From a virus, in IMG/VR virus record IMGVR_UViG_3300018080_000122, positions 51,572 to 115,571 of that record: a stretch of DNA of 64,000 nt. The stretch is one strand, 5' to 3'. Under the pieces are notes generated by a model. That model worked only from the letters and a program-made list of their open reading frames with translations, ran no database searches and was not told the origin of the DNA. This document shows, in pieces, positions 1 to 64,000 of the stretch. Numbering within the stretch: position 1 is the first letter of the stretch; the number at the start of each line of letters is the position of its first letter. A program made the translations under genes and the position numbers.

Positions 1-2
1 TT

Positions 3-554
3 CCCTGGACCAAAGCGCAGATGATCGCTTCGGAAAGCAATTCACCTGAAGAAATGGAAGAGTGGAAAGAAAAAGCCATTCAGATGCCCTACGGGCAGTT
101 CAAGAAGGAAGTAGATAAGAACAGAAAAAACAAACGCCGCCGGAAAGAGATCGTCAATCACAAAAATTTCGACAACAGCTTCGACGATGAGGATACAGAA
201 AAGAAACCCAAGACAGACGAGAAGTGGGAGCGGCTTCTAGTCTACTTGTCTGAAGACCAAAATGAAGTAATTGAGGCGGCAATAAAGGCCGCCACAGGCC
301 CAGCTAAAAGTGAAAAGAAAAACCAAGTCCTAAGCCTTATTTGCCAGGAATGGTTAGCATTCTACTCCAAAAATAAGACAGAGCACGAGCGTTTGGCTGC
401 GCTGTTAGCACGGCTGTCTACCAACAGCGGGTACGAAATTTATTCTTTCCCAAAGAATGTGCGCAGCAAGAAAGCGCGCAAAGAAATAGTCAACAATATC
501 CTGGACGATATTTACGATCTGTTTGGGATAGAGGCGCATATCGCGGATGAGTGA
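3..554 (+). CDS. Charged hypothetical protein, 5'-truncated by the window edge
   Basis: The reading frame is open from the first complete codon at base 3, so the gene probably begins to the left; an internal ATG lies at 21. Visible length is 183 residues. The N-terminal part (PWTKAQMIA, then EEMEEWKEKAIQMPYGQFKKEV) followed by a basic stretch (NRKNKRRRKE) and a helical C-terminal half recalls, from memory, helical regions found in deltaproteobacterial HNH-endonuclease-type proteins, but no HNH catalytic motif is visible. It lies 3 bp upstream of the SWIM-domain gene, so the two are probably co-transcribed. Function not recognised. Confidence 0.6.
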   Translation, partial: PWTKAQMIASESNSPEEMEEWKEKAIQMPYGQFKKEVDKNRKNKRRRKEIVNHKNFDNSFDDEDTEKKPKTDEKWERLLVYLSEDQNEVIEAAIKAATGPAKSEKKNQVLSLICQEWLAFYSKNKTEHERLAALLARLSTNSGYEIYSFPKNVRSKKARKEIVNNILDDIYDLFGIEAHIADE

Positions 555-557
555 TTC

Positions 558-1013
558 ATGGCCCAGAAGAGAATACGCCGTAGGGAGTATTGGCATAAGA
601 GAGCCGACAAAGGTATTTCCTACGTGATATCCAATATAGATTTTGAGGAATGCCGAGCTATCATTCAAAAAATGGTAAAAGGTTTTCCCACGGCGGAGTA
701 CCGGATTACCTACGGAGAATGCGATTGTAAAGGCTTCCGTTACAGAGGCAGCTGCGCTCATGTAAATTTCCTCAGTTGTTTAGTTGACGGTAAAACGGCT
801 ACTGAGAAAGAAGCGAGCCTTATCTGCAGCACGATAGTGCATTCTAGGCAGTTCAAAAAATATAAAGCAGAAATCATTGAGCGTGAAGGCAAAGTCGAAC
901 TCTTACATATCCGTGCGGAAGTTCCAGATCTCCCTACCACCAGGGTCGTAGAGTGGTATTCTGGTCTGCCTGTTATTACTGACATCAATATGAAAAAAGG
1001 TGGCGCAGATTGA
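558..1013 (+). CDS. SWIM-type zinc-finger protein
   Basis: A 151-residue protein with a clear SWIM zinc-binding signature, C55-x-C57-x8-C66-x-H68 (CDCKGFRYRGSCAH). SWIM domains bind DNA or proteins and occur in SWI2/SNF2 helicases, transposases and stand-alone regulators; here the domain stands alone, with no helicase or nuclease motif. The N terminus is basic (KRIRRREYWHKR). A DNA- or protein-binding accessory role in early phage metabolism is inferred. The start ATG at 558 follows the upstream stop closely and has only a weak ribosome binding site, which suggests translational coupling. Confidence 0.75.
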   Translation: MAQKRIRRREYWHKRADKGISYVISNIDFEECRAIIQKMVKGFPTAEYRITYGECDCKGFRYRGSCAHVNFLSCLVDGKTATEKEASLICSTIVHSRQFKKYKAEIIEREGKVELLHIRAEVPDLPTTRVVEWYSGLPVITDINMKKGGAD

Positions 1014-1062
1014 TTTCTGGACTACACTGGAACCAACTGCACCCCGGTAGTGAGGACGACCA

Positions 1063-1428
1063 ATGAAACGTGCTATCAGGAGCATGCGAAGGAAGACGAC
1101 TAGAAAGGAAACGTTAGCCGCCAGGCTATCTTTATTGTGTGACCAAAAGAAAGAGATCGACAAAGAGATAGCGCTTCTCAAAAAGGAAGTGGTTGATACG
1201 TTTGGGGAAAAGGAGCGTGTGGGCAGAATCGTCCACAATATCACCCAAACCAAAGTGGTTACTGAGGAGATGCTAGACAAGTTAGACGAAGATGGGGTGC
1301 TAGAAGACGTGCTTGCCCCCGAGCGCGTGGACATGAAAAAACTGAACGCCCTGATCAAAAGTTGCCCTGAGTACGAAAAATACTTAAGATACACCACTCG
1401 CAGTAGAGTAGATGTCAAGAAAGCCTAA
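1063..1428 (+). CDS. Small coiled-coil hypothetical protein
   Basis: A 121-residue protein. Residues about 15-50 form a charged heptad-like helix (LSLLCDQKKEIDKEIALLKKE). A conserved-looking C-terminal half follows, ending in MKKLNALIKSCPEYEKYL. This layout (coiled coil, short beta segment, then a helix naming a residue range) is common in small phage early proteins of unknown function. GAGGAC upstream of the ATG serves as ribosome binding site. It lies 3 bp before the methyltransferase gene and is probably in the same operon. No enzymatic motif is seen. Confidence 0.65.
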   Translation: MKRAIRSMRRKTTRKETLAARLSLLCDQKKEIDKEIALLKKEVVDTFGEKERVGRIVHNITQTKVVTEEMLDKLDEDGVLEDVLAPERVDMKKLNALIKSCPEYEKYLRYTTRSRVDVKKA

Positions 1429-1431
1429 CGA

Positions 1432-2403
1432 ATGAAAGTCAATAAACTGAACGACTTGGACGGCTCTAACTGGCTTAGACTTACCAAATCTTGGTGGACT
1501 CCCACAGGAAAATGGGCTGCGTGTCTTGACATCGAGAATTCATGGTGGGAAACCGAATACCCCATTGACCCCACGCACAAAATGAGATCCTACATAGGTT
1601 GTGCCAAACCCCCATCAGTTGCGCGTGATCTAGTCATGATGTTCACCAAGCGGAAAGAGTGGGTTATCGACACTTTTTCTGGCACTGGAGGCCTCATCCT
1701 CGGTGCTGCATTAGCCAACCGCCAGTGTGTCGCGTCTGACATTAGTCAACAACACCTGCAAAGACTGGACGAAGTGTCTAAAGAGTTTGTCATAGTGGAC
1801 AAGCATCGTAAAGAGGCCATCACCCGCCGCGTTCGTAAGAAGAAAAAAGTCGTGTCTGAGACGGTGAACGTTGATTTATGGGAGCCTACTTTTGTCCCCG
1901 CCGATAAGTGTGAAGGCAAGCACAGAAAAATAAACATTGAAACCATATGTGGCGGGTACAAAGACGTCATGGACACTTTCGAAGACGAATCTTTCCATTT
2001 TATTATTACCGATCCCCCCTATGGGGTCGGGCACACCGTCAAGTTTGACGAGGCCTGCAAAATGGAAGGCATATCTTCAGAAGACCCCGAAGACATAGGC
2101 AACCTCCAAAACATGAAGCAGTTTCACGCCGCCATGATATCTTGGGCGCACGAAGCCTACAGAATACTTAGAAAAGGCCGTTACGTTGTGGTGTTCATGG
2201 GTGACCGTTACATGGATGGCGAGCTGGTGCCTCTGGGCTGGACCGTGGCCCAGGTGATGCGCACAGCAGGTTTCAAGCTAAAAGGTGTGTGTCCATGGAG
2301 GAATAAGACTACACAGAGACCGTTGAAACCTTATGCTTTAGGGCATGCTTACGTGCCTAACATTATCCACCAATATTTTATTGTGCTACGAAAAGAGGGT
2401 TAG
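1432..2403 (+). CDS. DNA methyltransferase (N6-adenine or N4-cytosine type)
   Basis: A 323-residue S-adenosylmethionine-dependent amino-methyltransferase. Motif I (SAM binding) is VIDTFSGTGG at residues 78-87 and motif IV (catalytic) is DPPY at 194-197. Upstream of motif I is a stretch typical of the fold (KPPSVARDLVMMFTKR). The order is motif I before motif IV, with about 105 residues between them, including a lysine-rich insert (RKKKKV). It is therefore not beta class, unlike the second clear methyltransferase in this window (62483-63259). Likely role: protecting phage DNA from host restriction, or marking it. The target sequence cannot be read. No partner restriction endonuclease is seen nearby. 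Confidence 0.88.
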   Translation: MKVNKLNDLDGSNWLRLTKSWWTPTGKWAACLDIENSWWETEYPIDPTHKMRSYIGCAKPPSVARDLVMMFTKRKEWVIDTFSGTGGLILGAALANRQCVASDISQQHLQRLDEVSKEFVIVDKHRKEAITRRVRKKKKVVSETVNVDLWEPTFVPADKCEGKHRKINIETICGGYKDVMDTFEDESFHFIITDPPYGVGHTVKFDEACKMEGISSEDPEDIGNLQNMKQFHAAMISWAHEAYRILRKGRYVVVFMGDRYMDGELVPLGWTVAQVMRTAGFKLKGVCPWRNKTTQRPLKPYALGHAYVPNIIHQYFIVLRKEG

Positions 2404-2406
2404 CGC

Positions 2407-3882
2407 ATGGGAATCCTGGAAGCAGTAAAGGCCAAGCATCCTTTAATTTGGCTCGTGGCCGACGACGAAGTAGACGTAATGCGCTTCTTGGCTGACATGA
2501 AGACTAAATTTTCGGTTTGGTCACGTTCGGGACTATCGCTTCCAGGAGATGATGCCAACATCGGTGGGTTCACGCCCCCTGCAGCAACAATAATGTCCTA
2601 CTTGAAATTGAAGCGCCCTTCCTACCTGGTGTTACCTGACGCACACAAACGCTTGGAATCTGCCGAAGCGCAGCGAGAGTTCAAAGAATTGGTGATGGCC
2701 TGCGCACGCAGCCACGTAGGCACGAAAGGTGTTGTTGCCATCGCTTCTACTCCGGCGGTGCCAGAGGATCTTAGGACGCTAGCGTACATAACTCAATTCC
2801 CAAGGCCAACAACGGAGGATCTGAAGCATGTGATCATGGACGTTGGCACGGACACAAATAAGAAAATATCTGAAGACCGGGCTTCCCAACTGGCTTTTGC
2901 TCTATCTGGCCTTACTAGGACAGAGGCTGAGTTGACGTCCAGATTACTATTGACGAGCAACAAGAAGACAGTATCTGCGTTCGCCAAAGCAAAGGCTAGG
3001 CAGATTTCTGCAGGCACACCGCTACATTGGGTCGATACGTCCGACGTGACGTTGAACTCGGTTGGCGGCATGGACAAATTAAAACGCTGGATAGAGACCC
3101 GTGCCTATGCGCTGGACGCTAAAAGCGGCTTACCCAGACCACGAGGCATCTTGCTGTGCGGTATCCCTGGTGTTGGTAAATCCCTTGTGGCTAAAGCAAT
3201 TTCTACTGCGTGGGGACTGCCCCTCCTACGTTTCGATATCGGCGCCGTTTTTGGTCCTTTAGTCGGGGCATCAGAAACCAACATGCGTAGGGCGCTAAGT
3301 ATCATCGACGCCTGCTCTCCATGCGTCGTATGGATTGAAGAACTTGAAAAGGTGACTGCTGGGGCTCAATCTTCTGACCGCACCGACGGAGGTACCACGG
3401 CACGGGTAATCTCTGATTTTCTGGTGTGGTTGCAGGAGAGGGAATCTTCAGCTTTTGTTGTGGGGACGATCAATAACGCCGATGGGGCTTCCCCAGAAAT
3501 GGTAAGGAAAAGGCGTTGGGATGAAGTATTCTGGGTGGACCTGCCCGGTTTAAAGGAACGCACAGAAATCTTCAAAATCATGTTTGACAGGTACGATGTT
3601 GGCATGTCTCTATCCAAAGAGGCAATAGAGATTTCCGAGAATCTCACGGGAGCTGAAATAGAGCAAGCCGTAGTAAACGCTATCTTTGACAGCTACGCAG
3701 ATGACGCCAAATTGTCGTCGGACCATCTCGTAGCGTCAGTTAGATCTATGAAGCCGCAATCACACAGTTTGAAAATAGACTGGCATGAAATGCTGCGTAA
3801 ATTCGCTGGCGCGTCCAGCGCACAGTGGTCTGTGCCAGTGCCAAACCGCCCCAAAGTGAAAGGAAAACGGAAGAAAAAATGA
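2407..3882 (+). CDS. AAA+ ATPase, Ycf46-like
   Basis: A 491-residue protein. The N-terminal half matches the Ycf46-type architecture as I remember it: an inactive first domain opening with HPLIWLVADDE, a VWSRSGL segment, then FPRPTTEDLKHV and the GLTRTEAE turn. The C-terminal AAA+ module has Walker A GIPGVGKS (252-259), Walker B VVWIEE (about 307-312, with Glu in place of the usual Asp), a sensor-1 region VGTINN and an arginine-finger region VRKRRWDEVFWVDLPG. It should hydrolyse ATP to remodel a protein or nucleoprotein substrate. GAGGG precedes the ATG. Its stop overlaps the start of the HU-like gene (ATGA), so the two are coupled. Confidence 0.85.
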   Translation: MGILEAVKAKHPLIWLVADDEVDVMRFLADMKTKFSVWSRSGLSLPGDDANIGGFTPPAATIMSYLKLKRPSYLVLPDAHKRLESAEAQREFKELVMACARSHVGTKGVVAIASTPAVPEDLRTLAYITQFPRPTTEDLKHVIMDVGTDTNKKISEDRASQLAFALSGLTRTEAELTSRLLLTSNKKTVSAFAKAKARQISAGTPLHWVDTSDVTLNSVGGMDKLKRWIETRAYALDAKSGLPRPRGILLCGIPGVGKSLVAKAISTAWGLPLLRFDIGAVFGPLVGASETNMRRALSIIDACSPCVVWIEELEKVTAGAQSSDRTDGGTTARVISDFLVWLQERESSAFVVGTINNADGASPEMVRKRRWDEVFWVDLPGLKERTEIFKIMFDRYDVGMSLSKEAIEISENLTGAEIEQAVVNAIFDSYADDAKLSSDHLVASVRSMKPQSHSLKIDWHEMLRKFAGASSAQWSVPVPNRPKVKGKRKKK

Positions 3883-4250
3883 ACAGAACGGATATGGTGG
3901 AGCACCTTAGAAAAAGGCGAGTCATCGGCACGGATAAGAGGACGGTAGAAAACGCCGTGCTAGAAGTTCTCGGTGCGATAGCGCACGGGCTTTACCACGA
4001 AGGTGAAGTTAGAGTCATGGGCTTTGGGACATTCTTGGTGAAAGAGCGCAAAGAAAGGATGGCACGGAACCCCCGGACGGGGGAGCCTGTAGTAGCCAAG
4101 GCGCACAACACCGTAGTTTTCAAACCCAGCAAAGACCTTAAAGAGTCCATCCAACCCAAGAAGAAAAAGAAGACCAAGAAGAAACCCGCCAAGAGCACAA
4201 AAAAGAAGGCTAAAGCTAAAGCCAAACCCAAGAAGAAAAAGAAGGGCTAG
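3879..4250 (+). CDS. HU/IHF-family DNA-binding protein with lysine-rich tail
   Basis: A 123-residue protein. The first about 90 residues are HU-like: an N-terminal helical dimerisation region, VMGFGTF in the beta sheet, and the DNA-grasping arm RNPRTGEPV. About 30 residues of mostly Lys with Ala/Pro follow (KKKKKTKKKPAKSTKKK), resembling a histone H1-like tail rather than ordinary HU. The ATG at 3879 was chosen because it starts the HU fold, overlaps the upstream stop by 4 bp and has AGGAAA upstream. A longer frame upstream from 3825 lies inside the ATPase gene. Likely role: compacting or bending phage DNA, for replication or packaging. Confidence 0.92.
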   Translation: MNRTDMVEHLRKRRVIGTDKRTVENAVLEVLGAIAHGLYHEGEVRVMGFGTFLVKERKERMARNPRTGEPVVAKAHNTVVFKPSKDLKESIQPKKKKKTKKKPAKSTKKKAKAKAKPKKKKKG

Positions 4251-4255
4251 ACGAA

Positions 4256-4447
4256 ATGCCTGTGAAATGCCGTAGAATTAAAGGCAAATACAGGGTGGTG
4301 GAATCTGCTACTGGGAAAATAGCAGTGAACGCCGCCCTGACTCCTCTGGACGGAGGAGGCCACAACACCCAAGAAGGCTGTGCCGCGCAAGCGCGGGCCA
4401 TCAACGCCGCTACCGAATCCAGAAAAAAAGATCGGGCGGAAGAATAG
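4256..4447 (+). CDS. Small hypothetical protein
   Basis: A 63-residue basic protein starting 5 bp after the HU-like gene. The segment GHNTQEGCAAQARAINAA resembles a short motif seen in several phage proteins, where a Gly-rich turn is followed by a helix with QxxAIN. It may be a helical protein-interaction module; no catalytic motif is seen. It is kept as a gene because spacing, strand and codon use fit the operon. Confidence 0.55.
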   Translation: MPVKCRRIKGKYRVVESATGKIAVNAALTPLDGGGHNTQEGCAAQARAINAATESRKKDRAEE

Positions 4448-4452
4448 GGGGC

Positions 4453-4752
4453 GTGGTGGATCTAGCAACGCTGAAAGAGAAGACCGACAAAGAGCAGGAA
4501 GTGATTGCTACGTGGTTTTTCTTTCTGTGGGTGCCTTGTTTAATCCTAAAAGGCCTAGTATTGTCTTGCCTGATGTATTGGTTTATTCAGCCGGGCGTAG
4601 AGGCTCCCCTATCGCAATGCATAGGTATAGTTTTAGTAGCAAATTTGCTTATCCCACAGTACAGCCCCGTGAATCATCAAAAAATATATAGAATGATACT
4701 AGGGCCGACATTCGTTCTTGCTGCGGGTTACGTAGTTCATCTGGTGGGGTGA
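4453..4752 (+). CDS. Small integral membrane protein
   Basis: A 99-residue protein with a GTG start, 5 bp after the preceding gene. After a charged N terminus (KEKTDKEQE) there are about three hydrophobic stretches: residues about 19-45 (WFFFLWVPCLILKG and on), 54-69 (QCIGIVLVANLLIP) and 81-98 (RMILGPTFVLAAGY). It should sit in the inner membrane. A function such as superinfection exclusion or a lysis accessory is possible but has no direct support. Confidence 0.6.
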   Translation: MVDLATLKEKTDKEQEVIATWFFFLWVPCLILKGLVLSCLMYWFIQPGVEAPLSQCIGIVLVANLLIPQYSPVNHQKIYRMILGPTFVLAAGYVVHLVG

Positions 4753-4938
4753 AAAACGGAGTCAGGCAAGTAAAACGAATGATAGGTGCCCCACCCAAAC
4801 GGAAGTTCTACACAGAAAAGTGAGACAGATGGTCAAAGGGAAATGGCCCATGGGGCTAGCAAAAGATAGACACCGCAACACAGGCAGATGTAGGAACAGG
4901 AAAAGCAGGAAGTCGCCGCCTCCTATGTCCCCCAATAT
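4753..4938 (+). other. Spacer without a convincing gene
   Basis: This stretch lies between the membrane protein gene and the small zinc-ribbon frame. It holds a 14-codon frame at 4779 and part of a basic frame (4820-5014) that overlaps the zinc-ribbon frame. Neither has a good ribosome binding site or recognisable composition. No strong promoter or terminator is seen. Confidence 0.4.
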
Positions 4939-5061
4939 ATGCCCGACTGTGAAGGGAAAGGGTGGATCAAAACTTATAACGACTACGCAGGGACAAGATC
5001 TGAAATGCGCATAGAAGTGGTGCATTGTCCCGCTTGCAACGGCCTTGGATATCTTCTGTAG
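4939..5061 (+). CDS. Possible tiny zinc-ribbon protein (DnaJ-type cysteine knuckles)
   Basis: A 40-residue frame with one partial and one complete DnaJ-like cysteine knuckle: DCEGKGW near the N terminus and CPACNGLGYL at the C terminus. The CxxCxGxG spacing of the second is characteristic. The start is uncertain: an ATG at 4939 is the first after an in-frame TAG, with only a weak ribosome binding site, so this may be a decayed remnant of a longer zinc-finger protein. It lies 69 bp before the deoxynucleoside kinase start. Confidence 0.4.
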   Translation: MPDCEGKGWIKTYNDYAGTRSEMRIEVVHCPACNGLGYLL

Positions 5062-5130
5062 ATTTCACCACAAAAGTGTGGATAATCGACTGAATGGACA
5101 CAGGAATGATTGTACTTCAAGGAGAAGACG

Positions 5131-6024
5131 ATGCTGCCATTCGCAGAGACCATGTGGGCTCCTTTTGTCCTAGCTATAGAGGGGCTCATTGGGTGTGGCA
5201 AGACCACACTCACCAGGACACTGTCATCCGCATTGAACTACAAAGCCTTTTTCGAACCCGTTGAAGGCAACCCTTACCTAGAAGATTTCTACAACGTCGT
5301 CACCCCGCCAGGCTGGCGCGAGAAGATAAAACAAGTGCTGCTGGGTCACGTGCAGACAGGCACCGCTGACAACATTATGTATAAGCTTGACAGTTTGGGC
5401 GTCACCTACAGCTCGATACCTGCGTTTATGCAGCTGTTCCTGCTGACTCGACGCTTCCATCTCTACATGGCTGCGCTTTACTCCGATGCTTATGGGTTCA
5501 AAGGCGCTCTTCTAGACCGAAGTCTCCAGGGAGATACTGTTTTCGCACGTATGCTGCATGAAGACGGGTGGATCAACGACAGGGACATGGCCACTTACTG
5601 GGGGCACTGGCAGCGCTTCAAAGAGTTCGCCCCAAATCCACACGCCTTCCTCTACCTGGAAACGTCCCCTGAGACTGCGCTGGAGCGCATGAGAGAGCGC
5701 GCTCGTAGTGCAGAGGTAGGCGTGCCCATAGAATACCTTCAACGGCTCTACGACCACTACGAGCACTTCCTGGAAGAGATGAGTCGTAGAGCAGTAATCA
5801 TTAGGCTTCCCTACGACCCACCAAGGGAAGTCTACGACGCAAGAGAGTTTCCTGACGTCTACCCCAGCTTACAGGAGGAAGAAAACCCGGCCTTTAGAAA
5901 AGTCCTCCATCCAGATGAAGGGGATAGGGTGGTGCGCCTTTTGAAAGAGAATTTCCCCACCTACAAGTGGTTTGACAGGCACAGGGGCAATTCGGATCAG
6001 ATGCTAAGCGGAGGGGACAAGTGA
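5131..6024 (+). CDS. Deoxynucleoside kinase
   Basis: A 297-residue enzyme of the dNK family (deoxyadenosine/deoxyguanosine/deoxycytidine kinases), which transfers the gamma phosphate of ATP to a deoxynucleoside. It has Walker A GLIGCGKT (18-25), the substrate-site segment FFEPVEGNPYLEDFY, the DRS motif at 129-131 (LLDRSLQGDTVF) and an arginine-rich LID region (RMRERARSAE). The ATG at 5131 was chosen for its AAGGAG 7 bases upstream; a TTG at 5110 has no such site. It is longer than the usual 210-240 residues, with an extra C-terminal part. Its stop overlaps the next gene's GTG (GTGA), coupling it to a thymidine kinase for nucleotide salvage. Confidence 0.9.
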   Translation: MLPFAETMWAPFVLAIEGLIGCGKTTLTRTLSSALNYKAFFEPVEGNPYLEDFYNVVTPPGWREKIKQVLLGHVQTGTADNIMYKLDSLGVTYSSIPAFMQLFLLTRRFHLYMAALYSDAYGFKGALLDRSLQGDTVFARMLHEDGWINDRDMATYWGHWQRFKEFAPNPHAFLYLETSPETALERMRERARSAEVGVPIEYLQRLYDHYEHFLEEMSRRAVIIRLPYDPPREVYDAREFPDVYPSLQEEENPAFRKVLHPDEGDRVVRLLKENFPTYKWFDRHRGNSDQMLSGGDK

Positions 6025-6635
6025 GAACACGACACTCGCTTATTTTTTGCCGGTCCAACGCCATGTTTGCGGGCAAGTCCGAGACCGCGAAGAGACTGGT
6101 ATCTATAGCTGAAAAGGGACGCAAGATCAAGTGGGCGTGCATTCGGCCTCTCGAAGCCAAACGCAAAGAGGATTCAACGTACTCCCACGTCACGCACGCT
6201 GGGGGCAAAGCTCACTGCTACTACGTTGACACGGCCATGGAAGCTAAGCATCTCATCGACGATCTTATTGACGACGGGTGTGGCCTATTTTGGATTGACG
6301 AGCCTTTTTTCTGGTCCAATCTCACGGATTTCAAATCCCTGGTGTTCAGCACGCTGGAGCGAGCAAATGTTATAATTTCTTCTCTAACGTGTACAAGCGA
6401 AGGAGAGCACTGGGAAGAACTTTCTATGCTCCTGGCGTTAGCCGACGAAATTTTTCAATGTAACGACGCCGTGTGCGTGGACTGCTGCAAAGTGGCGCTC
6501 AGGACGTGGCACGTTGGCAGAGAGGAAAAAACAGCAAAGGTGAAGGTTGGAGGGGCAGCAGACTATATTCCTGTCTGCGTAGACTGTTGGAACGCGAGGG
6601 CAGAGAGGGCAAAAGTTGGCGCTGAAAAAGGCTGA
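6021..6635 (+). CDS. tdk: Thymidine kinase (type II)
   Basis: A 204-residue type II thymidine kinase, which phosphorylates thymidine with ATP. The P-loop is MFAGKS at residues 15-20. The Walker B/active-site segment is WIDEPFFW (91-98). The structural zinc site is formed by the late cysteines in CVDCC and the later CVDCW. The P-loop Thr/Ser context differs slightly from Escherichia coli Tdk (SNA before MFAGKS). The GTG start overlaps the deoxynucleoside kinase stop by 4 bp, so the two kinases are translationally coupled and together feed deoxynucleotide pools during phage replication. Confidence 0.9.
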   Translation: MRTRHSLIFCRSNAMFAGKSETAKRLVSIAEKGRKIKWACIRPLEAKRKEDSTYSHVTHAGGKAHCYYVDTAMEAKHLIDDLIDDGCGLFWIDEPFFWSNLTDFKSLVFSTLERANVIISSLTCTSEGEHWEELSMLLALADEIFQCNDAVCVDCCKVALRTWHVGREEKTAKVKVGGAADYIPVCVDCWNARAERAKVGAEKG

Positions 6636-7293
6636 CCATCAGGCTTTGTTGGATTTGGTAGACGTAGTCCACTTCCAAACCCTGGAAGAAATACCTGCCA
6701 CCGAAATATCTTTGCAATGGTGGTGCGATAAATTCCGTCCGGGAATAAAGAGGACGTCGCAAAAGCGCGCGTGGGAAAGATTCAAAGCCGCTTTGAAACG
6801 GCTGGATATTGCTTTCCAAGTTAAGCCTGGGCGAGTGATTTTTGAGGGGGATCTCGCCCAGGCTGTTCGTGATCGGCTAGAGACTCTAGTTGATGGCCCC
6901 AAAAAAGAGGCGCACGCAGAAAAACGGAGGGCTTGGCAGAGAGAGTATCTGGCCAAGAACAAAGATAAAAATCGACAGTGGGGGCGCAATTACAGGGAAA
7001 AGAATAGAGAGTACGTGAAGGCGTGGCGGCATCAGTACTACCTGGACAACCAAGAAAAGGCTAAGGCCCAAGCGAAAGCGTGGGCCAAGAAAAATCCAAA
7101 GAAAGTGCGGGCTAAACAAAAGAAATGGAATGAAAAGAATAAGGACAAACTCCGAGAATACCGAAGAAAGCGCTACCACGAAAACGTAGAAGAAAGCCGC
7201 CGCAAGGCCCGAGAAAAGTACCATCGCAACAAGAGGAAGAGGGAGACTAAAGAGGAACGAGAAAAACGGTTTGAGTCTCTATTGGAGGACTAG
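6616..7293 (+). CDS. Charged repeat-rich hypothetical protein
   Basis: A 225-residue protein. The N-terminal about 90 residues look globular (WWCDKFRPGIKRTSQKRAW could be a small helical DNA-binding unit). The rest is a very long, highly charged helix made of imperfect repeats built on Y-x-x-x-N and K-A-x-A motifs (for example RNYREKNREYVKAW, KRYHENVEESRRKAREKY). Similar repeats occur in virus- and phage-encoded nuclease-associated proteins, but no nuclease residues are visible. The TTG start is supported by GAGAGGG just upstream and overlaps the thymidine kinase end by 20 bp. A nucleic-acid-binding role is inferred from the basic composition. Confidence 0.65.
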   Translation: MALKKADHQALLDLVDVVHFQTLEEIPATEISLQWWCDKFRPGIKRTSQKRAWERFKAALKRLDIAFQVKPGRVIFEGDLAQAVRDRLETLVDGPKKEAHAEKRRAWQREYLAKNKDKNRQWGRNYREKNREYVKAWRHQYYLDNQEKAKAQAKAWAKKNPKKVRAKQKKWNEKNKDKLREYRRKRYHENVEESRRKAREKYHRNKRKRETKEEREKRFESLLED

Positions 7294-7295
7294 TT

Positions 7296-7853
7296 TTGAG
7301 CTACAGGCCCATAAGCGACATGATGATTTTGGCGCGCCCCAAAGTGAAATATTATGGGGCCTACCCGTCGGGATTTCTATCCAGAGCCAGAGAACTTTTG
7401 GGCGTGCATGCAGAAGAGCCAGTCCTTCACGTATGCTCAGGTAAGATAGAAGAATACCCGTTCGCGGGGTTCGGACCAAACGACGCCACTGTAGATATTG
7501 ATTCCTCTCTGTCTCCTGAATGGGTCATGGACGTTAGAGAAGAACTGCCGTCCTTGGACGCAGAATGGGGTGGCCCCCTATGGCCAGCGATCTTGGCGGA
7601 CCCTCCCTACGGCGAGACGGAAGCAGAGAACTATACGTGTGGAAGATCAGTACTGCCCGACCCGAACAAACTGTTGAAGATGTGTCTGGAGCACGTGCGG
7701 CCCGGAGGAAGAGTAGGGATGTTGCACTACTTGGTGCCCAGACCGCCAAAGAAAATGGACGGAAAGAACACTAAATTTGTCGCCGTCTTAGGTGTGATGA
7801 CGGGATTTGGGCAGAGAATAAGGGCCTATTCAGTGTTTGAACGGCCCTTATAG
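7296..7853 (+). CDS. Methyltransferase-like protein with DPPY motif
   Basis: A 185-residue Rossmann-type protein. The SAM-binding region is PVLHVCSGK followed by TVDIDSS, and the catalytic-type motif is ADPPYGE. A C-terminal LEHVRPGGRVGMLHYLVP strand completes the fold. It is short for a DNA methyltransferase and has no obvious target-recognition domain, so it may need a partner or act on another substrate. The TTG start has GAGGA 6-10 bases upstream. It is the last gene of the + strand block and ends 1 bp from the stop of the convergent - strand gene. Confidence 0.7.
   Translation: MSYRPISDMMILARPKVKYYGAYPSGFLSRARELLGVHAEEPVLHVCSGKIEEYPFAGFGPNDATVDIDSSLSPEWVMDVREELPSLDAEWGGPLWPAILADPPYGETEAENYTCGRSVLPDPNKLLKMCLEHVRPGGRVGMLHYLVPRPPKKMDGKNTKFVAVLGVMTGFGQRIRAYSVFERPL
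7818..7851. terminator. Inverted repeat at the convergent gene junction, possible bidirectional terminator
   Basis: Perfect 9-bp arms ATAAGGGCC (7818-7826) and GGCCCTTAT (7843-7851) enclose a 16-base loop. The right arm carries the stop region of the methyltransferase-like gene, exactly where + and - strand genes converge. Neither side has a strong T tract, so classical rho-independent termination is uncertain, but the position is what a terminator would need. Confidence 0.5.
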
Positions 7854-7854
7854 A

Positions 7855-8085
7855 CTAGTCGTCACCAAGAATATTTTGTAGCTCTTCTTCTGATATGCCC
7901 ATCTTCCTGGCCACCTTTATTATCTGTGACCGGGAAGGGTCTACTCCTGTGCCGTTGGCCGCTGCAGCCACCGCTTTTCGCACTGTAGAAGAGGCTTGGC
8001 ACTTTTTCACTAACCGCACAGCAGTTGCTCTTAGTCTGGCCTTGACCTGATCCCACTCTTTCTTCGTTTCAGGATCGGAAAGCAT
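7855..8085 (-). CDS. Small hypothetical protein
   Basis: A 76-residue protein, mainly helical, ending with a DPSRSQIIKVARKMGISEEEL segment that looks like a small helical bundle. It is the last gene of the - strand transcription unit. AGGAGG lies 7 bases before the ATG. No known function is recognised. Confidence 0.6.
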   Translation of the reverse strand: MLSDPETKKEWDQVKARLRATAVRLVKKCQASSTVRKAVAAAANGTGVDPSRSQIIKVARKMGISEEELQNILGDD

Positions 8086-8094
8086 TCTAGCCTC

Positions 8095-8619
8095 CTATTG
8101 TTCCCCGTCGCTATCGCTAGCAGCAGGGTATACCCCAGAACCACCCACGTCGTGGTGGTCCATACCCCGATCAAACCGCTTGCTGAACTCACTCATCTCA
8201 CGGATCATCTCTCGGAGCTCTTCTCTCCATTGTGTTTGTAAATCGTTTCGGCTGGTCTCAAGTTCCTTCACCCGAGCCTGGAGAGCCGCCGATTCTTTGA
8301 GGAGAGTTTCATGGCAGGTGACTTGCCCAGATTTTACAGTCAGTACTTCGGTAACCAAGGCGTCAATACGCTTCAGCTGCTCACGCTGTTCTTCAGTCTG
8401 AAGATTTTTGATTTTATCTTGGATGTCCTTGAGCTCTTTGGTGAGATCCCCAGTGTCCCTTTTTTTAGATTTGGTTTTAGACGTGCCGTTCTGCCTGCGC
8501 TCTTTGATGAGCGTGGCTATTATATCGATCAGCTTGCCGAAACCGGCCACGCCTCCACTCACAATGGTGAGAATGAGGACCAGCGTCGTCACATCAATTT
8601 CGATTGCAGCAAGCACCAT
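8095..8619 (-). CDS. Membrane-anchored coiled-coil protein (spanin-like candidate)
   Basis: A 174-residue protein with one N-terminal membrane segment (about residues 10-38, TLVLILTIVSGGVAGFGKL) followed by a basic linker and a long heptad-rich region (LTKELKDIQDKIKNLQ through ELREMIREM). The topology of one N-terminal anchor plus a periplasmic coiled coil is that of an inner-membrane spanin (Rz-like), and its partner could be the small lipoprotein at 18084-18410. Against this, the two genes are 9.5 kb apart, whereas spanin genes usually overlap. Alternatives are a holin-associated or virion membrane protein. Confidence 0.6.
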   Translation of the reverse strand: MVLAAIEIDVTTLVLILTIVSGGVAGFGKLIDIIATLIKERRQNGTSKTKSKKRDTGDLTKELKDIQDKIKNLQTEEQREQLKRIDALVTEVLTVKSGQVTCHETLLKESAALQARVKELETSRNDLQTQWREELREMIREMSEFSKRFDRGMDHHDVGGSGVYPAASDSDGEQ

Positions 8620-8651
8620 GTTAGCCTCTCCTCTGACCCTATTAAGCTAAC
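8620..8651 (-). promoter_or_regulatory. Hairpin enclosing a ribosome binding site
   Basis: Read on the - strand, GTTAGC (8651-8646) and GCTAAC (8625-8620) pair around a loop that contains the purine-rich ribosome binding site (AGAGGAGAG) of the coiled-coil gene. The distal arm touches the start codon at 8619. It could modulate initiation; the stem is only 6 bp. Confidence 0.35.
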
Positions 8652-8682
8652 CACCGCAACGTCGTCTCGCCATATGATGTCC

Positions 8683-9360
8683 CTAAATATAACAAAGCTC
8701 AGGGTTACCGTCCACGATCTTAACGTAGGTGAGGCCCTCTGGCCCAAAAGATCCGCTGTTCAAATACATGCGGCCCTTATATTCCCTTACTTCTGGGATA
8801 TGGGTATGTCCTAGTACCACAATGTCGCCCAACAAATTTTCCATGGCCCTATCAGCGATGGGCTCCGCATATTTTTCTTTCCCGTTCATGGCCGCGAAAG
8901 AGTGGCGGACTTTTCGTTGGATTGACGTGCCAGGCCCCATAAAGTAGCAGGCGACCTTGTCCGCAGTCACAGCAACCCACGATGCCATTTTAGACGCCGT
9001 TCCGGAGAACGTGTCGAACTCGTTACCATGAGCTAAGACTATACTTTTTCCTCCGTCACTGTAATTGTAAGGTTGGGCCGCAACACGCATGTTGTTCAAA
9101 CGGCGCATTCCTTTGAACTCCGCGTCGTGATTGCCCGGTATATAAATTACTTCATACGGAAGTACGTCAATCTCTAATAATATATCTTTATTTTGTTCTA
9201 CTATGTCGCAGTAGTCGTAGTGCCAAAGATCGAACACATCTCCAAGAAGGACCAGGCGATCCCACTTGTCCCTATGTATAAGTTTAAACAACTCCTTGTT
9301 GGCCGACCTGAACCTACCTGGTTGGCCAAAGTGTAAATCTGATACTACTAAAGTGCGCAT
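8683..9360 (-). CDS. Calcineurin-like metallophosphoesterase
   Basis: A 225-residue two-metal phosphoesterase. Motifs in order: SDLHFG (D8, H10), LLGDVFDLW, YIPGNHDAE, AHGNEFD and VVLGHTHIPE, which together supply the full metal-ligand set. The overall pattern recalls UDP-2,3-diacylglucosamine hydrolase-type (LpxH-like) members, but the substrate cannot be assigned from sequence. The ATG at 9360 has GAGGGG upstream; a GTG at 9378 would extend it with no better signal. It overlaps the end of the peptidase gene by 13 bp. In a phage it could act on nucleotides, nucleic acid ends or envelope lipids. Confidence 0.88.
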   Translation of the reverse strand: MRTLVVSDLHFGQPGRFRSANKELFKLIHRDKWDRLVLLGDVFDLWHYDYCDIVEQNKDILLEIDVLPYEVIYIPGNHDAEFKGMRRLNNMRVAAQPYNYSDGGKSIVLAHGNEFDTFSGTASKMASWVAVTADKVACYFMGPGTSIQRKVRHSFAAMNGKEKYAEPIADRAMENLLGDIVVLGHTHIPEVREYKGRMYLNSGSFGPEGLTYVKIVDGNPELCYI

Positions 9361-9896
9361 GGTGTGGCCCCCTCGCACAGCCTGAGCATCTTTAAATCTT
9401 CTGGAGACGTCAGGTCCGGCAAAAGATTTTTCACAGGCTCAAACGAATCGTTGCGAAGCATCCCATCCAAAAGATGAAGGTAACGTGCGACGACCTCGCT
9501 ACAAAACATCTTGTCTGGCGTGTCAGGCACGCACATTCGCGCCAGACGCTTGTTGACCTTCTCCAGCACCAGGTAAGCACAGAAGCGGCCGATGCCCGCG
9601 AAGTCGTACTCCGCCCCCAGCTCCCGAAAGATGATGTAGAGAGCTTTGGGACCCATTACATCGTCTCTAATTCGGAAGGCGTACATGAGTTTGTTGTGGT
9701 TGTCCCATCTTTCCGCCGCGACCAGGTTCACTCCAGATCCAGTGGATTCAAGAACCCACCGGTAGCCTGTGGAGAATGGGCCGCCTATATGACTGAAGTG
9801 GATGGAGGCGTGGGAAACATCGGAATTGGTGATCTTACGAATGGCCCATGAGATCGGACTGCACGACTTTGGCCGGGATAGTACTATAGCAATCAT
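9348..9896 (-). CDS. Permuted papain-like hydrolase (NlpC/P60, YiiX-type)
   Basis: A 182-residue protein with the circularly permuted NlpC/P60 arrangement: the histidine comes first (VSHASIHF, H29 with H33 nearby), then a conserved acidic/aromatic strand (WVLES, E50), then GAEYDFAG, and finally the nucleophile in MFCSEVV (C132). This family includes peptidases, amidases and acyl-transferring enzymes of the cell envelope. There is no signal peptide, so it would need virion delivery or a holin. Cell-wall or lipid cleavage is a reasonable inference, not shown. It lies downstream of the fibre genes and overlaps the phosphoesterase. Confidence 0.75.
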   Translation of the reverse strand: MIAIVLSRPKSCSPISWAIRKITNSDVSHASIHFSHIGGPFSTGYRWVLESTGSGVNLVAAERWDNHNKLMYAFRIRDDVMGPKALYIIFRELGAEYDFAGIGRFCAYLVLEKVNKRLARMCVPDTPDKMFCSEVVARYLHLLDGMLRNDSFEPVKNLLPDLTSPEDLKMLRLCEGATPCAL

Positions 9897-9904
9897 GGCT
9901 CATA

Positions 9905-10927
9905 TCACAGATCTGGCATCGTCTTCTTACGGCCAGCAACAGCCGTAACGCCGACTGTTCTTTGTGCGCCGCCCGTTTCCAAGTGAACTTTCACAGAGAG
10001 CTGCCAATGCGGGAGGAACAGTGCTGGGCGCACACTCTGCACGCCCATGAAGACCGTGTCATCTCCGAGCATGGGAATTCTGCACACCTGGCGACTCAGC
10101 GTGACCGGGACAGACATCAGGTGGCAACGAAGATTCTCTTTGGGGTCGTGAGCCGACGTCCAAATGAAAATCGAAGGCGTCTCGTAAGGATTCCAACCCC
10201 ATATACCCGATGTGCTGGGGACTGGCACGAGGTTGTCGTTGATTTCGCCTTTGGTGGTGGTCTCGCCGTCTATATTGTGGGTAGATTCGCCCTCTGCACA
10301 CGGGATAAAAACGTCAGACTGCACCTTGGCATTCCCAGTGCCCGCAGCTTCTGCAGGAGCGCTTGCAGGAGCAGTGGCCACAAAAGAAAAAGTGTCTTGG
10401 TATAGCCCATTCAAATGTCGAACGAAGCCGCCCACGAGGTAAACGTGCTCCAAGAACTGCCCCGTGATGGTATAGTCCCCCGCATCCGATTCCTGCAACT
10501 GTAGGAGGGTGCCGTCGCCGCGTTTGAGATCGGTCAGATCGTCGAATGCCCCAGTGGTGAACTGGTTGTACCCCGCAGGGAAGACGTCCGGGTTGACCCT
10601 GACCGAAGCGCAGGTACCGTTGGTCCCGATTGGGCTGACAGGTGCGAAGTTCACCCAATTTCCCGCCGCGTCCACGATGTGAACCTCATCCACACCAGGG
10701 GATTCCGTTGCGTCATGCGCGGCCACCAATGCGTCCAGAATCGTCTCGTTCTCTGTTGAGAGATCTGCTTTGAAGGCCACTCTCATGGTGTCGTCTTCGG
10801 AATATGTCTCGTCTGTATCCAGGGCAACCGTGATGGCGCTCTGCTGGATGTCGTAGACGAAGGTGGCCACATTGACGGCGCCCTCGGGAAAATCGGTGCT
10901 GATCGTGTAATCCTTATACGTGGCCAT
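9905..10927 (-). CDS. Putative virion structural protein at the end of the fibre cluster
   Basis: A 340-residue protein, beta-rich, with no signal peptide. Recognisable segments are few: VYLVGGFVRHLNGLYQDTF in the middle, and an Ala/Pro-rich stretch (APASAPAEAAG) that looks like a linker between two domains. GGAGGG precedes the ATG, and the upstream gene overlaps by one base (TAATG). Its place directly after spike genes suggests a spike-associated or receptor-facing component. Function not recognised. Confidence 0.6.
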   Translation of the reverse strand: MATYKDYTISTDFPEGAVNVATFVYDIQQSAITVALDTDETYSEDDTMRVAFKADLSTENETILDALVAAHDATESPGVDEVHIVDAAGNWVNFAPVSPIGTNGTCASVRVNPDVFPAGYNQFTTGAFDDLTDLKRGDGTLLQLQESDAGDYTITGQFLEHVYLVGGFVRHLNGLYQDTFSFVATAPASAPAEAAGTGNAKVQSDVFIPCAEGESTHNIDGETTTKGEINDNLVPVPSTSGIWGWNPYETPSIFIWTSAHDPKENLRCHLMSVPVTLSRQVCRIPMLGDDTVFMGVQSVRPALFLPHWQLSVKVHLETGGAQRTVGVTAVAGRKKTMPDL

Positions 10928-11382
10928 TAATCCCTCCGAAGGTCTGCTTTACTGTGACAAATCAACGACGCCGTTGGGAGTCTGATCTTCCTGCCCATCT
11001 GCGCCGCCACAGGGTAATTTCTGACTTCAATGTCGACTGTGTGATCACCTGGAGACAAGGTTACGTTGGCGAAACCGGATTTGCTGATCAGCTGTTTTAG
11101 GCTGCCTTTAACCTCTTCACTCATAAATCCATCACCGTTGGGATCTACTATTGGTGTGGTTTCATCAAGCATTACCCTGATATCGACACAGGTCTTGCCA
11201 AGGGCGCGGAATTCGCACTGCCAATCCAACCGATAGTCGCCACCAGGGGCGTCGTTGGCCTCAACACGCAGATGCCTGCGCCACTTTGTGCCCACCATGG
11301 ACATCTTCGTGAATGACTCCCCTGTGTAGATGTGCTTCACAGTTGGGGCCGCAGCTTGGCGACAGATATCCTTCATTCGCAT
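10927..11382 (-). CDS. Hypothetical structural protein with calcium-loop-like motif
   Basis: A 151-residue protein. The segment VDPNGDGFMSEE matches the first six positions of an EF-hand or dockerin calcium loop (D-x-N-x-D-G), while the closing acidic residues fall at positions 10-11 rather than 12. The rest is beta-rich (NVTLSPGDHTVDIEVRNYP). The neighbouring spike gene carries a fuller EF-hand loop. A calcium-stabilised virion component is inferred. GAGGCG precedes the start. Confidence 0.55.
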   Translation of the reverse strand: MRMKDICRQAAAPTVKHIYTGESFTKMSMVGTKWRRHLRVEANDAPGGDYRLDWQCEFRALGKTCVDIRVMLDETTPIVDPNGDGFMSEEVKGSLKQLISKSGFANVTLSPGDHTVDIEVRNYPVAAQMGRKIRLPTASLICHSKADLRRD

Positions 11383-11384
11383 GA

Positions 11385-13358
11385 TTACGCCTCGTCTACC
11401 CGCCAGATGACAAAGTAGTCATCCAACGTGGGTGTGTGTTCTGTGTCCGTCGTGGTCAGATTGAATCGGACTTTCAGATTCTTTTTGTTGTCCCACGCTT
11501 CTGAAGCGTCCGCAGTTTCCAGAACGCCTCCAGCAGTAGTTTGCCACCAGTCCACCGCACGAGGAATCCCCAATCCAGTTTTCCAGTGGTTGCCGCCGTC
11601 CAAGGAAATGTCCATGCTGAGCGAGGTGAATGGCGCTTCAAAACCATTCACATAAGGAAGGATTTCGTAGACGTCCAATCCATTCTGGATGACCTGTGCG
11701 TAGGATGTCAAACTGCCCGACGTATCGTAGATGGGGTTACTCACGCGCCGCCAGTTGTCCAGATTGCAGGTGTACGAAGTGCTCTTGCGAGTCAGCCTGA
11801 AATAGCAGTAGTACACAGACCCCCGACTAGCCGAACTGATATCGAAGATCGCGGTTTCCCAGTTAGTGCTGGATGTGGTGTAATAAAAATACTGTATCGG
11901 TGATCCACTAGAATAGAGCCCGAATTGCACTTGCACGTTTGGAATACTGGTCTTGATGTCGATTTTCACAGCGCCATAGGATGACCAATCTTGGTAACTA
12001 CCTATATTTTTTCGGATGCCGTACCAGAGCTGCTCTGTCCCTGTAGAGGTGTGGGTCATCTTCAACGAGCCTGTACCCTCATTATAGACCGAGGTGTCCA
12101 GAGCAAATGCACCATCTCCAGAGTACCAGACTTCGTACCAGGGTGGTGTCGCGACAGCGTCGAGCGCGTCATACTGCGTGTCCGTCGTATTGGCATCCAA
12201 AGTAACTTCGCCACCAACGACCGAGATATCTGCACTGCTCTCGATCTTTGATGAGTCCGCGAAGAAATCCACCAACGCGTTGCTCGCGTCGTCGAGACGG
12301 ATATAGGTTTCGTCGTCTCCAAGAAAGGCTGCGACCAGGTGGTTGGCCAGACAGCCGCATTGAAAGCGGTCCATGTAACGCCCAGCAATAACCAGTTTGG
12401 AACCCGCAGCCTGGGAGATCTTGGATACCTCGATTTCAGCCCCAGTCAAGATTACTTGATCCGTGGCGTCCTCCATCAAGATGGACCAAGTGCCGGGGTC
12501 ATTGACCTTGACCGACCAACATTTGACTTCGCCGCCGTCTTTGGTCCGTATACCGACGTCGGGGTCGTCGATACGTAGACCCCACATATGGATCTCGGAA
12601 TGATCGGCGTAGAGCCCCTCGTCAAAAGTTCCATCGAGAGTGCAATTCCAAATACGAACCGTGCTGTTATCTTCCGCTTTTACGCCGTAATCTCCGCCAG
12701 ACGCTTGGTGAGAAATCCGCAAACCGTTGCCGTGAAATCTGGCCTCGTCAACGTGAATCGCCTTCTTTACCCCCGAGAAACTGACCGTGTTGGCCATCAC
12801 AGAGGCCAAAGGCTCTTCTACTTTAATTCCTTTATCAAAGTTGGAGATCTGCATGTTCACCAATTGCCAGAACTGGTAAGTGGTGGGGTTACCTGGGTCT
12901 GCCTTTATAGCAGTTTCGTTGCTGCTGTCTCCGTCCAGGAAAATCCCCATCATGCCGCCAACGGAAACGGCGCCCATTCCTGTTGGAGTGGCAAACAAAT
13001 CGTTATCGGGGTCACTGGGTTTGATGCAAACCGCGAAAGGACCATCACCAGTGAACTGGGTCAGAGTTGGAAGAGTGAGGGCGCCACCAGAATTGTCTTC
13101 CGTGTAGACTCCCGCCCCAATCCGAATACACCAGTATTCGTCGGATGGTTTAGTCAATCGCAGAGATATTGCGGCCGCGACCGTCTTGAACGGTTTGGTC
13201 TGTGTGCCATCTTCTGTGTAGCTGTCCGTGCGCTTTTCCACATAAATGGTGTGGGAACCGGAGGCCGAAAATGGGATTTCGAGATATTCCGCAGCGGCCA
13301 CAACCCCATCACCATCGGGATCGTACTGCTCCTGAGTCATAATGGGATTGCATTCCAT
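11385..13358 (-). CDS. Tail spike with parallel beta-helix and carbohydrate-binding-like domain
   Basis: A 657-residue protein. Residues 13-24 form a canonical EF-hand-type loop (DPDGDGVVAAAE). The region from about 40 to 330 is a right-handed parallel beta helix of the pectate-lyase/DUF1565 type, opening with GTQTKPFKTVAAAI and GVYTEDNSG. The C-terminal part holds a jelly-roll resembling carbohydrate-binding modules (GTGSLKMTHTSTGTEQLWYG, CNLDNWRRV). Such spikes bind and often cleave surface polysaccharides; no catalytic pair can be assigned here. The start overlaps the previous stop (TAATG). Confidence 0.8.
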   Translation of the reverse strand: MECNPIMTQEQYDPDGDGVVAAAEYLEIPFSASGSHTIYVEKRTDSYTEDGTQTKPFKTVAAAISLRLTKPSDEYWCIRIGAGVYTEDNSGGALTLPTLTQFTGDGPFAVCIKPSDPDNDLFATPTGMGAVSVGGMMGIFLDGDSSNETAIKADPGNPTTYQFWQLVNMQISNFDKGIKVEEPLASVMANTVSFSGVKKAIHVDEARFHGNGLRISHQASGGDYGVKAEDNSTVRIWNCTLDGTFDEGLYADHSEIHMWGLRIDDPDVGIRTKDGGEVKCWSVKVNDPGTWSILMEDATDQVILTGAEIEVSKISQAAGSKLVIAGRYMDRFQCGCLANHLVAAFLGDDETYIRLDDASNALVDFFADSSKIESSADISVVGGEVTLDANTTDTQYDALDAVATPPWYEVWYSGDGAFALDTSVYNEGTGSLKMTHTSTGTEQLWYGIRKNIGSYQDWSSYGAVKIDIKTSIPNVQVQFGLYSSGSPIQYFYYTTSSTNWETAIFDISSASRGSVYYCYFRLTRKSTSYTCNLDNWRRVSNPIYDTSGSLTSYAQVIQNGLDVYEILPYVNGFEAPFTSLSMDISLDGGNHWKTGLGIPRAVDWWQTTAGGVLETADASEAWDNKKNLKVRFNLTTTDTEHTPTLDDYFVIWRVDEA

Positions 13359-14860
13359 TATTCTTTACCCACCTGATAAATACACGTCTGGGCGCCGGAC
13401 GGCGTCGCAGGGGTGGCCGTCGCTGGCAATCCAGAGGTTGAATAGGCTTGAGTGAAAAGCGGCCGCCTGGACGCCCCATAAAAATGTAAAGCGCTTAGCC
13501 AGGATGGCGCTACGCCTCCAATGCCAGTCCAGTTGCTCTTGATGGCGAACCAGTAGTAACCTGAATTCGGTATCGTGTAGGCCGAAGCCAGATTAATGGT
13601 TTTCAAACCTGCCGGTGTCTGCACGACAGCCCCGCCCGCAGCGCAATAAGCCACCCGCGTATCCGGCTTCCCAGCTGCCAACGTCCAGTCCGTTGTGGCC
13701 GGATTGGTTTGACTGTAGAGCCCCACCCACGTGGTGGCCCCATTGCCTGTGGCCCCGCTGGTCAATTCCATTAAAAAGGATGTGAGGTTGGTTCCAGCCT
13801 GGAGCCACGTACGCATATAAACTATTAGGTCTTCTGTGGGAGTGGCTTGCCATCCAAAGTCGAACGGATCACGGCCCATCGCGATCCATTCACCGGATTT
13901 GCTGTTGTCCTCAGGACACGTCAGCAACTTATTTGAGCTAGCGATCTGCGCGTTCACCGTCGCACTGGAGGCGATGCTGTCGTTACCCGATACCAACGAC
14001 GCCGTCAAATCCAGGCGGCCGTTATGCTGTGCGGAGTAGGCGTAAGTGTAGCCCTGCAGATAGGAGACCTGAGCGCTGATCTGCGCATCCTCTTCCACGC
14101 GCAGCCCAATGGCGCCTTCAAGGTGGTTGGCCTCTACTTTCACGACGGCCTCGCCAGTGGCCATCACGCACGAGTAGCCTGGGCAGTAGCAGTCCGTCAT
14201 GATGAGATGGACGTCAGCATCGGCTCCATCTGCAAACACAACTGCGGGGTCACATTCGTCTGCCCAACAGAGCTCGATCTGTCCATAGAGTTTGCCGTCG
14301 CTGACGCGAACGAGTGGGGCTGTGCCATCTATGGCCATCAGCTCGTCACACTCCAGAAACAGGTGGCCCCAATTCAGCTGAAATAAAGGATGGTTATCCT
14401 CCAACCACCCCTGTGTCAGCTCCACAGAGAGCACGCCGCCAGACGCCTGAATCGCGGGCTGGGTTGCCCCTCCAGGGACGATGCAGGTGTTGGCGCGGAC
14501 ATAGGACATCGTGCTGTTGGTGGAGACCCGCTTAATCGCGCCCGCAGTGCCCTCGATGTGATTGACACGAAGGCTCGCTGCGCCGTGCATGGTCACCAGG
14601 CCGACGATGGTAGCCGCCTCTGCCTCCACGTAGACATAAGATGGAATCGTGAAGCTTTCCGTGTAGAGCCCCCCGTCAACGCATTCTATTGAATAAGAAT
14701 TGGCCCAAGACGGAGGCGGAACCTCCGCCGCTGCTGCCGCCAGGGCCTCCGTAAAAGTCGGGAACGCGCTGTCAATGGTCCTGCCATCATTCTCGCTCTT
14801 CCCGTGTTTCCCAACATAGAAAACGTTTGCTTGCTCAACCGCCGCTGGATAACACTTCAT
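13358..14860 (-). CDS. Tail spike, beta-helix with shared C-terminal domain
   Basis: A 500-residue beta-helix protein opening with NVFYVGKHGKSENDGRT and the SAFPTFTEALAAA segment typical of DUF1565-like spikes, followed by repeated beta-helix rungs (VDGGLYTESF and on). The last about 150 residues (from WLQAGTNLTSF through YYWFAIKSNWTGIGG to the end) are clearly homologous to the C termini of the next two genes, forming a swappable domain. It is a paralogue of the gene at 14865-16430. Likely a host-surface polysaccharide-binding spike. Confidence 0.8.
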   Translation of the reverse strand: MKCYPAAVEQANVFYVGKHGKSENDGRTIDSAFPTFTEALAAAAAEVPPPSWANSYSIECVDGGLYTESFTIPSYVYVEAEAATIVGLVTMHGAASLRVNHIEGTAGAIKRVSTNSTMSYVRANTCIVPGGATQPAIQASGGVLSVELTQGWLEDNHPLFQLNWGHLFLECDELMAIDGTAPLVRVSDGKLYGQIELCWADECDPAVVFADGADADVHLIMTDCYCPGYSCVMATGEAVVKVEANHLEGAIGLRVEEDAQISAQVSYLQGYTYAYSAQHNGRLDLTASLVSGNDSIASSATVNAQIASSNKLLTCPEDNSKSGEWIAMGRDPFDFGWQATPTEDLIVYMRTWLQAGTNLTSFLMELTSGATGNGATTWVGLYSQTNPATTDWTLAAGKPDTRVAYCAAGGAVVQTPAGLKTINLASAYTIPNSGYYWFAIKSNWTGIGGVAPSWLSALHFYGASRRPLFTQAYSTSGLPATATPATPSGAQTCIYQVGKE

Positions 14861-14864
14861 GCGA

Positions 14865-16430
14865 TTACTCCCTACCCAAGATGTAAATCAGGGGATTGGA
14901 GGACGCTACAGCCACAGGAGTTGCTGTAACGGGCAGGCCTGCTGTCGCGTAAGTTTCCTGGTAGGCTGGATAATTGTCCCCTCCATAGAAGAGGAGGTTG
15001 CTCAACCACCATGGCGAATTGCCGCCGATGCCCGTCCAATTCACTTTAACTGCCAACCAGTAGAACCCTGTGGTTGGAACCGCATAGCTAGACGCCAGCG
15101 CGACGGCCTTTTCTCCGGTGGGCGCCTGAATATTGGTTCCCGCGCCTGCTGTGGAAGCCACTAAAGTGTTGGGCTGCCCTGCCGCGACCGTCCAGTCTTC
15201 CTGGTCAGGATTAGTCTGATCATAAAGACCCAACCATGCAGTCATTCCAGGCGCGGCGCCAGCCCCAGCAAGATAGACGGCGAGAGCTTGTAAGGTAATG
15301 CCTGTCGGCAACCAAACCCTGTAGTAGTTGATGACGTCTTCCGTCGGGAAAGCACGGTAACCGAAGATGGAAATGTCTGTATTGTGAGCGACCCAGTCAC
15401 CAGGTTTGCGAGTCACCCTGGGTGCCATGATAAGGTCGCCAGACTGCGCCTGCGGAACAAATCCATCCGTGCCGCGCGTCTTCTGGTACTCCACTGGCCC
15501 CGCATACGTGATGTTGGCCAGTCCTCCTGTGGCTTCTAGCACCGTCCCGGAAAGGCGGTCCACGTGCAGGTTGATGATCCCATTATTCGAAGCGGAGACT
15601 GCTGTGTCAGTGCTAATGTGTCCCACGAACGCGTCGACCACAGAACCAGACCCGTCCACGTAGAGACCGTAGGTGTTTGATGGCGCATATTCAAGTATGT
15701 GGTCGATCTGTGCCAAGACCGTGGAGCCGTTCAACGCGTAGATCCCAACGCTGGTGGTCCCATTCAGATAAACGTCCTGGGCGAACAGGTGCACATGCCC
15801 CTGCAGAGGCGCAAACAGGTCCCCAATGACGGCCCCTATGTTGGCTGAAATCTGGGCGCGCCGGACGGAGACCACCAAAGCCCCTGTGGAAGTATTTACA
15901 ATTCCACTAGGTGTGCCTGCCCCAGAAAGAAGCAGATCAGTGGTTGTGACCTGCGCTACACCGCTTCCAGCGGTCTTGGCTATTGCCCACGCCGTGCCGG
16001 TGGAAGGGGATAGTGTGATCGAGTTGAACACGTAGACCCCGCCGTCGACACAAGTCAGTGCCACGCTGCTGGCAGCAGAAGTACCCACCAGTGTAGCGTT
16101 CGGGGCGTAAATGTGGATGTTGGTTCCTGGCGCGATGTCCTCTGTGTAGACGCCAGCATCCATGCAGGCAATGGTTAATGGGGAACCAGGGGAACCCGCT
16201 GCCGTGATGGCCGCTCCGAAAGTCAGTTTCGCGCGCTCAAGAGTCTGCCCATCATAACTGTCATTACCATGCTTACCCACGTACAGAACTTGGGTCTGGG
16301 CGGGTAGCGCAGTTGGAATATTAGTTAGCTGTGCGCCGCTAACAGCGGGAAGACCTGGGACACCCCCAACATTCTCAAGGACCACGCCCTCGCCAATAAC
16401 GGTTTCCTCAGTCTTCGGTCTTACAGGCAT
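14865..16430 (-). CDS. Tail spike, beta-helix with shared C-terminal domain
   Basis: A 521-residue paralogue of the preceding spike: N-terminal VLYVGKHGNDSYDGQTLE, beta-helix rungs with repeated DGGVY and SGAGTPSG-type turns, then the shared domain (WLGLYDQTNP, FYWLAVKVNWTGIGG). The ATG at 16430 is preferred over the longer frame to 16460 because GGAGG lies 7 bases upstream and it directly follows the stop of the upstream gene. Probable host-surface receptor-binding spike, perhaps an alternative specificity. Confidence 0.8.
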   Translation of the reverse strand: MPVRPKTEETVIGEGVVLENVGGVPGLPAVSGAQLTNIPTALPAQTQVLYVGKHGNDSYDGQTLERAKLTFGAAITAAGSPGSPLTIACMDAGVYTEDIAPGTNIHIYAPNATLVGTSAASSVALTCVDGGVYVFNSITLSPSTGTAWAIAKTAGSGVAQVTTTDLLLSGAGTPSGIVNTSTGALVVSVRRAQISANIGAVIGDLFAPLQGHVHLFAQDVYLNGTTSVGIYALNGSTVLAQIDHILEYAPSNTYGLYVDGSGSVVDAFVGHISTDTAVSASNNGIINLHVDRLSGTVLEATGGLANITYAGPVEYQKTRGTDGFVPQAQSGDLIMAPRVTRKPGDWVAHNTDISIFGYRAFPTEDVINYYRVWLPTGITLQALAVYLAGAGAAPGMTAWLGLYDQTNPDQEDWTVAAGQPNTLVASTAGAGTNIQAPTGEKAVALASSYAVPTTGFYWLAVKVNWTGIGGNSPWWLSNLLFYGGDNYPAYQETYATAGLPVTATPVAVASSNPLIYILGRE

Positions 16431-16431
16431 G

Positions 16432-17253
16432 CTACGCCTCCAGTCCCATTGTAAGGACAACTGCGCTGGCAGGGTTGACTACGAGGCCAGGTGAAGCAGG
16501 TAAGACTACACCAGAACTGGCTTCTAACCACATGGACTTGAGGAAGGCTGAGCCATACATAGGCGTTGTGGCAAACTCCAGATCGACGCTGTTAGTTATA
16601 ATAGCCAGCCAGTAGTACCCCGACACAGGGGTAGTGTACGATGCTCCCAAAGCGACAATTTTGTCTGCGTTGTCGTCCCCAGCCGCTGTGGTAAATGAGC
16701 CAGTCTCGGCCACTTTGGTGTTTGGCAGCCCGTTTGGATTTGAGGGCACAGATTGCGTGTAGATGCCCATATTCACTGAGCGAGCAGGGTTTCCTCCGCT
16801 TGCCTGGTAATAGGCCATCCTGTCAATTACCTTGCCTTTATGTACATATATTCTGGAGTATTGGACTTCGTTAGCGTCGATGGAACCAACAAGAGTGTAG
16901 TCTTCTCTAGTCCCCGTGAAGTACTCTCCAGGCGTCCCGAAGTCAGATCCACTATCCGTATTTGTAGTTTCAAACCAAAACGCATCGCCGGTAGCCGCAC
17001 CGAGGCAAGCAAAAGCCCTTTTATCCGTGGTGTTTATCCATCGGCTGCCTACAGCGTAGCCTGCAACGTCATCATCATTAACGGTAGGATCGGTCGTCGC
17101 AGTGAAATTGTGCTTTAGGGACGCAGCGGCAGCGATCTGAGCCGCAGAGACTCCTCCAACGTACGCCACACTGGGATTTGGATAAGTCCCTGCGAGATCG
17201 CCCCCAGCGGGGCCAGATGGCAGCCCATAACCAAAACCATTGGACAAAGTCAT
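16432..17253 (-). CDS. Tail fibre/spike carrier protein with shared C-terminal domain
   Basis: A 273-residue protein. The N terminus LSNGFGYGLPSG resembles the start of the gene at 61749-62357. It is followed by GGDLAGTYPNPSV, a common tail-fibre repeat element, and a WINTTDKRAFACLG segment seen in fibre stems. The C-terminal about 140 residues match the spike C-terminal domain (VSGYYWLAIITN). It lacks the beta helix of its neighbours, so it may be a short version of the same surface protein. AGGAGGG precedes the ATG. Confidence 0.7.
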   Translation of the reverse strand: MTLSNGFGYGLPSGPAGGDLAGTYPNPSVAYVGGVSAAQIAAAASLKHNFTATTDPTVNDDDVAGYAVGSRWINTTDKRAFACLGAATGDAFWFETTNTDSGSDFGTPGEYFTGTREDYTLVGSIDANEVQYSRIYVHKGKVIDRMAYYQASGGNPARSVNMGIYTQSVPSNPNGLPNTKVAETGSFTTAAGDDNADKIVALGASYTTPVSGYYWLAIITNSVDLEFATTPMYGSAFLKSMWLEASSGVVLPASPGLVVNPASAVVLTMGLEA

Positions 17254-17289
17254 CTGCCGCCCTCCTTTTCTCCCCGCATTCTACAACAT

Positions 17290-17610
17290 CTATTTATTGA
17301 TTGCGACTTCTCCTTTGGAGGCGCCGCAAACCAACTTGATGAGACCAGGACCCGCGTAGCGCACGATCCTCTTGGCAATGGGATCTAAGATCCAGTCCCA
17401 TCCTGTCTTGGTGACATCGATGACCCGGCAGAGAAGATCTATAACCATCTCCTCTTTCTCTTGGCTGGAAAGTCCCTTCACAAGCTCAATGGATTCCATG
17501 CCAATTTTGATCACAGTGGCCAAGTCGCCCCACTGAAAACCGTCGGCAAATTCTTCTTTGACTTTTTCGGCCTGGTTCTCAAGCCATTCCTGCTTAATTT
17601 CTGATGTCAC
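17290..17610 (-). CDS. Small helical protein, possibly membrane-active
   Basis: A 106-residue protein with amphipathic helices (LATVIKIGMESIELVKGL, WDWILDPIAKRIVRYAGPGLIKLV). The GTG start has GGAGG 8 bases upstream. Similar small helical proteins occur near phage lysis genes, and its place next to two lipoprotein genes makes a holin-like or lysis accessory role possible. No definite membrane segment is seen, and the call is tentative. Confidence 0.55.
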   Translation of the reverse strand: MTSEIKQEWLENQAEKVKEEFADGFQWGDLATVIKIGMESIELVKGLSSQEKEEMVIDLLCRVIDVTKTGWDWILDPIAKRIVRYAGPGLIKLVCGASKGEVAINK

Positions 17611-17673
17611 AGACTCTACCTCCGATTCGGATTCGAATAGGTTGTCCAGGAAACTCCCGTCACACTCCTTTTC

Positions 17674-18084
17674 TCAACCCGAAGCCCCTCCAACATTAGT
17701 CAAACCGTTTACTGCGCCTTTAACGGCACCCTGAACCAGCACAGCGACCAGTTCCTTGGCCACCATGCAGAAGCCCGTTCCAAGTGCCATCAGAGCCCTC
17801 TTGATAATCGCGGCAACCTCTGCGCTTGCTGCGACCTGCTCCTGAACCAACACGTGCTCCATGGTCAGCTCCACATGGTTCGCGCGGTCAGCCCAGTACT
17901 CTACATCTTTGGCCTCGTCAGACGCTATGGCCATACCTTTGTACTTCAGATACTTGGTGGCCAGGCTGTCCAAGTAAGGCAGCCGATTAGCGTCTTCAAC
18001 CATATCAGCCAATTCTCTAGCAGCCTGTTGTCCAGTGTTCTGCGCCAGATCTTTGATCTTGCTGAAAATTTCGTCTGTGCTCAT
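17674..18084 (-). CDS. Small helical protein with hydrophobic C terminus
   Basis: A 136-residue protein, helical throughout. The C-terminal region from about 88 (IIKRALMALGTGFCMVAKELVA) is hydrophobic, with a Gly/Ala-rich end (GAVKGAVNG). Its ATG overlaps the stop of the upstream lipoprotein gene (TAATG), indicating translational coupling. Position within the lipoprotein group suggests a membrane-associated or lysis-related role, unproven. Confidence 0.55.
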   Translation of the reverse strand: MSTDEIFSKIKDLAQNTGQQAARELADMVEDANRLPYLDSLATKYLKYKGMAIASDEAKDVEYWADRANHVELTMEHVLVQEQVAASAEVAAIIKRALMALGTGFCMVAKELVAVLVQGAVKGAVNGLTNVGGASG

Positions 18085-18410
18085 TATTCGTCACCCCGAT
18101 CTTCTACGTGTTCGTCCTTACGTTCCTTGCTAGGATCGAGTGCGACATCCACTGTCTGCTTCAGTTGCGCCCAGTGGGCCTTCCGCTCCTTCACTGCTTC
18201 TTCTTTCTCTTCGGTCCACTCTTCGTCTGTGAGGCCACTGGGTCTGTCGTCTTCCATAAAGGCGTCCGACTCCCAGAACTCCACGAGATCCGGCTCGAAA
18301 GCCTCCAACGACTTCTTGACCTTCTCCATAGAAGGACGAAGATCAGGGCCACCAAAACAACCCACCAGTAAAAGAGAAAGGACCAAAACAACTACTAACC
18401 GTTTACTCAT
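18084..18410 (-). CDS. Lipoprotein, outer-membrane spanin candidate
   Basis: A 108-residue precursor with a classical lipoprotein signal: basic start (MSKRL), hydrophobic core (VVVLVLSLLL) and lipobox LVGC, then a short charged mature domain of about 90 residues. Small size, lipobox and highly charged mature part resemble outer-membrane spanins (Rz1-like), although the usual proline-rich region is weak. It lies immediately downstream of the metalloprotease lipoprotein and is coupled to the following gene. Confidence 0.65.
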   Translation of the reverse strand: MSKRLVVVLVLSLLLVGCFGGPDLRPSMEKVKKSLEAFEPDLVEFWESDAFMEDDRPSGLTDEEWTEEKEEAVKERKAHWAQLKQTVDVALDPSKERKDEHVEDRGDE

Positions 18411-18420
18411 AACCTTGCCC

Positions 18421-19059
18421 CTACTTTAATTCACCTGCGGCCAAATCCGCACGGCAATAACCACATAAATTAAGTCCCCCAACGGGGAACATTATACACC
18501 CGAGAGTGCTACAGTGATGTCCCACTGGATGTTTATGATGCGTCTGCATTTTCAGGTATTTGTCCACCAGGCCCACACAATGAAGCCATTCGTGCACGAT
18601 AGTACATTGGAGTGCCTGAGTGTTATTTCCGTACACCTGCGGAAACACGGCGAAGTCCCTTCGATTCCAGGACTTCCCACCTATAGTCGGGCTATCGGCA
18701 TGCACGCCCAACGCCCACAGCATATAAAATGTGTCCTTGTTTTTCTTGTTTAAGAACACAAATTTTCTGCAATCAAAGATGTCCCAAGTGCCATGACCCT
18801 GTTCTGGAACGCCTTTATCAAGTCTGAACTCCACAACAGTCCCGTACGAGCACGCCGACTGCATAATATTCTTAGCTGCCTGGAGAACGGCTGGTGGAGG
18901 AGGTTCTGGCGTAGTCCAGTCCACTTCAATAACAATGCGTTTGGTAGTTTGATTTGGGCCGTCGACGACCTCAACAGAAGGGCACCCAAACAATAAAACA
19001 AGAATAATGCTACTCAGGCTTAGCTTGAATAGACCCCTCGAACACTTCGTAATCCTCAT
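18421..19059 (-). CDS. Lipoprotein metalloprotease, metzincin-like (HExxHxxGxxD)
   Basis: A 212-residue precursor. Residues 1-26 form a lipoprotein signal with lipobox LFGC (23-26). A proline-rich linker (TTPEPPPPAV) follows. The zinc site is H156-E157-x-x-H160-x-x-G163-x-x-D166, with a candidate Met-turn CIMFP at 188-192 and flanking cysteines (C152, C161, C183, C188, C199, C202). The third ligand being Asp resembles snapalysin-type (M7) metzincins. It should be a lipid-anchored envelope endopeptidase. The ATG at 19059 was chosen for AAGGTG upstream and the signal peptide; a longer frame reaches 19134. It overlaps the gene upstream by 50 bp. Confidence 0.8.
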   Translation of the reverse strand: MRITKCSRGLFKLSLSSIILVLLFGCPSVEVVDGPNQTTKRIVIEVDWTTPEPPPPAVLQAAKNIMQSACSYGTVVEFRLDKGVPEQGHGTWDIFDCRKFVFLNKKNKDTFYMLWALGVHADSPTIGGKSWNRRDFAVFPQVYGNNTQALQCTIVHEWLHCVGLVDKYLKMQTHHKHPVGHHCSTLGCIMFPVGGLNLCGYCRADLAAGELK

Positions 19060-19285
19060 TTGTGACACCTTCTGGAAGTCTGTCTGCCCACGCAGTCTGC
19101 ACGCCGTCCTTCTTCCATGTGTGAGGAGCGTCATAGCAACTTATAACAGGTGAAGGCGTTTCCCCAAAAGCCCGCTCTATCTCGGCTATGGCGTAACTTT
19201 CTCTGGTCGGTTGCCCATCTCCATGCCCCCAAGCAAACTGGACGGTGTTATCAGACATACCGCATGCAAATATTTCTTTAGCCAT
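19010..19285 (-). CDS. Small hypothetical protein
   Basis: A 91-residue acidic protein (EIERAFGETPSP, VTNEDYEVFEGSI). It is placed directly after a fibre gene, with GGGGAG before its ATG and a one-base overlap with the upstream stop. It has the same size and position as the gene at 22352-22591, which also follows a fibre gene. No domain recognised; a fibre chaperone is one possibility. Confidence 0.55.
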   Translation of the reverse strand: MAKEIFACGMSDNTVQFAWGHGDGQPTRESYAIAEIERAFGETPSPVISCYDAPHTWKKDGVQTAWADRLPEGVTNEDYEVFEGSIQAKPE

Positions 19286-20508
19286 TAGACGTACTCCCCC
19301 AAGAGGTTGAAGTTGCAGAAATTGAATGAGCTGCCCGTTTCTCGCAGCTCCAAGTAATCTCCAGCACTTAGGCTTATAGGGCTTGTAAACGCCCCTTGCC
19401 CACGGGGAGTGGTGTACGTAATAGAGTCCGCCAAAATACCGTTGACATACACGCCCATGACTGGAGAACCCCCCGCGCTGTTGGCGTAGTAAGCCCAGTC
19501 TGTAAGCGAGTAATTTGCAGGTACTGGGTGCCTCGTTTCCTGGCTGCTGGCAGCAGCGGCTATTTCACTTGAATTGCCGAACGGGAAGAGGTAGAAGGCC
19601 CCTGTACCCGTATCTCCACCAAAAGTGAAGATCTCGGAATCTTGGCCATAGTCCACCCCAGCCACAAAAACAGTCTCCGCGCTGCTAGCAAACCCTGACG
19701 TAGACCGCAATTCAAAGTAGTCCCCAGAAACCAAAGACTCGCCGCCCCATATGTGCGTGCCATGTTGCTCGCCCGCACGGATCACAAAGCTATGCGCCAG
19801 GGCTCCGTTGACATAAACGCCGATTGTACCCCCATCCCCTAGTTCTCTGCGCCACGATACCGAATTAAGAGTGCCCGATCCTGGCACGGGGTGATCCGCG
19901 AAACCTGCGCCAGCAGTGCCCCCAGAATTGGCCCGCATCGTCAAAGAACCAGTGAACGTCCTACCGAAAACGTAAGTGGCTGCCCGACGGTAAGTGCTCG
20001 CCATCAAAATTATGTTGGTGCTTGTGGCAGCGATATTAGCTACTCTACCAACCAAGCTGCTCTCATCAACAGTGGTGAACACGTCTCCCAGCAAGTTACC
20101 ACTGCCGTCGTTGGTGAACTCTTGCTCAAAGGCCGCAGAGCCCTTCAAAGCACCAGCTTGCCAGACGTCAGAGGCGGACCCACGGATCGCCACTTTACGT
20201 AGTTCTCCTGGATGGCCCCCAGGAAAAACGTAACCAGCAGTGGAAAAACGCATCCGTGTGTCGTAGTGGAATCTGTAGAACATGTGAGAGATAGTCGTCT
20301 CCAGGTCTGGGGGGTCAATGGTGCCCCATCCGGAAGGCTGACTATAATCCGATATCAATAATTTGTTGTTCCCCGCAGGCGCAGGAATAGCTGCTGGAGT
20401 TGCAGCAGCGCTTGCCCCAACAATCTGGCCACGCTGGGTGAGAACGCTCTTCTTTATCTCGAAGTCGCCTACTGGCAAGCCGTCGACGTGGATGTCGCCA
20501 CCGCTCAT
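19285..20508 (-). CDS. Tail fibre with two jelly-roll-like repeat modules
   Basis: A 407-residue protein. Two copies of the same module are visible, each marked by an HPVP entry, an internal VYVNG strand and an exit GDYFELRS or GDYLELRE (modules in the region of residues 190-270 and 320-400). The same modules occur in the gene at 21184-22350. The N terminus (MSGGDIHVDGLPVGDF) is probably the attachment part. Likely a receptor-binding or decorating fibre. AGGAG precedes the ATG. Confidence 0.7.
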   Translation of the reverse strand: MSGGDIHVDGLPVGDFEIKKSVLTQRGQIVGASAAATPAAIPAPAGNNKLLISDYSQPSGWGTIDPPDLETTISHMFYRFHYDTRMRFSTAGYVFPGGHPGELRKVAIRGSASDVWQAGALKGSAAFEQEFTNDGSGNLLGDVFTTVDESSLVGRVANIAATSTNIILMASTYRRAATYVFGRTFTGSLTMRANSGGTAGAGFADHPVPGSGTLNSVSWRRELGDGGTIGVYVNGALAHSFVIRAGEQHGTHIWGGESLVSGDYFELRSTSGFASSAETVFVAGVDYGQDSEIFTFGGDTGTGAFYLFPFGNSSEIAAAASSQETRHPVPANYSLTDWAYYANSAGGSPVMGVYVNGILADSITYTTPRGQGAFTSPISLSAGDYLELRETGSSFNFCNFNLLGEYV

Positions 20509-20511
20509 ATC

Positions 20512-21174
20512 TTACTCCTGCTCAAAGTAGGGGCGCCCAATGTAAAGCTCTTCCCCAGAGTCAAGGGTGGCCAAGATGTCAATAAAGAAACGTTTCTTGG
20601 CCCCTGTGGGTTGATTGGAGAAATCAGTGTCCACAAGAGATCGCTCGGTCAGCGTTCCAGGCGCGGTCTGTATCCCCTCACCAAATTGGTCCACTGCACC
20701 TTGCCCATCCACGTACACCCGGATCGTGTACTGTGGTGAGGCTCCCACACCTTTAATGGGGATCTTCAGACTAGTGATTGTGGTCTGGCTTGGCCCTAAC
20801 CGCCCAGCAAATACCACTGATAGGGTGGCTCCTGCAGAAGTTGAGACCACCTTCCAGTAGCCCTCAAAATCTCCACTGTAACTAGGGGCGTCTCGTTGCG
20901 CAGATATCGTTCCAGAAACGCCATCCTGCCCAGCGTAGACAAGATAGCCTTTAGTAGCCCCTAACAGGCCGTCGATATATTCTTTTTGGGTCTTGCCGTC
21001 CCATACGTGTCGGTCGCCAGGCATAATTGGAAGCGCCTCCAAAACGCCACCAGTACCTGCACCTAATACCAGAGCGGGTACTGTGTTTAGTGGTCCACCA
21101 GATCCAGAGCCTAATACCAGAGCGGGTACTGTGTTTAGTGATCCGCCAGATCCAGAGCCTAATACTCCAGCCAT
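20512..21174 (-). CDS. Tail fibre with LGSGSGG N-terminal repeats
   Basis: A 220-residue protein. Three copies of a 16-residue unit (LGSGSGGSLNTVPALV and variants) form the N terminus, encoded in part by a tandem 48-bp DNA repeat. A helical HVWDGKTQKEYIDGLLG segment follows, and then one beta-sandwich domain (VVFAGRLGPSQTTITSLKIP, YTIRVYVDGQG). The same N-terminal tag appears in the larger fibre at 24534-26156, so it is probably a docking or linker module. Role in host binding inferred. Confidence 0.7.
   Translation of the reverse strand: MAGVLGSGSGGSLNTVPALVLGSGSGGPLNTVPALVLGAGTGGVLEALPIMPGDRHVWDGKTQKEYIDGLLGATKGYLVYAGQDGVSGTISAQRDAPSYSGDFEGYWKVVSTSAGATLSVVFAGRLGPSQTTITSLKIPIKGVGASPQYTIRVYVDGQGAVDQFGEGIQTAPGTLTERSLVDTDFSNQPTGAKKRFFIDILATLDSGEELYIGRPYFEQE
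21062..21157 (-). repeat. Tandem 48-bp direct repeat inside a fibre gene
   Basis: Two adjacent units, 21062-21109 and 21110-21157, differ at 2 of 48 positions (GTGGTCCACC versus GTGATCCGCC). A partial third unit follows and a degenerate copy precedes. Each unit encodes one 16-residue LGSGSGG-type repeat. Copy number could change by slippage or recombination, altering the length of the fibre N terminus. Confidence 0.85.
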
Positions 21175-21183
21175 TCGAAGCCT

Positions 21184-22350
21184 CTAGAACCTCATGAACA
21201 AATTGAAAATTACCCCGCCCCACGATGCTGTCGTGTGTTTCAATTCCACGTAGTCTCCTGCGGACACACTGATCGGGGTGGTGAACGTTCCGTTGTCAGG
21301 CTCAGACCCAGTATAAGTAATGGTATCCTGTTGTGCGCCATTCACCAAGACCGCGACGACGGGGGTGCCGCTTCCGGTCATATCGTTGTAGGCCCATGCG
21401 GTGATCTCGCCGTCCTTGGGGATCGGATGTCTAGTGGGGATTCCCGATGCAGATACTTCGCTGGTGACTGACGTAGCAAAGGGCGTAAGATAATAATCCA
21501 CGGTGGACATATCCCCGCCGAACGTCAGGATCTCGCCGTCCTCACCGCTGTCCGGAAGGAATCCAAGGATGGCTAGAGTCTCGACATCAGAGCCCGTCAC
21601 GTTGTACATTTGGGTGTACAGAACGTCGCCCGCGTCAACATCTTGGCCAACGAAGAAGAGGGTTCCATGTTGTTGTGATTGCCCCCCGAAGGGGAAGGAC
21701 AGGAATTGATAATCGGTCTGGGAACCGTCTAGAAAAGCCCGCAAACTTCCTGAGTCTCCATTCTCTCTGCGCCACGCCATACACACGACCTTGCCGTCAA
21801 CAGGAACGGGATGATAAATGGAGCCGGTGGTCGCGTACCCATCGCCATTTGCCATGAGATATGCAGAGCCGGAATCGTATTTTCCGAAGACAAAGGTAGC
21901 GATGTTAGTATCGAGAGCTGCCAAACAGATCAATTTATTGGCGCTGCTGCCGACGCTTTCCAAATTGCCGACCAGAGAATGGGGGTTGATCGGGACAGAG
22001 AAATCTACATTGGCCACACCATTCGATCCGTCGTGGGTTGTAAGGAGATGTACCCTCCCAGAATCTTCTACGAATGTGTAGATGGAATCGTTGACCGTTC
22101 CTCTACTTGATATCTTGGTGATCCGTCCACCAGCGATTCCAGGGTAAGACGGAAGATTTGAAGAGGCGGAACCCACCATCGGCCTGTCTGAGTTGAAGCG
22201 AAAAAAACTGTGGCCTAGCGAGCCTCCGGGTATTGGGGAAGCGCCTACTACAAATGTCTCGTTGGCTATCTTGATAATGTGATCGTTGGCCTGCCCACTA
22301 GCGTCAAGATTGCCAACAGAGATTGGAATTTTTGGTAAAAGGTCGGCCAA
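21184..22350 (-). CDS. Tail fibre with two jelly-roll-like repeat modules
   Basis: A 388-residue protein. It has an N-terminal beta-rich region (ISVGNLDASGQANDHIIKIA), then two modules homologous to those of the gene at 19285-20508, each running from HPVP/HPIP to GDVLYTQ or GDYVELKH. The TTG at 22350 was chosen because AAGGAG lies 7 bases upstream and the upstream gene stops at 22352; a longer frame to 22521 would lie inside that gene. Paralogous fibre, probably on the same tail structure. Confidence 0.7.
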   Translation of the reverse strand: MADLLPKIPISVGNLDASGQANDHIIKIANETFVVGASPIPGGSLGHSFFRFNSDRPMVGSASSNLPSYPGIAGGRITKISSRGTVNDSIYTFVEDSGRVHLLTTHDGSNGVANVDFSVPINPHSLVGNLESVGSSANKLICLAALDTNIATFVFGKYDSGSAYLMANGDGYATTGSIYHPVPVDGKVVCMAWRRENGDSGSLRAFLDGSQTDYQFLSFPFGGQSQQHGTLFFVGQDVDAGDVLYTQMYNVTGSDVETLAILGFLPDSGEDGEILTFGGDMSTVDYYLTPFATSVTSEVSASGIPTRHPIPKDGEITAWAYNDMTGSGTPVVAVLVNGAQQDTITYTGSEPDNGTFTTPISVSAGDYVELKHTTASWGGVIFNLFMRF

Positions 22351-22351
22351 T

Positions 22352-22591
22352 CTACTCTCCTTGAGGGCTGCTATGAAAACCGCCCTCGTAGTAATACCAA
22401 TCCTGCTCAGACAAGTCAGGGCACGAGATGGAAACAGAGACCTGCTCTTCGTTCGTTGCATCAAAAGAACCGTCGCTGCTGAAATCGCATTTACCCCATC
22501 GTAGGACCTGCGTTGCGACAAGAGACGCTTCTACAGCAAGTCGATGACTCCAACCTGTGTGATTTTGCTTAGCTATCACTACATTTTTCAT
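22352..22591 (-). CDS. Small hypothetical protein
   Basis: A 79-residue protein starting at an ATG 8 bases after the stop of the upstream fibre gene, with GAGGAT as ribosome binding site. Residues include WSHRLAVEASLVATQVLRWG and an acidic C-terminal half (CPDLSEQDWYYYEGG). It parallels the 91-residue gene at 19010-19285 in size and position. Not recognised; possible fibre chaperone or small decoration protein. Confidence 0.5.
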   Translation of the reverse strand: MKNVVIAKQNHTGWSHRLAVEASLVATQVLRWGKCDFSSDGSFDATNEEQVSVSISCPDLSEQDWYYYEGGFHSSPQGE

Positions 22592-22598
22592 ATCATCC

Positions 22599-23900
22599 TC
22601 ACAGACTGAATATATATCCGAGGACTTCAATGTTTACTGATGCTGTGCCATCAATCCTACGGTACTCAATCAACGCCGAAGAATCAGTAACAATATTGAT
22701 TGTCGTGGCCCCATGCGCTTTCCACGCCAAGTGGCGAGCGTTGAAATCTACCCCAGTCACGAGATCGTTTGGATCGAACGCGAAGCGCGATGTCGCCGCG
22801 CTGGTGTAGCAATGGATCTCGGCCTCGCGGGATATCACAGGAGGCAGATAGTCAGATAGATCAACATCTGTCCCGGAAGCACTCGTAGCCGTTCCTCCTG
22901 ACAGCACTGTCAGATCATTACGGTCGACATGATAAATCAGCCGCCGCCGTCGGCCTTTACCAAGCACTTCGAAATCGCATATTTCTGTCGAATCATCTGA
23001 ACGGATCGCGCCAATCACCCGCTTGAGTGTGTAGCCTGATGGCATTGTTGGAGAGGTGCCGCTGAGAGAAGCAAGCCCAGCGACCGCTTTGGATGTGGGA
23101 TTTTTGATTGCCCAAATGTAGTACATGGTGTCCGATGCTTGCGAGCCCGTGTCTAAACCGTTTGCCCCAGTCGTTCCCAGGTTGATTGTTTGTGTTGTTT
23201 GGAATAAGATATCGTCAGTGTCGGAATCGTCCCGGCATCTCCCCGTTCCTATATCAACTGTCGTCGTTGAGTTGTAAGCTAGGACCATCTCGTTGATCCC
23301 GCCAGGGGACATGATGCCTTCACGAGTGACATTACTAGCTTCTACATCCACATTGGCAGTGGCTTTTTCCAGTCGCCAATCACCCCCGTGCTCGTTGGAC
23401 GGAGCGTCCCTTCGAGCAACCTTTAAGTAAACTAACGCTCCAACTGACAGATCTGTATTTGAGATCGTGCGAAGCGTGAACCGCTCTTGGGTGTCAGCGG
23501 ACGATCCTGGGGAGAGATCTGCATTCGTGGCCGTGAGGGTCGTCGTGGTCCCGTCGGGATGCGCAATCACCCCCTCGGTGGCTATTCTAACTGTCTTGCT
23601 TGCCTCAGCAGTGGACATGCCTGCCACAGCTTTGATAACCATGTCTGACGAGCCGTCCCACCCATCTGATACGCCGACTTTGAAATAGACTTCTTCATCC
23701 GCTGCAAAATCAATTACTGGGATGCCGTCCATGGTGCCTGCATCGGGAGGAGTCTCATCTGTAGAAAAGAACTGCGTCACTGTGATGGTGCCTGCCACTG
23801 TGTCGTCCAGTGTGAACGGAACCCAGTTGGAGCCATTCCAATGAAGTAGCTGATTGGTGGCGGCCCCAGATTGGCCTAGTTGTTTTGCCCTGGGCCTCAT
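22599..23900 (-). CDS. Tail fibre protein
   Basis: A 433-residue beta-rich protein. The N-terminal segment TNQLLHWNGSNWVPFTL is a typical tail-fibre shaft opening. The middle is rich in Ser/Thr/Asp repeats (IATEGVIAHPDGTTTTLTAT). The C-terminal part (FAFDPNDLVTGVDFNARH, EYRRIDGTASVNIEVLGY) resembles fibre knob strands. GAGAGG precedes the start. No catalytic motif seen. Confidence 0.65.
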   Translation of the reverse strand: MRPRAKQLGQSGAATNQLLHWNGSNWVPFTLDDTVAGTITVTQFFSTDETPPDAGTMDGIPVIDFAADEEVYFKVGVSDGWDGSSDMVIKAVAGMSTAEASKTVRIATEGVIAHPDGTTTTLTATNADLSPGSSADTQERFTLRTISNTDLSVGALVYLKVARRDAPSNEHGGDWRLEKATANVDVEASNVTREGIMSPGGINEMVLAYNSTTTVDIGTGRCRDDSDTDDILFQTTQTINLGTTGANGLDTGSQASDTMYYIWAIKNPTSKAVAGLASLSGTSPTMPSGYTLKRVIGAIRSDDSTEICDFEVLGKGRRRRLIYHVDRNDLTVLSGGTATSASGTDVDLSDYLPPVISREAEIHCYTSAATSRFAFDPNDLVTGVDFNARHLAWKAHGATTINIVTDSSALIEYRRIDGTASVNIEVLGYIFSL

Positions 23901-23909
23901 GTGAACCTC

Positions 23910-24446
23910 TCAGTCGTCTATTTGAATCCAGACATTACGTATTACCAATGGGCCGCCACCCAACCCCATTGGCTCCTGCCCATTTATAGGCAAATCAGAC
24001 AACCTAATGATGAGGCTCCCCGCCAACATCCAATCTGTATGTATTTCTTCGAGGGGTATTTTGAAACTCCAGCGATGGCTCTCGCCTTTTTTGCATGTGA
24101 TAGGCATCACGTTTCCGTTGTGATCCCCAGTGACCATCTCCACAGCGGACCCGTCTACTTTACGAAATCTGTAAGACGCCAGGAATTTCGTGTCGGCAAA
24201 AGAGGTGAATTCCATTACCACATGGAAGGCCAGCATTCTCATTCTAGGGATCGGCACTGGGGCGAATGCGACCGCGCCATCACCCTCAAACACTAGGCCA
24301 TCAACAATATAATCTTTGTTGACGTTCCAAAACGCACCCTTCTCTAAGACTGGGGTTAACGCCACGGTTGGAAAATCGGGAACTCCTCGCATCTGTTTGG
24401 TACGAGGAGCTGTGTTCATGTACTTCTTACGGTTACGATCTTGCAT
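23910..24446 (-). CDS. Hypothetical structural protein within the fibre cluster
   Basis: A 178-residue protein, basic at the N terminus (MQDRNRKKYMNT), followed by one beta-sandwich-like region (FWNVNKDYIVDGLVFEGDGA, HRWSFKIPLEEIH) ending in VIRNVWIQID. It may be a single jelly-roll domain joined to a fibre. Its ribosome binding site (AAAGGGG) lies within a hairpin; see the adjoining regulatory feature. Confidence 0.55.
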   Translation of the reverse strand: MQDRNRKKYMNTAPRTKQMRGVPDFPTVALTPVLEKGAFWNVNKDYIVDGLVFEGDGAVAFAPVPIPRMRMLAFHVVMEFTSFADTKFLASYRFRKVDGSAVEMVTGDHNGNVMPITCKKGESHRWSFKIPLEEIHTDWMLAGSLIIRLSDLPINGQEPMGLGGGPLVIRNVWIQIDD

Positions 24447-24451
24447 TCTTG

Positions 24452-24515
24452 CCCCTTTCGAAGAGGGGTGGAGGAGAACAGGGGCGCATTCGGGGCAAGG
24501 TTACCTGTTCTCCTC
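24452..24515 (-). promoter_or_regulatory. Two hairpins before a fibre gene, one covering the ribosome binding site
   Basis: Read on the - strand, the first hairpin has 12-bp perfect arms, GAGGAGAACAGG (24515-24504) and its complement (24482-24471), around a 21-base loop. It follows the stop of the upstream fibre gene, so it could be a weak terminator or processing site. The second, CCCCT pairing with AGGGG plus two further pairs (24468-24452), includes the ribosome binding site of the gene starting at 24446. Confidence 0.5.
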
Positions 24516-24533
24516 TCCCCAACTTCTGCCTAG

Positions 24534-26156
24534 TTAGTCACTGGAGGTGTAGGCGGCGACCATGACGTCATTCGTGTCCTGATCGACAGCGGTGCCACTA
24601 GAAGCCAGCCACGTAATCGTCTTGTTGCCAGTTCCACCCAGTGTATAGTCCTTGCCCGAACCTTGCTGCTGCAGAATGCCGTTGAGGTAGATCTTGACCG
24701 CCAGCACCGCAGTGGGCGTGTTGGTCAAGGTGTCAGTCATTGCGGTGTCGGAACCGGAAATCGCTTGTGTGGTGATTTCCTCCTGACGAGCCGTACCGCC
24801 CAGACTGCCCAGCTGTTGGTCGATGCCATAAAGATGCGCCGTCAGGTTATCGACGCTATCGGCCTCAGTAGGAGTCGTGCTGGGAGTGTAGTTCGTGGGG
24901 TCCCAGTCAATGTCCAGCTTATCGCCATCGATCTCGGCGTTTCCACCCGTGATCAGCTGTGCGGGGTTGACCGCAACATCGTCGGCGTTGACCGTTATAC
25001 CGTTGCCCTCGCCCACGTTTAAAGTGTTGCCGTCTTTGGTAAGACCGGAGCCTGCGTTAACCTGGCCAGCACCAGAGAACTGAATCCAGGAACCAGTGGG
25101 AACGCCACCATCGAAGACGAACGCGTTGTTTTCCCAGTAGGCACCTTCACCATTCACGAGGATGCCGTCGCCATCTGAGGGACTGGTCAGCGTGGGCGTG
25201 AGTGAAGTTCCATCCCATTCGGCGTACTTAGCATTGTCTGTGTTATCTGTCAGCGGCGAGATGAGGGGGGTACCGTCATCCTCAGCACAGACCGCGCGAG
25301 TGCCTGCAGGGGGGTAGTTACTGGACTGATCGACAATCAACTGCCAGTTAGCACCGTCATACTGAAAGATATCGCCAACTTCTGCCGCCGTACCATCAAT
25401 AGTGGCGTCACCGTCGGTGGCAGAAACCACATAAGTATCGCCATCGTTGGGAGAAAGTCCCTCAATGGTAGTTTCTGCGGCGTTACCCACGTAATTCATC
25501 AGGTCTACAGGCTCGTTCCACTGGATGCCCGAGACCAAAGAATCCGCGTACGATTTATTCACGGGGTCGTTGGCGGTGTCGGGCGTACCCGTAACTTGCA
25601 GCGTGTCGACAGTGAACGTCCAAGAACCTGCCGAGATGGAAACGGAAGTAGAAGCATTGGCTTCGTCGATAGCAATGCCAGAACCATCGACTTTGACACC
25701 CTTGTTAGCTGCCACCGACGCGGCGAGGGCGGAACCGCCACCACCGGTCAAACCGTTTCCAGCTGCTGCTGTCGCAATGCGAAGACCGTTAGCTGCGACT
25801 TCCACGCCGGGAATGCCGCCGCCGTCCGTCGTGTTGGGCAGAACGGAAAGTGCAGATCCGCCGCCACCCGTAAGACCATTGCCAGCCGCTGAAGTTGCCA
25901 GATGCGTGCCTGTGATTACACCAGAACCAACAGAAAGACCGGAAGCAGTGCTAGACAGTGTGGACCCGTTGAGTTTGACCTCCAAACCCCCATTGGTCGC
26001 GTCAGCCTGAAGGCTACCATCTGCTTCAAGTCGAAGTTGCTTAGCAGGAATTCCCACTAGAATGCCCTCCAGGGGGCCGCCGGAGCCGCTCCCTAATACT
26101 TGACCAGGAATACTGTTCAGGTTGCCACCTGAACCAGAACCAAGATTGCCGGCCAT
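24534..26156 (-). CDS. Long tail fibre with N-terminal LGSGSGG tag and C-terminal knob
   Basis: A 540-residue fibre. The N terminus carries two LGSGSGG units, as in the gene at 20512-21174. Two AAGNGLTGGGGSAL repeats follow, then a Gly/Asp-rich shaft containing VNKSYADSLVSGIQWNEPVD (a widely seen fibre element). The C-terminal knob has the characteristic KIYLNGILQQQGSGKDYTLG and a closing VMVAAYTS. It is probably a main receptor-binding fibre or its shaft. Confidence 0.75.
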   Translation of the reverse strand: MAGNLGSGSGGNLNSIPGQVLGSGSGGPLEGILVGIPAKQLRLEADGSLQADATNGGLEVKLNGSTLSSTASGLSVGSGVITGTHLATSAAGNGLTGGGGSALSVLPNTTDGGGIPGVEVAANGLRIATAAAGNGLTGGGGSALAASVAANKGVKVDGSGIAIDEANASTSVSISAGSWTFTVDTLQVTGTPDTANDPVNKSYADSLVSGIQWNEPVDLMNYVGNAAETTIEGLSPNDGDTYVVSATDGDATIDGTAAEVGDIFQYDGANWQLIVDQSSNYPPAGTRAVCAEDDGTPLISPLTDNTDNAKYAEWDGTSLTPTLTSPSDGDGILVNGEGAYWENNAFVFDGGVPTGSWIQFSGAGQVNAGSGLTKDGNTLNVGEGNGITVNADDVAVNPAQLITGGNAEIDGDKLDIDWDPTNYTPSTTPTEADSVDNLTAHLYGIDQQLGSLGGTARQEEITTQAISGSDTAMTDTLTNTPTAVLAVKIYLNGILQQQGSGKDYTLGGTGNKTITWLASSGTAVDQDTNDVMVAAYTSSD

Positions 26157-26168
26157 CTGCGGCGCCTC

Positions 26169-27839
26169 CTACGTGGACACAAATGGCCTTCGTTCGTACC
26201 ATGCTCCTAATTCTGCCCCGTCCACCAAAAACTGCCAAATTGCTGAGTACTCACTACCATCAGATGTAACCGTCCAAGTTTTGTCTGAATCTTTGAGTGA
26301 GCCGCCGCTCACATCACCAAGTGTGGCATCAAAGAACTCGTCATCCCCAGTGCCATACTCCCCCGTCAAGCTCCCACCCTTTTGCACCAGGTATTTCACG
26401 TCCACGCTACCGCCAGAACCGAAAACGCGCAGGAAAAATTTCTGCCCTCCTGGGACCGCCGTTCTCGGCCCTGGCGTGGTTGCGAAATTCATCCCGTCTT
26501 CGTAGTACGCGTCTCCGTCGCCGTAAGCAGTCTCACACGGGTGAAATGTCCCGCCGCCCGCAGACGAACCCAAATCAGTCCATGACGTTGGGCCAGCGCA
26601 TTCCAACTGCGCCAAATTGCCTGACCCGTAATAAGATTGGCAAATTATGTTTACCTTGGTGGCCCCAGTGGGCCCATTAGTATTTCGATCTCGGAACACC
26701 GTCATCATCTGGTAGGTCCGAGAACTATACCCAGAAGGGAGCGTGAGCCAAGTCGGTGACCAGGTGGATTTGTTGAACGACGAAGCCTGGGTAAGTGCCC
26801 CCTGCGACCAGATGACGATGAGAGTGCCATCGGGAGCCTCAAAAACACATGTCCCAATTACAGGGTCGCCACCGAGATAGGCATTGTATTTCAGGGAGAA
26901 GGTTCCGGCTTCGAGCCGCCAGAGCATGTGGTTGCCGCCACCTCCTCCTGACAGATAGAGATAGCCATCGCTGTCTACGCCCCAGTTGGACACCCGAACG
27001 TCGCTGGCGTTGATCCCAGTCAATAGGGTAACGGTCCCAGCCGCGAAATCCACCACCTTGAATTTGTCATCACCTGTAGCAGTTCCATAATCGGCAATAT
27101 AAACCTGGTTCTTGTACATGATCGAAGCCATGTTGATGGCCTGGAAAGTGGCGTCAGCCCCGGTCAGCGTGTGGTTACTCCAGGTATCAGTAGCGGGATT
27201 GTACTTGCAGAATTTGGCGGTGTTGTCTGTAGACGTTGCACGGAAAAGGTAGGCTATTTTCTCGATTCCGTCGCTGTCCACAAACCTGTAGAAGCCCTTG
27301 CCCAAAAGGTCGTGGGATGCTTCGGCACCGCCGGGGTTGGTCCACACGTGATCTGGGACTACAGCGTCTCCGAGATCGCTACCCGTCACGGCGGATGTCG
27401 AGCCGCTTTTGCTGCCACCATCATCAATATTCTCAGGCGATTGAAAATCAGCTGATGAGGCGTCCAGCTCGACTACCAAGTAAGTCGAGCCATCGGTATC
27501 ACGAACTGTGCCGCTCGCTCCCGATGTGGAACCATTAACATCGTCACCATTAACCCACGTATCGCTGGTCGTGATTGTTAATTTTTGAAGGCCATTGAAG
27601 GTCTTCCAGATGTAGGCGTTTGAAGAATCTGTTTCTTTGTTCACCGCGAATAATTGCATCTTATTCGTCACACCAGAGGCGTATCGCTCACAGGCAATCA
27701 CGGCCCTTCTCGGGCTAGCATAACTAAGGTGCGTGCTGTCAGCGGCGTTGAACGAGTTACCAAAAGTGGACAACGTCCCATTTTGTAACTGTACGAAGTT
27801 GGCTCCACTCTTGTCTATACCAAGAAGCTTGACTGCCAT
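26169..27839 (-). CDS. Large beta-rich fibre-associated protein
   Basis: A 556-residue protein. Residues about 85-150 hold a NGSTSGASGTV element, also found in the next gene, a common phage tail module. A propeller-like series of short beta segments follows (FKVVDFAAGTVTLL, LYLSGGGGGNHMLWRLEAG, TWLTLPSGYSSRTY). No enzymatic residues recognised. It starts one base into the upstream stop (TAATG). Likely a tail adhesin or decoration; the target is unknown. Confidence 0.65.
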   Translation of the reverse strand: MAVKLLGIDKSGANFVQLQNGTLSTFGNSFNAADSTHLSYASPRRAVIACERYASGVTNKMQLFAVNKETDSSNAYIWKTFNGLQKLTITTSDTWVNGDDVNGSTSGASGTVRDTDGSTYLVVELDASSADFQSPENIDDGGSKSGSTSAVTGSDLGDAVVPDHVWTNPGGAEASHDLLGKGFYRFVDSDGIEKIAYLFRATSTDNTAKFCKYNPATDTWSNHTLTGADATFQAINMASIMYKNQVYIADYGTATGDDKFKVVDFAAGTVTLLTGINASDVRVSNWGVDSDGYLYLSGGGGGNHMLWRLEAGTFSLKYNAYLGGDPVIGTCVFEAPDGTLIVIWSQGALTQASSFNKSTWSPTWLTLPSGYSSRTYQMMTVFRDRNTNGPTGATKVNIICQSYYGSGNLAQLECAGPTSWTDLGSSAGGGTFHPCETAYGDGDAYYEDGMNFATTPGPRTAVPGGQKFFLRVFGSGGSVDVKYLVQKGGSLTGEYGTGDDEFFDATLGDVSGGSLKDSDKTWTVTSDGSEYSAIWQFLVDGAELGAWYERRPFVST

Positions 27840-28498
27840 TATGCAAATGCCCCCATTCTGCTATCAACAAGGGACTCGTTGGCGTCCAGGTCGGACACTA
27901 CCACTTTAGCCGTCTCCAAAGTAGCTGTGCTCACACTACAAACTTTGTCTTCGCCGGTCTCCAACCCATCGACCACGTCCGCAGTCGCTGAGACGACAGA
28001 TTCAGCGGTCACGGCTACTTCTCTCGCGTCAGGATTGGGGGCACTGATGCCATTGTCCACGGTCTCGGCCTGGAAATCTGAGGACCCAGAATGCAAAGAC
28101 ACCGTCATGGTGGACGTACCGTCGGTGCTGATCACAACCCCCGAAGCACCAGAAGTTTGGCCATTGACGGTCATGCCGTAATACCAGGGGTCTTCCGTAG
28201 AGAAATTGAGGACCTGCGTCTTGGCCACAATCTGATCGTTGTCAGAAAACGTCCCGCTGGAATTCTCCACGATAAGGTAGGCACTCTCCACCCACATTAT
28301 CTTAGCACTAGCCCCTCCAGAAGTCCCCACAAAGCACTGCGCATTGAAAGTGCCGCTTGGATTGTCAAAAGGGATCTTGTCCAGGCGGATGTAATCCAGA
28401 ATCTTTCCTGAGTAAGGGTTGGCCCCACTCACCAAAGAAACTGGATATTGTTTACCTTTTACAGTCATGCCGCTTATGTCTATATCAGCCCAGGCCAT
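27839..28498 (-). CDS. Tail-associated protein sharing a module with its neighbour
   Basis: A 219-residue protein with two copies of a beta module built around SGASGVVISTDG and a related CFVGTSGGASAKI segment. The same module occurs once in the 556-residue neighbour. GGAGGAG lies before the ATG. It may be a short adhesin or connector for fibres. Function not recognised. Confidence 0.6.
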   Translation of the reverse strand: MAWADIDISGMTVKGKQYPVSLVSGANPYSGKILDYIRLDKIPFDNPSGTFNAQCFVGTSGGASAKIMWVESAYLIVENSSGTFSDNDQIVAKTQVLNFSTEDPWYYGMTVNGQTSGASGVVISTDGTSTMTVSLHSGSSDFQAETVDNGISAPNPDAREVAVTAESVVSATADVVDGLETGEDKVCSVSTATLETAKVVVSDLDANESLVDSRMGAFA

Positions 28499-28535
28499 GA
28501 CTCCTCCAAATAGAACTATACTCTAACCAAAAAAT

Positions 28536-29888
28536 CTAAGAATGTCTAACACGTAATGCGCCGCAGTTGGCGACTTCGGTATTGTCCAAATGGGCCTCTA
28601 TTTTAACGATATACCTTTTTTCGCTCGTGGGCTGTGCTGAAAGGGCAGTTCCCAAAACTGTTATCACAGTGCGAGTACCCGACATTGCAAGCGGAGTGAC
28701 GCCCGTGTCGTAAACAGAGCCGGTTCCCTCTGCATAAACGATCAGCCGGTAATCTCCAGTGCCCCACAAAGGAACTTTAATCCAAGAAATCGCGGTAGCA
28801 TCTTCAGGCATCTGTCCTTGGAAGGAGTAGTCTATTTGGAGCCCTGCTCCCGAAGACGTGGCGAGGAATATTCTCTGAAAATCGCTGGTGGGGTCAGCGG
28901 GAGTGATTGAGGTGGTGACCCCAGAAGTAGACACAATCTCAAACACGGGCTCGATGTTATCTTCAACATTGGCCCCGACAGGTCCGGCACGCCTACGCTC
29001 ATCCGTGATCATAGCCGTATTTATATTTGCTGTAGCGGTCCTGGCCAGGGTGGCGATGAGGTGGACCCAGTGCTCTTGCCCGTTGGAATCGGTGTAGTTT
29101 CCTCCATGGGTGCCGTTCTCAACCACTCTGATAACAGGGCGCATTCTCACCCGTCTAGCGCACTCAGTGTTTGTGGGCGGTGCGCCTATGGAGTGGTCCA
29201 GATCAGAATCGCCCCACGTTGGTTCAGACACGGACGAAGGCATCTCATCAAGAAATACATCCACATAGACCTTATCTGTTCTCGCTCCGCTAGGCGTGGA
29301 TAAGTTGACCCTGTAATAATTCCCCACTGCCACAGAGCCAGTCATGGACGCAGAAACTGTGATGGTGGTTGCCGTGTTAGCGGTGATTGTGAAAGTAGTT
29401 GCGGGAGCAGAAATATCTGGGCACAACGTCCGGCCCACCAACGCATTCACTCCCCAGTTGGCTGAAGAGTCAGTGATGGTGTCGTCAGGGTTCGTCGTGG
29501 TCGAAATCGCATCCAACTGAGGATGGAGCAGATCAATGGTGCTGACATAGTTAATGTCGGAGAACAAGACGGCGTGCCAGCCTTCTACAAACAACCGGCC
29601 CGCCCCGTCTGCTGTGCCGTCCCCGCCGCTGATATTAAAGTTGTTGGCAGGGGAACCGGCCTGCTCGACTTTGAACCCGTCATTTGGAGAGCCGTCGCCA
29701 ACGGCAGCGGACGTGATTCTCCTAATCATGTTCATGTGGGCCAGGGACACGTCGTTCATGTCTGCGTCGGTGATGGGCACGCCATACTGGTTGGCCATCG
29801 ATACAAACATCTTCTCTTCGTCGTAGCGAGAGATAGGCGCCATCTGGCCAGTAATCTCAAGGTAATTGCCACCGAAACCTGCGCTCAT
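28536..29888 (-). CDS. Tail protein, paralogue of the 906-residue neighbour
   Basis: A 450-residue protein. The N-terminal region ISRYDEEKMFVSM with DADMNDVSLA resembles the start of DUF6519/DUF4815-type phage baseplate proteins as I remember them. Shared segments with the next gene include DGSPNDGFKV, TITANTATTITVSASMTG and NTAMITDERR, so the two are tandem duplicates with different inserts. AAGGAG precedes the ATG. Probable baseplate-attached fibre foundation. Confidence 0.7.
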   Translation of the reverse strand: MSAGFGGNYLEITGQMAPISRYDEEKMFVSMANQYGVPITDADMNDVSLAHMNMIRRITSAAVGDGSPNDGFKVEQAGSPANNFNISGGDGTADGAGRLFVEGWHAVLFSDINYVSTIDLLHPQLDAISTTTNPDDTITDSSANWGVNALVGRTLCPDISAPATTFTITANTATTITVSASMTGSVAVGNYYRVNLSTPSGARTDKVYVDVFLDEMPSSVSEPTWGDSDLDHSIGAPPTNTECARRVRMRPVIRVVENGTHGGNYTDSNGQEHWVHLIATLARTATANINTAMITDERRRAGPVGANVEDNIEPVFEIVSTSGVTTSITPADPTSDFQRIFLATSSGAGLQIDYSFQGQMPEDATAISWIKVPLWGTGDYRLIVYAEGTGSVYDTGVTPLAMSGTRTVITVLGTALSAQPTSEKRYIVKIEAHLDNTEVANCGALRVRHS

Positions 29889-29900
29889 GCTTTGGCTCCT

Positions 29901-32621
29901 TTATTGGCCGATGACCAGAACGTACAGATCAAATGAGCTGGTTGGGTAGGGGTCAGATCCACTAATCGATCCATCCACTGTGAGGCTCGTGGAAGTGGCC
30001 CCGCCCACTATTGTGTAGTCCACATAGTTACCTGCATGGGCATAAGAAGCGAACGCTATCTTACCAGAGCGTAAACCGCCACGGAATACTCCGTCTGCGG
30101 CGGGCTGATAGTGATTTCCACTAATGGCGACAGCGCTAGATGGAATTGTGCCCACGCCCGCGCCTACAGAAACCAACCACCCCGTGCCTCCAGATATCCC
30201 AAGAAAACCCAAGACCACGTAGTTGTTGTTTGTGAACCCTGCAGACGTGAGATCGAACACAAACGTACCGGTCTTGATGCCCGTCCTGGAATCAAAATAG
30301 TACTTCAAACGATCAGCAGAGTGTTGTGTGTGTGACGGACTGAAGCCAGTGTGCCCAGCACTGGCGTAATCCAACTGAGACAACCCAGAGTGGTTAGTGA
30401 TAGGAGTGCCGGAAGAAGCCCTATAATTTCTAATCATGGGGCGCGCGTCTACAATGTGGTCTTTCGTTATGGCAGGGATACCGCCACCATTGTATTGAGG
30501 CACAACGATTGCCAGCACTGACCTATCATCGCTAGGTGCAGGTACGGAGCTGTCCATAGTAGTCTGATCTGGTATAGTGGGACCCGCCACCACTTCAGAC
30601 CCCTCGCTATAAATAATTGTGCCAGTGTCTGTGACTTCTACTAGGTCGTAGCGCTCATTGCCTGACGTCAATACGGCTGAGATACCTGTAACGGCTACAC
30701 CACTAGCAAGCCTCACTATAAACCCAGAGTTGTCGTGTTTGCTGAGGATGCCCATCAAAACTCTGAGTTGGTTCGTGGGAGTGGTTGCAGGCAAAACCTT
30801 GAAATTTGTCTCTGCAGAATAGCCCGCCACAGTTAGCCCATTGACTGGGCTAACCAAAGCCTCTGAAGCCACGGGCTCAGTAACATCATAGTATTTCTTG
30901 TCGAACTGGACTTTCGTAGGAGCAGCTACTGAGACTACGCCATCACTGTCCTCTACAGTAGCATTCACCTGTGCTGCCGTAGCAATGCCATCCAATTTGG
31001 TGGCTTGTGCCTGAGTCATGTAGCCGTCTACGGAAGTGGTGGCAGCAGGAAGCGACGTGGAAACGGACCCAGTGACTGGGCCAGCACCACCATTAACTAG
31101 CAACGGAGCTACTGCAGACAGGGCTGTGACAGCCGCAGTAGGAAGAACTGAACCATCGGCGGCTAAAGACTGGCTCAACCTGTCGCCCAGTGCTCCCCTA
31201 GATCCTCTGGCCTCAATCACTTCTTCTTTAATATCAACAAAAGAAGAAACATCCCTGCGTATGTCGGTGATCATTGCTTGCGTGATGGCTGACGTTGCCG
31301 TCCTGGCGATTGTGGCAATGGGCACGCGGGCATGGGGAGTTCCGTCGACATCGGTGAATCTATCTTCTGGGGTCTCTGTGTAGCCTTCAATGACCCGCAC
31401 AATCTGGCGGACTTTCCAACGTCTGGAGGACTCGCCTGGCGAAGCAAAGGCGTGAATCAGATCTGGATCGTCTGCCCCGCCAACTTCTTCAAAATACATG
31501 TCTACATAGACATAATCGTTCCGAGGGGCGCCAGGAGTGGTCAGGTTGACTCTGTAGTGGTTCCTAGCGACGGCCACCCCAGTCATGGACACACCCACCG
31601 TGATGGTGGTGGCCGTGTTGGCCGTGATGGTGTAAGTGGTGCCAGGCTGAGTGATGTCGGGCACCAATTCACGCCCAATAAGGGAATTGATCTCATAGTC
31701 AGCTGAAGAGTCCAAAATGGTGTCGTCAGTCAGCGTAGTCGTTTGGACGGCTGTAATGATAGGGTGAATGTCGTTAGTGATGGTATTGTTGTTGATATAA
31801 TCGACATCCGTCACTAACATCCCAGGGAACCCATCTCCAAGGAGACGTCCAGCGTTCTCATCACTTTCCGCTTCACCGCCAGATAAGTTGGTGAACGCTG
31901 CAGCCCCTGCCGCTTGCGCGCCCGTCCCGTACTCCGTTGCGGTAACATGATTCGACGCTACTGCGTGGCCATTGACTGCACCCACGATTGCCAAAGCCGT
32001 TGTGGTACCAAGGTCAATAGATACGTCTATATCAATCTGCTCAATGGAATCCAACTGCGCTTGGATGCCTGAAAGGCCGCCTGTAATCGTTTGGCCCAAA
32101 GTCATAGAAACCGTTTCACGAATAGTGATCAGGTTCAGTGGGTAGTTCACTGACTGGACGGTGCCCGTTCCACCCAAACCGTCTGTGACGGTCTCGCCAA
32201 TGGTGAACACGCCAGTCACCGACGACATATTGTAGATAACGTCAATATCCACGTTCAACGAACCAGTATCGTTGTGACGAACTCTTATGCTGTTGCCAGC
32301 AGTCCCCCTGGAATTTGCTGTGTAGATGACGCGCCCATCGATTGCCGAGCCGTCGATCTGCAGTGTAGCGAACACCCCTCCACCCATAAGAGTGAAGTTA
32401 TTTACGTTGGAAGTGGTGGACTCCATAACTTTGAAGCCGTTGTTTGGAGAACCGTTTCCCAACGTGAACTGCGCATACCGTCGCAGGAATATCGCTACCG
32501 CTTTGCTGATATCGTTGCGATCAGCATCCACGATAGCCTTGTCCATTTGGGCAATTTCGACCAGATAGCGCTTGGCTTCCTCGAAAATGCTCTTGCTAAC
32601 GTCAGCCGTTTGCCTAGCCAT
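29901..32621 (-). CDS. Large baseplate-attached tail protein
   Basis: A 906-residue paralogue of the preceding gene, with an added domain near residues 100-250 (NSRGTAGNSIRVRHNDTG to FTNLSGG). This domain resembles an insert in the sheath protein (48117-50723): GGNSITVTLVDPG to STPLVGG. The C-terminal third adds a fibre-type region (PTKVQFDKKYYDVTEP) and a closing beta sandwich. It lies downstream of the baseplate genes and probably links the baseplate to fibres. Confidence 0.7.
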   Translation of the reverse strand: MARQTADVSKSIFEEAKRYLVEIAQMDKAIVDADRNDISKAVAIFLRRYAQFTLGNGSPNNGFKVMESTTSNVNNFTLMGGGVFATLQIDGSAIDGRVIYTANSRGTAGNSIRVRHNDTGSLNVDIDVIYNMSSVTGVFTIGETVTDGLGGTGTVQSVNYPLNLITIRETVSMTLGQTITGGLSGIQAQLDSIEQIDIDVSIDLGTTTALAIVGAVNGHAVASNHVTATEYGTGAQAAGAAAFTNLSGGEAESDENAGRLLGDGFPGMLVTDVDYINNNTITNDIHPIITAVQTTTLTDDTILDSSADYEINSLIGRELVPDITQPGTTYTITANTATTITVGVSMTGVAVARNHYRVNLTTPGAPRNDYVYVDMYFEEVGGADDPDLIHAFASPGESSRRWKVRQIVRVIEGYTETPEDRFTDVDGTPHARVPIATIARTATSAITQAMITDIRRDVSSFVDIKEEVIEARGSRGALGDRLSQSLAADGSVLPTAAVTALSAVAPLLVNGGAGPVTGSVSTSLPAATTSVDGYMTQAQATKLDGIATAAQVNATVEDSDGVVSVAAPTKVQFDKKYYDVTEPVASEALVSPVNGLTVAGYSAETNFKVLPATTPTNQLRVLMGILSKHDNSGFIVRLASGVAVTGISAVLTSGNERYDLVEVTDTGTIIYSEGSEVVAGPTIPDQTTMDSSVPAPSDDRSVLAIVVPQYNGGGIPAITKDHIVDARPMIRNYRASSGTPITNHSGLSQLDYASAGHTGFSPSHTQHSADRLKYYFDSRTGIKTGTFVFDLTSAGFTNNNYVVLGFLGISGGTGWLVSVGAGVGTIPSSAVAISGNHYQPAADGVFRGGLRSGKIAFASYAHAGNYVDYTIVGGATSTSLTVDGSISGSDPYPTSSFDLYVLVIGQ

Positions 32622-32632
32622 TAAGCGCCCTC

Positions 32633-33220
32633 CTACGGAACAATGCTGATTTCATGGACGAAATACAATTGGATCTCTATGGAGTCGTCTTTGAATATTT
32701 TGGCGTGGTTGAAGAAGTTGAACGCGATGCCGGTGTCAGCCGTAGACGTGGCGTCTCCACCGAACAGTGCCTGCTCGCGCAGCCATACCCCCGGAGACGG
32801 AGGACCGTCGGCAAATGTGTAAGTCATACGAGTCTCGATAATGGCTGTTCGGCCCACTGCAGGAAGGTAGTCTGGAGGGGGCGTGGGATTCACTTCCATG
32901 TAAGCCACGTAGTCGGGCGCCTTTCGAAAATACTCTGCCACCAGAATGGTCTGGGACATAGAAGGTGTTGGCGTGCCGCTAGTATCCCAAGACGCCAAGC
33001 CTTCCCCAACAGCGTACTGAAGGATGCCCCAATCTGTGAAAGTGGTGTCCTTCTTCAGCAGCCCAGCGAAGAGCACGGCGGCAGTATCCACAACCCTGTT
33101 GTCTTCCCACTTCCGTTCCGTCACTTTGATGGTGCCGTCAGGCATCTTCTTCTTGATGACTGCACGGTTACGCCCTTTGATGCTGATACGCATGCTTTCT
33201 TGGGATTCAGGCTTCCCCAT
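32633..33220 (-). CDS. Baseplate-proximal tail protein
   Basis: A 195-residue protein placed between the gpI-like gene and the fibre foundation genes. Segments such as VVDTAAVLFAGLLKKDTTFTDWGILQYAVGEG resemble phage tail proteins that follow P2 gpI-type genes. Its start overlaps the stop of the gpI-like gene and GGAGG lies upstream. Likely a fibre-to-baseplate connector or chaperone. Confidence 0.6.
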   Translation of the reverse strand: MGKPESQESMRISIKGRNRAVIKKKMPDGTIKVTERKWEDNRVVDTAAVLFAGLLKKDTTFTDWGILQYAVGEGLASWDTSGTPTPSMSQTILVAEYFRKAPDYVAYMEVNPTPPPDYLPAVGRTAIIETRMTYTFADGPPSPGVWLREQALFGGDATSTADTGIAFNFFNHAKIFKDDSIEIQLYFVHEISIVP

Positions 33221-34515
33221 TATGGCCTCCGTCTGGGTGTTATCCAGTCAGGGTCACTGACCAGTCTATCGGCAGTCACTCCAGATGCTGCGGTCATTAT
33301 GAATTTAGTTTCATATGTCCAGTTCCACGATTCTACAAAAGACACGCTGGGTGTCTCAACAGTTAGCATGGAAAGGTTTATGTAGGCAGTCTCCGTGACC
33401 GAGATCTGCGCCGACTCCACGATGGGGGTGGGCACAAATATTGGAATTGCAGCGTGCGACGCCTGTAAGTTTTTCGGTATAACTCTTTCCAAAGCTTTTC
33501 GTATTTGAGTTGGCGACAGAGTGTTCGCACTGGCGGAAGGGGAGATAAAGAAGACTCTGACCTTGTCGAAGTTTCGATCGTAGCGTCCAGATCCTGGGTA
33601 GTACGTGGTTGGGTCATCTGGGGTTCCCATCAAATAGTAATTGGCAGTGTCCCAGTATTTACGGTCTTCCCGGTTATACACTCCCATGTTATCGCCGCAC
33701 TCATCGAACTCTATAGTCCATGGAATCAGAACCTGAAGAGCTGAATGAATGCCGTTCCTGGTCCCTTTAATCCAATAGAGAGGGACCGCGCGTTTTATTT
33801 CTTCACGTCGCCGTTCTGGCGACGCTTCCAAATCCACCGTGACGCCGACTCGGCTACCAATGAGGGAAAGCATGTCCAACGGCGCCTTGTCCACGTCGTA
33901 TAAGGTCACTAGATGACGTGACAGCGCGTATATCCGGTCAAACTCCAACGAAATCAACCGCATCAGCCTATATAAGAACCCCTTGGATGGGGGGACCTCG
34001 TGGCTTCCAAAATGGAGTTTCTGCCCATGGAGAAGCGGATTGCTGATTTCATCGTTGACAGAAGCCCTATCTGGAACCGTGGTTTCGCTGAGGGCTTTTT
34101 GTTCAGTCTGGTCGTCGCCCTCTCTGAGAATTCCCGGCAAGAACTCCCATATCAAATCCGCCAAAACTCCAGTGGTGTAGGCTAACGCGTAACCAGAAGT
34201 CAAATCACTGGTGTACCATGTAGACTCACTGGTGACATAAGCAAACATGGAGTAGTAATAGACCACGCCGTCCGACACAGACGTGTCAGCATACTCCACG
34301 ACTGAAAATGGGGTGGGTAAACCGGCGTTGGTCTCAGAGTGGACTACTGTACCGTCGGAGACATCTTCTGGGTAACTTCTGGTCTTCTTAACAAGACGTA
34401 GCTCCCCGACGTCAGTGGGCACGAACCCGTCGAAGGACCAGTTAATAATTACCTGTGGTCCCTGCACAGCGGGTTCTACCGTGAAATCTCGGACTGCCCA
34501 GTCTGCGAGGGCCAT
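33220..34515 (-). CDS. Baseplate wedge protein, P2 gpI-like
   Basis: A 431-residue protein. The core segment LYDVDKAPLDMLSLIG, followed by ERRREEIKRAVPLYWIKGTRNGI, is characteristic of the phage tail protein I (P2 gpI) family, which joins the wedge to tail fibres. It has N-terminal and C-terminal additions compared with the P2 protein. It overlaps both neighbours by one base, in the order gp25, gpJ, gpI typical of Myoviridae baseplates. Confidence 0.85.
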   Translation of the reverse strand: MALADWAVRDFTVEPAVQGPQVIINWSFDGFVPTDVGELRLVKKTRSYPEDVSDGTVVHSETNAGLPTPFSVVEYADTSVSDGVVYYYSMFAYVTSESTWYTSDLTSGYALAYTTGVLADLIWEFLPGILREGDDQTEQKALSETTVPDRASVNDEISNPLLHGQKLHFGSHEVPPSKGFLYRLMRLISLEFDRIYALSRHLVTLYDVDKAPLDMLSLIGSRVGVTVDLEASPERRREEIKRAVPLYWIKGTRNGIHSALQVLIPWTIEFDECGDNMGVYNREDRKYWDTANYYLMGTPDDPTTYYPGSGRYDRNFDKVRVFFISPSASANTLSPTQIRKALERVIPKNLQASHAAIPIFVPTPIVESAQISVTETAYINLSMLTVETPSVSFVESWNWTYETKFIMTAASGVTADRLVSDPDWITPRRRP

Positions 34516-36263
34516 TAGATGCCTCCCTCGAAAGTAATATTGTTTATCGTAGACAACTCAGGGAATTCCCCATCGTCCAGAGCAACGGACCCCACCAGAT
34601 TCGATACGCGGATAGTCGCAGTATCTCCTGCTCTCTGAGGGTTTACTCCTGCAGTGATGGTGAACCTGATCTCACTGTTGTCCGACGTGTACTCCGTGCC
34701 GATCACACCGGTCGCCGTTTGGAGCCCGGCCACAGATCCCAGGACATTGAAAGTGGTAGGCGTCACAAAAGTAACGGTCCACACCTCTGCAATGGTAGAG
34801 GTGGTGATCGATATCGTTCCAAAAGTGGCGTTACCAGTCCAAATTTTCAAAGTGGCTTGTGGTTCCCTGGTGAACTTGGTCAAGTTGATATACTGAACAC
34901 CTTCTTGGTTGTCCACGAGAGCGTAGAAGTCACTTATCTGAACTGTTCGGCCGAATGCCACGTCAGTTCCCGTTGCACTGAAGAATCGAACTATAGCCAA
35001 CTGCGTGTTCTCTTGGACGGTCTCCAAAGAATATGCTGGATCGACTTGAACCGTCCCCTCCACTTCAATAGAAACATAGGTCGGCGCCGACATTTGAATG
35101 ATTGTTCCGAGACACTTCTTGGTTTCCAGGTGATCCTTCAGATTGTTCAGCAGCGCAGTTGATGGGGTGCCTCCACCTTCAGGAACAATGGTCACCTCAA
35201 CCTCGGCGCACACTTCAGAATCAGCTGCGCCTGCTCTTGCAACGCCAGGATAACGCTCTGAGAAATAAATATAATCGTCAGCCGTGACTGCTCTCTTCAT
35301 GGCCGACAAGCTGGCGGGGCCAAGTTTCTTGGCCTCTTCAATGGTCTCGCGCAACTCGCCGCCAGAAGCAGGCTCTGTGTTGTAGGTCGTGGGAACTAAC
35401 AAAGAGCCCCCATAGCTGATGGAATCAAGTAGCACTGTGAGGGTGTTGGAACCGATGTTCCCAGTGACGTTACCCCGATGCGTGGTCAGCTCACGATAAG
35501 TGATTCTGATTGTGGCCCCAGACGCGGGGATCTTGCCATTAATGTTGTCACCGAACGTGAACGTCACGTAGTCATCGTCATCACGAAAGACTGTGTACCT
35601 CTGATCCGTATCGCCGTATCCAACAAAAGAATTGTCTTCGGCAGCGGCCCAAAGAACTTCGCCCCCACCCTCATTGATGTAAACGCTGTAGGTGTCGTCC
35701 ACCGTCAAGACCGAAGTCAACGTACGCTTCTGAAACTCTGTGTTATCTGAAGGTGCTAGCGTTTCGCTCTTGGTTTCCCCCTCTGCCACGTCGACACTGT
35801 AAAGCGCCAGACCACTAGAGTCCAACTCATCCCCAAGAGACCCGGCGGGAATGGTGAGATCGTCTGTGGTCTCGAAAGTCACCGCGTTGGACCCTGAAGT
35901 CTTCACCCTGGTGCCAGATGGAATTGTTATGTTCGTGGGCAGCGCAGACGGGAGAATGAACTGCTGAGTCGACACGGCTGAAGAGGGGCCACGAGGATTG
36001 TAGTTAATGAGTGTCCCCTGGGCGATAATAGATGCCTTGGAAATGGCCGTTTCCCAACCACCATCGCGGGCTATCTGCTCAAAAATGAAATTGTCCTTCT
36101 CACTAAGGGCGGACACCAATTCAACCAAGGCAATCCCAGGGTCAGACGCGTTGTAGTTGGTCCACTCCGGCGTAAAGAACGGAATCAAATTTATAAGCAT
36201 GTCCCGAATGGCAAGGTAGTCCCGAGCCGTGGTGTCTATTACTGGGAATTTGAACTGGCTCAT
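34515..36263 (-). CDS. Baseplate J-like protein (wedge)
   Basis: A 582-residue baseplate J family protein (P2 gpJ, T4 gp6-like). N-terminal features include YNASDPGIALVELVSALSEK and NYNPRGPSSAV; the central part has ERYPGVARAGAADSE and LKDHLETKKCLG, both typical of the family. It forms the inner wedge ring of the baseplate. Its start overlaps the gp25-like stop (ATGA). Confidence 0.9.
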   Translation of the reverse strand: MSQFKFPVIDTTARDYLAIRDMLINLIPFFTPEWTNYNASDPGIALVELVSALSEKDNFIFEQIARDGGWETAISKASIIAQGTLINYNPRGPSSAVSTQQFILPSALPTNITIPSGTRVKTSGSNAVTFETTDDLTIPAGSLGDELDSSGLALYSVDVAEGETKSETLAPSDNTEFQKRTLTSVLTVDDTYSVYINEGGGEVLWAAAEDNSFVGYGDTDQRYTVFRDDDDYVTFTFGDNINGKIPASGATIRITYRELTTHRGNVTGNIGSNTLTVLLDSISYGGSLLVPTTYNTEPASGGELRETIEEAKKLGPASLSAMKRAVTADDYIYFSERYPGVARAGAADSEVCAEVEVTIVPEGGGTPSTALLNNLKDHLETKKCLGTIIQMSAPTYVSIEVEGTVQVDPAYSLETVQENTQLAIVRFFSATGTDVAFGRTVQISDFYALVDNQEGVQYINLTKFTREPQATLKIWTGNATFGTISITTSTIAEVWTVTFVTPTTFNVLGSVAGLQTATGVIGTEYTSDNSEIRFTITAGVNPQRAGDTATIRVSNLVGSVALDDGEFPELSTINNITFEGGI

Positions 36264-36658
36264 GACTGCTCCTCAATGTAGTAGGGATACACCAAGTTGC
36301 CTTGAGTATTCGTGATTATCAAGCGATAGCGCACTGTGATGTCAATCTGAGGACCTGAACGGGCCCCACTTACAGACACAGACTGAACTCTAGGCTCAAA
36401 TCTAATAATAGCGCGCTCTATATCTGCGACCAAGCTGTTGACGGTGTCGTCATTGGCGGGGTCGAACACAGTGTCCTTGGCTGTGGACCCAAATCTCCGA
36501 TTCATAATCCTGCTACCAATAGACGTCCCTATAATAACGCGGATCGAATTCCTTACTGAATCTTCGCCAGACGCAGTTTTTATGCCCTGGGTCCGACTGT
36601 CAACCTGAATGGGGTAAGCCCAACCAGTGCCCAGATAAGCTTCAGGATCTACAGCCAT
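36260..36658 (-). CDS. Baseplate wedge protein, gp25/gpW-like
   Basis: A 132-residue protein of the T4 gp25 family, with the hallmarks GEDSVRNSIRVIIGTSIGSR and RFGSTAKDTVFDPANDD, and the C-terminal IDITVRYRLIITNTQ. In contractile tails it triggers sheath contraction. The ATG at 36658 was chosen for GAGGG upstream; a TTG at 36673 would add five residues. It overlaps the end of the coiled-coil gene upstream and the gpJ start. Confidence 0.9.
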   Translation of the reverse strand: MAVDPEAYLGTGWAYPIQVDSRTQGIKTASGEDSVRNSIRVIIGTSIGSRIMNRRFGSTAKDTVFDPANDDTVNSLVADIERAIIRFEPRVQSVSVSGARSGPQIDITVRYRLIITNTQGNLVYPYYIEEQS

Positions 36659-37082
36659 TGCCTTTACCCTCAATCCGCTTCATAATGTCCCGTGCTACCT
36701 GCCACCGCGTCTCCAAGAAATTCAATTTTCTCTGCTGCACGGCCTTCTTGGCTAGCAAGTCGTTGGGACGTAAGTTAGCGATCTTTGCCTGGATCTCGTC
36801 AATGGTAAGCTGCAGCACCATCTCGGCCGCAGGATCATCCCAAAGATTGCTGCTTCTAATAGCCTCCAACGCGTCCTCTAAAGAAGTTTTTGTCCCTGCC
36901 AATTTTCTACGAACAGCGTTTACGCCGTCAATCTCTTTCTTGAGTTTATGTATTTCTTCAGTCAGGGCCACGCGCTCCTCAGTCCCGCTGTTGTGAAGCA
37001 GAATCTCCATCGCTTCACGTATTCTATCCAACTTTACGCTGGACTGTTTAGAACGGGAAAAATCTCGTGAACGCTTCGACAC
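36642..37082 (-). CDS. Coiled-coil baseplate-cluster protein
   Basis: A 146-residue mostly helical protein (LTEEIHKLKKEIDGVNAVRRKL, KKAVQQRKLNFLETRWQVARD). The GTG start has GGAG upstream and lies inside the end of the preceding gene. Its position before gp25 suggests a baseplate assembly factor or chaperone. Not recognised by family. Confidence 0.6.
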   Translation of the reverse strand: MSKRSRDFSRSKQSSVKLDRIREAMEILLHNSGTEERVALTEEIHKLKKEIDGVNAVRRKLAGTKTSLEDALEAIRSSNLWDDPAAEMVLQLTIDEIQAKIANLRPNDLLAKKAVQQRKLNFLETRWQVARDIMKRIEGKGNGCRS

Positions 37083-38382
37083 CGGCCGCTCCTGCCACCA
37101 TTACGAGCCCAAAAGTAATTGCACCCTCTTCGATTTCTGGCCGGTCTGTGGCCGCTAACATCTCAGACACAAACCCATCTGTGCCTGTGCCTTCTGGAAT
37201 GACCGTGTAGTGGATGCCTGTGTTCAGCAGCGCCAGCGGCAGATTGTCTATGATTTCTCTAATCTGATCCACGATTGCTGACAGCTGTTCAATACGCTCC
37301 TTGACCAGCTCCACCAAACGGTCGATGGCGTCAAAAGCAGACAGACCAACGTCAATCAAGGCTATGATCCGCTTCAGCCCTCCAATGATTTCATAGACAA
37401 TTCCAAACGCCTGCCCCAACGACGCTAGCTTCGTCCAATCCGGCGGTCGCGACCACAGAGTCCAGTGTTGGATCGGCCTGAAATCCTCTGCGTAAATGGC
37501 CCAATCATTCACCTGCGGAGTCGACGCGTTTGGGGATGCGTCTGGATCAAACTGGAAAGAAGCTTCCAAGTTGTCCAGGTACAACGTCGAACCCGTCTTG
37601 CTCAGATACGTAACGGGCGTGGGAGATCTCCACGCACCAACGTCCGTCTTGACACCAGGATTTCTAATCCATACCTGCCCACTGGGAGGAAACAGTTCTG
37701 GTGTTGACACCGACACCGCTGGCGCGTTGGGATTTGACAAATCTACGCTGGTGATTGAGCATGCGCCAGGCGGCGGCGTCACAATGTTGTCTTCAAACGC
37801 GCTCTGCGCAGAGTCGGCCATTATCTGCAAGATTCGCTTGATCTCGGAGAGGAACGGGAGACCAAAGAAGTACTCTACGCCTTCAATAAGCTCCAGAAGA
37901 TCCTGTGGCAGTGGCGTAATCAGAGAAAACACAATAACGATGCCGCCAACAGAAGCGTCAGTGGTAAAGTTGGGCCTCTGAACGTCCCCGTAGTCGTAGA
38001 AGGAATCACTAGCCTGGAACAGCAACTCATCCATTGTCTGGTCCAAGGGCCACCACTCAGGCAGAGTGGTTTGAATTCCTTCAACGACAACAGACCTGGT
38101 CTCAAACTCTGGTAGCAGTTTTGGACGAATAACTAGAAAATAACCACCTGTGGCCTCGAAATCTGCGATGAAATTCTCGATGGTAGTTTTGAGTTGGATC
38201 AGTGTCTCACGAACAGGGTCAATGAAAGCCAGCATTTGGGCCTTCATCAGCACAGCTATGCCGTCGAGAGTGACGGCGGCAGACTCCATGACCGTAACTG
38301 CTGCCTCGACGGAAACGAGAATCGTTTCGACATCGTCAGCTGGAATGAGATCTCCAAGTGTCAGTGATTTCCACTCAGCCAT
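37048..38382 (-). CDS. Baseplate-cluster protein of unknown family
   Basis: A 444-residue protein. Helical N- and C-terminal parts (VETILVSVEAAVTVMESAA; FDAIDRLVELVKERIEQLS) flank a beta region (APAVSVSTPELFPPSGQVWI). The hydrophobic end (ITFGLVMVAGAAGVEAF) is unusual for a baseplate protein. It lies between the spike and wedge genes, so a hub or wedge accessory is likely. Function not recognised. Confidence 0.6.
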   Translation of the reverse strand: MAEWKSLTLGDLIPADDVETILVSVEAAVTVMESAAVTLDGIAVLMKAQMLAFIDPVRETLIQLKTTIENFIADFEATGGYFLVIRPKLLPEFETRSVVVEGIQTTLPEWWPLDQTMDELLFQASDSFYDYGDVQRPNFTTDASVGGIVIVFSLITPLPQDLLELIEGVEYFFGLPFLSEIKRILQIMADSAQSAFEDNIVTPPPGACSITSVDLSNPNAPAVSVSTPELFPPSGQVWIRNPGVKTDVGAWRSPTPVTYLSKTGSTLYLDNLEASFQFDPDASPNASTPQVNDWAIYAEDFRPIQHWTLWSRPPDWTKLASLGQAFGIVYEIIGGLKRIIALIDVGLSAFDAIDRLVELVKERIEQLSAIVDQIREIIDNLPLALLNTGIHYTVIPEGTGTDGFVSEMLAATDRPEIEEGAITFGLVMVAGAAGVEAFTRFFPF

Positions 38383-38384
38383 TG

Positions 38385-39902
38385 TTACTCTAACTTTAGC
38401 TTGTCAGCCAGCAGAGACGTGGGTGGCGTAGGTGCACTTGCCGACGGTGGCGACCCTGGGCTGCTATGTGTGTGATTGTTGAATACTGTCACCAAGTTAT
38501 TCAGATAATCTATCAGATCCTCTCCCTTGACAGCTGTGGAAGTCCCGGTGCCGACGGTGGTCAGTCCAGCCAGGTTAGATAACCCCGTTACGGCCAGTTG
38601 GCCGCCAACACCTAGACCGCCGCCAATGGTGACCAGGGGAGTTAGAAAAAATATAGGTGAGGCGCTAATCTCTGTTATCGATATCCCAGACAGAATAAGC
38701 GGACCAGAAGAACTCATCACGATAGACGGAGCTTCTGCTGTTATGCTAGACGAGGCCAGCAAACTGATGGCAGCCGCAGTCAAAGTATAGTTGACCGCCG
38801 TCACGGAGAAATTACCGCCGATGGTGAATGAGGCCGTCCCCGCCAAAACGGTGACGGTATAAGACCCTGAGATAACGTCAACGACGTACTGACCGACAGC
38901 CAACATTACTTTCTTGGAGCCCGGACCTATAAAAGAAGTCCTGTCGTCGCCGCTGATGATCGTGGTGATCTTCGCCTCTACGTTGGCAAAAGCGTTACCA
39001 ATCACCGTTTGCTTAGAAGACATCACTTGCTCTTCGATGCGTTGAGTGCTGGCAATGATGGCGTCCCCGGAGAGTAACTCGATGGCACCACGTGAAGACA
39101 CAGACACTTTGGCGCAGTCCGTGACCAACTGACCTGCTTCAATGTTCGTGTCGTAATTGCTCTTTACGAGGATGTCCCCCTCAGCCGACACCAGACGAAT
39201 AGGTCCTTGGGCAGCCTGAAGATCAATCCCTTTTCCACCGTTCAACCAAATGAGGCCGCCAGCGCTTTCCATGCTGGAACCTTTGACCACATCAGTTTTG
39301 TTTCCAGACGTGCCTGCGAACCTATTGCCCACCGACTCGGAAGCCATACCTCCATCCGGCCTGATCTCGTAGTAAGCACCCGTGGGATGCCAGATCTGGC
39401 ATCTCGGATTGTCCTCGGTGTTGTCCATCTCAATCTGCACGCCGGATGATCCACGAATCACAGTCGCACTGGGAAATTCTGTGACCATGGCAGGTGTAGG
39501 TGCACGCACCTCGATCTCAGCGTCATCGATGTCAGTGATCGTGCTGGACGAATATCCCCGTGGATACTTTGTGGGGCCGTCTGGGAGGCCCTGAGCGTTC
39601 AGGGGTATCTCAGGCTGCCCATCAGGAGAAGCAAACCACTGTGCGGCCCAGATCGGCCTCTCAGGGTCACCTCCAATGAACGACGCCAGCACCCTATCAC
39701 CAAGATTGATCTCAGGAGCGCTCTTGCCACCAAAAACAGGGTTGGCCAGATAAGCCCAATTAGAAACAGTCGCTCCAAGAACCTCGGGAATGAGCAGCTT
39801 CACTCGGCACATTTTGAGGCCTGTGTCGATTTCAGCAACTTCAGCCCGGTAGAGACCAAAGTAACGCTTGCGGCCATGTGAATCTACTACAGCGGAACCC
39901 AT
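38385..39902 (-). CDS. Baseplate spike protein, gpV/gp5-like
   Basis: A 505-residue protein. Residues about 15-90 form the OB fold of the gpV/gp5 spike (VKLLIPEVLGATVSNWAYLA, LGDRVLASFIGGDPERPIWA). The rest is a long Ser/Ile-rich beta-helix-like needle (LLSGDAIIASTQRIEEQV and on) ending in NHTHSSPGSPPSASAP. No lysozyme domain is inserted, unlike T4 gp5. It pierces the outer membrane as the central tail tip. Confidence 0.85.
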   Translation of the reverse strand: MGSAVVDSHGRKRYFGLYRAEVAEIDTGLKMCRVKLLIPEVLGATVSNWAYLANPVFGGKSAPEINLGDRVLASFIGGDPERPIWAAQWFASPDGQPEIPLNAQGLPDGPTKYPRGYSSSTITDIDDAEIEVRAPTPAMVTEFPSATVIRGSSGVQIEMDNTEDNPRCQIWHPTGAYYEIRPDGGMASESVGNRFAGTSGNKTDVVKGSSMESAGGLIWLNGGKGIDLQAAQGPIRLVSAEGDILVKSNYDTNIEAGQLVTDCAKVSVSSRGAIELLSGDAIIASTQRIEEQVMSSKQTVIGNAFANVEAKITTIISGDDRTSFIGPGSKKVMLAVGQYVVDVISGSYTVTVLAGTASFTIGGNFSVTAVNYTLTAAAISLLASSSITAEAPSIVMSSSGPLILSGISITEISASPIFFLTPLVTIGGGLGVGGQLAVTGLSNLAGLTTVGTGTSTAVKGEDLIDYLNNLVTVFNNHTHSSPGSPPSASAPTPPTSLLADKLKLE

Positions 39903-39905
39903 TAG

Positions 39906-41120
39906 TTACACCTGAATGTCCCGTTGGTCCTGAAAAAGAATCGAGTCCGTATCTATTTCTACATATTCGGCCGACCCGGATTCAGAAGAAGACTTATCAG
40001 ACAGCCTGTCAACTGCGGTCGCTTTCATTTCAAACGACCTCGACAGCTGCAGGGAAGTAGCCTGACCTCTAACTCCACTTACCAGGTGGCTCACCGACGA
40101 CACGACATACACACCTTCAAAACGACCAAAACCCATGATATGCACGGGGGCCATGGGCGATATATTAGGCGAAAACGCGACTTCCGCCTCTACGGCACTA
40201 AGGAAAGCGTCTGCACGAGTGGCAGCTGATGCCTCCAAAAGCGCGTCTGGGGCAGAGGGTCTATGACCCGCCCCCATTATAAATTTGTAATACTCCCCTC
40301 CAGTTATGTCGGAAGTGCTCCGTATCGCGCCCTTGTTTATGCCGTCTCGCACGGCCACAGTCATTTCGTTTTCATCAACACTGCCTGAGACCTGAAAAAT
40401 TTCTCCAGTCACTGGATCGTAGTCTCTGCTGACGAAAATCCGCCCAACTTGCGTAGCCTCAACACCGCCGCGTATCGATTTCAGTTCTTTTCCGTAAGCC
40501 ACACCAAAAACGTCAACAATGTTGCCCAGGAAAACTCTACGAAAATGGAGGACCTGTTTGTCCACGTACACTGCGAAGCCGTAGATCATGGCGCGACGTT
40601 GGAGCAGTTCAATGTCAGTCTCGCTGGCCTGCGTGACTTGTTCAAAAGCGTAGGGCGTCTCCTCTATAGTGCCAGCGACCTCATCCTCCGTTTTGAGAGA
40701 GTGTTCTTCAGCGATGATCTTCGCAATCTCAGAATCCGCCGTCTGCTTGAAACTGCGCTGCTTTTCTCCTTGGATCAGCCCAGGAGCGTTCGCGTAACCA
40801 GTCATGGTTAGTTTGGGTAAATTGCCCACGCTGTAGTCCAAAGATGACGAATCTATAAAAAATTCCCCCTGGTCTATCTGTTCTTCTGTAGAGCCTGGGT
40901 AGCCCATATAAATCTTCACGATGTTCCCAGCATTGAAAATGTCTGCGTCCATCATGTTGGGGTTGCTAGGTTGATAGATGATTTGCATCCTGGCCAGACC
41001 AGAAATGCTTCTGGTGACAGACACGTCTGAGATGCCATTCTCAATGCCGAGATCTTCCAACGTGGAGTCGTTGAAAAGAACTCGGGCAACTGGTGTAGTG
41101 GGTAAGTTAGACTCAGCCAT
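39906..41120 (-). CDS. Baseplate hub protein, gpD/gp27-like
   Basis: A 404-residue phage late control D (P2 gpD, T4 gp27) protein, with LKTEDEVAGTIEETPYAFEQVTQ-type region followed by DIELLQRRAMIYGFAVYVD, and the FEGVYVVSSVSHLVSGVRG end. It forms the hub on which the spike trimer sits. The ATG at 41120 gives a normal N terminus; longer in-frame starts lie inside the LysM gene. The ribosome binding site is weak, suggesting coupling. Confidence 0.82.
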   Translation of the reverse strand: MAESNLPTTPVARVLFNDSTLEDLGIENGISDVSVTRSISGLARMQIIYQPSNPNMMDADIFNAGNIVKIYMGYPGSTEEQIDQGEFFIDSSSLDYSVGNLPKLTMTGYANAPGLIQGEKQRSFKQTADSEIAKIIAEEHSLKTEDEVAGTIEETPYAFEQVTQASETDIELLQRRAMIYGFAVYVDKQVLHFRRVFLGNIVDVFGVAYGKELKSIRGGVEATQVGRIFVSRDYDPVTGEIFQVSGSVDENEMTVAVRDGINKGAIRSTSDITGGEYYKFIMGAGHRPSAPDALLEASAATRADAFLSAVEAEVAFSPNISPMAPVHIMGFGRFEGVYVVSSVSHLVSGVRGQATSLQLSRSFEMKATAVDRLSDKSSSESGSAEYVEIDTDSILFQDQRDIQV

Positions 41121-41433
41121 TAGCATGCTTTTGGAACACGGACTGCCCAGGCACAATCAACCTGTCACCGTCCTCGACTGCGTAAGGATCGTAAATCTCA
41201 CTGGCCTCCGCAACGAGCCACCAATCCATTTCGTTTTTGGTCAGACGCATAGCCAACAGGTCCAGAGGCGCGGATGATGAGTACGCCACCGAAGTGAAAT
41301 CAGACTCTAGGTCCAGTTCAAAAAAGATGTCTGGAGCCACGTATAGTCTGGTTTCGGTCTGCCCTTGGGCATTCTCTCGTACGATCCCATACACCTTGTG
41401 ATTGTAGTAACGAGAACCTCTTCGTCTTGGCAT
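41113..41433 (-). CDS. LysM-type baseplate protein (gp53-like)
   Basis: A 106-residue protein ending in a LysM-like element, WWLVAEASEIYDPYAVEDGD followed by RLIVPGQS. Small LysM proteins beside the hub gene are typical of myoviral baseplates (gp53- or gpX-like) and are thought to help the hub assemble or contact peptidoglycan. GAGGCG lies upstream of the ATG. Confidence 0.78.
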   Translation of the reverse strand: MPRRRGSRYYNHKVYGIVRENAQGQTETRLYVAPDIFFELDLESDFTSVAYSSSAPLDLLAMRLTKNEMDWWLVAEASEIYDPYAVEDGDRLIVPGQSVFQKHANG

Positions 41434-41445
41434 GATACGCCTCGC

Positions 41446-42435
41446 TTACTTGGACGCTTCCAGCCCAGCTTGAATGCGGATGTCTTTGTCCGTCAGGAGA
41501 TTTCTCCTAGCGGTTGACCCCAGAGACAGCAGATTCTCCAAGGCGCGTATCCTCGCCTGAAATCTCTCCAACTGAGCGGAGCTGTAAGATATCCCATAAA
41601 AACTCTTGGCCTTCTTGCGCTCTTCTCGCCCCTGCTTCAAAATCTCCAGCTCCGCCCGCAGTTTCCTCTGTATAGCGAGATCTTCTATTTCCAGTTCCTG
41701 CTCAACAGTGAGCTTAGGTGTAGGAACAGTTATCCTTGACTTCCTTGAATCCAGAGTGCGTTCGACTTCCTGGAAAGACAGGCCTACAACGGCCCCTGTC
41801 TGAACGCCTTTTGACCAGGATTTGTGGTTGACCGTCATGGACTCAAGGTAGCAGACCATAGAAAAAGTCTGACCCAACATGAGCAGAAGCACCACCTGCT
41901 GCCCAACTTTTGCGTTATCGCTGTAGGTGACGTAGACCATATCAGCACAGCGTCTGAGGAAATCTAAAATCTGCTCGACGGGACCTTCAGGTTTTCTGGT
42001 TACGTTGGTGACCCCTTTTCCTGGGGGCGCATGAAACCACAAGAAATAGGGTTTATAGAAAGAATCATCCCAGAGCTCAGTCAGCTCTCCAAACACGTCG
42101 TCTAAAACAATGGAGAAATCTATCTTGAAAGGCCCACTACCCATGAAGCCTTCGGTTCCGCGTCCCTGCTGCTTGCCGCGCAGTTTCTTGGCCGCGCCTG
42201 AAATCCTTACCTCAGCAGGAAAGAACGGTAAATATAAATACGAATTGGTAGAAGTCAGGTCGGCTTGCACACTGGACGACTTCCCTGGGTCAGCTCCCTG
42301 TTTCGTAGCAACGGAGAGATCTCCAAACGTAGCGGTGGGGAGCACCTCCAAGTAGATCCTTTTTTCAATCGGTACCGGAAGATCTGGCCACGCGTGCCAA
42401 TCCCCGGACTTGAAACCCACGTCAACATCTACCAT
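41446..42435 (-). CDS. Tube-baseplate junction protein candidate
   Basis: A 329-residue protein. A beta-rich core (GPFKIDFSIVLDDVFGELTE, LLLMLGQTFSMVCYLESM) resembles contractile-injection-system tube-associated proteins that cap or start the tube, and a helical C-terminal part follows (LEIEDLAIQRKLRAELEIL). It sits between tape measure-side genes and the hub, the usual place for such proteins. Exact family uncertain. Confidence 0.6.
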   Translation of the reverse strand: MVDVDVGFKSGDWHAWPDLPVPIEKRIYLEVLPTATFGDLSVATKQGADPGKSSSVQADLTSTNSYLYLPFFPAEVRISGAAKKLRGKQQGRGTEGFMGSGPFKIDFSIVLDDVFGELTELWDDSFYKPYFLWFHAPPGKGVTNVTRKPEGPVEQILDFLRRCADMVYVTYSDNAKVGQQVVLLLMLGQTFSMVCYLESMTVNHKSWSKGVQTGAVVGLSFQEVERTLDSRKSRITVPTPKLTVEQELEIEDLAIQRKLRAELEILKQGREERKKAKSFYGISYSSAQLERFQARIRALENLLSLGSTARRNLLTDKDIRIQAGLEASK

Positions 42436-43286
42436 TACCCACCTCCAGATGTCGGAGGAATATATTTCGTGCTGCCAGATCCGTCGGATCGTTCAATGTA
42501 AGCGTTGTAGTAGTTGGGGCCTCCCCGGCTGAGCCATTCCGCATTTTCTACTTGTGTGATGGTGGCCTCCACCAGATTCAAAGAAACAATCGCGGTCTGA
42601 GGAAGCCCTCTGTCTCCAAAATTGAAGATCTTGGCGTCAAACTTGGCCACATTCACCAGGATCGGATCGCTTCTGGTCCATACCAGATAAAAGGCGGGGT
42701 GCATATCCGCCTTGTCATTGAGAGTTGGCTCGCCAGTTCTGGTCGCGTCTGCTATCCCAGTGGTTATTTTTGATAGGGCGGCCGTCAAGAATCTGATGCT
42801 GGCTACGACTACATTCTCTCTACCTTCACCGTAAAGGAAAAACTCCCTTTTATCTTTGGACAGCTCCCTGTCGCCCACGCCTCCTGTAGCCACAAACCTG
42901 TCTTCAGTTGTCCACAAAGACAGACTGTCTATCCCAGGGAGAGTCAACTGGGGGTTGTCATCGGATTGAATCCACTCTTCGTCCCTGGATCGAATCTCAT
43001 CATGGTATTGGAGCCTGTCAGGCTCACTCATAGTGTTGTCCAGCAGTAACTGCATGGATATTTCTGTGGCAGCCACTCCAGAGAAAGGCATTGTGGATCT
43101 CTTCCCAGTGACCTTCTTGGCCTTCACAGTACTTTTCACTGACTGGGGCCAGTACTGAAAGTCCATACGAGGAGCACGAATGCCAGAAACAGTTCGAACG
43201 CGGTCATACCCAACGACCGACAGGTTACCGTCCTTCGGCGGGATAAGAAGAACTAGAGACATGATATCTGTGGCGTCTCTGGCCAT
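42435..43286 (-). CDS. Tail protein adjacent to tape measure
   Basis: A 283-residue protein, beta-rich, with FSGVAATEISMQLLLDNTMS and LPQTAIVSLNLVEATITQV. The repeated alternation of hydrophobic residues in the last part recalls tube-like or baseplate tube proteins. It overlaps both neighbours by one base. Role in tail or baseplate hub assembly inferred from position. Confidence 0.6.
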   Translation of the reverse strand: MARDATDIMSLVLLIPPKDGNLSVVGYDRVRTVSGIRAPRMDFQYWPQSVKSTVKAKKVTGKRSTMPFSGVAATEISMQLLLDNTMSEPDRLQYHDEIRSRDEEWIQSDDNPQLTLPGIDSLSLWTTEDRFVATGGVGDRELSKDKREFFLYGEGRENVVVASIRFLTAALSKITTGIADATRTGEPTLNDKADMHPAFYLVWTRSDPILVNVAKFDAKIFNFGDRGLPQTAIVSLNLVEATITQVENAEWLSRGGPNYYNAYIERSDGSGSTKYIPPTSGGG

Positions 43287-45967
43287 TATCTGTTCCTAAA
43301 TCTCTGGCGTAAGTCTCCTAACGCAGACGAACTCCGTCCCAACGGATTCCTACCCGTTGCTCCAATTTTGTGCTCCGTCGTGTGCTCCTCAGTGCGCCCG
43401 TCCACGTTGATCTCGTTGGTGATTTGGACAGTTTGCTCGTCACCAAATACAGATGTTGGCGCGCCACCAAATTCGCCCAGCCCACCAAACGCACTGTCCA
43501 GCTTGTCATTCAGGCTGGCCACCATAGAGTCCATGTTGGCCATAAACCCTGCAGCGTCTTCCTGTTTCTGCTTATTCACAGACTCAAAAGCAGCATTAGT
43601 CCCTCCGCGTTTGGCGCCCCCGGCCGGGAACTCGGGTATGCCCGCAATGCTAGTAAGGTCTCCAAATCCTGGGACAGCCCCAAAAGATATGAAATTCAGG
43701 AGTTCTGACAACGCAAATATTAACAGCAGAACTCCAGCGGCAATTGCGGTTACCGTCAAGAATATGGGGGCTAAGGCAATATCCAAAGCTGTGGCCGCAC
43801 CAGCTGCTGCAGTGGTGGTTCCAGCGAATACTGCTTGTATTGCGCTGTATATGCCCGTCACATAGGCCAATCCCTTTGTGACCACTAATATGCCTCCTTG
43901 CACAATCTTCTGGAATGCCAGCGCAGCCGTTGCCGCTTTGGTGTAGAGCCATTGCAGCGCGAAGGCGGCAGCAACTAGACCAATCACAAAGCTAAGCGCC
44001 TTGCCCACGCCCCAAACCAACCACGCAGTCACTGTCCAATCTTCAAGTATATTAACCAGCTCGTACACAACAGACCACAAGAAGGTTACGATGCGAACTA
44101 GAAACATGAACATACCAATGACAGTTCCAAGCACGAAACCAACAATAGTAAACGCCCCAGCTAACCCTGTTATCAAAATGTTAGCTAAGTGAAGAACCTG
44201 CTTGGTAACCAATTTTATAGGCACCAACAACTCTTCTATGAAATTCTTGAAACTGCCAAACGGCGCAACTAGCCCCTCAATAACCATGATCCCCAAGAAT
44301 CGGATGCCTAACCACAGCTGACGTAGATAGCCCAACATTTCTTTTGCGGCATCGCCAAAGAACTCTCTGGCGCCTCCCCAATTCTTCACGAGAGCAGTAG
44401 CTACGATGCCAACTAAAGCTCCGAGAATAAGGAAAGGCCCAAGGAGGCTAAGAACAGCACTTTCAACCCCAGCCAGCATGAAAGATACCTTGGCCATGCG
44501 CGCAGCAGCGATTTCCGAGCCCATGGCGGCAGCTTTGCCTACTACCATGAACTGGCCTGCCATTAAGTTGAGAGCGAAAGCGCCCCGCCAAATCATAGGC
44601 AGAAGCATCTTGCCAAAATAGACGAGCATCCCAGACGCGCCGATTGCAACCATAGTTGCCCCCACCAGGGCCATAGCGCCCGCCACGTAAATCAGGCCTT
44701 TCACTACACCAGGAAGAATCTCGTCCTTGTTGGCGATCATAATCTGCGAAAATTCGTAGAGATTACTGATAACATCAGCCATTTGTCGGATAAAGGTCAA
44801 ACCCAACTGCGTCCTCAAAATCTCTAAGTTGTCGGAGAAGACCTTGGCTTGCGTGGAAGATCTCCCTGCCTGCTCGTCAAACTTTTCTTGGATTCTACTC
44901 CCGTCCGACAAAGCCTCATTAAACTCAAAAGACTTCTTCTTTATCCAGTCGGACATGCCGCCCATAGTGACTAGAGCTTCCGCCACACGAACGGCGTTTA
45001 GCTGTGTATCTTCAAGAGCTTCGGCAAGACCAGTGACACCCTTCTCGGCTTTGATTTTCTTCAGTACGTCCAGAACATTGAAGATGGCCACATCCATCTC
45101 ACCACCACGAATCCTTGCTGCCAGCCCTTCAATGTTGAGCGCTTTCTCCATTTGCTCAGGCATTTTAGCCATGGTGATGATGAGCTTGCCCATTGCGCCA
45201 CGAGAACGTTCTGCTGACTGGCCACCTTGCAGAAGAGCCGACGACATAGCAAACAGGGTTGCAGGCGCAACATCCCACTGCTCCATAGCCAAAGCGAGAC
45301 GACCTGTGACCTTGAATAGTTCGTCAGAATGCGCACGAGTGCGTGTTCTTGCCAGTAGCGCGGCCTGACCAAACTTCCGGATGCGCTCCTCAGCGGAGCC
45401 AGACACTCCTTTAACCATCTGCAAACTGGCCATATACTCTGTGACCGCTTGTGGCGTGGTGTCCCCCATCAGGAACGCAATTTGGTTGATAGCGTTGGCC
45501 ATTCCTGCCATGGATTTCTCACCAGACTGCGCGCTCTTTTCCATGGCTGCTGCAGCGCCAAGACCACTGAAGGAAATTTGTTCAGCGGTTTTTACGAGGG
45601 CATCTTCAGTAACGATGGCCGCAGACGCGACGTTCAACAGCTCTTGACGCAGTTTGTCCACGTCAATGGTCGCGGTCCGGGTGGCCTTGGCGAAGTCATT
45701 GTAGACGTCAACGGCACGTTGGAGGGTGATGTCAAGATCAACTGCTTCTTTGGCGGCAGACAACAAGCCTTGTGCAATAGACCCGGCCCCCATCAACATC
45801 CGCTTACCAATCCTAGAAACGGTGTTGAAGGTGATCATTTGCTGCATAGCGTCGTGGATGGATTTCTCCATCGTCTGGAAACCACGGGACGCCCGGCCTG
45901 CCGCACCCGTCACGCCCCTGGTGCTTAGAACTAATCTAAGTTCAAACACGTGTGAGCTGGACGCCAT
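43286..45967 (-). CDS. Tail tape measure protein
   Basis: An 893-residue protein. The N-terminal half is helical (TIDVDKLRQELLNVASAAI, VTEYMASLQMVKG) and matches the TP901-type tape measure region. The middle holds several hydrophobic, membrane-like stretches (VLSLLGPFLILGALVGIVAT; ITAIAAG-type segments). The C terminus is short and polar. Its length sets tail length; by the usual rule of about 0.15 nm per residue it predicts about 130 nm. It directly follows the frameshift-linked chaperone genes, as in other tailed phages. Confidence 0.88.
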   Translation of the reverse strand: MASSSHVFELRLVLSTRGVTGAAGRASRGFQTMEKSIHDAMQQMITFNTVSRIGKRMLMGAGSIAQGLLSAAKEAVDLDITLQRAVDVYNDFAKATRTATIDVDKLRQELLNVASAAIVTEDALVKTAEQISFSGLGAAAAMEKSAQSGEKSMAGMANAINQIAFLMGDTTPQAVTEYMASLQMVKGVSGSAEERIRKFGQAALLARTRTRAHSDELFKVTGRLALAMEQWDVAPATLFAMSSALLQGGQSAERSRGAMGKLIITMAKMPEQMEKALNIEGLAARIRGGEMDVAIFNVLDVLKKIKAEKGVTGLAEALEDTQLNAVRVAEALVTMGGMSDWIKKKSFEFNEALSDGSRIQEKFDEQAGRSSTQAKVFSDNLEILRTQLGLTFIRQMADVISNLYEFSQIMIANKDEILPGVVKGLIYVAGAMALVGATMVAIGASGMLVYFGKMLLPMIWRGAFALNLMAGQFMVVGKAAAMGSEIAAARMAKVSFMLAGVESAVLSLLGPFLILGALVGIVATALVKNWGGAREFFGDAAKEMLGYLRQLWLGIRFLGIMVIEGLVAPFGSFKNFIEELLVPIKLVTKQVLHLANILITGLAGAFTIVGFVLGTVIGMFMFLVRIVTFLWSVVYELVNILEDWTVTAWLVWGVGKALSFVIGLVAAAFALQWLYTKAATAALAFQKIVQGGILVVTKGLAYVTGIYSAIQAVFAGTTTAAAGAATALDIALAPIFLTVTAIAAGVLLLIFALSELLNFISFGAVPGFGDLTSIAGIPEFPAGGAKRGGTNAAFESVNKQKQEDAAGFMANMDSMVASLNDKLDSAFGGLGEFGGAPTSVFGDEQTVQITNEINVDGRTEEHTTEHKIGATGRNPLGRSSSALGDLRQRFRNR

Positions 45968-45978
45968 TCCTCAGCCTC

Positions 45979-46221
45979 CTACCGTCGTCTGCCCCGATGC
46001 TTTGCCCTCTGCCTTTCAGACTTTACCTTCTTATAATACCTATCTGCAGACTTCTTGAAATGCTCTATTTCCGTTTCGTGCATCTCCAAGAAATCCAGAA
46101 ACGTGCACTCCAGGTAGCCTCGGACATGTTCGAAGTCTCTTAGCGTTTCTTCATAAGGCTCCGAGGCAAGCGTAACAAAAAATCCGTAGCGTAGATGGAG
46201 ACAGGAGTTAGCTCCCCGCAC
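45979..46221 (-). CDS. Probable -1 frameshift extension of the tail assembly chaperone gene
   Basis: An open frame in the -1 register relative to the 276-residue gene upstream. Its only independent start is a GTG at 46221, with a purine run directly against it, so separate initiation is unlikely. From the slippery site it continues as VTLASEPYEETLRDFEHV and on to a basic end (RQRAKHRGRRR), giving 65 extra residues. Fused, the product would be about 330 residues. This is the usual layout for tailed-phage chaperones (short and long forms) just upstream of the tape measure. Confidence 0.7.
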   Translation of the reverse strand: MRGANSCLHLRYGFFVTLASEPYEETLRDFEHVRGYLECTFLDFLEMHETEIEHFKKSADRYYKKVKSERQRAKHRGRRR

Positions 46222-46970
46222 TCCTCACACTGCACATGGTTCACCGTCTCGGGGCCGAGTTCCCCCAGAGATTCGAAGGCGTCCTCTAAGGCACCCAGCT
46301 GTGCGTCGGTCATCTGATCCCAGAAGCTGGACTGGTACGGGCCTTCGTGATCGCCCCACTTTACACACGTCCGCGACCAGATAAGCCAGTCTGCATCTGC
46401 CGTTACTCTCCGTGCTTTGGTAGAGATGGCCTTGATATCCTTGCCGGTGGGAACTTTGAATTTGGCTTTGAAAGTTCCCTCTTCATTCCACTGCCCGCTG
46501 GGAACGTCGAACTCGAATGTTCTGATTTTTTTATTTTCGACCCTGACGTCGTCTTCCGTCGTGATGGTTGGCAGGTCTGGATTGGCGTTGAAGTCGTCCA
46601 AGGTCACTGTCTGCATGCCAGAGATATCAAGAGGCATCAGAGGCTTGGTGAAATCGCAGTAGAGGCAGTTGAAGTTGGCGTGCACTTCCGGCTTCTTAGA
46701 CAAGAGCCTGGCCTTGAGAGCGCAAAACTCGCGGTCTGGCGACAGCATGTCTTCAAAGAGTGCGCTACTAACCGTCTTGAACCCCTCCACAGCAACAACG
46801 GTTTCCTTCAAGACAATGTCGATTGCCTTACCAGATTCCTTTTTGTGGTCGAGCTTACTCAGGAGGCGCTTTACTTTGGCCCTCCAAGGACGGATATAAA
46901 CTTTTTTGCAGAGTTTGCCTTCAGCGTTGAATGTGCCGCAGGGTAGGGTGTACTCGATACCTTCAGTCAT
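46140..46970 (-). CDS. Tail assembly chaperone/baseplate protein, short form
   Basis: A 276-residue protein containing two Cys pairs that may bind zinc (NFNCLYCDFTKPLM and HVQCEECGELTPVS) and a helical MTDAQLGALEDAFESL. The C-terminal Cys pair with a following FLLRLP resembles proteins of the T4 gp26 type. GGAGATAAAATG gives a strong start, abutted upstream by a hairpin. Near the end lies the T TTT TTG slippery site at D263-F264-L265. As a chaperone it would coat the tape measure protein before tube assembly. Confidence 0.65.
   Translation of the reverse strand: MTEGIEYTLPCGTFNAEGKLCKKVYIRPWRAKVKRLLSKLDHKKESGKAIDIVLKETVVAVEGFKTVSSALFEDMLSPDREFCALKARLLSKKPEVHANFNCLYCDFTKPLMPLDISGMQTVTLDDFNANPDLPTITTEDDVRVENKKIRTFEFDVPSGQWNEEGTFKAKFKVPTGKDIKAISTKARRVTADADWLIWSRTCVKWGDHEGPYQSSFWDQMTDAQLGALEDAFESLGELGPETVNHVQCEECGELTPVSIYATDFLLRLPRSLMKKR
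46176..46182 (-). promoter_or_regulatory. Slippery heptamer for -1 frameshifting
   Basis: On the - strand the bases 46182 to 46176 read T TTT TTG in the register of the 276-residue gene, which is the X XXY YYZ form needed for -1 slippage. After a slip, the next codon is GTT, which opens the extension frame that ends at 45979. Six consecutive T residues precede the G. Confidence 0.7.
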
Positions 46971-46979
46971 TTTATCTCC

Positions 46980-46994
46980 TTCGGTGACACCGAA
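46980..46994 (-). promoter_or_regulatory. Hairpin abutting the chaperone ribosome binding site
   Basis: Read on the - strand, TTCGGTG and CACCGAA form 7-bp perfect arms around a single central base; the second arm touches GGAGATAAAATG, the start signal of the chaperone gene. It could tune initiation or protect an mRNA end. Confidence 0.45.
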
Positions 46995-47004
46995 AGTTAG
47001 AAGA

Positions 47005-47023
47005 CATAGCGCTATCCGCTATG
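47005..47023 (-). terminator. Hairpin after the tube gene, possible weak terminator
   Basis: CATAGCG (47023-47017 on the - strand) pairs with CGCTATG (47011-47005) around a 5-base loop, just after the tail tube stop at 47033. The following - strand bases are TCTTCT, only mildly T-rich. It may partially terminate transcription so that tube protein is made in excess over chaperone and tape measure. Confidence 0.45.
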
Positions 47024-47032
47024 CCTCAAGGC

Positions 47033-47560
47033 CTACGTTGTTGCCCTCCTAATCGGAATAAGGTCCGTCTGGATATCAGAGGAAACGAACACTACCTTCT
47101 CTATGTGTACTTGCGTTCTCAGCGCGTTTAAAGGCGCCCACATCATTTTGGTAGGGAGAGCCCTGGACATCTTCAAAACGCGCTGATAATCGCCCGAGGG
47201 CGTCGACAAGTAGGGAAACATCTTAATCTCGACGTCCCTACGAATAGTCGACTGCCCTATCTTATTCATAAACGCATCCACACGACTGTCTCGACGGCCA
47301 TACCGAGTGATAGTGGTGACCAGCTGGTACCAGTACACCAGATACATATCGTCGTCCGTGCCCTTACTGAGAGTCACCTTACCGATGTTTCGCTGCTTGG
47401 GCACGTAGATGGGTGTGGTGAGATTGTTGCCCTCGTAATAGGTCTGGAACTCTATCTCGTCATCAAATCCACTTGCTTCACTGAATTCGACGACTCTAGT
47501 GGCCATACCACCCTCCAGAAACTTTACTTCATAGTTAATGGAGAGTACAGGGTCGGCCAT
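47033..47560 (-). CDS. Tail tube protein (gp19-like) B
   Basis: A 175-residue protein of the T4 gp19/contractile tube family: SEASGFDDEIEFQTYYEGNN, NIGKVTLSKGTDDDMYLVYW and RDVEIKMFPYLSTPSGDYQR are typical segments of the tube beta barrel. A second member lies immediately upstream. It probably forms hexameric tube rings. Confidence 0.85.
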   Translation of the reverse strand: MADPVLSINYEVKFLEGGMATRVVEFSEASGFDDEIEFQTYYEGNNLTTPIYVPKQRNIGKVTLSKGTDDDMYLVYWYQLVTTITRYGRRDSRVDAFMNKIGQSTIRRDVEIKMFPYLSTPSGDYQRVLKMSRALPTKMMWAPLNALRTQVHIEKVVFVSSDIQTDLIPIRRATT

Positions 47561-47570
47561 GTCTCAGCCT

Positions 47571-48113
47571 TTACGAGTGTGGGTCGTCTAGGTTGTCAGT
47601 CAAGAAGTCTTCGGTCAGGCCTTCATGAGCAAAAGTGACGGTCCGCATAATGATATCGCCCGTGGTGGGGTCGATACTACTAATGCCTACGCCTTTCGGC
47701 CAAGCCTTCGCCAACTTGAACTTGTGCAGCACGTTACCAGCAGCGTCTTCCAAGGTCACCTCCACAGTAGCCCTGTACTGGTCGTAACGCCTGCTCGGCC
47801 CGTTCTTGAGCATCTGCCCAGAAGTGGCGTCACCCTTGATAAACAGATGACGCCATCTGCGCATGGTGTCGTCAGGGTCAAGGCCGTCCTCGAAGGTGAC
47901 ATCTCCGTACTTGGTCAACCCTGCCAGTTTTCTGGGCGTGGGGGCGTCTCCTCCCGTGCGATATTCCGAATACTCAGTGTCCTCGTCAATCCCCTCAATC
48001 TTGGAGAACGTCAGAGGCTCTATAGCGGTACCCATCGCAGCGGGAGGATCTATCAGTTTGACTCTGAAGAAAGTCCCCTGGAACGGATCGTATTGTCTAT
48101 TCAATAGCGTCAT
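47571..48113 (-). CDS. Tail tube protein (gp19-like) A
   Basis: A 180-residue protein of the same tube family: the opening FFRVKLIDPPAAMGTAIEPL, KLAGLTKYGDVTFEDGLD and DIIMRTVTFAHEGLTEDF match gp19-like proteins. It is a diverged paralogue of the next gene. One may be the main tube and the other a terminal ring or initiator. GAGGGGG precedes the ATG. Confidence 0.85.
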   Translation of the reverse strand: MTLLNRQYDPFQGTFFRVKLIDPPAAMGTAIEPLTFSKIEGIDEDTEYSEYRTGGDAPTPRKLAGLTKYGDVTFEDGLDPDDTMRRWRHLFIKGDATSGQMLKNGPSRRYDQYRATVEVTLEDAAGNVLHKFKLAKAWPKGVGISSIDPTTGDIIMRTVTFAHEGLTEDFLTDNLDDPHS

Positions 48114-48116
48114 CGA

Positions 48117-50723
48117 TTACACCCCCTCAACGACGTTCTCACCGTCGAGCCTACGGAGATGGAAAATCACGAATTCAGCGGGGAGAGTGATAGCCACCCC
48201 GACCTCCACGTGGACATTCCCAAGGGTCTGTTCGGAGCGGGGGTTGTTCTCCTCATCAGACTTCACATAGTAAGCCTCTTCAGGAGACGCGCCAACCAAC
48301 GATCCTGCTTGCCACAAGCCAAACAGGAAAGTCGACACCCCAGTCTGGAGACGATCCCAAAGATCTTGATCATTGGGTTCGAAAGTGGCGAACGCCATTG
48401 CCTGCTCCAGAGACCTTCGGATATAGTCCAACGTCCTGCGCGTGCCGATGTAGGTAAGGTCGTCACGAACCGATTGCAGCGTCCGTGCACCCATAATCCT
48501 GATTCCACGGCCTTCTCTAGAGACCACCGCGTTGATGCCGTCGGGGTTCAGAATGTCGTGCTCGCCGTCAGTAATGTCATAGGTAAGACCTTGAACGTTG
48601 GTCAAAATCTCATTACCAGGCGCCTTGTGCACGCCCCTTTCCCTAGAGACCCTAGCCCACACACCGGCAGCGTAGGCGTCGAGCGGGAGTTCCAGAACTT
48701 GAGAAGCATTCTCAGGGTCAGTGGCCTTTGCCCACGGATAGTAAATCGCAGCCCTGTTGGTGTCGGCGTTCAGCTCAACGTTACGGAATTCCAGCGCTTC
48801 GTCAGGTTTGTCGTCTGCTAGAGGCGTATTGATCAGGCACTCCATTGCCAGAGCGCCGTCGTTTTCCTCAGTAAGAGCGATCATGGCCTGCTGAACTGCA
48901 ACAGCCGTGAAACCTGGCGCCACGAAGAAATTGACCGAGGGGTATTCCTTAAGGCGGTAGATACCCGTTCTTGGAACCACGTCCTGGCCAATCACATCCG
49001 TGCTGGTAGGTGCGGACCCGTCGTCGCCAAACTGGAAATACGTGGCAGCAGTAACTGGCATGGGCAAGCGCCAGTAAGTTGCCGAAGTTGCTGTATCGGC
49101 AGTCGCCACGACGAAATCAGACTCATTGGAGTCACCAGAAAGTCTGTCCATGAAATAATTGGGAGACGTGCTCTCCATAGACAGGTTTTCAACAGTGTCC
49201 ACGATCTGCGTGCCTTCCCACACCTTCAGAATCCACTCCGTGGAAGCAACCACGGCGCTCGAAGCGATGGTGGTGGTAAGGGTGACAGGATCGAACCTGA
49301 CAATATTGGCGTTGATACTCGTGACCACAACACTGGTGGACGTGGTGCCATCGTCAATGATCAGTCGCTGGCCCACTTGAACAGCCCTAGCACTACTCAG
49401 CGTGATGGAAGAATCTCCATTCGCCAGAGATGTAGTGCTCTTCGTGCTGACCAAATTAGACGAACTGGTCATGACGTCAGCTGCAGTGGAAATGGACGTA
49501 GCCAGCGTCACAGGCTGGAACCCCAGCGTCTTGTTGGTGGTAGAGATCGACGTCACGAATCTGGTGATCGACCGCACACCATCACTGATATAAATCAAGT
49601 CTCCCAACTTGAACGGGGTCACGTCTGCCACACTAATCGTGCTGTCGTTGTCATCCAGCGCTGCCGTAGACGTAGTCGAAGCCCTCGCCGTGGTGTAGTA
49701 CATTCCGTTGCCGTAAGCGCCTTTGTAAAGCACTTCCAGCGTGAGTGCAGGCACACCAAGAAGGTCGGTGACATTTGCCCTGGCAGGCACAGCTCCAGCA
49801 CTGCCTGTGAGCAGAGTAGACGCCAAAGTGGTCATGACTCCCACACCAGTAGATCCAGTGGCGTGAGCAGCCGTGATGAGCATGGCAGCAGTCGGGTCAG
49901 AAGACACCAGAGTAACGACGTCACTGGCAGTAGAAGTTACTGCAGGGTCGATACCACCAACCAGCGGAGTGGAGCCAACTGCCGTGCACACGCCAGCGTC
50001 AGGTGTAGACGCCGTCACTAAGGCTGCAGCTGCCGACTTGTACGCTGGGTTGGTTGGGGTCATGATGGCGTCAACCACTTCAACACAGGTGGACACGAGC
50101 GTAGAAGTGCCGTCCGTCTCCAAGCTGACAGTGATCGCCGTTCCAACCACAGAAATGGACAAAGCCTGAGAAGCGGCCCCAGGGTCCACCAACGTCACGG
50201 TAATGCTATTACCGCCCGATCCAACAGACGTGGCAGTCCAAACAATGGAGTCCGTGCCTCCAGATCCAGTTGTAACGGTTGCCGCCGTTCCAGCGTCTGT
50301 CGCCAAGTCGACAACCATCTCCGACCCGTTGAAGCGCAGGGCGAGGCTTGCACTGGGACCGGGGTTGTTCAACTTGAGATAGCAAGGCCCCTCATAAACA
50401 GTAGCCCAATCGATGGCGTTGTTGGCCACGACCGTGCCGGTTTGAAGGGCGCCGCTTGCTCCAGGCTGGACCACACGGAAGACCCGAAGTCTGCTGCCAC
50501 CTTGCTCAAAATATGCTTTTGCTGCATAGGTAGCGTAGTTGCCCTGATAGTACGATCCGTAGTATTGGACGTACTGAGAAAAAGAAGTGATGATTGGAGA
50601 CAGAGCGTCAGGTCCCCTCTCCGTCACTCCAATGAGACCACACTCCGAAACCCCAACACCTTCAACAGCAGGCTGGCCAGGTTCCTCAATGAAGTATAGC
50701 CCAGGGCGAAGTAATTCAACCAT
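48117..50723 (-). CDS. Tail sheath protein with large inserted domains
   Basis: An 868-residue sheath protein. The N terminus PGLYFIEEPGQPAVEGVGVS and the C-terminal core EQAMAFATFEPNDQDLWDRL are standard sheath elements. The middle carries added domains: an LSGG-type insert (SGGTDSIVWTATSVGSGGNS to STPLVGG), then two tandem about 75-residue units (DNDSTISVADVTPFKLGDL; SLANGDSSITLSSARAVQVG). It is clearly longer than usual sheath proteins of 400-700 residues; the inserts probably decorate the outer surface. It contracts to drive the tube. Confidence 0.9.
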   Translation of the reverse strand: MVELLRPGLYFIEEPGQPAVEGVGVSECGLIGVTERGPDALSPIITSFSQYVQYYGSYYQGNYATYAAKAYFEQGGSRLRVFRVVQPGASGALQTGTVVANNAIDWATVYEGPCYLKLNNPGPSASLALRFNGSEMVVDLATDAGTAATVTTGSGGTDSIVWTATSVGSGGNSITVTLVDPGAASQALSISVVGTAITVSLETDGTSTLVSTCVEVVDAIMTPTNPAYKSAAAALVTASTPDAGVCTAVGSTPLVGGIDPAVTSTASDVVTLVSSDPTAAMLITAAHATGSTGVGVMTTLASTLLTGSAGAVPARANVTDLLGVPALTLEVLYKGAYGNGMYYTTARASTTSTAALDDNDSTISVADVTPFKLGDLIYISDGVRSITRFVTSISTTNKTLGFQPVTLATSISTAADVMTSSSNLVSTKSTTSLANGDSSITLSSARAVQVGQRLIIDDGTTSTSVVVTSINANIVRFDPVTLTTTIASSAVVASTEWILKVWEGTQIVDTVENLSMESTSPNYFMDRLSGDSNESDFVVATADTATSATYWRLPMPVTAATYFQFGDDGSAPTSTDVIGQDVVPRTGIYRLKEYPSVNFFVAPGFTAVAVQQAMIALTEENDGALAMECLINTPLADDKPDEALEFRNVELNADTNRAAIYYPWAKATDPENASQVLELPLDAYAAGVWARVSRERGVHKAPGNEILTNVQGLTYDITDGEHDILNPDGINAVVSREGRGIRIMGARTLQSVRDDLTYIGTRRTLDYIRRSLEQAMAFATFEPNDQDLWDRLQTGVSTFLFGLWQAGSLVGASPEEAYYVKSDEENNPRSEQTLGNVHVEVGVAITLPAEFVIFHLRRLDGENVVEGV

Positions 50724-50742
50724 AACTCTAGCTCCTTACCTG

Positions 50743-50937
50743 TTACCCGAGCAACCTTACCTTTTTGATTTTCAGCAGGCGCATCACTTCAGGCGCCGCG
50801 AGTTCGTCAGCTGTCAGATCCCTAGACTTGGAACCTTTGTACCCGCGAGCACGAAGGTGGATGTCCTTCAGGTTGCCTTGGGCATCCGCGCCCAGGTTGA
50901 TGACTAGGGGCTGACGGGTGATGTTTTCTATTTTCAT
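50743..50937 (-). CDS. Small hypothetical protein
   Basis: A 64-residue basic protein between the sheath gene and a large tail gene (RGYKGSKSRDLTADELAAPE). Its end RLLKIKKVRLL is strongly basic. Small genes in this position are common in myoviruses but I do not recognise the family. A minor tail protein or assembly factor is possible. Confidence 0.5.
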   Translation of the reverse strand: MKIENITRQPLVINLGADAQGNLKDIHLRARGYKGSKSRDLTADELAAPEVMRLLKIKKVRLLG

Positions 50938-50943
50938 ATCCAG

Positions 50944-52170
50944 TTACCCCTGTACCTCCACGATACCGAGCCTAGTAGAAAGTGTCCCGTAACCACCAAG
51001 AACATTCTCGGTCAGAGGCACTTCCTCGTAGCCTGCGAAGTCTGTGTAATCCCAACCGACCAGGGTGACAGACACCAGTCTTTCGTGCATGCTATCCGAT
51101 ATTCTATCAGAATTAGTTATCGGAGTCACAGAACGTATTACTAGAAATCTACCAGAACCGAGGGCGCGGAAAGTGGCGTCACGAAGAATGGCCACCTTCA
51201 CGGCGTCAGCAATCCTAGTAGTTATTTTTCTTCTAGCTGAAGCGCACCGCAGCATCACGGTTATTTCCTGTCTGGCAGGAGACCACCGCTTGCGCGCCAC
51301 CTTCTTAGCTAGATTGACTTCAAACAGCTTTGGTCGCTTGAATCTCAGATCCTCAGACAACGAAATGTTTTCAATATAGATATTAGGGATTTTGGCCTCT
51401 TCGTACTCAGGCTCCCCACTCAATTTTACGGGCGGTTTGCCTTCACCAAGAACATACAGCTCCGTCCCCGACGCCACCGCAGATGTGAGTGTGATCGTAC
51501 TTCCTGACAAGCCAGAAAAAAGATTTGTCTGCAGGTCAGGATCTGAAACCACATCGTACACCCCAGTCACACTGCTGATCGTTGGCAGGCTGGAGGGCAC
51601 GGGAACTTCAGTAGTTCCATTGGCCAATATCTTATCCCTAACGGGTACAGAAATTCTGCTGTCCAGGATATATTTAATGGTCCGTTCCACGTCCTCCTCA
51701 AACCCGTAATGGGTCGAGTTGCTGCACATCTCTACAAGGAACGCCAAACGATACACCATCGGAGTCTCATCGCCTACAGGTTGGAGGCGCATCCTTACAG
51801 CCACAGTCGGGCTATACCCAACAGGGAACAAGCCTATATTCTCTTCGACTTCGGTGAAAGTTGACCAACGTGCTGAGTCGACAGACCAAGCGGCACCGTC
51901 CCAAGATAGGAAATCGGAGCCGTTGGCAGAGATCTGAAAATCCACGCCACCAGTCAAGGAATCTGCGCGGGAACAAATGAAACCGAAGAAATTTTCCAAC
52001 AGGTTTACGTTCACCCACTCAGATTGGAAAATTTCTTCGGTCAAGGTTCCCTGGGGGTGATATATACCAGAGGAATCCAATCTACGGAGAACGGCGCAAC
52101 CATTCTTCAGGACTGCACCGTTCTCGCCGTATGTAAAATCACGTCTAGAAAGGAACTCCACCTGGGGCAT
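50944..52170 (-). CDS. Tail-cluster protein of unknown family
   Basis: A 408-residue protein. An N-terminal beta-rich part (GVDFQISANGSDFLSWDGAA) is followed by linker and helical segments (FEEDVERTIKYILDSRIS), then ARRKITTRIADAVKVAILRDAT. It lies between the Ig-like gene and the small gene before the sheath. Possibly a neck or tail-completion protein, but no family motif is recognised. GGGGATTC precedes the ATG. Confidence 0.55.
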   Translation of the reverse strand: MPQVEFLSRRDFTYGENGAVLKNGCAVLRRLDSSGIYHPQGTLTEEIFQSEWVNVNLLENFFGFICSRADSLTGGVDFQISANGSDFLSWDGAAWSVDSARWSTFTEVEENIGLFPVGYSPTVAVRMRLQPVGDETPMVYRLAFLVEMCSNSTHYGFEEDVERTIKYILDSRISVPVRDKILANGTTEVPVPSSLPTISSVTGVYDVVSDPDLQTNLFSGLSGSTITLTSAVASGTELYVLGEGKPPVKLSGEPEYEEAKIPNIYIENISLSEDLRFKRPKLFEVNLAKKVARKRWSPARQEITVMLRCASARRKITTRIADAVKVAILRDATFRALGSGRFLVIRSVTPITNSDRISDSMHERLVSVTLVGWDYTDFAGYEEVPLTENVLGGYGTLSTRLGIVEVQG

Positions 52171-52187
52171 ATCGAATCCCCGCCAAA

Positions 52188-52646
52188 TTAGGCCACCGTC
52201 GGGACCGCAACAGGGAACGAGCGGACAAATTTGCTCGTAGAATCCTGCAGAGTAATGGTCAGGTTGATGACCCTGCTAGCCGTGCAGCCGGTAAGACCAG
52301 TAAGGTCAAACGTGGCGTTCGTGTCCGTGTGTCCCGAAGCTTCAGCTTGGTACGGACCAGTCGTAGCCGGGCCAACTTCCAGATAAACCTTCGTGTTGTC
52401 AGTCCCGAAATTCACGCCCGTGATCACCAGAGCGGCGGGCGGCGTGCCCACACTGACGGACTGGGCTTGAACTTCGTGGATGACGGGAGCAGTAGTGCCT
52501 TGTTCCAGAGCCTCGAAGGCCGTCAGAAGCAGTTTACGCTCAGCGTCAAGCTCGTCTCTGACGGACCAGTCAATAGCCCTGGTTCCAGGCGCGTAGTAAA
52601 CAGAGTTAGCAACATCCTGTGCAGTTTTGTCAAGACGATCCGCCAT
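52188..52646 (-). CDS. Ig-like (IPT/TIG) domain protein
   Basis: A 152-residue protein. The C-terminal half is an Ig-like fold (PPAALVITGVNFGTDNTKVY, DTNATFDLTGLTGCTAS) as found in surface-exposed decoration proteins. The N-terminal half is helical. Probably a decorating protein on the neck or head. AAGGAGG lies upstream of the ATG. Confidence 0.7.
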   Translation of the reverse strand: MADRLDKTAQDVANSVYYAPGTRAIDWSVRDELDAERKLLLTAFEALEQGTTAPVIHEVQAQSVSVGTPPAALVITGVNFGTDNTKVYLEVGPATTGPYQAEASGHTDTNATFDLTGLTGCTASRVINLTITLQDSTSKFVRSFPVAVPTVA

Positions 52647-52658
52647 GACGTCCTCCTT

Positions 52659-53000
52659 CTAGCGGGAACCTAGTGCCAAAATCTCAACTACCGCAGGTCC
52701 TGTGGTCGTGACCTCTACCTGTAAAAACTGGATAGGGTCCTCCACGCCAAACGGTATGATCTCATTCGCCAGCAGGGTCACATTCTTAGCTGTGGAGAGC
52801 GGAAAGAAATACGAATCCTGCGGCGCTATCTGGGTTATAAGCGTGTACATAATAGTCAGTACGACCTGCTGATCAGCTTTGATCAGAATCATCTTCTGAT
52901 TCCAGCCATTGACCGTGAATGTCTTTGACCTGGTCGTACTAGCGCCAGAGATGTTCAGGTAATCACGGTCAATCTCGTCTGTGCTGAATGACGTGCTCAT
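52659..53000 (-). CDS. Small beta-rich virion protein candidate
   Basis: A 113-residue protein, mostly beta (STTRSKTFTVNGWNQKMILI, NVTLLANEIIPFGVEDPIQF). It is located between head-to-tail joining genes and the Ig-like gene. It could be a head decoration or neck protein; not recognised further. Confidence 0.5.
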   Translation of the reverse strand: MSTSFSTDEIDRDYLNISGASTTRSKTFTVNGWNQKMILIKADQQVVLTIMYTLITQIAPQDSYFFPLSTAKNVTLLANEIIPFGVEDPIQFLQVEVTTTGPAVVEILALGSR

Positions 53001-53006
53001 GGGCGC

Positions 53007-53618
53007 TTATCCTACTATGTTCGTAACCCACTTTATGTTTTTATTTTTAGACATCTGACTTACTAATACCTTAAAAAACAGAGGAATGTAAGTAGCAAAT
53101 GTCTGCATCAAATGTGCGTCAATCGTCGGCTTCAAGAAAGGCCTCGGAGGGACGTGCCAGCTGCCTGATCTGCCGCGCCCACGTTGTCTTCCAGGACCTC
53201 CCCGACCAGATCTGCGGCCACCCCTGCGCCTAGCCCCATGCTCATGAATATTAGCAAGCTGCGCCAAAGAAAGCCGGGCGGTCGGGTGCATTTTCCCTGG
53301 GCGGAGGCCGACGCGCCACACAACGTTTCTACCGCTACCCGTCTGCCAAGCGGATATGCCCCATAATAACGTTCGTGAATCTTGAAGGATTGCGCCGTGG
53401 CCCTTCAAACGAATCGGCATCACATGGATGGGCCACTTGACTCCTGCAGAACCGCCTCTAGTGACGATAGTTCTACGAATCTGTTTTACCATTGCCATGG
53501 CGTGCCGGGCCAGCACAGGTTGTGCCGCATTAACAGCTGCTGCCTCCACCTTCACGGGATCGGAGAACCCCGCAAATATGTGAGACGGCCCAGAGAAGTC
53601 TAGCTTGACACGCATCAT
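53007..53618 (-). CDS. Virion morphogenesis/tail completion protein with Arg/Gly-rich insert
   Basis: A 203-residue protein. LAQLANIHEHGA and the later PPRPFLKPTIDAHL are the two hallmarks of phage virion morphogenesis (Mu gpG or HK97 gp10-like) proteins. Between them is an Arg/Gly-rich stretch (RRRGGRRSGRGGPGRQ and on) not usual in this family. Start ATG at 53618 overlaps the upstream stop (ATGA). It joins head and tail. Confidence 0.75.
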   Translation of the reverse strand: MMRVKLDFSGPSHIFAGFSDPVKVEAAAVNAAQPVLARHAMAMVKQIRRTIVTRGGSAGVKWPIHVMPIRLKGHGAILQDSRTLLWGISAWQTGSGRNVVWRVGLRPGKMHPTARLSLAQLANIHEHGARRRGGRRSGRGGPGRQRGRGRSGSWHVPPRPFLKPTIDAHLMQTFATYIPLFFKVLVSQMSKNKNIKWVTNIVG

Positions 53619-54028
53619 GGCAAAAGCCCACGCAGCTTCACATCTTGTCTGACAAAACATTTTTTGAAAAGGTACGTCCCTCGAAGTGGAGATATCGGAC
53701 GGACCTCTTCAATACGAAACACATGGTCGTCTGTCTGGTCAAAGATAGAAATCTTTACCACCGCGTCACCGACATTTGGGTGGAATCCCTCGGTGTCGAG
53801 ATCTTCAATTTTGAAGAGTATGTGCCCTTGCACCAAATCTTGGTCGCCAGTGTAGCCAGTATCCTGCCTCTCCCAACGACCCTTCCAGAAATTTGGTTGA
53901 CCAGAAAGCACAACAGCGTCTCCGAATTGGTCGTCCCCGCTACGTTCATCGTAGTCTGGGTCCATCACCGCTTGCGACAGCGGGCGCACATGAACCTCAA
54001 CTGGATTCCAACGCAGCGGGAAACCCAT
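53615..54028 (-). CDS. Head-tail joining protein candidate
   Basis: A 137-residue protein with NPVEVHVRPLSQAVMDPDYD and SIFDQTDDHVFRIEEVRPIS. It sits between connector and completion genes, in the position of small head-tail stoppers. Family not certain. Its end overlaps the morphogenesis gene. Confidence 0.55.
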   Translation of the reverse strand: MGFPLRWNPVEVHVRPLSQAVMDPDYDERSGDDQFGDAVVLSGQPNFWKGRWERQDTGYTGDQDLVQGHILFKIEDLDTEGFHPNVGDAVVKISIFDQTDDHVFRIEEVRPISPLRGTYLFKKCFVRQDVKLRGLLP

Positions 54029-54324
54029 TATCCACTCTTAGTCGTTTTGATGGTGCCGCTAGAAATTGCGTTCAGCGCAGCTTTCATCTCGTTTATGAGA
54101 TCCACCATATCTTGGATGTCCGCCTGCGTATAAATACCCGCAGCCGCAGGCGCGTCCGGGCTCGTAATCACAGCGGGGGTAAGTGTGGCCAGGTCATCGG
54201 CCACGTCACGCATTGCCTTAGTTCCACGAATCAGAGGCGCTTTACCCGCGCCAGCATCCCCTTCACCGGAGGCAGCGTGCGTATTCCATTTCTGGCCGTC
54301 GCAGAAATGCCTGTCAATCTCCAT
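54028..54324 (-). CDS. Small hypothetical protein in the head-tail region
   Basis: A 98-residue protein. The ATG at 54324 has AGGAGG 7 bases upstream, so it is preferred over a longer frame reaching 54366. The middle is an Ala-rich helix (AMRDVADDLATLTPAVITS) and the C-terminal half a helix (DIQDMVDLINEMKAALNAIS). Probably a small neck or head-associated protein. Confidence 0.55.
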   Translation of the reverse strand: MEIDRHFCDGQKWNTHAASGEGDAGAGKAPLIRGTKAMRDVADDLATLTPAVITSPDAPAAAGIYTQADIQDMVDLINEMKAALNAISSGTIKTTKSG

Positions 54325-54334
54325 CTCAGTCCTC

Positions 54335-55300
54335 CTAGACGAATTCCACTCCCGGCGGAATAACAAAGTTGGCTAAAATACGATCCACCTCTGCGTCACC
54401 AGTGGTGAAATCAGAGTCGGAAGTGTCGCCACCAGCAGGAGACGACAATTCGTATTCATAGTCTTCAGTGCGTTCACGAATCAACTTCTTTGTAGCGGCG
54501 CCAGAGATACTGCCGCTGGTGCTCGCAGTATCGTCATTGATATACTTCGCCGCCAACAAAGCGTTGGCTCTCCTGATAAGTGGAGGCACTACACCAAAAG
54601 ACAGCACTTGCGCTCCAGCTGCGATGGTGCTGGGGAGGTAATCTCCCATTGGATCTACTGTGAGCACATTGGTGGTTTGATCGGCAGCCACCACGAAAAG
54701 AGGGATAGCTTCTGCTACAGGTGATCCTATAACTACAGAACTGCCTGCCCTGACGCCGTGCGCAGAAACAACTTCCAACGTAGCAGTGTCGTTCCTGAAT
54801 TCAATGGCCGTTGTCGTGGAATACGGCACTACTGCATTGTAACTGTCCACGGTCGGGGCAGCGTTCACGTAGCCGAAATACCCTTGGACTTCTACGGACC
54901 CTGCGCGTCTTGGGAATTGAGAAACACTCTCGAAATAATCACAATCCCAGCGCACGTCCACCCATGCCCACCCCGGCATATTCACTTTCATGCGAAGTAT
55001 TCTACGGCCAGACTCTATGAAGTAGTTATCCAAAGCCTGGGACGAAGAATCAGGAGAAAGCATGAGACTACTTATTTTGAGTATAGGAGCGACACCAGGA
55101 AAATGGAGCATTGAATCCCCTTTTCCCGACACACGCATAGATAGACCTATTGCCTGAAACCACTGTCCAGTGATACGGTTGATGGTCGCTGCTGCCATCC
55201 GAATGTACATAAGCACAGATTCATCAGACAACGCGCTGAAACTCCCCAACGACCTGACCTTCTGGATAGAAGTATATGCAAAAGGCTTATCTACGTCCAC
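54335..55300 (-). CDS. Head-tail connector protein (gp6/gp15-like) with inserted domain
   Basis: A 321-residue protein. The N-terminal helical part (FAYTSIQKVRSLGSFSALSD, MYIRMAAATINRITGQWF) resembles adaptor proteins of the HK97 gp6/SPP1 gp15 type. The C-terminal part includes a beta segment (TATLEVVSAHGVRAGSSVVI) similar to the repeated unit in the sheath. It forms the ring attached to the portal. GTG start, overlapping the upstream gene by 14 bp. Confidence 0.65.
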   Translation of the reverse strand: MDVDKPFAYTSIQKVRSLGSFSALSDESVLMYIRMAAATINRITGQWFQAIGLSMRVSGKGDSMLHFPGVAPILKISSLMLSPDSSSQALDNYFIESGRRILRMKVNMPGWAWVDVRWDCDYFESVSQFPRRAGSVEVQGYFGYVNAAPTVDSYNAVVPYSTTTAIEFRNDTATLEVVSAHGVRAGSSVVIGSPVAEAIPLFVVAADQTTNVLTVDPMGDYLPSTIAAGAQVLSFGVVPPLIRRANALLAAKYINDDTASTSGSISGAATKKLIRERTEDYEYELSSPAGGDTSDSDFTTGDAEVDRILANFVIPPGVEFV

Positions 55301-55730
55301 GCTTACGTGGTCTCCTAGTGCTTATAGTGGGAGGTTTGGGGTCGTCCTCTTCCTCTTCTTCATCTGAAGGATCTTCAGACTCTTCGGGCGTCTCGTCGAC
55401 CTCTACAACCTCTTCCTCTTTAACTTCTACATCTGCTTCTTCAGGTTCGGCCTCTTCAACTTTCTCAGGCTCGACCTTTTTGACTTCTGCTTTTGGTGCT
55501 TTCGTGACTTTGGCTTTGGGAGCGGCCTTTTTCTTCGGCTTCTCCTCTGCCTCGGTCTGCGCCTTCGCAACCTTCAGCTGCGAGTCCATGGCGACAACGT
55601 CGTCAGACGCTACAAAAACTTTGACATCCCTACCATCAACTACCTCGGTAGGCTTCGCGGCGTCAAAGCAGTAGATTCTGCCGCTTGCGCCTTTCAAGCA
55701 GATCGTTCCCTGCTTGGCTTTAAATTTCAC
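55287..55730 (-). CDS. Acidic protein with basic C-terminal tail
   Basis: A 147-residue protein. A short beta opening (GTICLKGASGRIYCFD) is followed by an acidic low-complexity middle and a basic end (RRPRKRGRR). The GTG start has GGAGG 6 bases upstream. It lies directly downstream of the capsid gene. Possibly a head-binding or decoration protein whose tail extends from the capsid. Confidence 0.55.
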   Translation of the reverse strand: MKFKAKQGTICLKGASGRIYCFDAAKPTEVVDGRDVKVFVASDDVVAMDSQLKVAKAQTEAEEKPKKKAAPKAKVTKAPKAEVKKVEPEKVEEAEPEEADVEVKEEEVVEVDETPEESEDPSDEEEEEDDPKPPTISTRRPRKRGRR

Positions 55731-55772
55731 ACCTAACCTCCTACAAAAGTGCCCACGCGCTACATGGGAGCA

Positions 55773-55797
55773 GGAGCGGCCAAGGACAAACCGCTCC
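55773..55797 (-). terminator. Hairpin after the capsid gene
   Basis: On the - strand GGAGCGG (55797-55791) pairs with CCGCTCC (55779-55773) over an 11-base loop, a little after the capsid stop. It is not followed by a T tract. It may be an attenuator or an RNA 3'-end stabiliser that helps capsid mRNA outnumber the downstream genes. Confidence 0.4.
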
Positions 55798-55818
55798 CGA
55801 TCCTAGCACGCTACGATC

Positions 55819-57201
55819 TTAGTAGAGACGCTTGCGGCGGATATTCTTGACTTTCACCACAGCGTCAAGGTTTTCAATGGCCACTGCAAGGAAGTTGTAG
55901 GTGGTCACGACCACCGTATCCGTCTCTTCGTCGTAACGAGTGTACATCCGAGTACCTTGTGCTTCAGGCACGTTCTGTGGGGAGCCGACTCTAGGAACGG
56001 TGAGGATACCGAAGATGAGATTCTTCGGGTTGGTGAGGAGCATATACGAGCCCTCGTTGAGCGTCCCACCGGTAGGAGCGGCGCCACCAGTAGTGGTGCC
56101 AGCGATGAAGCCAAGGGTGTCGTTGATGTTCGACGTGGCGTCCGGGCCAATGAAGACACTGGAAGACGCACCCGTGCTTGCCGACTGCAGATAGAGCCTA
56201 CCATCACCAAACGTGCTGCAGATACCAAGACCGAGGATACCCCCAGGAGGGGCACCAGAAGCCGTGATGGCGTCGTTGATCAGCTTGATCATCTCGACGG
56301 TCTGGTAAGTGCCTTGCGGGAAGGTGATAGTGATAGGCCCACCACCAGCACCATCAAAGTTCAGCACGAGGGTGTCGTTGACACCAGTGTGCACCTCAAA
56401 CGGCCCCTGGCGGTTTCCAATGATCTGCGCCGGGGTCGCCGTTCCCGAGACCGTAAGCGCCAAGTCATCAGGAATGAGGGGAACTTCGAGCAGCGGAATG
56501 CCATAGGGTTTGACAGGGGTGCCGCGAAGAGCGCCAACACCAATCTCACCGCCACGGTCAGACAGCATGGAGAGCCAGTCGTCCGCGATGTTCTGGGAAC
56601 ACATGAAGCGGAGACCACGGTCACGACGGAAATCTTTGGGCAAGCGAGATTTTGCTTCAGCGAAGATTTCCTTACGGATGGTGTCACCACTGACGTCGAG
56701 GACATGGCCACTTTCAGACAGCTTGGCCCAACCATCAAGGCGCCTGAGCAGCCTGCCGTCGGGGGTGTTGATCGGGGTAAACGTGGTGTCGCCATTGAGC
56801 GAGAGATGCTCCATGTCGATACCGATACGCTGAGACATCCTGCGGATCACAGTATTTTGGAACTGTGGTCCCTCGATGTTCGCAATAAGCGTTTCCACCG
56901 AGTAGGGGAGTCTCGACCTGATCTTCGTCGCGGTAAGCGTGGTCTTGGTGAAGGCCACATCCGCGTCGTACGTGCTACCTACGGCTTCAGACGCGCTTTC
57001 GGTAATAGGCTCACCGAAGTATAATTTGTCTATCTCCATAGTGAACCTGGACATACGAATGAACCTGGCTGCACGGAGTAACGTTGCTTCGCCACCACGA
57101 ACGTACGTAATGAACTGGTCCTGTTGCTCCGGTTGCAGCTGGCCCGCAGTGAAGAACGAGTTCGTTGTAAGCATTTTCTGCAGAACTTCTCGATGATCCA
57201 T
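55819..57201 (-). CDS. Major capsid protein (HK97 fold) with inserted domain
   Basis: A 460-residue capsid protein. The N-terminal part LLRAARFIRMSRFTMEIDKL and the helix SVETLIANIEGPQFQNTVIR match phage capsid proteins, and FAEAKSRLPKDFRRDRGLRF follows. Near residues 265-375 is an inserted unit (GPFEVHTGVNDTLVLNFDGA, TGASSSVFIGPDATSNIND) resembling domains in flagellar hook proteins. The C terminus LLTNPKNLIFGILTVPRVGS with VVVTTYNFLAVAIENLDAVV closes the fold. The ATG at 57201 has GGAGG 8 bases upstream. Confidence 0.85.
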   Translation of the reverse strand: MDHREVLQKMLTTNSFFTAGQLQPEQQDQFITYVRGGEATLLRAARFIRMSRFTMEIDKLYFGEPITESASEAVGSTYDADVAFTKTTLTATKIRSRLPYSVETLIANIEGPQFQNTVIRRMSQRIGIDMEHLSLNGDTTFTPINTPDGRLLRRLDGWAKLSESGHVLDVSGDTIRKEIFAEAKSRLPKDFRRDRGLRFMCSQNIADDWLSMLSDRGGEIGVGALRGTPVKPYGIPLLEVPLIPDDLALTVSGTATPAQIIGNRQGPFEVHTGVNDTLVLNFDGAGGGPITITFPQGTYQTVEMIKLINDAITASGAPPGGILGLGICSTFGDGRLYLQSASTGASSSVFIGPDATSNINDTLGFIAGTTTGGAAPTGGTLNEGSYMLLTNPKNLIFGILTVPRVGSPQNVPEAQGTRMYTRYDEETDTVVVTTYNFLAVAIENLDAVVKVKNIRRKRLY

Positions 57202-57238
57202 GACATATCCTCCCATGGACTCTGTTACCGATTTCGAG

Positions 57239-58924
57239 CTATTTCGGCTGCCTCGCTCCAATCGCCTGTGCAATACCAGGAGCAAAAACATTAGCCCATG
57301 CGTTTCCACCCGCAGACGACTGTTCAACCTGGCTGTCTTGGCCAGGAATCACTTGGGAAACGCCCTCAGTCTTCTCGACCTTCTCGATCCGACTGCTCAG
57401 CCCGCTGAGGGTCTTCACAATTTGGTCAAGTTGACCACCCAATGCCTTGATCGTGGCCTCGGCAGTCTCATCTTTGGTGTCTTCTACAGGAGTTTCGTCC
57501 TCACTGTCAGTTTCTTCAGCGGGAGTCTCTTCTGCTTCTTCCACCTCAGTTTCAGTCGTGTCGTCCTCTTCGTCGGGCGTGGACTTCACGGCTTCCATCG
57601 CGTCGATTCGCTTGCCAAGGCCTTCAACCTTATCAGCGATTTGAGTGACGGTGTCACTCAACTTAGCCAAGACACCGTCTACGGAAGGCGTCTCAGTTTT
57701 CTTAACGTCGGTGCCTTCGGGCTGTTCTCCGTCGGCGTCCTTCGTAACTTCATCATCAATACCCAGCACCATTTTTACCCCCTTGAGGAAGTGCTTTCTA
57801 ACAGGGTCCGTTTCCACTTCTTCGGCGTGCGAGATCAGAAGGGAAACCTCAGAAACGCCAGCGGACTTCATCGCCTCAAGACGGGCGTCCACAATCTTCT
57901 TGGAAAGCCCCTCATTAGTAAGTGCGATATCTGAAAACTCATGGCCTTCGTTGACCAGGCGTTCCATGACATTCTTGGCCGACTTCAAGATTGCTTGCTG
58001 TTCCTCAGAAGCGTTGACCGTGAGCTTATCGATGTGCGCAATGGCGTCTGAGAAACTCTTCTTGACGTCGTCTGCGAAGGGGACGAAGAATTTCACAGCT
58101 TCCGGTGCAGCATCTTCCACTGCCTCTTCTTCCTGCTCTTCTTCCTCTTCCTTGTCCTCTTCAGGCGCGTCCTCAGTAGGTGCGTCTTCAGTGGGGGTGT
58201 CCTGATCAGTGGACTCGTCAGGCGTGGTGTCTTCCGAAGCAGCTGCACCTTCAGTTTTCTCAACGTCATCCGAAGGCGTCCCCGCCGCCTGGAGAGTCTC
58301 TTCGTCCTTCGTCTTCATGCTTTGACCTCCAGAAGAATCGGTTCCCTCACCAGCAGGGAGATTTCCGCCCTGCTCCGTAAAGTAGTCTGTAAGCGCCTTA
58401 GAAATGTACCACCGAAGGGTACGAGCTTCGGGGTTGGCAGGCACCGATACGATAGAGCACTCAAACAATTTGAGGCTCTTGATGACTCGGATATATCTGT
58501 TGAGAGTAGCTGAGAATTCTCGATCAACAGAATAAATTTTTCCACGTACGCTGAATTTGTTCAGCGTGCCGTCCTGGATTTGCTCCCAGATCTTTGGCTC
58601 GGTCTTGGAGATTTTTATTTTGACCCAAATCTGACCTTCGGGTAACACCTTGACATCTTGTATGGAGCCGATGGGGCGGTCTTTATCGTGATTGTAGAGG
58701 CAAGTTTGATAACTCTTTAGGTTCTCTGCCCCTTCTTGGAGGGCGGCTATGTCGATTCGGTCGTCTTCCGAATCTATGTCGTCTGTAGCCGCGTATCCTT
58801 CAACGAACCAGTGCTCTTGCTTCTTTTTTTCTAACTGATCAGGATCACCTGCCTTCTTGGTGATGGTCTCCCATTTAACAACTGACAGATCAGCTGAAAA
58901 TGGAACAAGGAGTGACTGGCTCAT
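57239..58924 (-). CDS. Prohead protease fused to scaffold
   Basis: A 561-residue protein. The N-terminal about 200 residues are an HK97-type prohead protease with the catalytic triad H79 (LYNHDKDRP), S125 (NKFSVRG) and E155 (LFECSIVSVPANPEA). The C-terminal part is scaffold: an acidic stretch (DTPTEDAPTEDAPEED), then helical coiled-coil regions (LAKLSDTVTQIADKVEGLGK, LDQIVKTLSGLSSRIEKVEK). It would assemble the prohead and then cleave itself and capsid proteins. It lies directly upstream of the capsid gene. Confidence 0.85.
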   Translation of the reverse strand: MSQSLLVPFSADLSVVKWETITKKAGDPDQLEKKKQEHWFVEGYAATDDIDSEDDRIDIAALQEGAENLKSYQTCLYNHDKDRPIGSIQDVKVLPEGQIWVKIKISKTEPKIWEQIQDGTLNKFSVRGKIYSVDREFSATLNRYIRVIKSLKLFECSIVSVPANPEARTLRWYISKALTDYFTEQGGNLPAGEGTDSSGGQSMKTKDEETLQAAGTPSDDVEKTEGAAASEDTTPDESTDQDTPTEDAPTEDAPEEDKEEEEEQEEEAVEDAAPEAVKFFVPFADDVKKSFSDAIAHIDKLTVNASEEQQAILKSAKNVMERLVNEGHEFSDIALTNEGLSKKIVDARLEAMKSAGVSEVSLLISHAEEVETDPVRKHFLKGVKMVLGIDDEVTKDADGEQPEGTDVKKTETPSVDGVLAKLSDTVTQIADKVEGLGKRIDAMEAVKSTPDEEDDTTETEVEEAEETPAEETDSEDETPVEDTKDETAEATIKALGGQLDQIVKTLSGLSSRIEKVEKTEGVSQVIPGQDSQVEQSSAGGNAWANVFAPGIAQAIGARQPK

Positions 58925-59179
58925 AAATGCCCTCTCAACCTTACCAATCCGATCTAGTTAGATCGACCTGTAACGGGAGCCGTACAACACACGATTTACC
59001 CGATTCAACACCAGGAAGCAAGTGCCCATCTTCAATTTTTTGTTTTAATTGATTTGGAGAAGGAGATATATTGGCGTGTAAAGTGGTTTGTACTAGTATG
59101 TTACTTACAATCACGTGCTTTCATCCGTGCAACAATCAAATCCTATAAAAACGAGGATAGCAAAGACGGGCAATCATGT
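58925..59179 (-). other. Intergenic region with palindrome before the protease gene
   Basis: This 255-base gap between portal and protease-scaffold is the longest untranslated stretch of the structural block. It contains a perfect 7-bp palindrome CGATCTA-GT-TAGATCG at 58950-58965, about 26 bases before the protease start, that could be an operator or hairpin. It is AT-rich in the middle. No convincing promoter with both elements is found. Confidence 0.5.
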
Positions 59180-60931
59180 CTAGTTGTTCTCGGTTTCTAT
59201 ACCTTCGTCGTGTGTCTTCTTTGGCCTACTCTTGAAGAATAAGTTGACCTGTTCACCTACTTGGGCCTCCATGAACGCACGAAGTTCTTCCAGTAACTCT
59301 CTGTCTTCGCCAGTGAGCCCTTTCTCTGCCTCTTCCTCTTCTTGCTCGTCATTCTTCTCGTTGTCTTCCTTCTCCTTATCTTCCTTCTTACTCACAGAGG
59401 CGTCTTCTTTGAACTCACCAATGAGTGGAATCAGCCCAGCTCTAGCCATTGCAGGACTGACTTGCAGTTCCGTCAGCGCGTAGGATACTGGTTTGTTAGC
59501 GAAGGGCTCTTCGTCCGTAAACGCGGGCTTACCAAGTTCCTGACGTATCTCGTTAGGTGTGAGCGCGCCCATCTGGGCGTACTTCTGGTGAATATCGGCC
59601 TGTTCGTCCACATGGATAGCTGAAGGTCTTCTCAGTTTGAATTTAACTAGCACGTCTTCTGGAGGGGGAAGAGGTTCATGAATTCCCCCTGCCAGAATAT
59701 CCAAACAGAGCAGGTTGTTTATCGTGTATTCCAACTCCAACCTGGCAGGTTCAAATTCCTGCTCGTTGGTGATCTGACGCTCGATTGACGCGTTCGCCCT
59801 GTTGGAACTGGAAGGCGCGAAGAAGATCTTGGCGATACCAAAAACTTCTCTGATCTCTTCGTTGTTGGCTTCTTGGTATTTCCTGAAGCTGGCCTCGTCT
59901 TCCACGCCGAGAGTAAGTTTCTCAACATTAATTGCTACGTTTGAACTACCGGGCGTTCCGCCTGGGTGTCTTGGCTCTGCCTGCATAATGCAGACGCGGT
60001 GGGCATTGGAAGGACCTTTGCCTCTCAGCTCGAAGAACTGCCGCATGGCCTGCACAGACTTGTCCAGAAGTTTGCCTCCAGTAATAGTGATGAGTAGTCG
60101 GGGCACAGCATCATTCTCGAAGAAGGACACGTTGCGCATAGACGCGTAACGGTTGCCCGCTACTGCTGGAACAGCTGGATACCACCTCGGTACGCCGTAC
60201 CAGTAAGATCTCACCGACTCTATTTTAAAATGGATGAGCTCCGTGGCCCGCTTATCTTTGGCAACCACCTTGCCGCGCTCACCCGTCTCCGCGTTCATCA
60301 TTTCAGTATCTCGAAAATGCTTGAAATACTTTGTTCTGTCGCACCTGGTTTGGGCGAAGCCGGTTCCATCTTCAAGGAGCCTAACAGTTCGTCCGGGCAC
60401 ATGGTAGAGCCCTGCTATCTCTCCTGCCAGATTCCTCGTCACCTCCATATAGCCATTGCCAATAGTCTCTTCGTCCACCCGAACAAGCTCTAGAATCTTA
60501 GACATGGACGTCATCTTATTTGGAGACTGGTTGGGCCGTAGGAAGACCGCGTTCAGCTGTTTTGTCTGATCTTCTATTTTGGTCTTCTCGGCTTCGGTGG
60601 TGTTCTCACCAATTGGGTCTTTAGGTTGAACCGAGCCACCGAGGCCTCCTGTGTTTCTAGCGTAAGTCCTAATGCATCTTGATAGCCTGGAGTTGATGTC
60701 AGGGCAAGCAGCCAAAAGATCGAGATCCACAGGGGGAGGGACTAACGCTTTCCCGCTGGCAGCAATATCAATGGTGGCCTCTGGATTAGACGGAGGCAAT
60801 TGCTGGCTATCTAGGGAGCCTAGAACAAACGCCTTCACCACTTCCATGTTGTCGCCTTCGATATTCTCCAATCCCCCAGAGTAATTCGTGGTGTTCATCG
60901 CCGTATCGAATTCTTGAATAGGCTGGTCCAT
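59180..60931 (-). CDS. Portal protein
   Basis: A 583-residue protein. The central region ELIHFKIESVRSYWYGVPRW, then FGIAKIFFAPSSSNRANAS and QITNEQEFEPARLELEYTIN, is typical of phage portal proteins. The C-terminal about 90 residues are acidic/charged (KEDKEKEDNEKNDEQEEEE). It forms the dodecameric DNA entry ring of the head. GAGG precedes the ATG. Confidence 0.85.
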   Translation of the reverse strand: MDQPIQEFDTAMNTTNYSGGLENIEGDNMEVVKAFVLGSLDSQQLPPSNPEATIDIAASGKALVPPPVDLDLLAACPDINSRLSRCIRTYARNTGGLGGSVQPKDPIGENTTEAEKTKIEDQTKQLNAVFLRPNQSPNKMTSMSKILELVRVDEETIGNGYMEVTRNLAGEIAGLYHVPGRTVRLLEDGTGFAQTRCDRTKYFKHFRDTEMMNAETGERGKVVAKDKRATELIHFKIESVRSYWYGVPRWYPAVPAVAGNRYASMRNVSFFENDAVPRLLITITGGKLLDKSVQAMRQFFELRGKGPSNAHRVCIMQAEPRHPGGTPGSSNVAINVEKLTLGVEDEASFRKYQEANNEEIREVFGIAKIFFAPSSSNRANASIERQITNEQEFEPARLELEYTINNLLCLDILAGGIHEPLPPPEDVLVKFKLRRPSAIHVDEQADIHQKYAQMGALTPNEIRQELGKPAFTDEEPFANKPVSYALTELQVSPAMARAGLIPLIGEFKEDASVSKKEDKEKEDNEKNDEQEEEEAEKGLTGEDRELLEELRAFMEAQVGEQVNLFFKSRPKKTHDEGIETENN

Positions 60932-60933
60932 GG

Positions 60934-61266
60934 CTAACCTCGTTTAGCGGGGTGGTTAGGGTGTGTCTCGCAGGCTTCGTGTTTAGGGCCTATTGTAAAC
61001 CCCCTGTCCAAACACCGTCCCATTTTCTTGCTAGTGGACTTATATCTGGGACATGTTCCACAGGTAGGTAATGAAACGAGATCTACGGCGTCGTCCATCA
61101 TCAAGTTGATGTCTCGTAAGTACGCATACCCCCCTGACACCGTGATGAGATCCCACCCATCGAGACCCATTCGTTTTACGTTCTCCCACCCCTCTTCAGT
61201 TTTAATATCCACACGCTCAAAACGAAAAGCAACGCCGCCCATGAACGGAACGAGATCCTCTTCCAT
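60934..61266 (-). CDS. Small cysteine-rich protein with DUF4177-like start
   Basis: A 110-residue protein. The first part (FRFERVDIKTEEGWENVKRM, DGWDLITVSGGYAYL) resembles DUF4177 domains. The C-terminal half has Cys residues in CGTCPRYKSTSKKMGRC and ETHPNHPAK, possibly a zinc site. It lies next to the portal gene. Function unknown. Confidence 0.6.
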   Translation of the reverse strand: MEEDLVPFMGGVAFRFERVDIKTEEGWENVKRMGLDGWDLITVSGGYAYLRDINLMMDDAVDLVSLPTCGTCPRYKSTSKKMGRCLDRGFTIGPKHEACETHPNHPAKRG

Positions 61267-61739
61267 TACACCGCCTCAAGATATTTGACGTACACTTCGT
61301 CTAGTGGATCTAGAGTATACTCTCTGTCAAGCCACGTCAAAGAGGTGCCAGACAAAGTGAAGTCCAGCCCAAGTACAGCCTCAACGCCATTGATCCTCAT
61401 ACGGAACGTATCGTTGTCCACCGGAGCAGAGGGAATAACAATCGCCGTCTGACCAACGTGACTAATTACTATCTGCGTCCACGGCGTCCAAGCCTGCTGT
61501 TCAACTTCTACAGGACCCCCAGTTTGAAGTGAGTCACCAGGAGATAGGACGGCCCCTCCTATCTTACGTTGCAGTGTCCCGGCATTGAGGTGGCCAACCA
61601 ACTCCGTGTCAGCCTTTAGAACCTCTATATCATGGGTTTTGAGTAAGTCTAGATCTTCTCCTGCTGGGATCTCGGCCCCTAAATAATTTAGAAAAACCGA
61701 AGACACGCCAGGATTATGGATGATGAAATCGTCAGCCAC
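61266..61739 (-). CDS. Structural protein with fibre-knob-like C terminus
   Basis: A 157-residue protein. The second half (TFRMRINGVEAVLGLDFTLS, WLDREYTLDPLDEVYVKY) shows the RINGV-x-DF and closing V-x-V-x-Y pattern seen at the C termini of tail-fibre knobs. It has a GTG start with AGGAGG upstream. Located upstream of the portal, it may be a capsid or neck decoration. Confidence 0.6.
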   Translation of the reverse strand: MADDFIIHNPGVSSVFLNYLGAEIPAGEDLDLLKTHDIEVLKADTELVGHLNAGTLQRKIGGAVLSPGDSLQTGGPVEVEQQAWTPWTQIVISHVGQTAIVIPSAPVDNDTFRMRINGVEAVLGLDFTLSGTSLTWLDREYTLDPLDEVYVKYLEAV

Positions 61740-61748
61740 TGGAACCTC

Positions 61749-62357
61749 CTAGTCGCGTCTCGCAGCGACTTTAACCTGGACAGCGATCCTGCAAGCTTCC
61801 CCGGTAGCAGTGGCCCTGACGCCTAGAAGTTGACCGGCGTTTATAGGATAGTCGAGCTCTGCACTACTGAACGTTGTCCCTCTAGAGGCGTTGAACTGGT
61901 ATGTAGGACTTCCAATGTTGCCGTCTATAACCAAGTCAATCGTCTTTGATGTCGGTCCGTCGTTTGATCTAGCAGCAGCAACACCTAGAATGACCATGTC
62001 TTTGCGGCACACGTAAGCGATGTCAGCAGAAGGGCCTGTCCTCACCAACTCCAAGAAAGTCCCGTCGGCGGCGTCTGAACCAAACGCAATCTCAAAAATA
62101 TGCCCCAGCCAACGACCACTGCCAGAATTCCTCCAGGAATGCCAGACCAACCATTCTCCACGAAGGACGTCTCCAGTGCCAGATGGGACCCACACTGACC
62201 CATCAATTTTGAAGACCGGTTCTGTAACTGAATCGAATGATTGGCCCGCTAGTGGGCCGAGAGGATCGGTTCCGTTTGGCTGGTGGGTTGTTCCGTGCGA
62301 AGCTGGAGGGCCTCCAGCAGCACCAGCAGCTGCGCCGAATCCGTTAGACAGTCCCAT
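61749..62357 (-). CDS. Virion surface protein with fibre-like N-terminal tag
   Basis: A 202-residue protein opening LSNGFGAAAGAAGG, matching the start of the fibre-cluster gene at 16432-17253, followed by the HGTTHQPNGTDPLGPL element common in phage appendage proteins. The C-terminal about 140 residues form a beta sandwich (RGTTFSSAELDYPINAGQLL). It may be a head fibre or decoration. Its ribosome binding site GGAGGAG partly lies in a hairpin. Confidence 0.65.
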   Translation of the reverse strand: MGLSNGFGAAAGAAGGPPASHGTTHQPNGTDPLGPLAGQSFDSVTEPVFKIDGSVWVPSGTGDVLRGEWLVWHSWRNSGSGRWLGHIFEIAFGSDAADGTFLELVRTGPSADIAYVCRKDMVILGVAAARSNDGPTSKTIDLVIDGNIGSPTYQFNASRGTTFSSAELDYPINAGQLLGVRATATGEACRIAVQVKVAARRD

Positions 62358-62364
62358 ATAACTC

Positions 62365-62460
62365 CTCCACGTGTGGAGTGAGATGGCGAGAAATAGTCAT
62401 CGTTTCAGCATAGCAAAATCAGAGGAGGGTACGCCACTGAAAGGTATGGAACTATTTATA
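62365..62460 (-). promoter_or_regulatory. Hairpin at ribosome binding site and a TATAAATA box
   Basis: Within this 125-base intergenic stretch the - strand carries CTCCAC and GTGGAG arms (62378-62365) around a 2-base loop; the second arm forms part of the ribosome binding site of the gene starting at 62357. Upstream lies TATAAATA at 62460-62453, identical to the T4-type late promoter -10 element and about 95 bases before the start codon. Whether this phage encodes a matching sigma factor cannot be seen here. Confidence 0.35.
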
Positions 62461-62482
62461 AACGGGCATGGAGAGGGGGTGT

Positions 62483-63259
62483 TTAGAGTTGTTGTACCAT
62501 TTCCTGGAAGGATTTAGGATTTATTTCGAACCCGATACAACGTCGATCCATTCTTTTGGCGACCTTGGCTGTCGTGAACCCTCCAAGGAAAGGGTCGAGC
62601 ACCAGATCGCCAGGACTGGACGAATACTGCAGTATCTTCTCGATTACGTCTTCTGGTAATTGGTTCTGGTTCTTCTCCTGTCCTCTGTTATAGGGTCTCT
62701 TGATAACCCACACGTCCTCAAGGTCTCGATAGAGCAACGACCCTCGTTCGTCGTTCTCACCAAACTTGTGACGGCACTCAGTATGAAATATCCTCGTGGC
62801 GCCTTTCTTCGTCCAGAAATAGATGTGGTAGTGGCTGGACACAAACTTTCTCTTAGTGCAGACACCGAACTGGTATTTCCAGATGATCTCATTCACTTCA
62901 GTAAGGACGGTTTCGTGCAGGGCCGTCTTCACCAAGTGACCAAACGTCCACCCAGAGAACACATAAACTGACCCGCCCGGCTTCAGGAGCCTCGCAGCCT
63001 CCTGCACCCACTGCCTGGAGAATTCCAGGTATCCTTGTGCGTCTGTAGGCGCTTCTACGTAACCACCCCACACCAAAGAATCGTCTCGATTGTAAGAGGA
63101 TTTAGGATTTCCGATACCATAAGGAGGGTCCGCCACGATAAGATCTACGCACTCATCTGGTAAGCGCTTCATTCCTTCTACACAGTCGCAGTTCCAAAAT
63201 GCGTAGCGAATTTTGTTGACGTTTTTGGCTGCTTTCTTGGACGGTAGCGAATCCTTCAC
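62483..63259 (-). CDS. DNA methyltransferase, beta class
   Basis: A 258-residue DNA adenine/cytosine N-methyltransferase. The catalytic motif comes first (ADPPYGIG, D44-Y47) and the SAM motif later (VLDPFLGGFTT, D222-T229), with a target-recognition region between (EIIWKYQFGVCTKRKF, YRDLEDVWVIKRPYNRGQ): the beta-class order. It could protect phage DNA. GTG start with GGAGG upstream. It follows a terminator and precedes the virion genes. Confidence 0.88.
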   Translation of the reverse strand: MKDSLPSKKAAKNVNKIRYAFWNCDCVEGMKRLPDECVDLIVADPPYGIGNPKSSYNRDDSLVWGGYVEAPTDAQGYLEFSRQWVQEAARLLKPGGSVYVFSGWTFGHLVKTALHETVLTEVNEIIWKYQFGVCTKRKFVSSHYHIYFWTKKGATRIFHTECRHKFGENDERGSLLYRDLEDVWVIKRPYNRGQEKNQNQLPEDVIEKILQYSSSPGDLVLDPFLGGFTTAKVAKRMDRRCIGFEINPKSFQEMVQQL

Positions 63260-63273
63260 CGCACGCCTCCATT

Positions 63274-63300
63274 AAAAAGAGGAGGGCCGAAACCCTCCTC
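63274..63300 (-). terminator. Rho-independent terminator
   Basis: Read on the - strand, GAGGAGGG (63300-63293) and CCCTCCTC (63286-63279) make an 8-bp perfect stem with a 6-base loop, followed at once by TTTTT (63278-63274). It lies right after the stop of the AT-hook gene and before the methyltransferase start, so it separates these units. Confidence 0.85.
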
Positions 63301-63319
63301 AATCTCACGTAACTACTAT

Positions 63320-64000
63320 CTAGTCGTCGCCAAGTGGCGGACGTCTACGTCTGCGGCGTTTCGGTGCGGGAGGAGGGTCTTCTTCTTCCTCCTCCTCTTC
63401 AGGTTCAGGTTCAGGTTCATAAGCACGTCTGCGTCTACGGCGTTTCGGCTGCTCAGGCTCATCGTCCTCTTCTTCAAGGTCTTCGAGATCTTCTTCAGGG
63501 TCTTCGAGATCTTCTTCTGGTTCAGGTTCAGGTTCAGGTTTCTTCTTGGGGCGGCCGCGCTTTTTCTTGGGTTTTTCTTCTTCGTCTTCTTCCTTTTTCT
63601 TCCGGGGGCGACCTCTGCGGCGTTTAGGCGGGGGTGCTTCTTCTTCCTCTTCCTCGCCATTGTCTACGTCTTCTGGCGTCGCATCGTCATCAACGTAGTC
63701 TTCTACCCGGCGAGGCGGAACTTCTTCCTCTTCTTTTTTCTTGGTTTTTTTCTTGGCCTTCTTTTTACCAGACGAAGATGCCTTCGGCTTCTCCTCTTCG
63801 GATTTGCTCTTCTGTTTCTTTGAAGATTTCTTCGACGACTCCTCGTTTCCCTCAATCTCTTTAAGGTCAACTGAAAGGGCCACATGGGCAACCATTTTGA
63901 AGACAAACGCAGGCCCTTCAACGCCATTAGCTTCCAGAGTGCCAGCAATATCTTCGAGATCGTCTCCAGTTAGGTGAACCGAACGCCCTCCAGAAGTGAG
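63320..64000 (-). CDS. Low-complexity protein with AT-hook motifs, 5' end beyond window
   Basis: The frame is open to the right edge, so the gene starts outside; the visible part is 226 residues. Residues near the edge look globular (HLTGDDLEDIAGTLEANGVE, VFKMVAHVALSVDL). Then come alternating acidic and lysine/arginine blocks containing two AT-hook cores, KRRRGRPRKKK and KKKRGRPKKKP, and arginine runs. AT hooks bind the minor groove of AT-rich DNA. The product may package or organise DNA, like the HU-like protein. A strong terminator follows. Confidence 0.65.
   Translation of the reverse strand, partial: LTSGGRSVHLTGDDLEDIAGTLEANGVEGPAFVFKMVAHVALSVDLKEIEGNEESSKKSSKKQKSKSEEEKPKASSSGKKKAKKKTKKKEEEEVPPRRVEDYVDDDATPEDVDNGEEEEEEAPPPKRRRGRPRKKKEEDEEEKPKKKRGRPKKKPEPEPEPEEDLEDPEEDLEDLEEEDDEPEQPKRRRRRRAYEPEPEPEEEEEEEDPPPAPKRRRRRRPPLGDD

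Follow-up and report, generated by a model that had tools for sequence, protein, structure and literature searches.

Archaemetzincins are defined by the motif HEXXHXXGXXHCX4CXMX17CXXC, and a Cys4 zinc finger lies beneath their active site; an Asp at G+3 is in a canonical position for a third zinc ligand (PMC3427221). Proteolysis by AfAmzA was not detected in vitro (PMC3427221). In the igalysins (M64), HExxH and an Asp ligand are combined with CxM, CxxC, and a structural zinc (PMC12237041). In Listeria, the metzincin Mtz is encoded by a prophage downstream of the holin-lysin genes, and together with the neighbouring lipoprotein Tim it increases phage lysis (PMC8235301); this pair was the only relevant case in the phage metalloprotease literature.

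The window, i.e., the whole stretch of DNA that was analysed, comprises the final 64 kb of a virus record of 115,571 bases. The record was assigned to a contractile-tailed phage because it encodes portal, S78 prohead protease, major head protein, sheath, tube, gp25, and baseplate J proteins. Searching with the head protein revealed a relative of 75% identity on an 11 kb fragment holding head and sheath genes only. The sheath yielded just one eCIS-like sheath fragment, and no relative was found with the baseplate.

A lipoprotein archaemetzincin-like metalloprotease of 212 aa is predicted at 18421-19059 on the minus strand. The sequence-only reading had given these coordinates correctly; the gene lies on the minus strand, and the plus strand reading is full of stops. 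The frame is open to 19134, and an alternative start at this position would add 25 codons. This extension had a poor coding score, and the ATG at 19059 was therefore taken as the better-fitting start. The codon score of the true frame was far above those of the other five frames. It was about 0 per codon versus +0.2 to +0.4 for most neighbouring genes, which hints at recent acquisition or at a composition that is atypical for this phage. An antisense frame at 17854-18429 (plus strand) was rejected as a gene because of its negative coding score. An HMM of the archaemetzincin family was applied to the window, which has 589 open frames. The protease frame ranked first (E 3.5e-6) and the next distinct frame reached only E 0.012, confirming that the observation is more than chance.

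The N-terminus of the protein, MRITKCSRGLFKLSLSSIILVLLFGC (18982-19059, minus strand), was recognized by eye as a lipoprotein-type signal peptide with n-region, hydrophobic core, and lipobox Cys (hydropathy 1.98). The lipobox LFGC ends this convincing signal peptide; lipidation is predicted at Cys26, and the next residue is Pro. The zinc-helix sequence HEWLHCVGLVD at 18562-18594 (minus strand) contains the predicted catalytic zinc motif HExxHxxGxxD (H156, E157, H160, G163, D166). It is followed by a His-rich insertion, KYLKMQTHHKHPVGH, at 18517-18561 (minus strand), between D166 and H182. This insertion does not occur in the viral archaemetzincins collected here and is the most unusual part of the protease. 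The C-terminus, HHCSTLGCIM-FPVGGLNL-CGYC, has the layout HHCx4CxMx8CxxC. Within it, H182-C183-x4-C188-x-M190-x8-C199-xx-C202 (18454-18516, minus strand) provides the Met-turn and a predicted Cys4 zinc site. The lipobox, the HExxHxxGxxD motif, and the possible Met-turn (C188-I-M190, CIM) were found as the sequence-only reading had described them; the four-Cys cluster and the His beside C183 had been overlooked. Two residues are candidates for the third zinc ligand: D166 occupies the usual G+3 place, and H182 adjoins C183 as in archaemetzincins.

Searches with the single sequence gave no significant match in Pfam, NCBIfam, PHROGs, or the PDB. The snapalysin profile PF02031 (M7) was not matched at an E limit of 1, no M7 or M6 match exceeded the cut-off, and neither PF07998 (archaemetzincin, M54) nor PF09471 (igalysin, M64) matched. 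An M7 search across a phylum of genomes is uninformative, as its controls likewise remained without a match. No close homologue was found by direct searches of viral contigs, phages, plasmids, and genome contigs. Pattern scans for HEWxHxxGLxD returned one M64-like protein plus noise in IMG/VR and, combined with the Tyr, mostly large proteins of other architectures in GTDB, where no small lipoprotein with the Cys cluster was found. The exact spacing HCx4CxMx8CxxCR yielded only short chance frames in IMG/VR.

When IMG/VR was scanned for the strict archaemetzincin signature, 88 viral contigs with approximately 60 distinct proteins were identified (L147-L234); this set was thus gathered by its motif. 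Complete members have roughly 180-280 aa. By a simple and crude rule applied to automatically picked starts, 53 of 57 proteins had an N-terminal lipobox (10) or another hydrophobic segment (43). The window protein and 52 viral archaemetzincins were combined in alignment A2. Because 49 of its 53 rows matched PF07998 and its profile matched solved archaemetzincins in the PDB at E ~1e-22, the viral set was assigned to M54. H156, E157, H160, and G163 are invariant in the 53 rows, and C199 and C202 are conserved in at least 90%. H182, C183, C188, and M190 are invariant as well, for H182 as aligned in A2, a placement which an aligner favours. PHROGs barely covers these proteins. Two representatives of the viral archaemetzincins, and likewise two Asp-type viral metzincins, had no match in 50,697 GenBank phage records. 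The statement of the sequence-only reading that such a protein is unusual in a phage therefore applies to GenBank phages; it fails for uncultured phages, since lipobox Asp-type metzincins and exported archaemetzincins recur in IMG/VR. In L147, L155, L182, L186, L198, and L199, the archaemetzincin gene repeatedly adjoins the same few small genes, which may form an accessory island conserved within one phage group. A family of lipobox Asp-type metzincins (L010, L013, L033, L040, L041, L058) was noticed on viral contigs of up to 167 kb, with the features YATF..GR..., GLADTY, and a C-terminal IAFCVP. Two bacterial archaemetzincins (L127, L133) have lipoprotein-like N-termini, and lipid-anchored M54 proteins may thus exist in cells, too.

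The exported viral archaemetzincins gave the best profile match to the window protein. Alignment with hhalign against 57 of them reached 96% (E 1.5e-9) in local mode and 97% (E 2e-10, 156 columns) in global mode, these E-values being pairwise and not database values. Random subsets of 14 viral members gave 87-96%, and five bacterial M54 sequences, a small sample, gave 78-84%. The comparisons between families were chosen after the resemblance had been seen by eye. The native local score was 59 versus at most 21 for full shuffles. As a control against motif-only matching, residues 35-146 alone were shuffled. The global score was then 43.5 ± 4.6 (maximum 52.9) versus 56.1 for the native sequence. 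Since none of 60 N-terminal shuffles reached the native score, the similarity extends beyond the motif. In structure prediction, suggested earlier as a check, the model was guided by the archaemetzincin alignment (pLDDT 69.6, pTM 0.66); its best PDB matches in Foldseek were the archaemetzincins 3lmc (TM to target 0.50) and 2x7m (0.68). The single-sequence AlphaFold model had a pLDDT of only 35.5; its order of strands and helices fits a metzincin, and it is unusable alone.

The window protein shares with the archaemetzincins (M54, PF07998; AfAmzA 3zvs/4axq, MkAmzA 2x7m, and 3lmc) the predicted metzincin fold, HExxHxxG, HCx4CxM plus CxxC, and the predicted Cys4 zinc site, in which C183, C188, C199, and C202 align with the Cys residues of the family. 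It differs by the lipoprotein signal peptide and by approximately 16 additional residues that separate HExxHxxGxx from HC. HExxHxxG and HCx4CxM are both present, but not as the contiguous HExxHxxGxxHCx4CxM. The Met and CxxC are separated by 8 residues instead of the 17 in the M54 definition, a spacing that varies from about 10 upwards in the viral M54 set. As these two defining features deviate and Pfam did not match the single sequence, the protein was not filed as an M54 member. The exported viral archaemetzincins are similar in size (180-250 aa), and most of them likewise begin with a lipobox or a membrane segment; they differ in having the strict motif without insertion and another gene neighbourhood. 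Taken together, the alignments and the guided model support a predicted metzincin fold and a distant relationship to archaemetzincins, of which the window protein would be a divergent relative. The former label 'snapalysin-like' had to be replaced. HExxHxxGxxD and a Met-turn are present, but M7 was not matched, and the geometry of the Cys4 site and Met-turn as well as the profiles point to archaemetzincins; the assignment was corrected to archaemetzincin-like. The interpretation of the sequence-only reading is thus partly supported: its view that a phage encodes an exported, lipid-anchored protein of the metzincin type gains support.

The protease gene lies between fibre genes at 16432-17253 and 19285-20508, in a row of such genes that share its strand. 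The end of the upstream gene (19010-19285, minus strand, 91 aa) overlaps the protease start by approximately 50 nt. A second lipoprotein with lipobox LVGC (18084-18410, minus strand, 108 aa), a possible partner, starts 10 nt past the protease stop. It is followed by a helical protein of 136 aa with a hydrophobic C-terminal segment (17674-18084, minus strand) and a helical protein of 106 aa with a GTG start (17290-17610, minus strand). The neighbours named by the sequence-only reading were thus found, all on the same strand. Its proposal of a lysis module is still a hypothesis: the second lipoprotein and the helical proteins are present, but no endolysin, holin, or spanin was recognized next to the protease gene. 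The match of the second lipoprotein to spanins (E 0.22) was at chance level, and no Amidase_2 was found in the record. At 7855-9896 (minus strand), a possible alternative lysis region comprises a 174-aa protein with an N-terminal TM segment and a long coiled coil (8095-8619, minus strand), a metallophosphoesterase (8683-9378, minus strand), and a C92 papain-like amidase (9348-9896, minus strand).

In our preferred explanation, which is held tentatively and at slightly less than an even chance, the protein is an exported, lipid-tethered zinc metalloprotease, a divergent relative of the exported phage archaemetzincins, that loosens the host envelope for lysis. The sequence, the features of the signal peptide, and the family resemblance are shown; we infer export, lipidation, activity, and the role in lysis. 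The gene would be expressed late, along with those of the tail fibres, and the protease would pass through Sec and be lipidated at Cys26. Provided that the host is a diderm that uses Lol sorting, it would stay at the outer membrane, on the periplasmic side (+2 is Pro, not Asp). There it would cleave host envelope proteins, the loosened envelope would favour lysis, and virions would be released. On the model of the Mtz-Tim pair of Listeria, likewise an exported metzincin that is associated with phages and has a lipoprotein gene directly after it (PMC8235301), the second lipoprotein may be a partner, a substrate, or a brake. Listeria Mtz differs in being secreted and not itself lipidated and in belonging to a Gram-positive prophage-type locus; it is likened by arrangement. 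By analogy, a late, envelope-anchored role in aid of lysis appears most likely. It is favoured by the late gene cluster, by Mtz-Tim, and by the metzincins of two unrelated phages, which are encoded directly upstream of an amidase endolysin. In each of these (L034:289-1193, L047:612-1909), one open frame comprises a coiled coil, a TM segment, a lipobox (LAGC and LLAC, respectively), and an Asp-type metzincin; an internal start giving a separate lipoprotein is possible. Against it stand the absence of a recognized lysis gene adjacent to the protease and the gene neighbourhoods in 12 viral archaemetzincin contigs, which showed no consistent or obvious lysis cassette. Activity is uncertain because the exact HExxHxxGxxHC motif is interrupted. 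A wider reading is possible but rather doubtful: many uncultured phages would share a class of envelope-anchored archaemetzincins that act late as envelope proteases, in lysis or in receptor destruction, and in the sub-type of the window protein the His-rich insertion would shift or regulate the third zinc ligand, with a lipoprotein partner.

The main rival to the lysis role is an enzyme for receptor destruction or superinfection exclusion. Anchored at the surface or in the periplasm, the protease would cleave the host receptor protein, which would keep released virions from sticking to debris or prevent other phages from adsorbing. Such a role would account for the place of the gene between the two fibre genes, and it is consistent with the predicted lipid anchor and with the position of viral archaemetzincins mostly away from lysis genes. 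However, no precedent was found in the literature, and fibre clusters hold unrelated accessory genes, too; we consider this role unlikely. Quite unlikely is a recently acquired host gene (moron) encoding an inactive protein or one with another envelope function, e.g., a pseudoprotease, that takes part in neither lysis nor exclusion. The codon score near 0 amid clearly positive neighbours, the interrupted motif, and the bacterial M54 proteins with lipoprotein-like N-termini would agree with it, but the catalytic residues, the Met-turn, and all four Cys are kept despite strong divergence, and many phages encode exported archaemetzincins. It is improbable that the protein is an equally exported Asp-type metzincin of a snapalysin/M6-like lineage, with D166 as ligand and an independently gained Cys cluster, and without kinship to archaemetzincins. 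The motif HExxHxxGLxDxY fits exactly, is common in viral lipoproteins, and places the Asp at G+3, a canonical position of the third ligand (PMC3427221). The phage proteins of this type (L034, L047, L014) share the lipobox and this motif with the window protein, but they lack the Cys4 cluster, and the match is confined to the motif (69% local over 24 columns, 6% global, versus 96-97% for the viral archaemetzincins), in addition to the missing M7/M6 match. Igalysins share HExxH, the Asp ligand, CxM, and CxxC; they differ by an extra residue before the Gly and a larger domain, and their profile reached 3%. Maturation of the phage's own fibres or of another virion protein, which only the genomic neighbourhood favours, is very improbable and was rejected as the main role, as the predicted signal peptide and lipid anchor place the protease outside the cytoplasm, where virions assemble.

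Outside the window, at approximately 31.5-34.6 kb of the record, a CRISPR-like array of 21 repeats of 36 nt with spacers of ~35-40 nt (L008:11477-13002, plus strand) is directly followed by a TnpB/Cas12f-like effector of 510 aa with a TNB domain and a zinc ribbon (L008:13045-14577, plus strand). Together, array and effector appear to make up a miniature type V CRISPR system carried by the phage. Approximately eight neighbouring paralogues beginning with MKIRNGFVSNSSSSSF were observed at L008:16719-20000 and L009:203-1570.

The biology of archaemetzincins is poorly understood, and AfAmzA was without activity in the structural study (PMC3427221). Exported archaemetzincins occur in dozens of other uncultured phages, and two representatives found no counterpart among the reference phage records searched. 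Such a group of exported archaemetzincins tethered to the membrane would make the function of this family testable through infection phenotypes. It would also place envelope proteolysis among the routes by which phages may open their hosts, beside the one published case found, in Listeria (PMC8235301).
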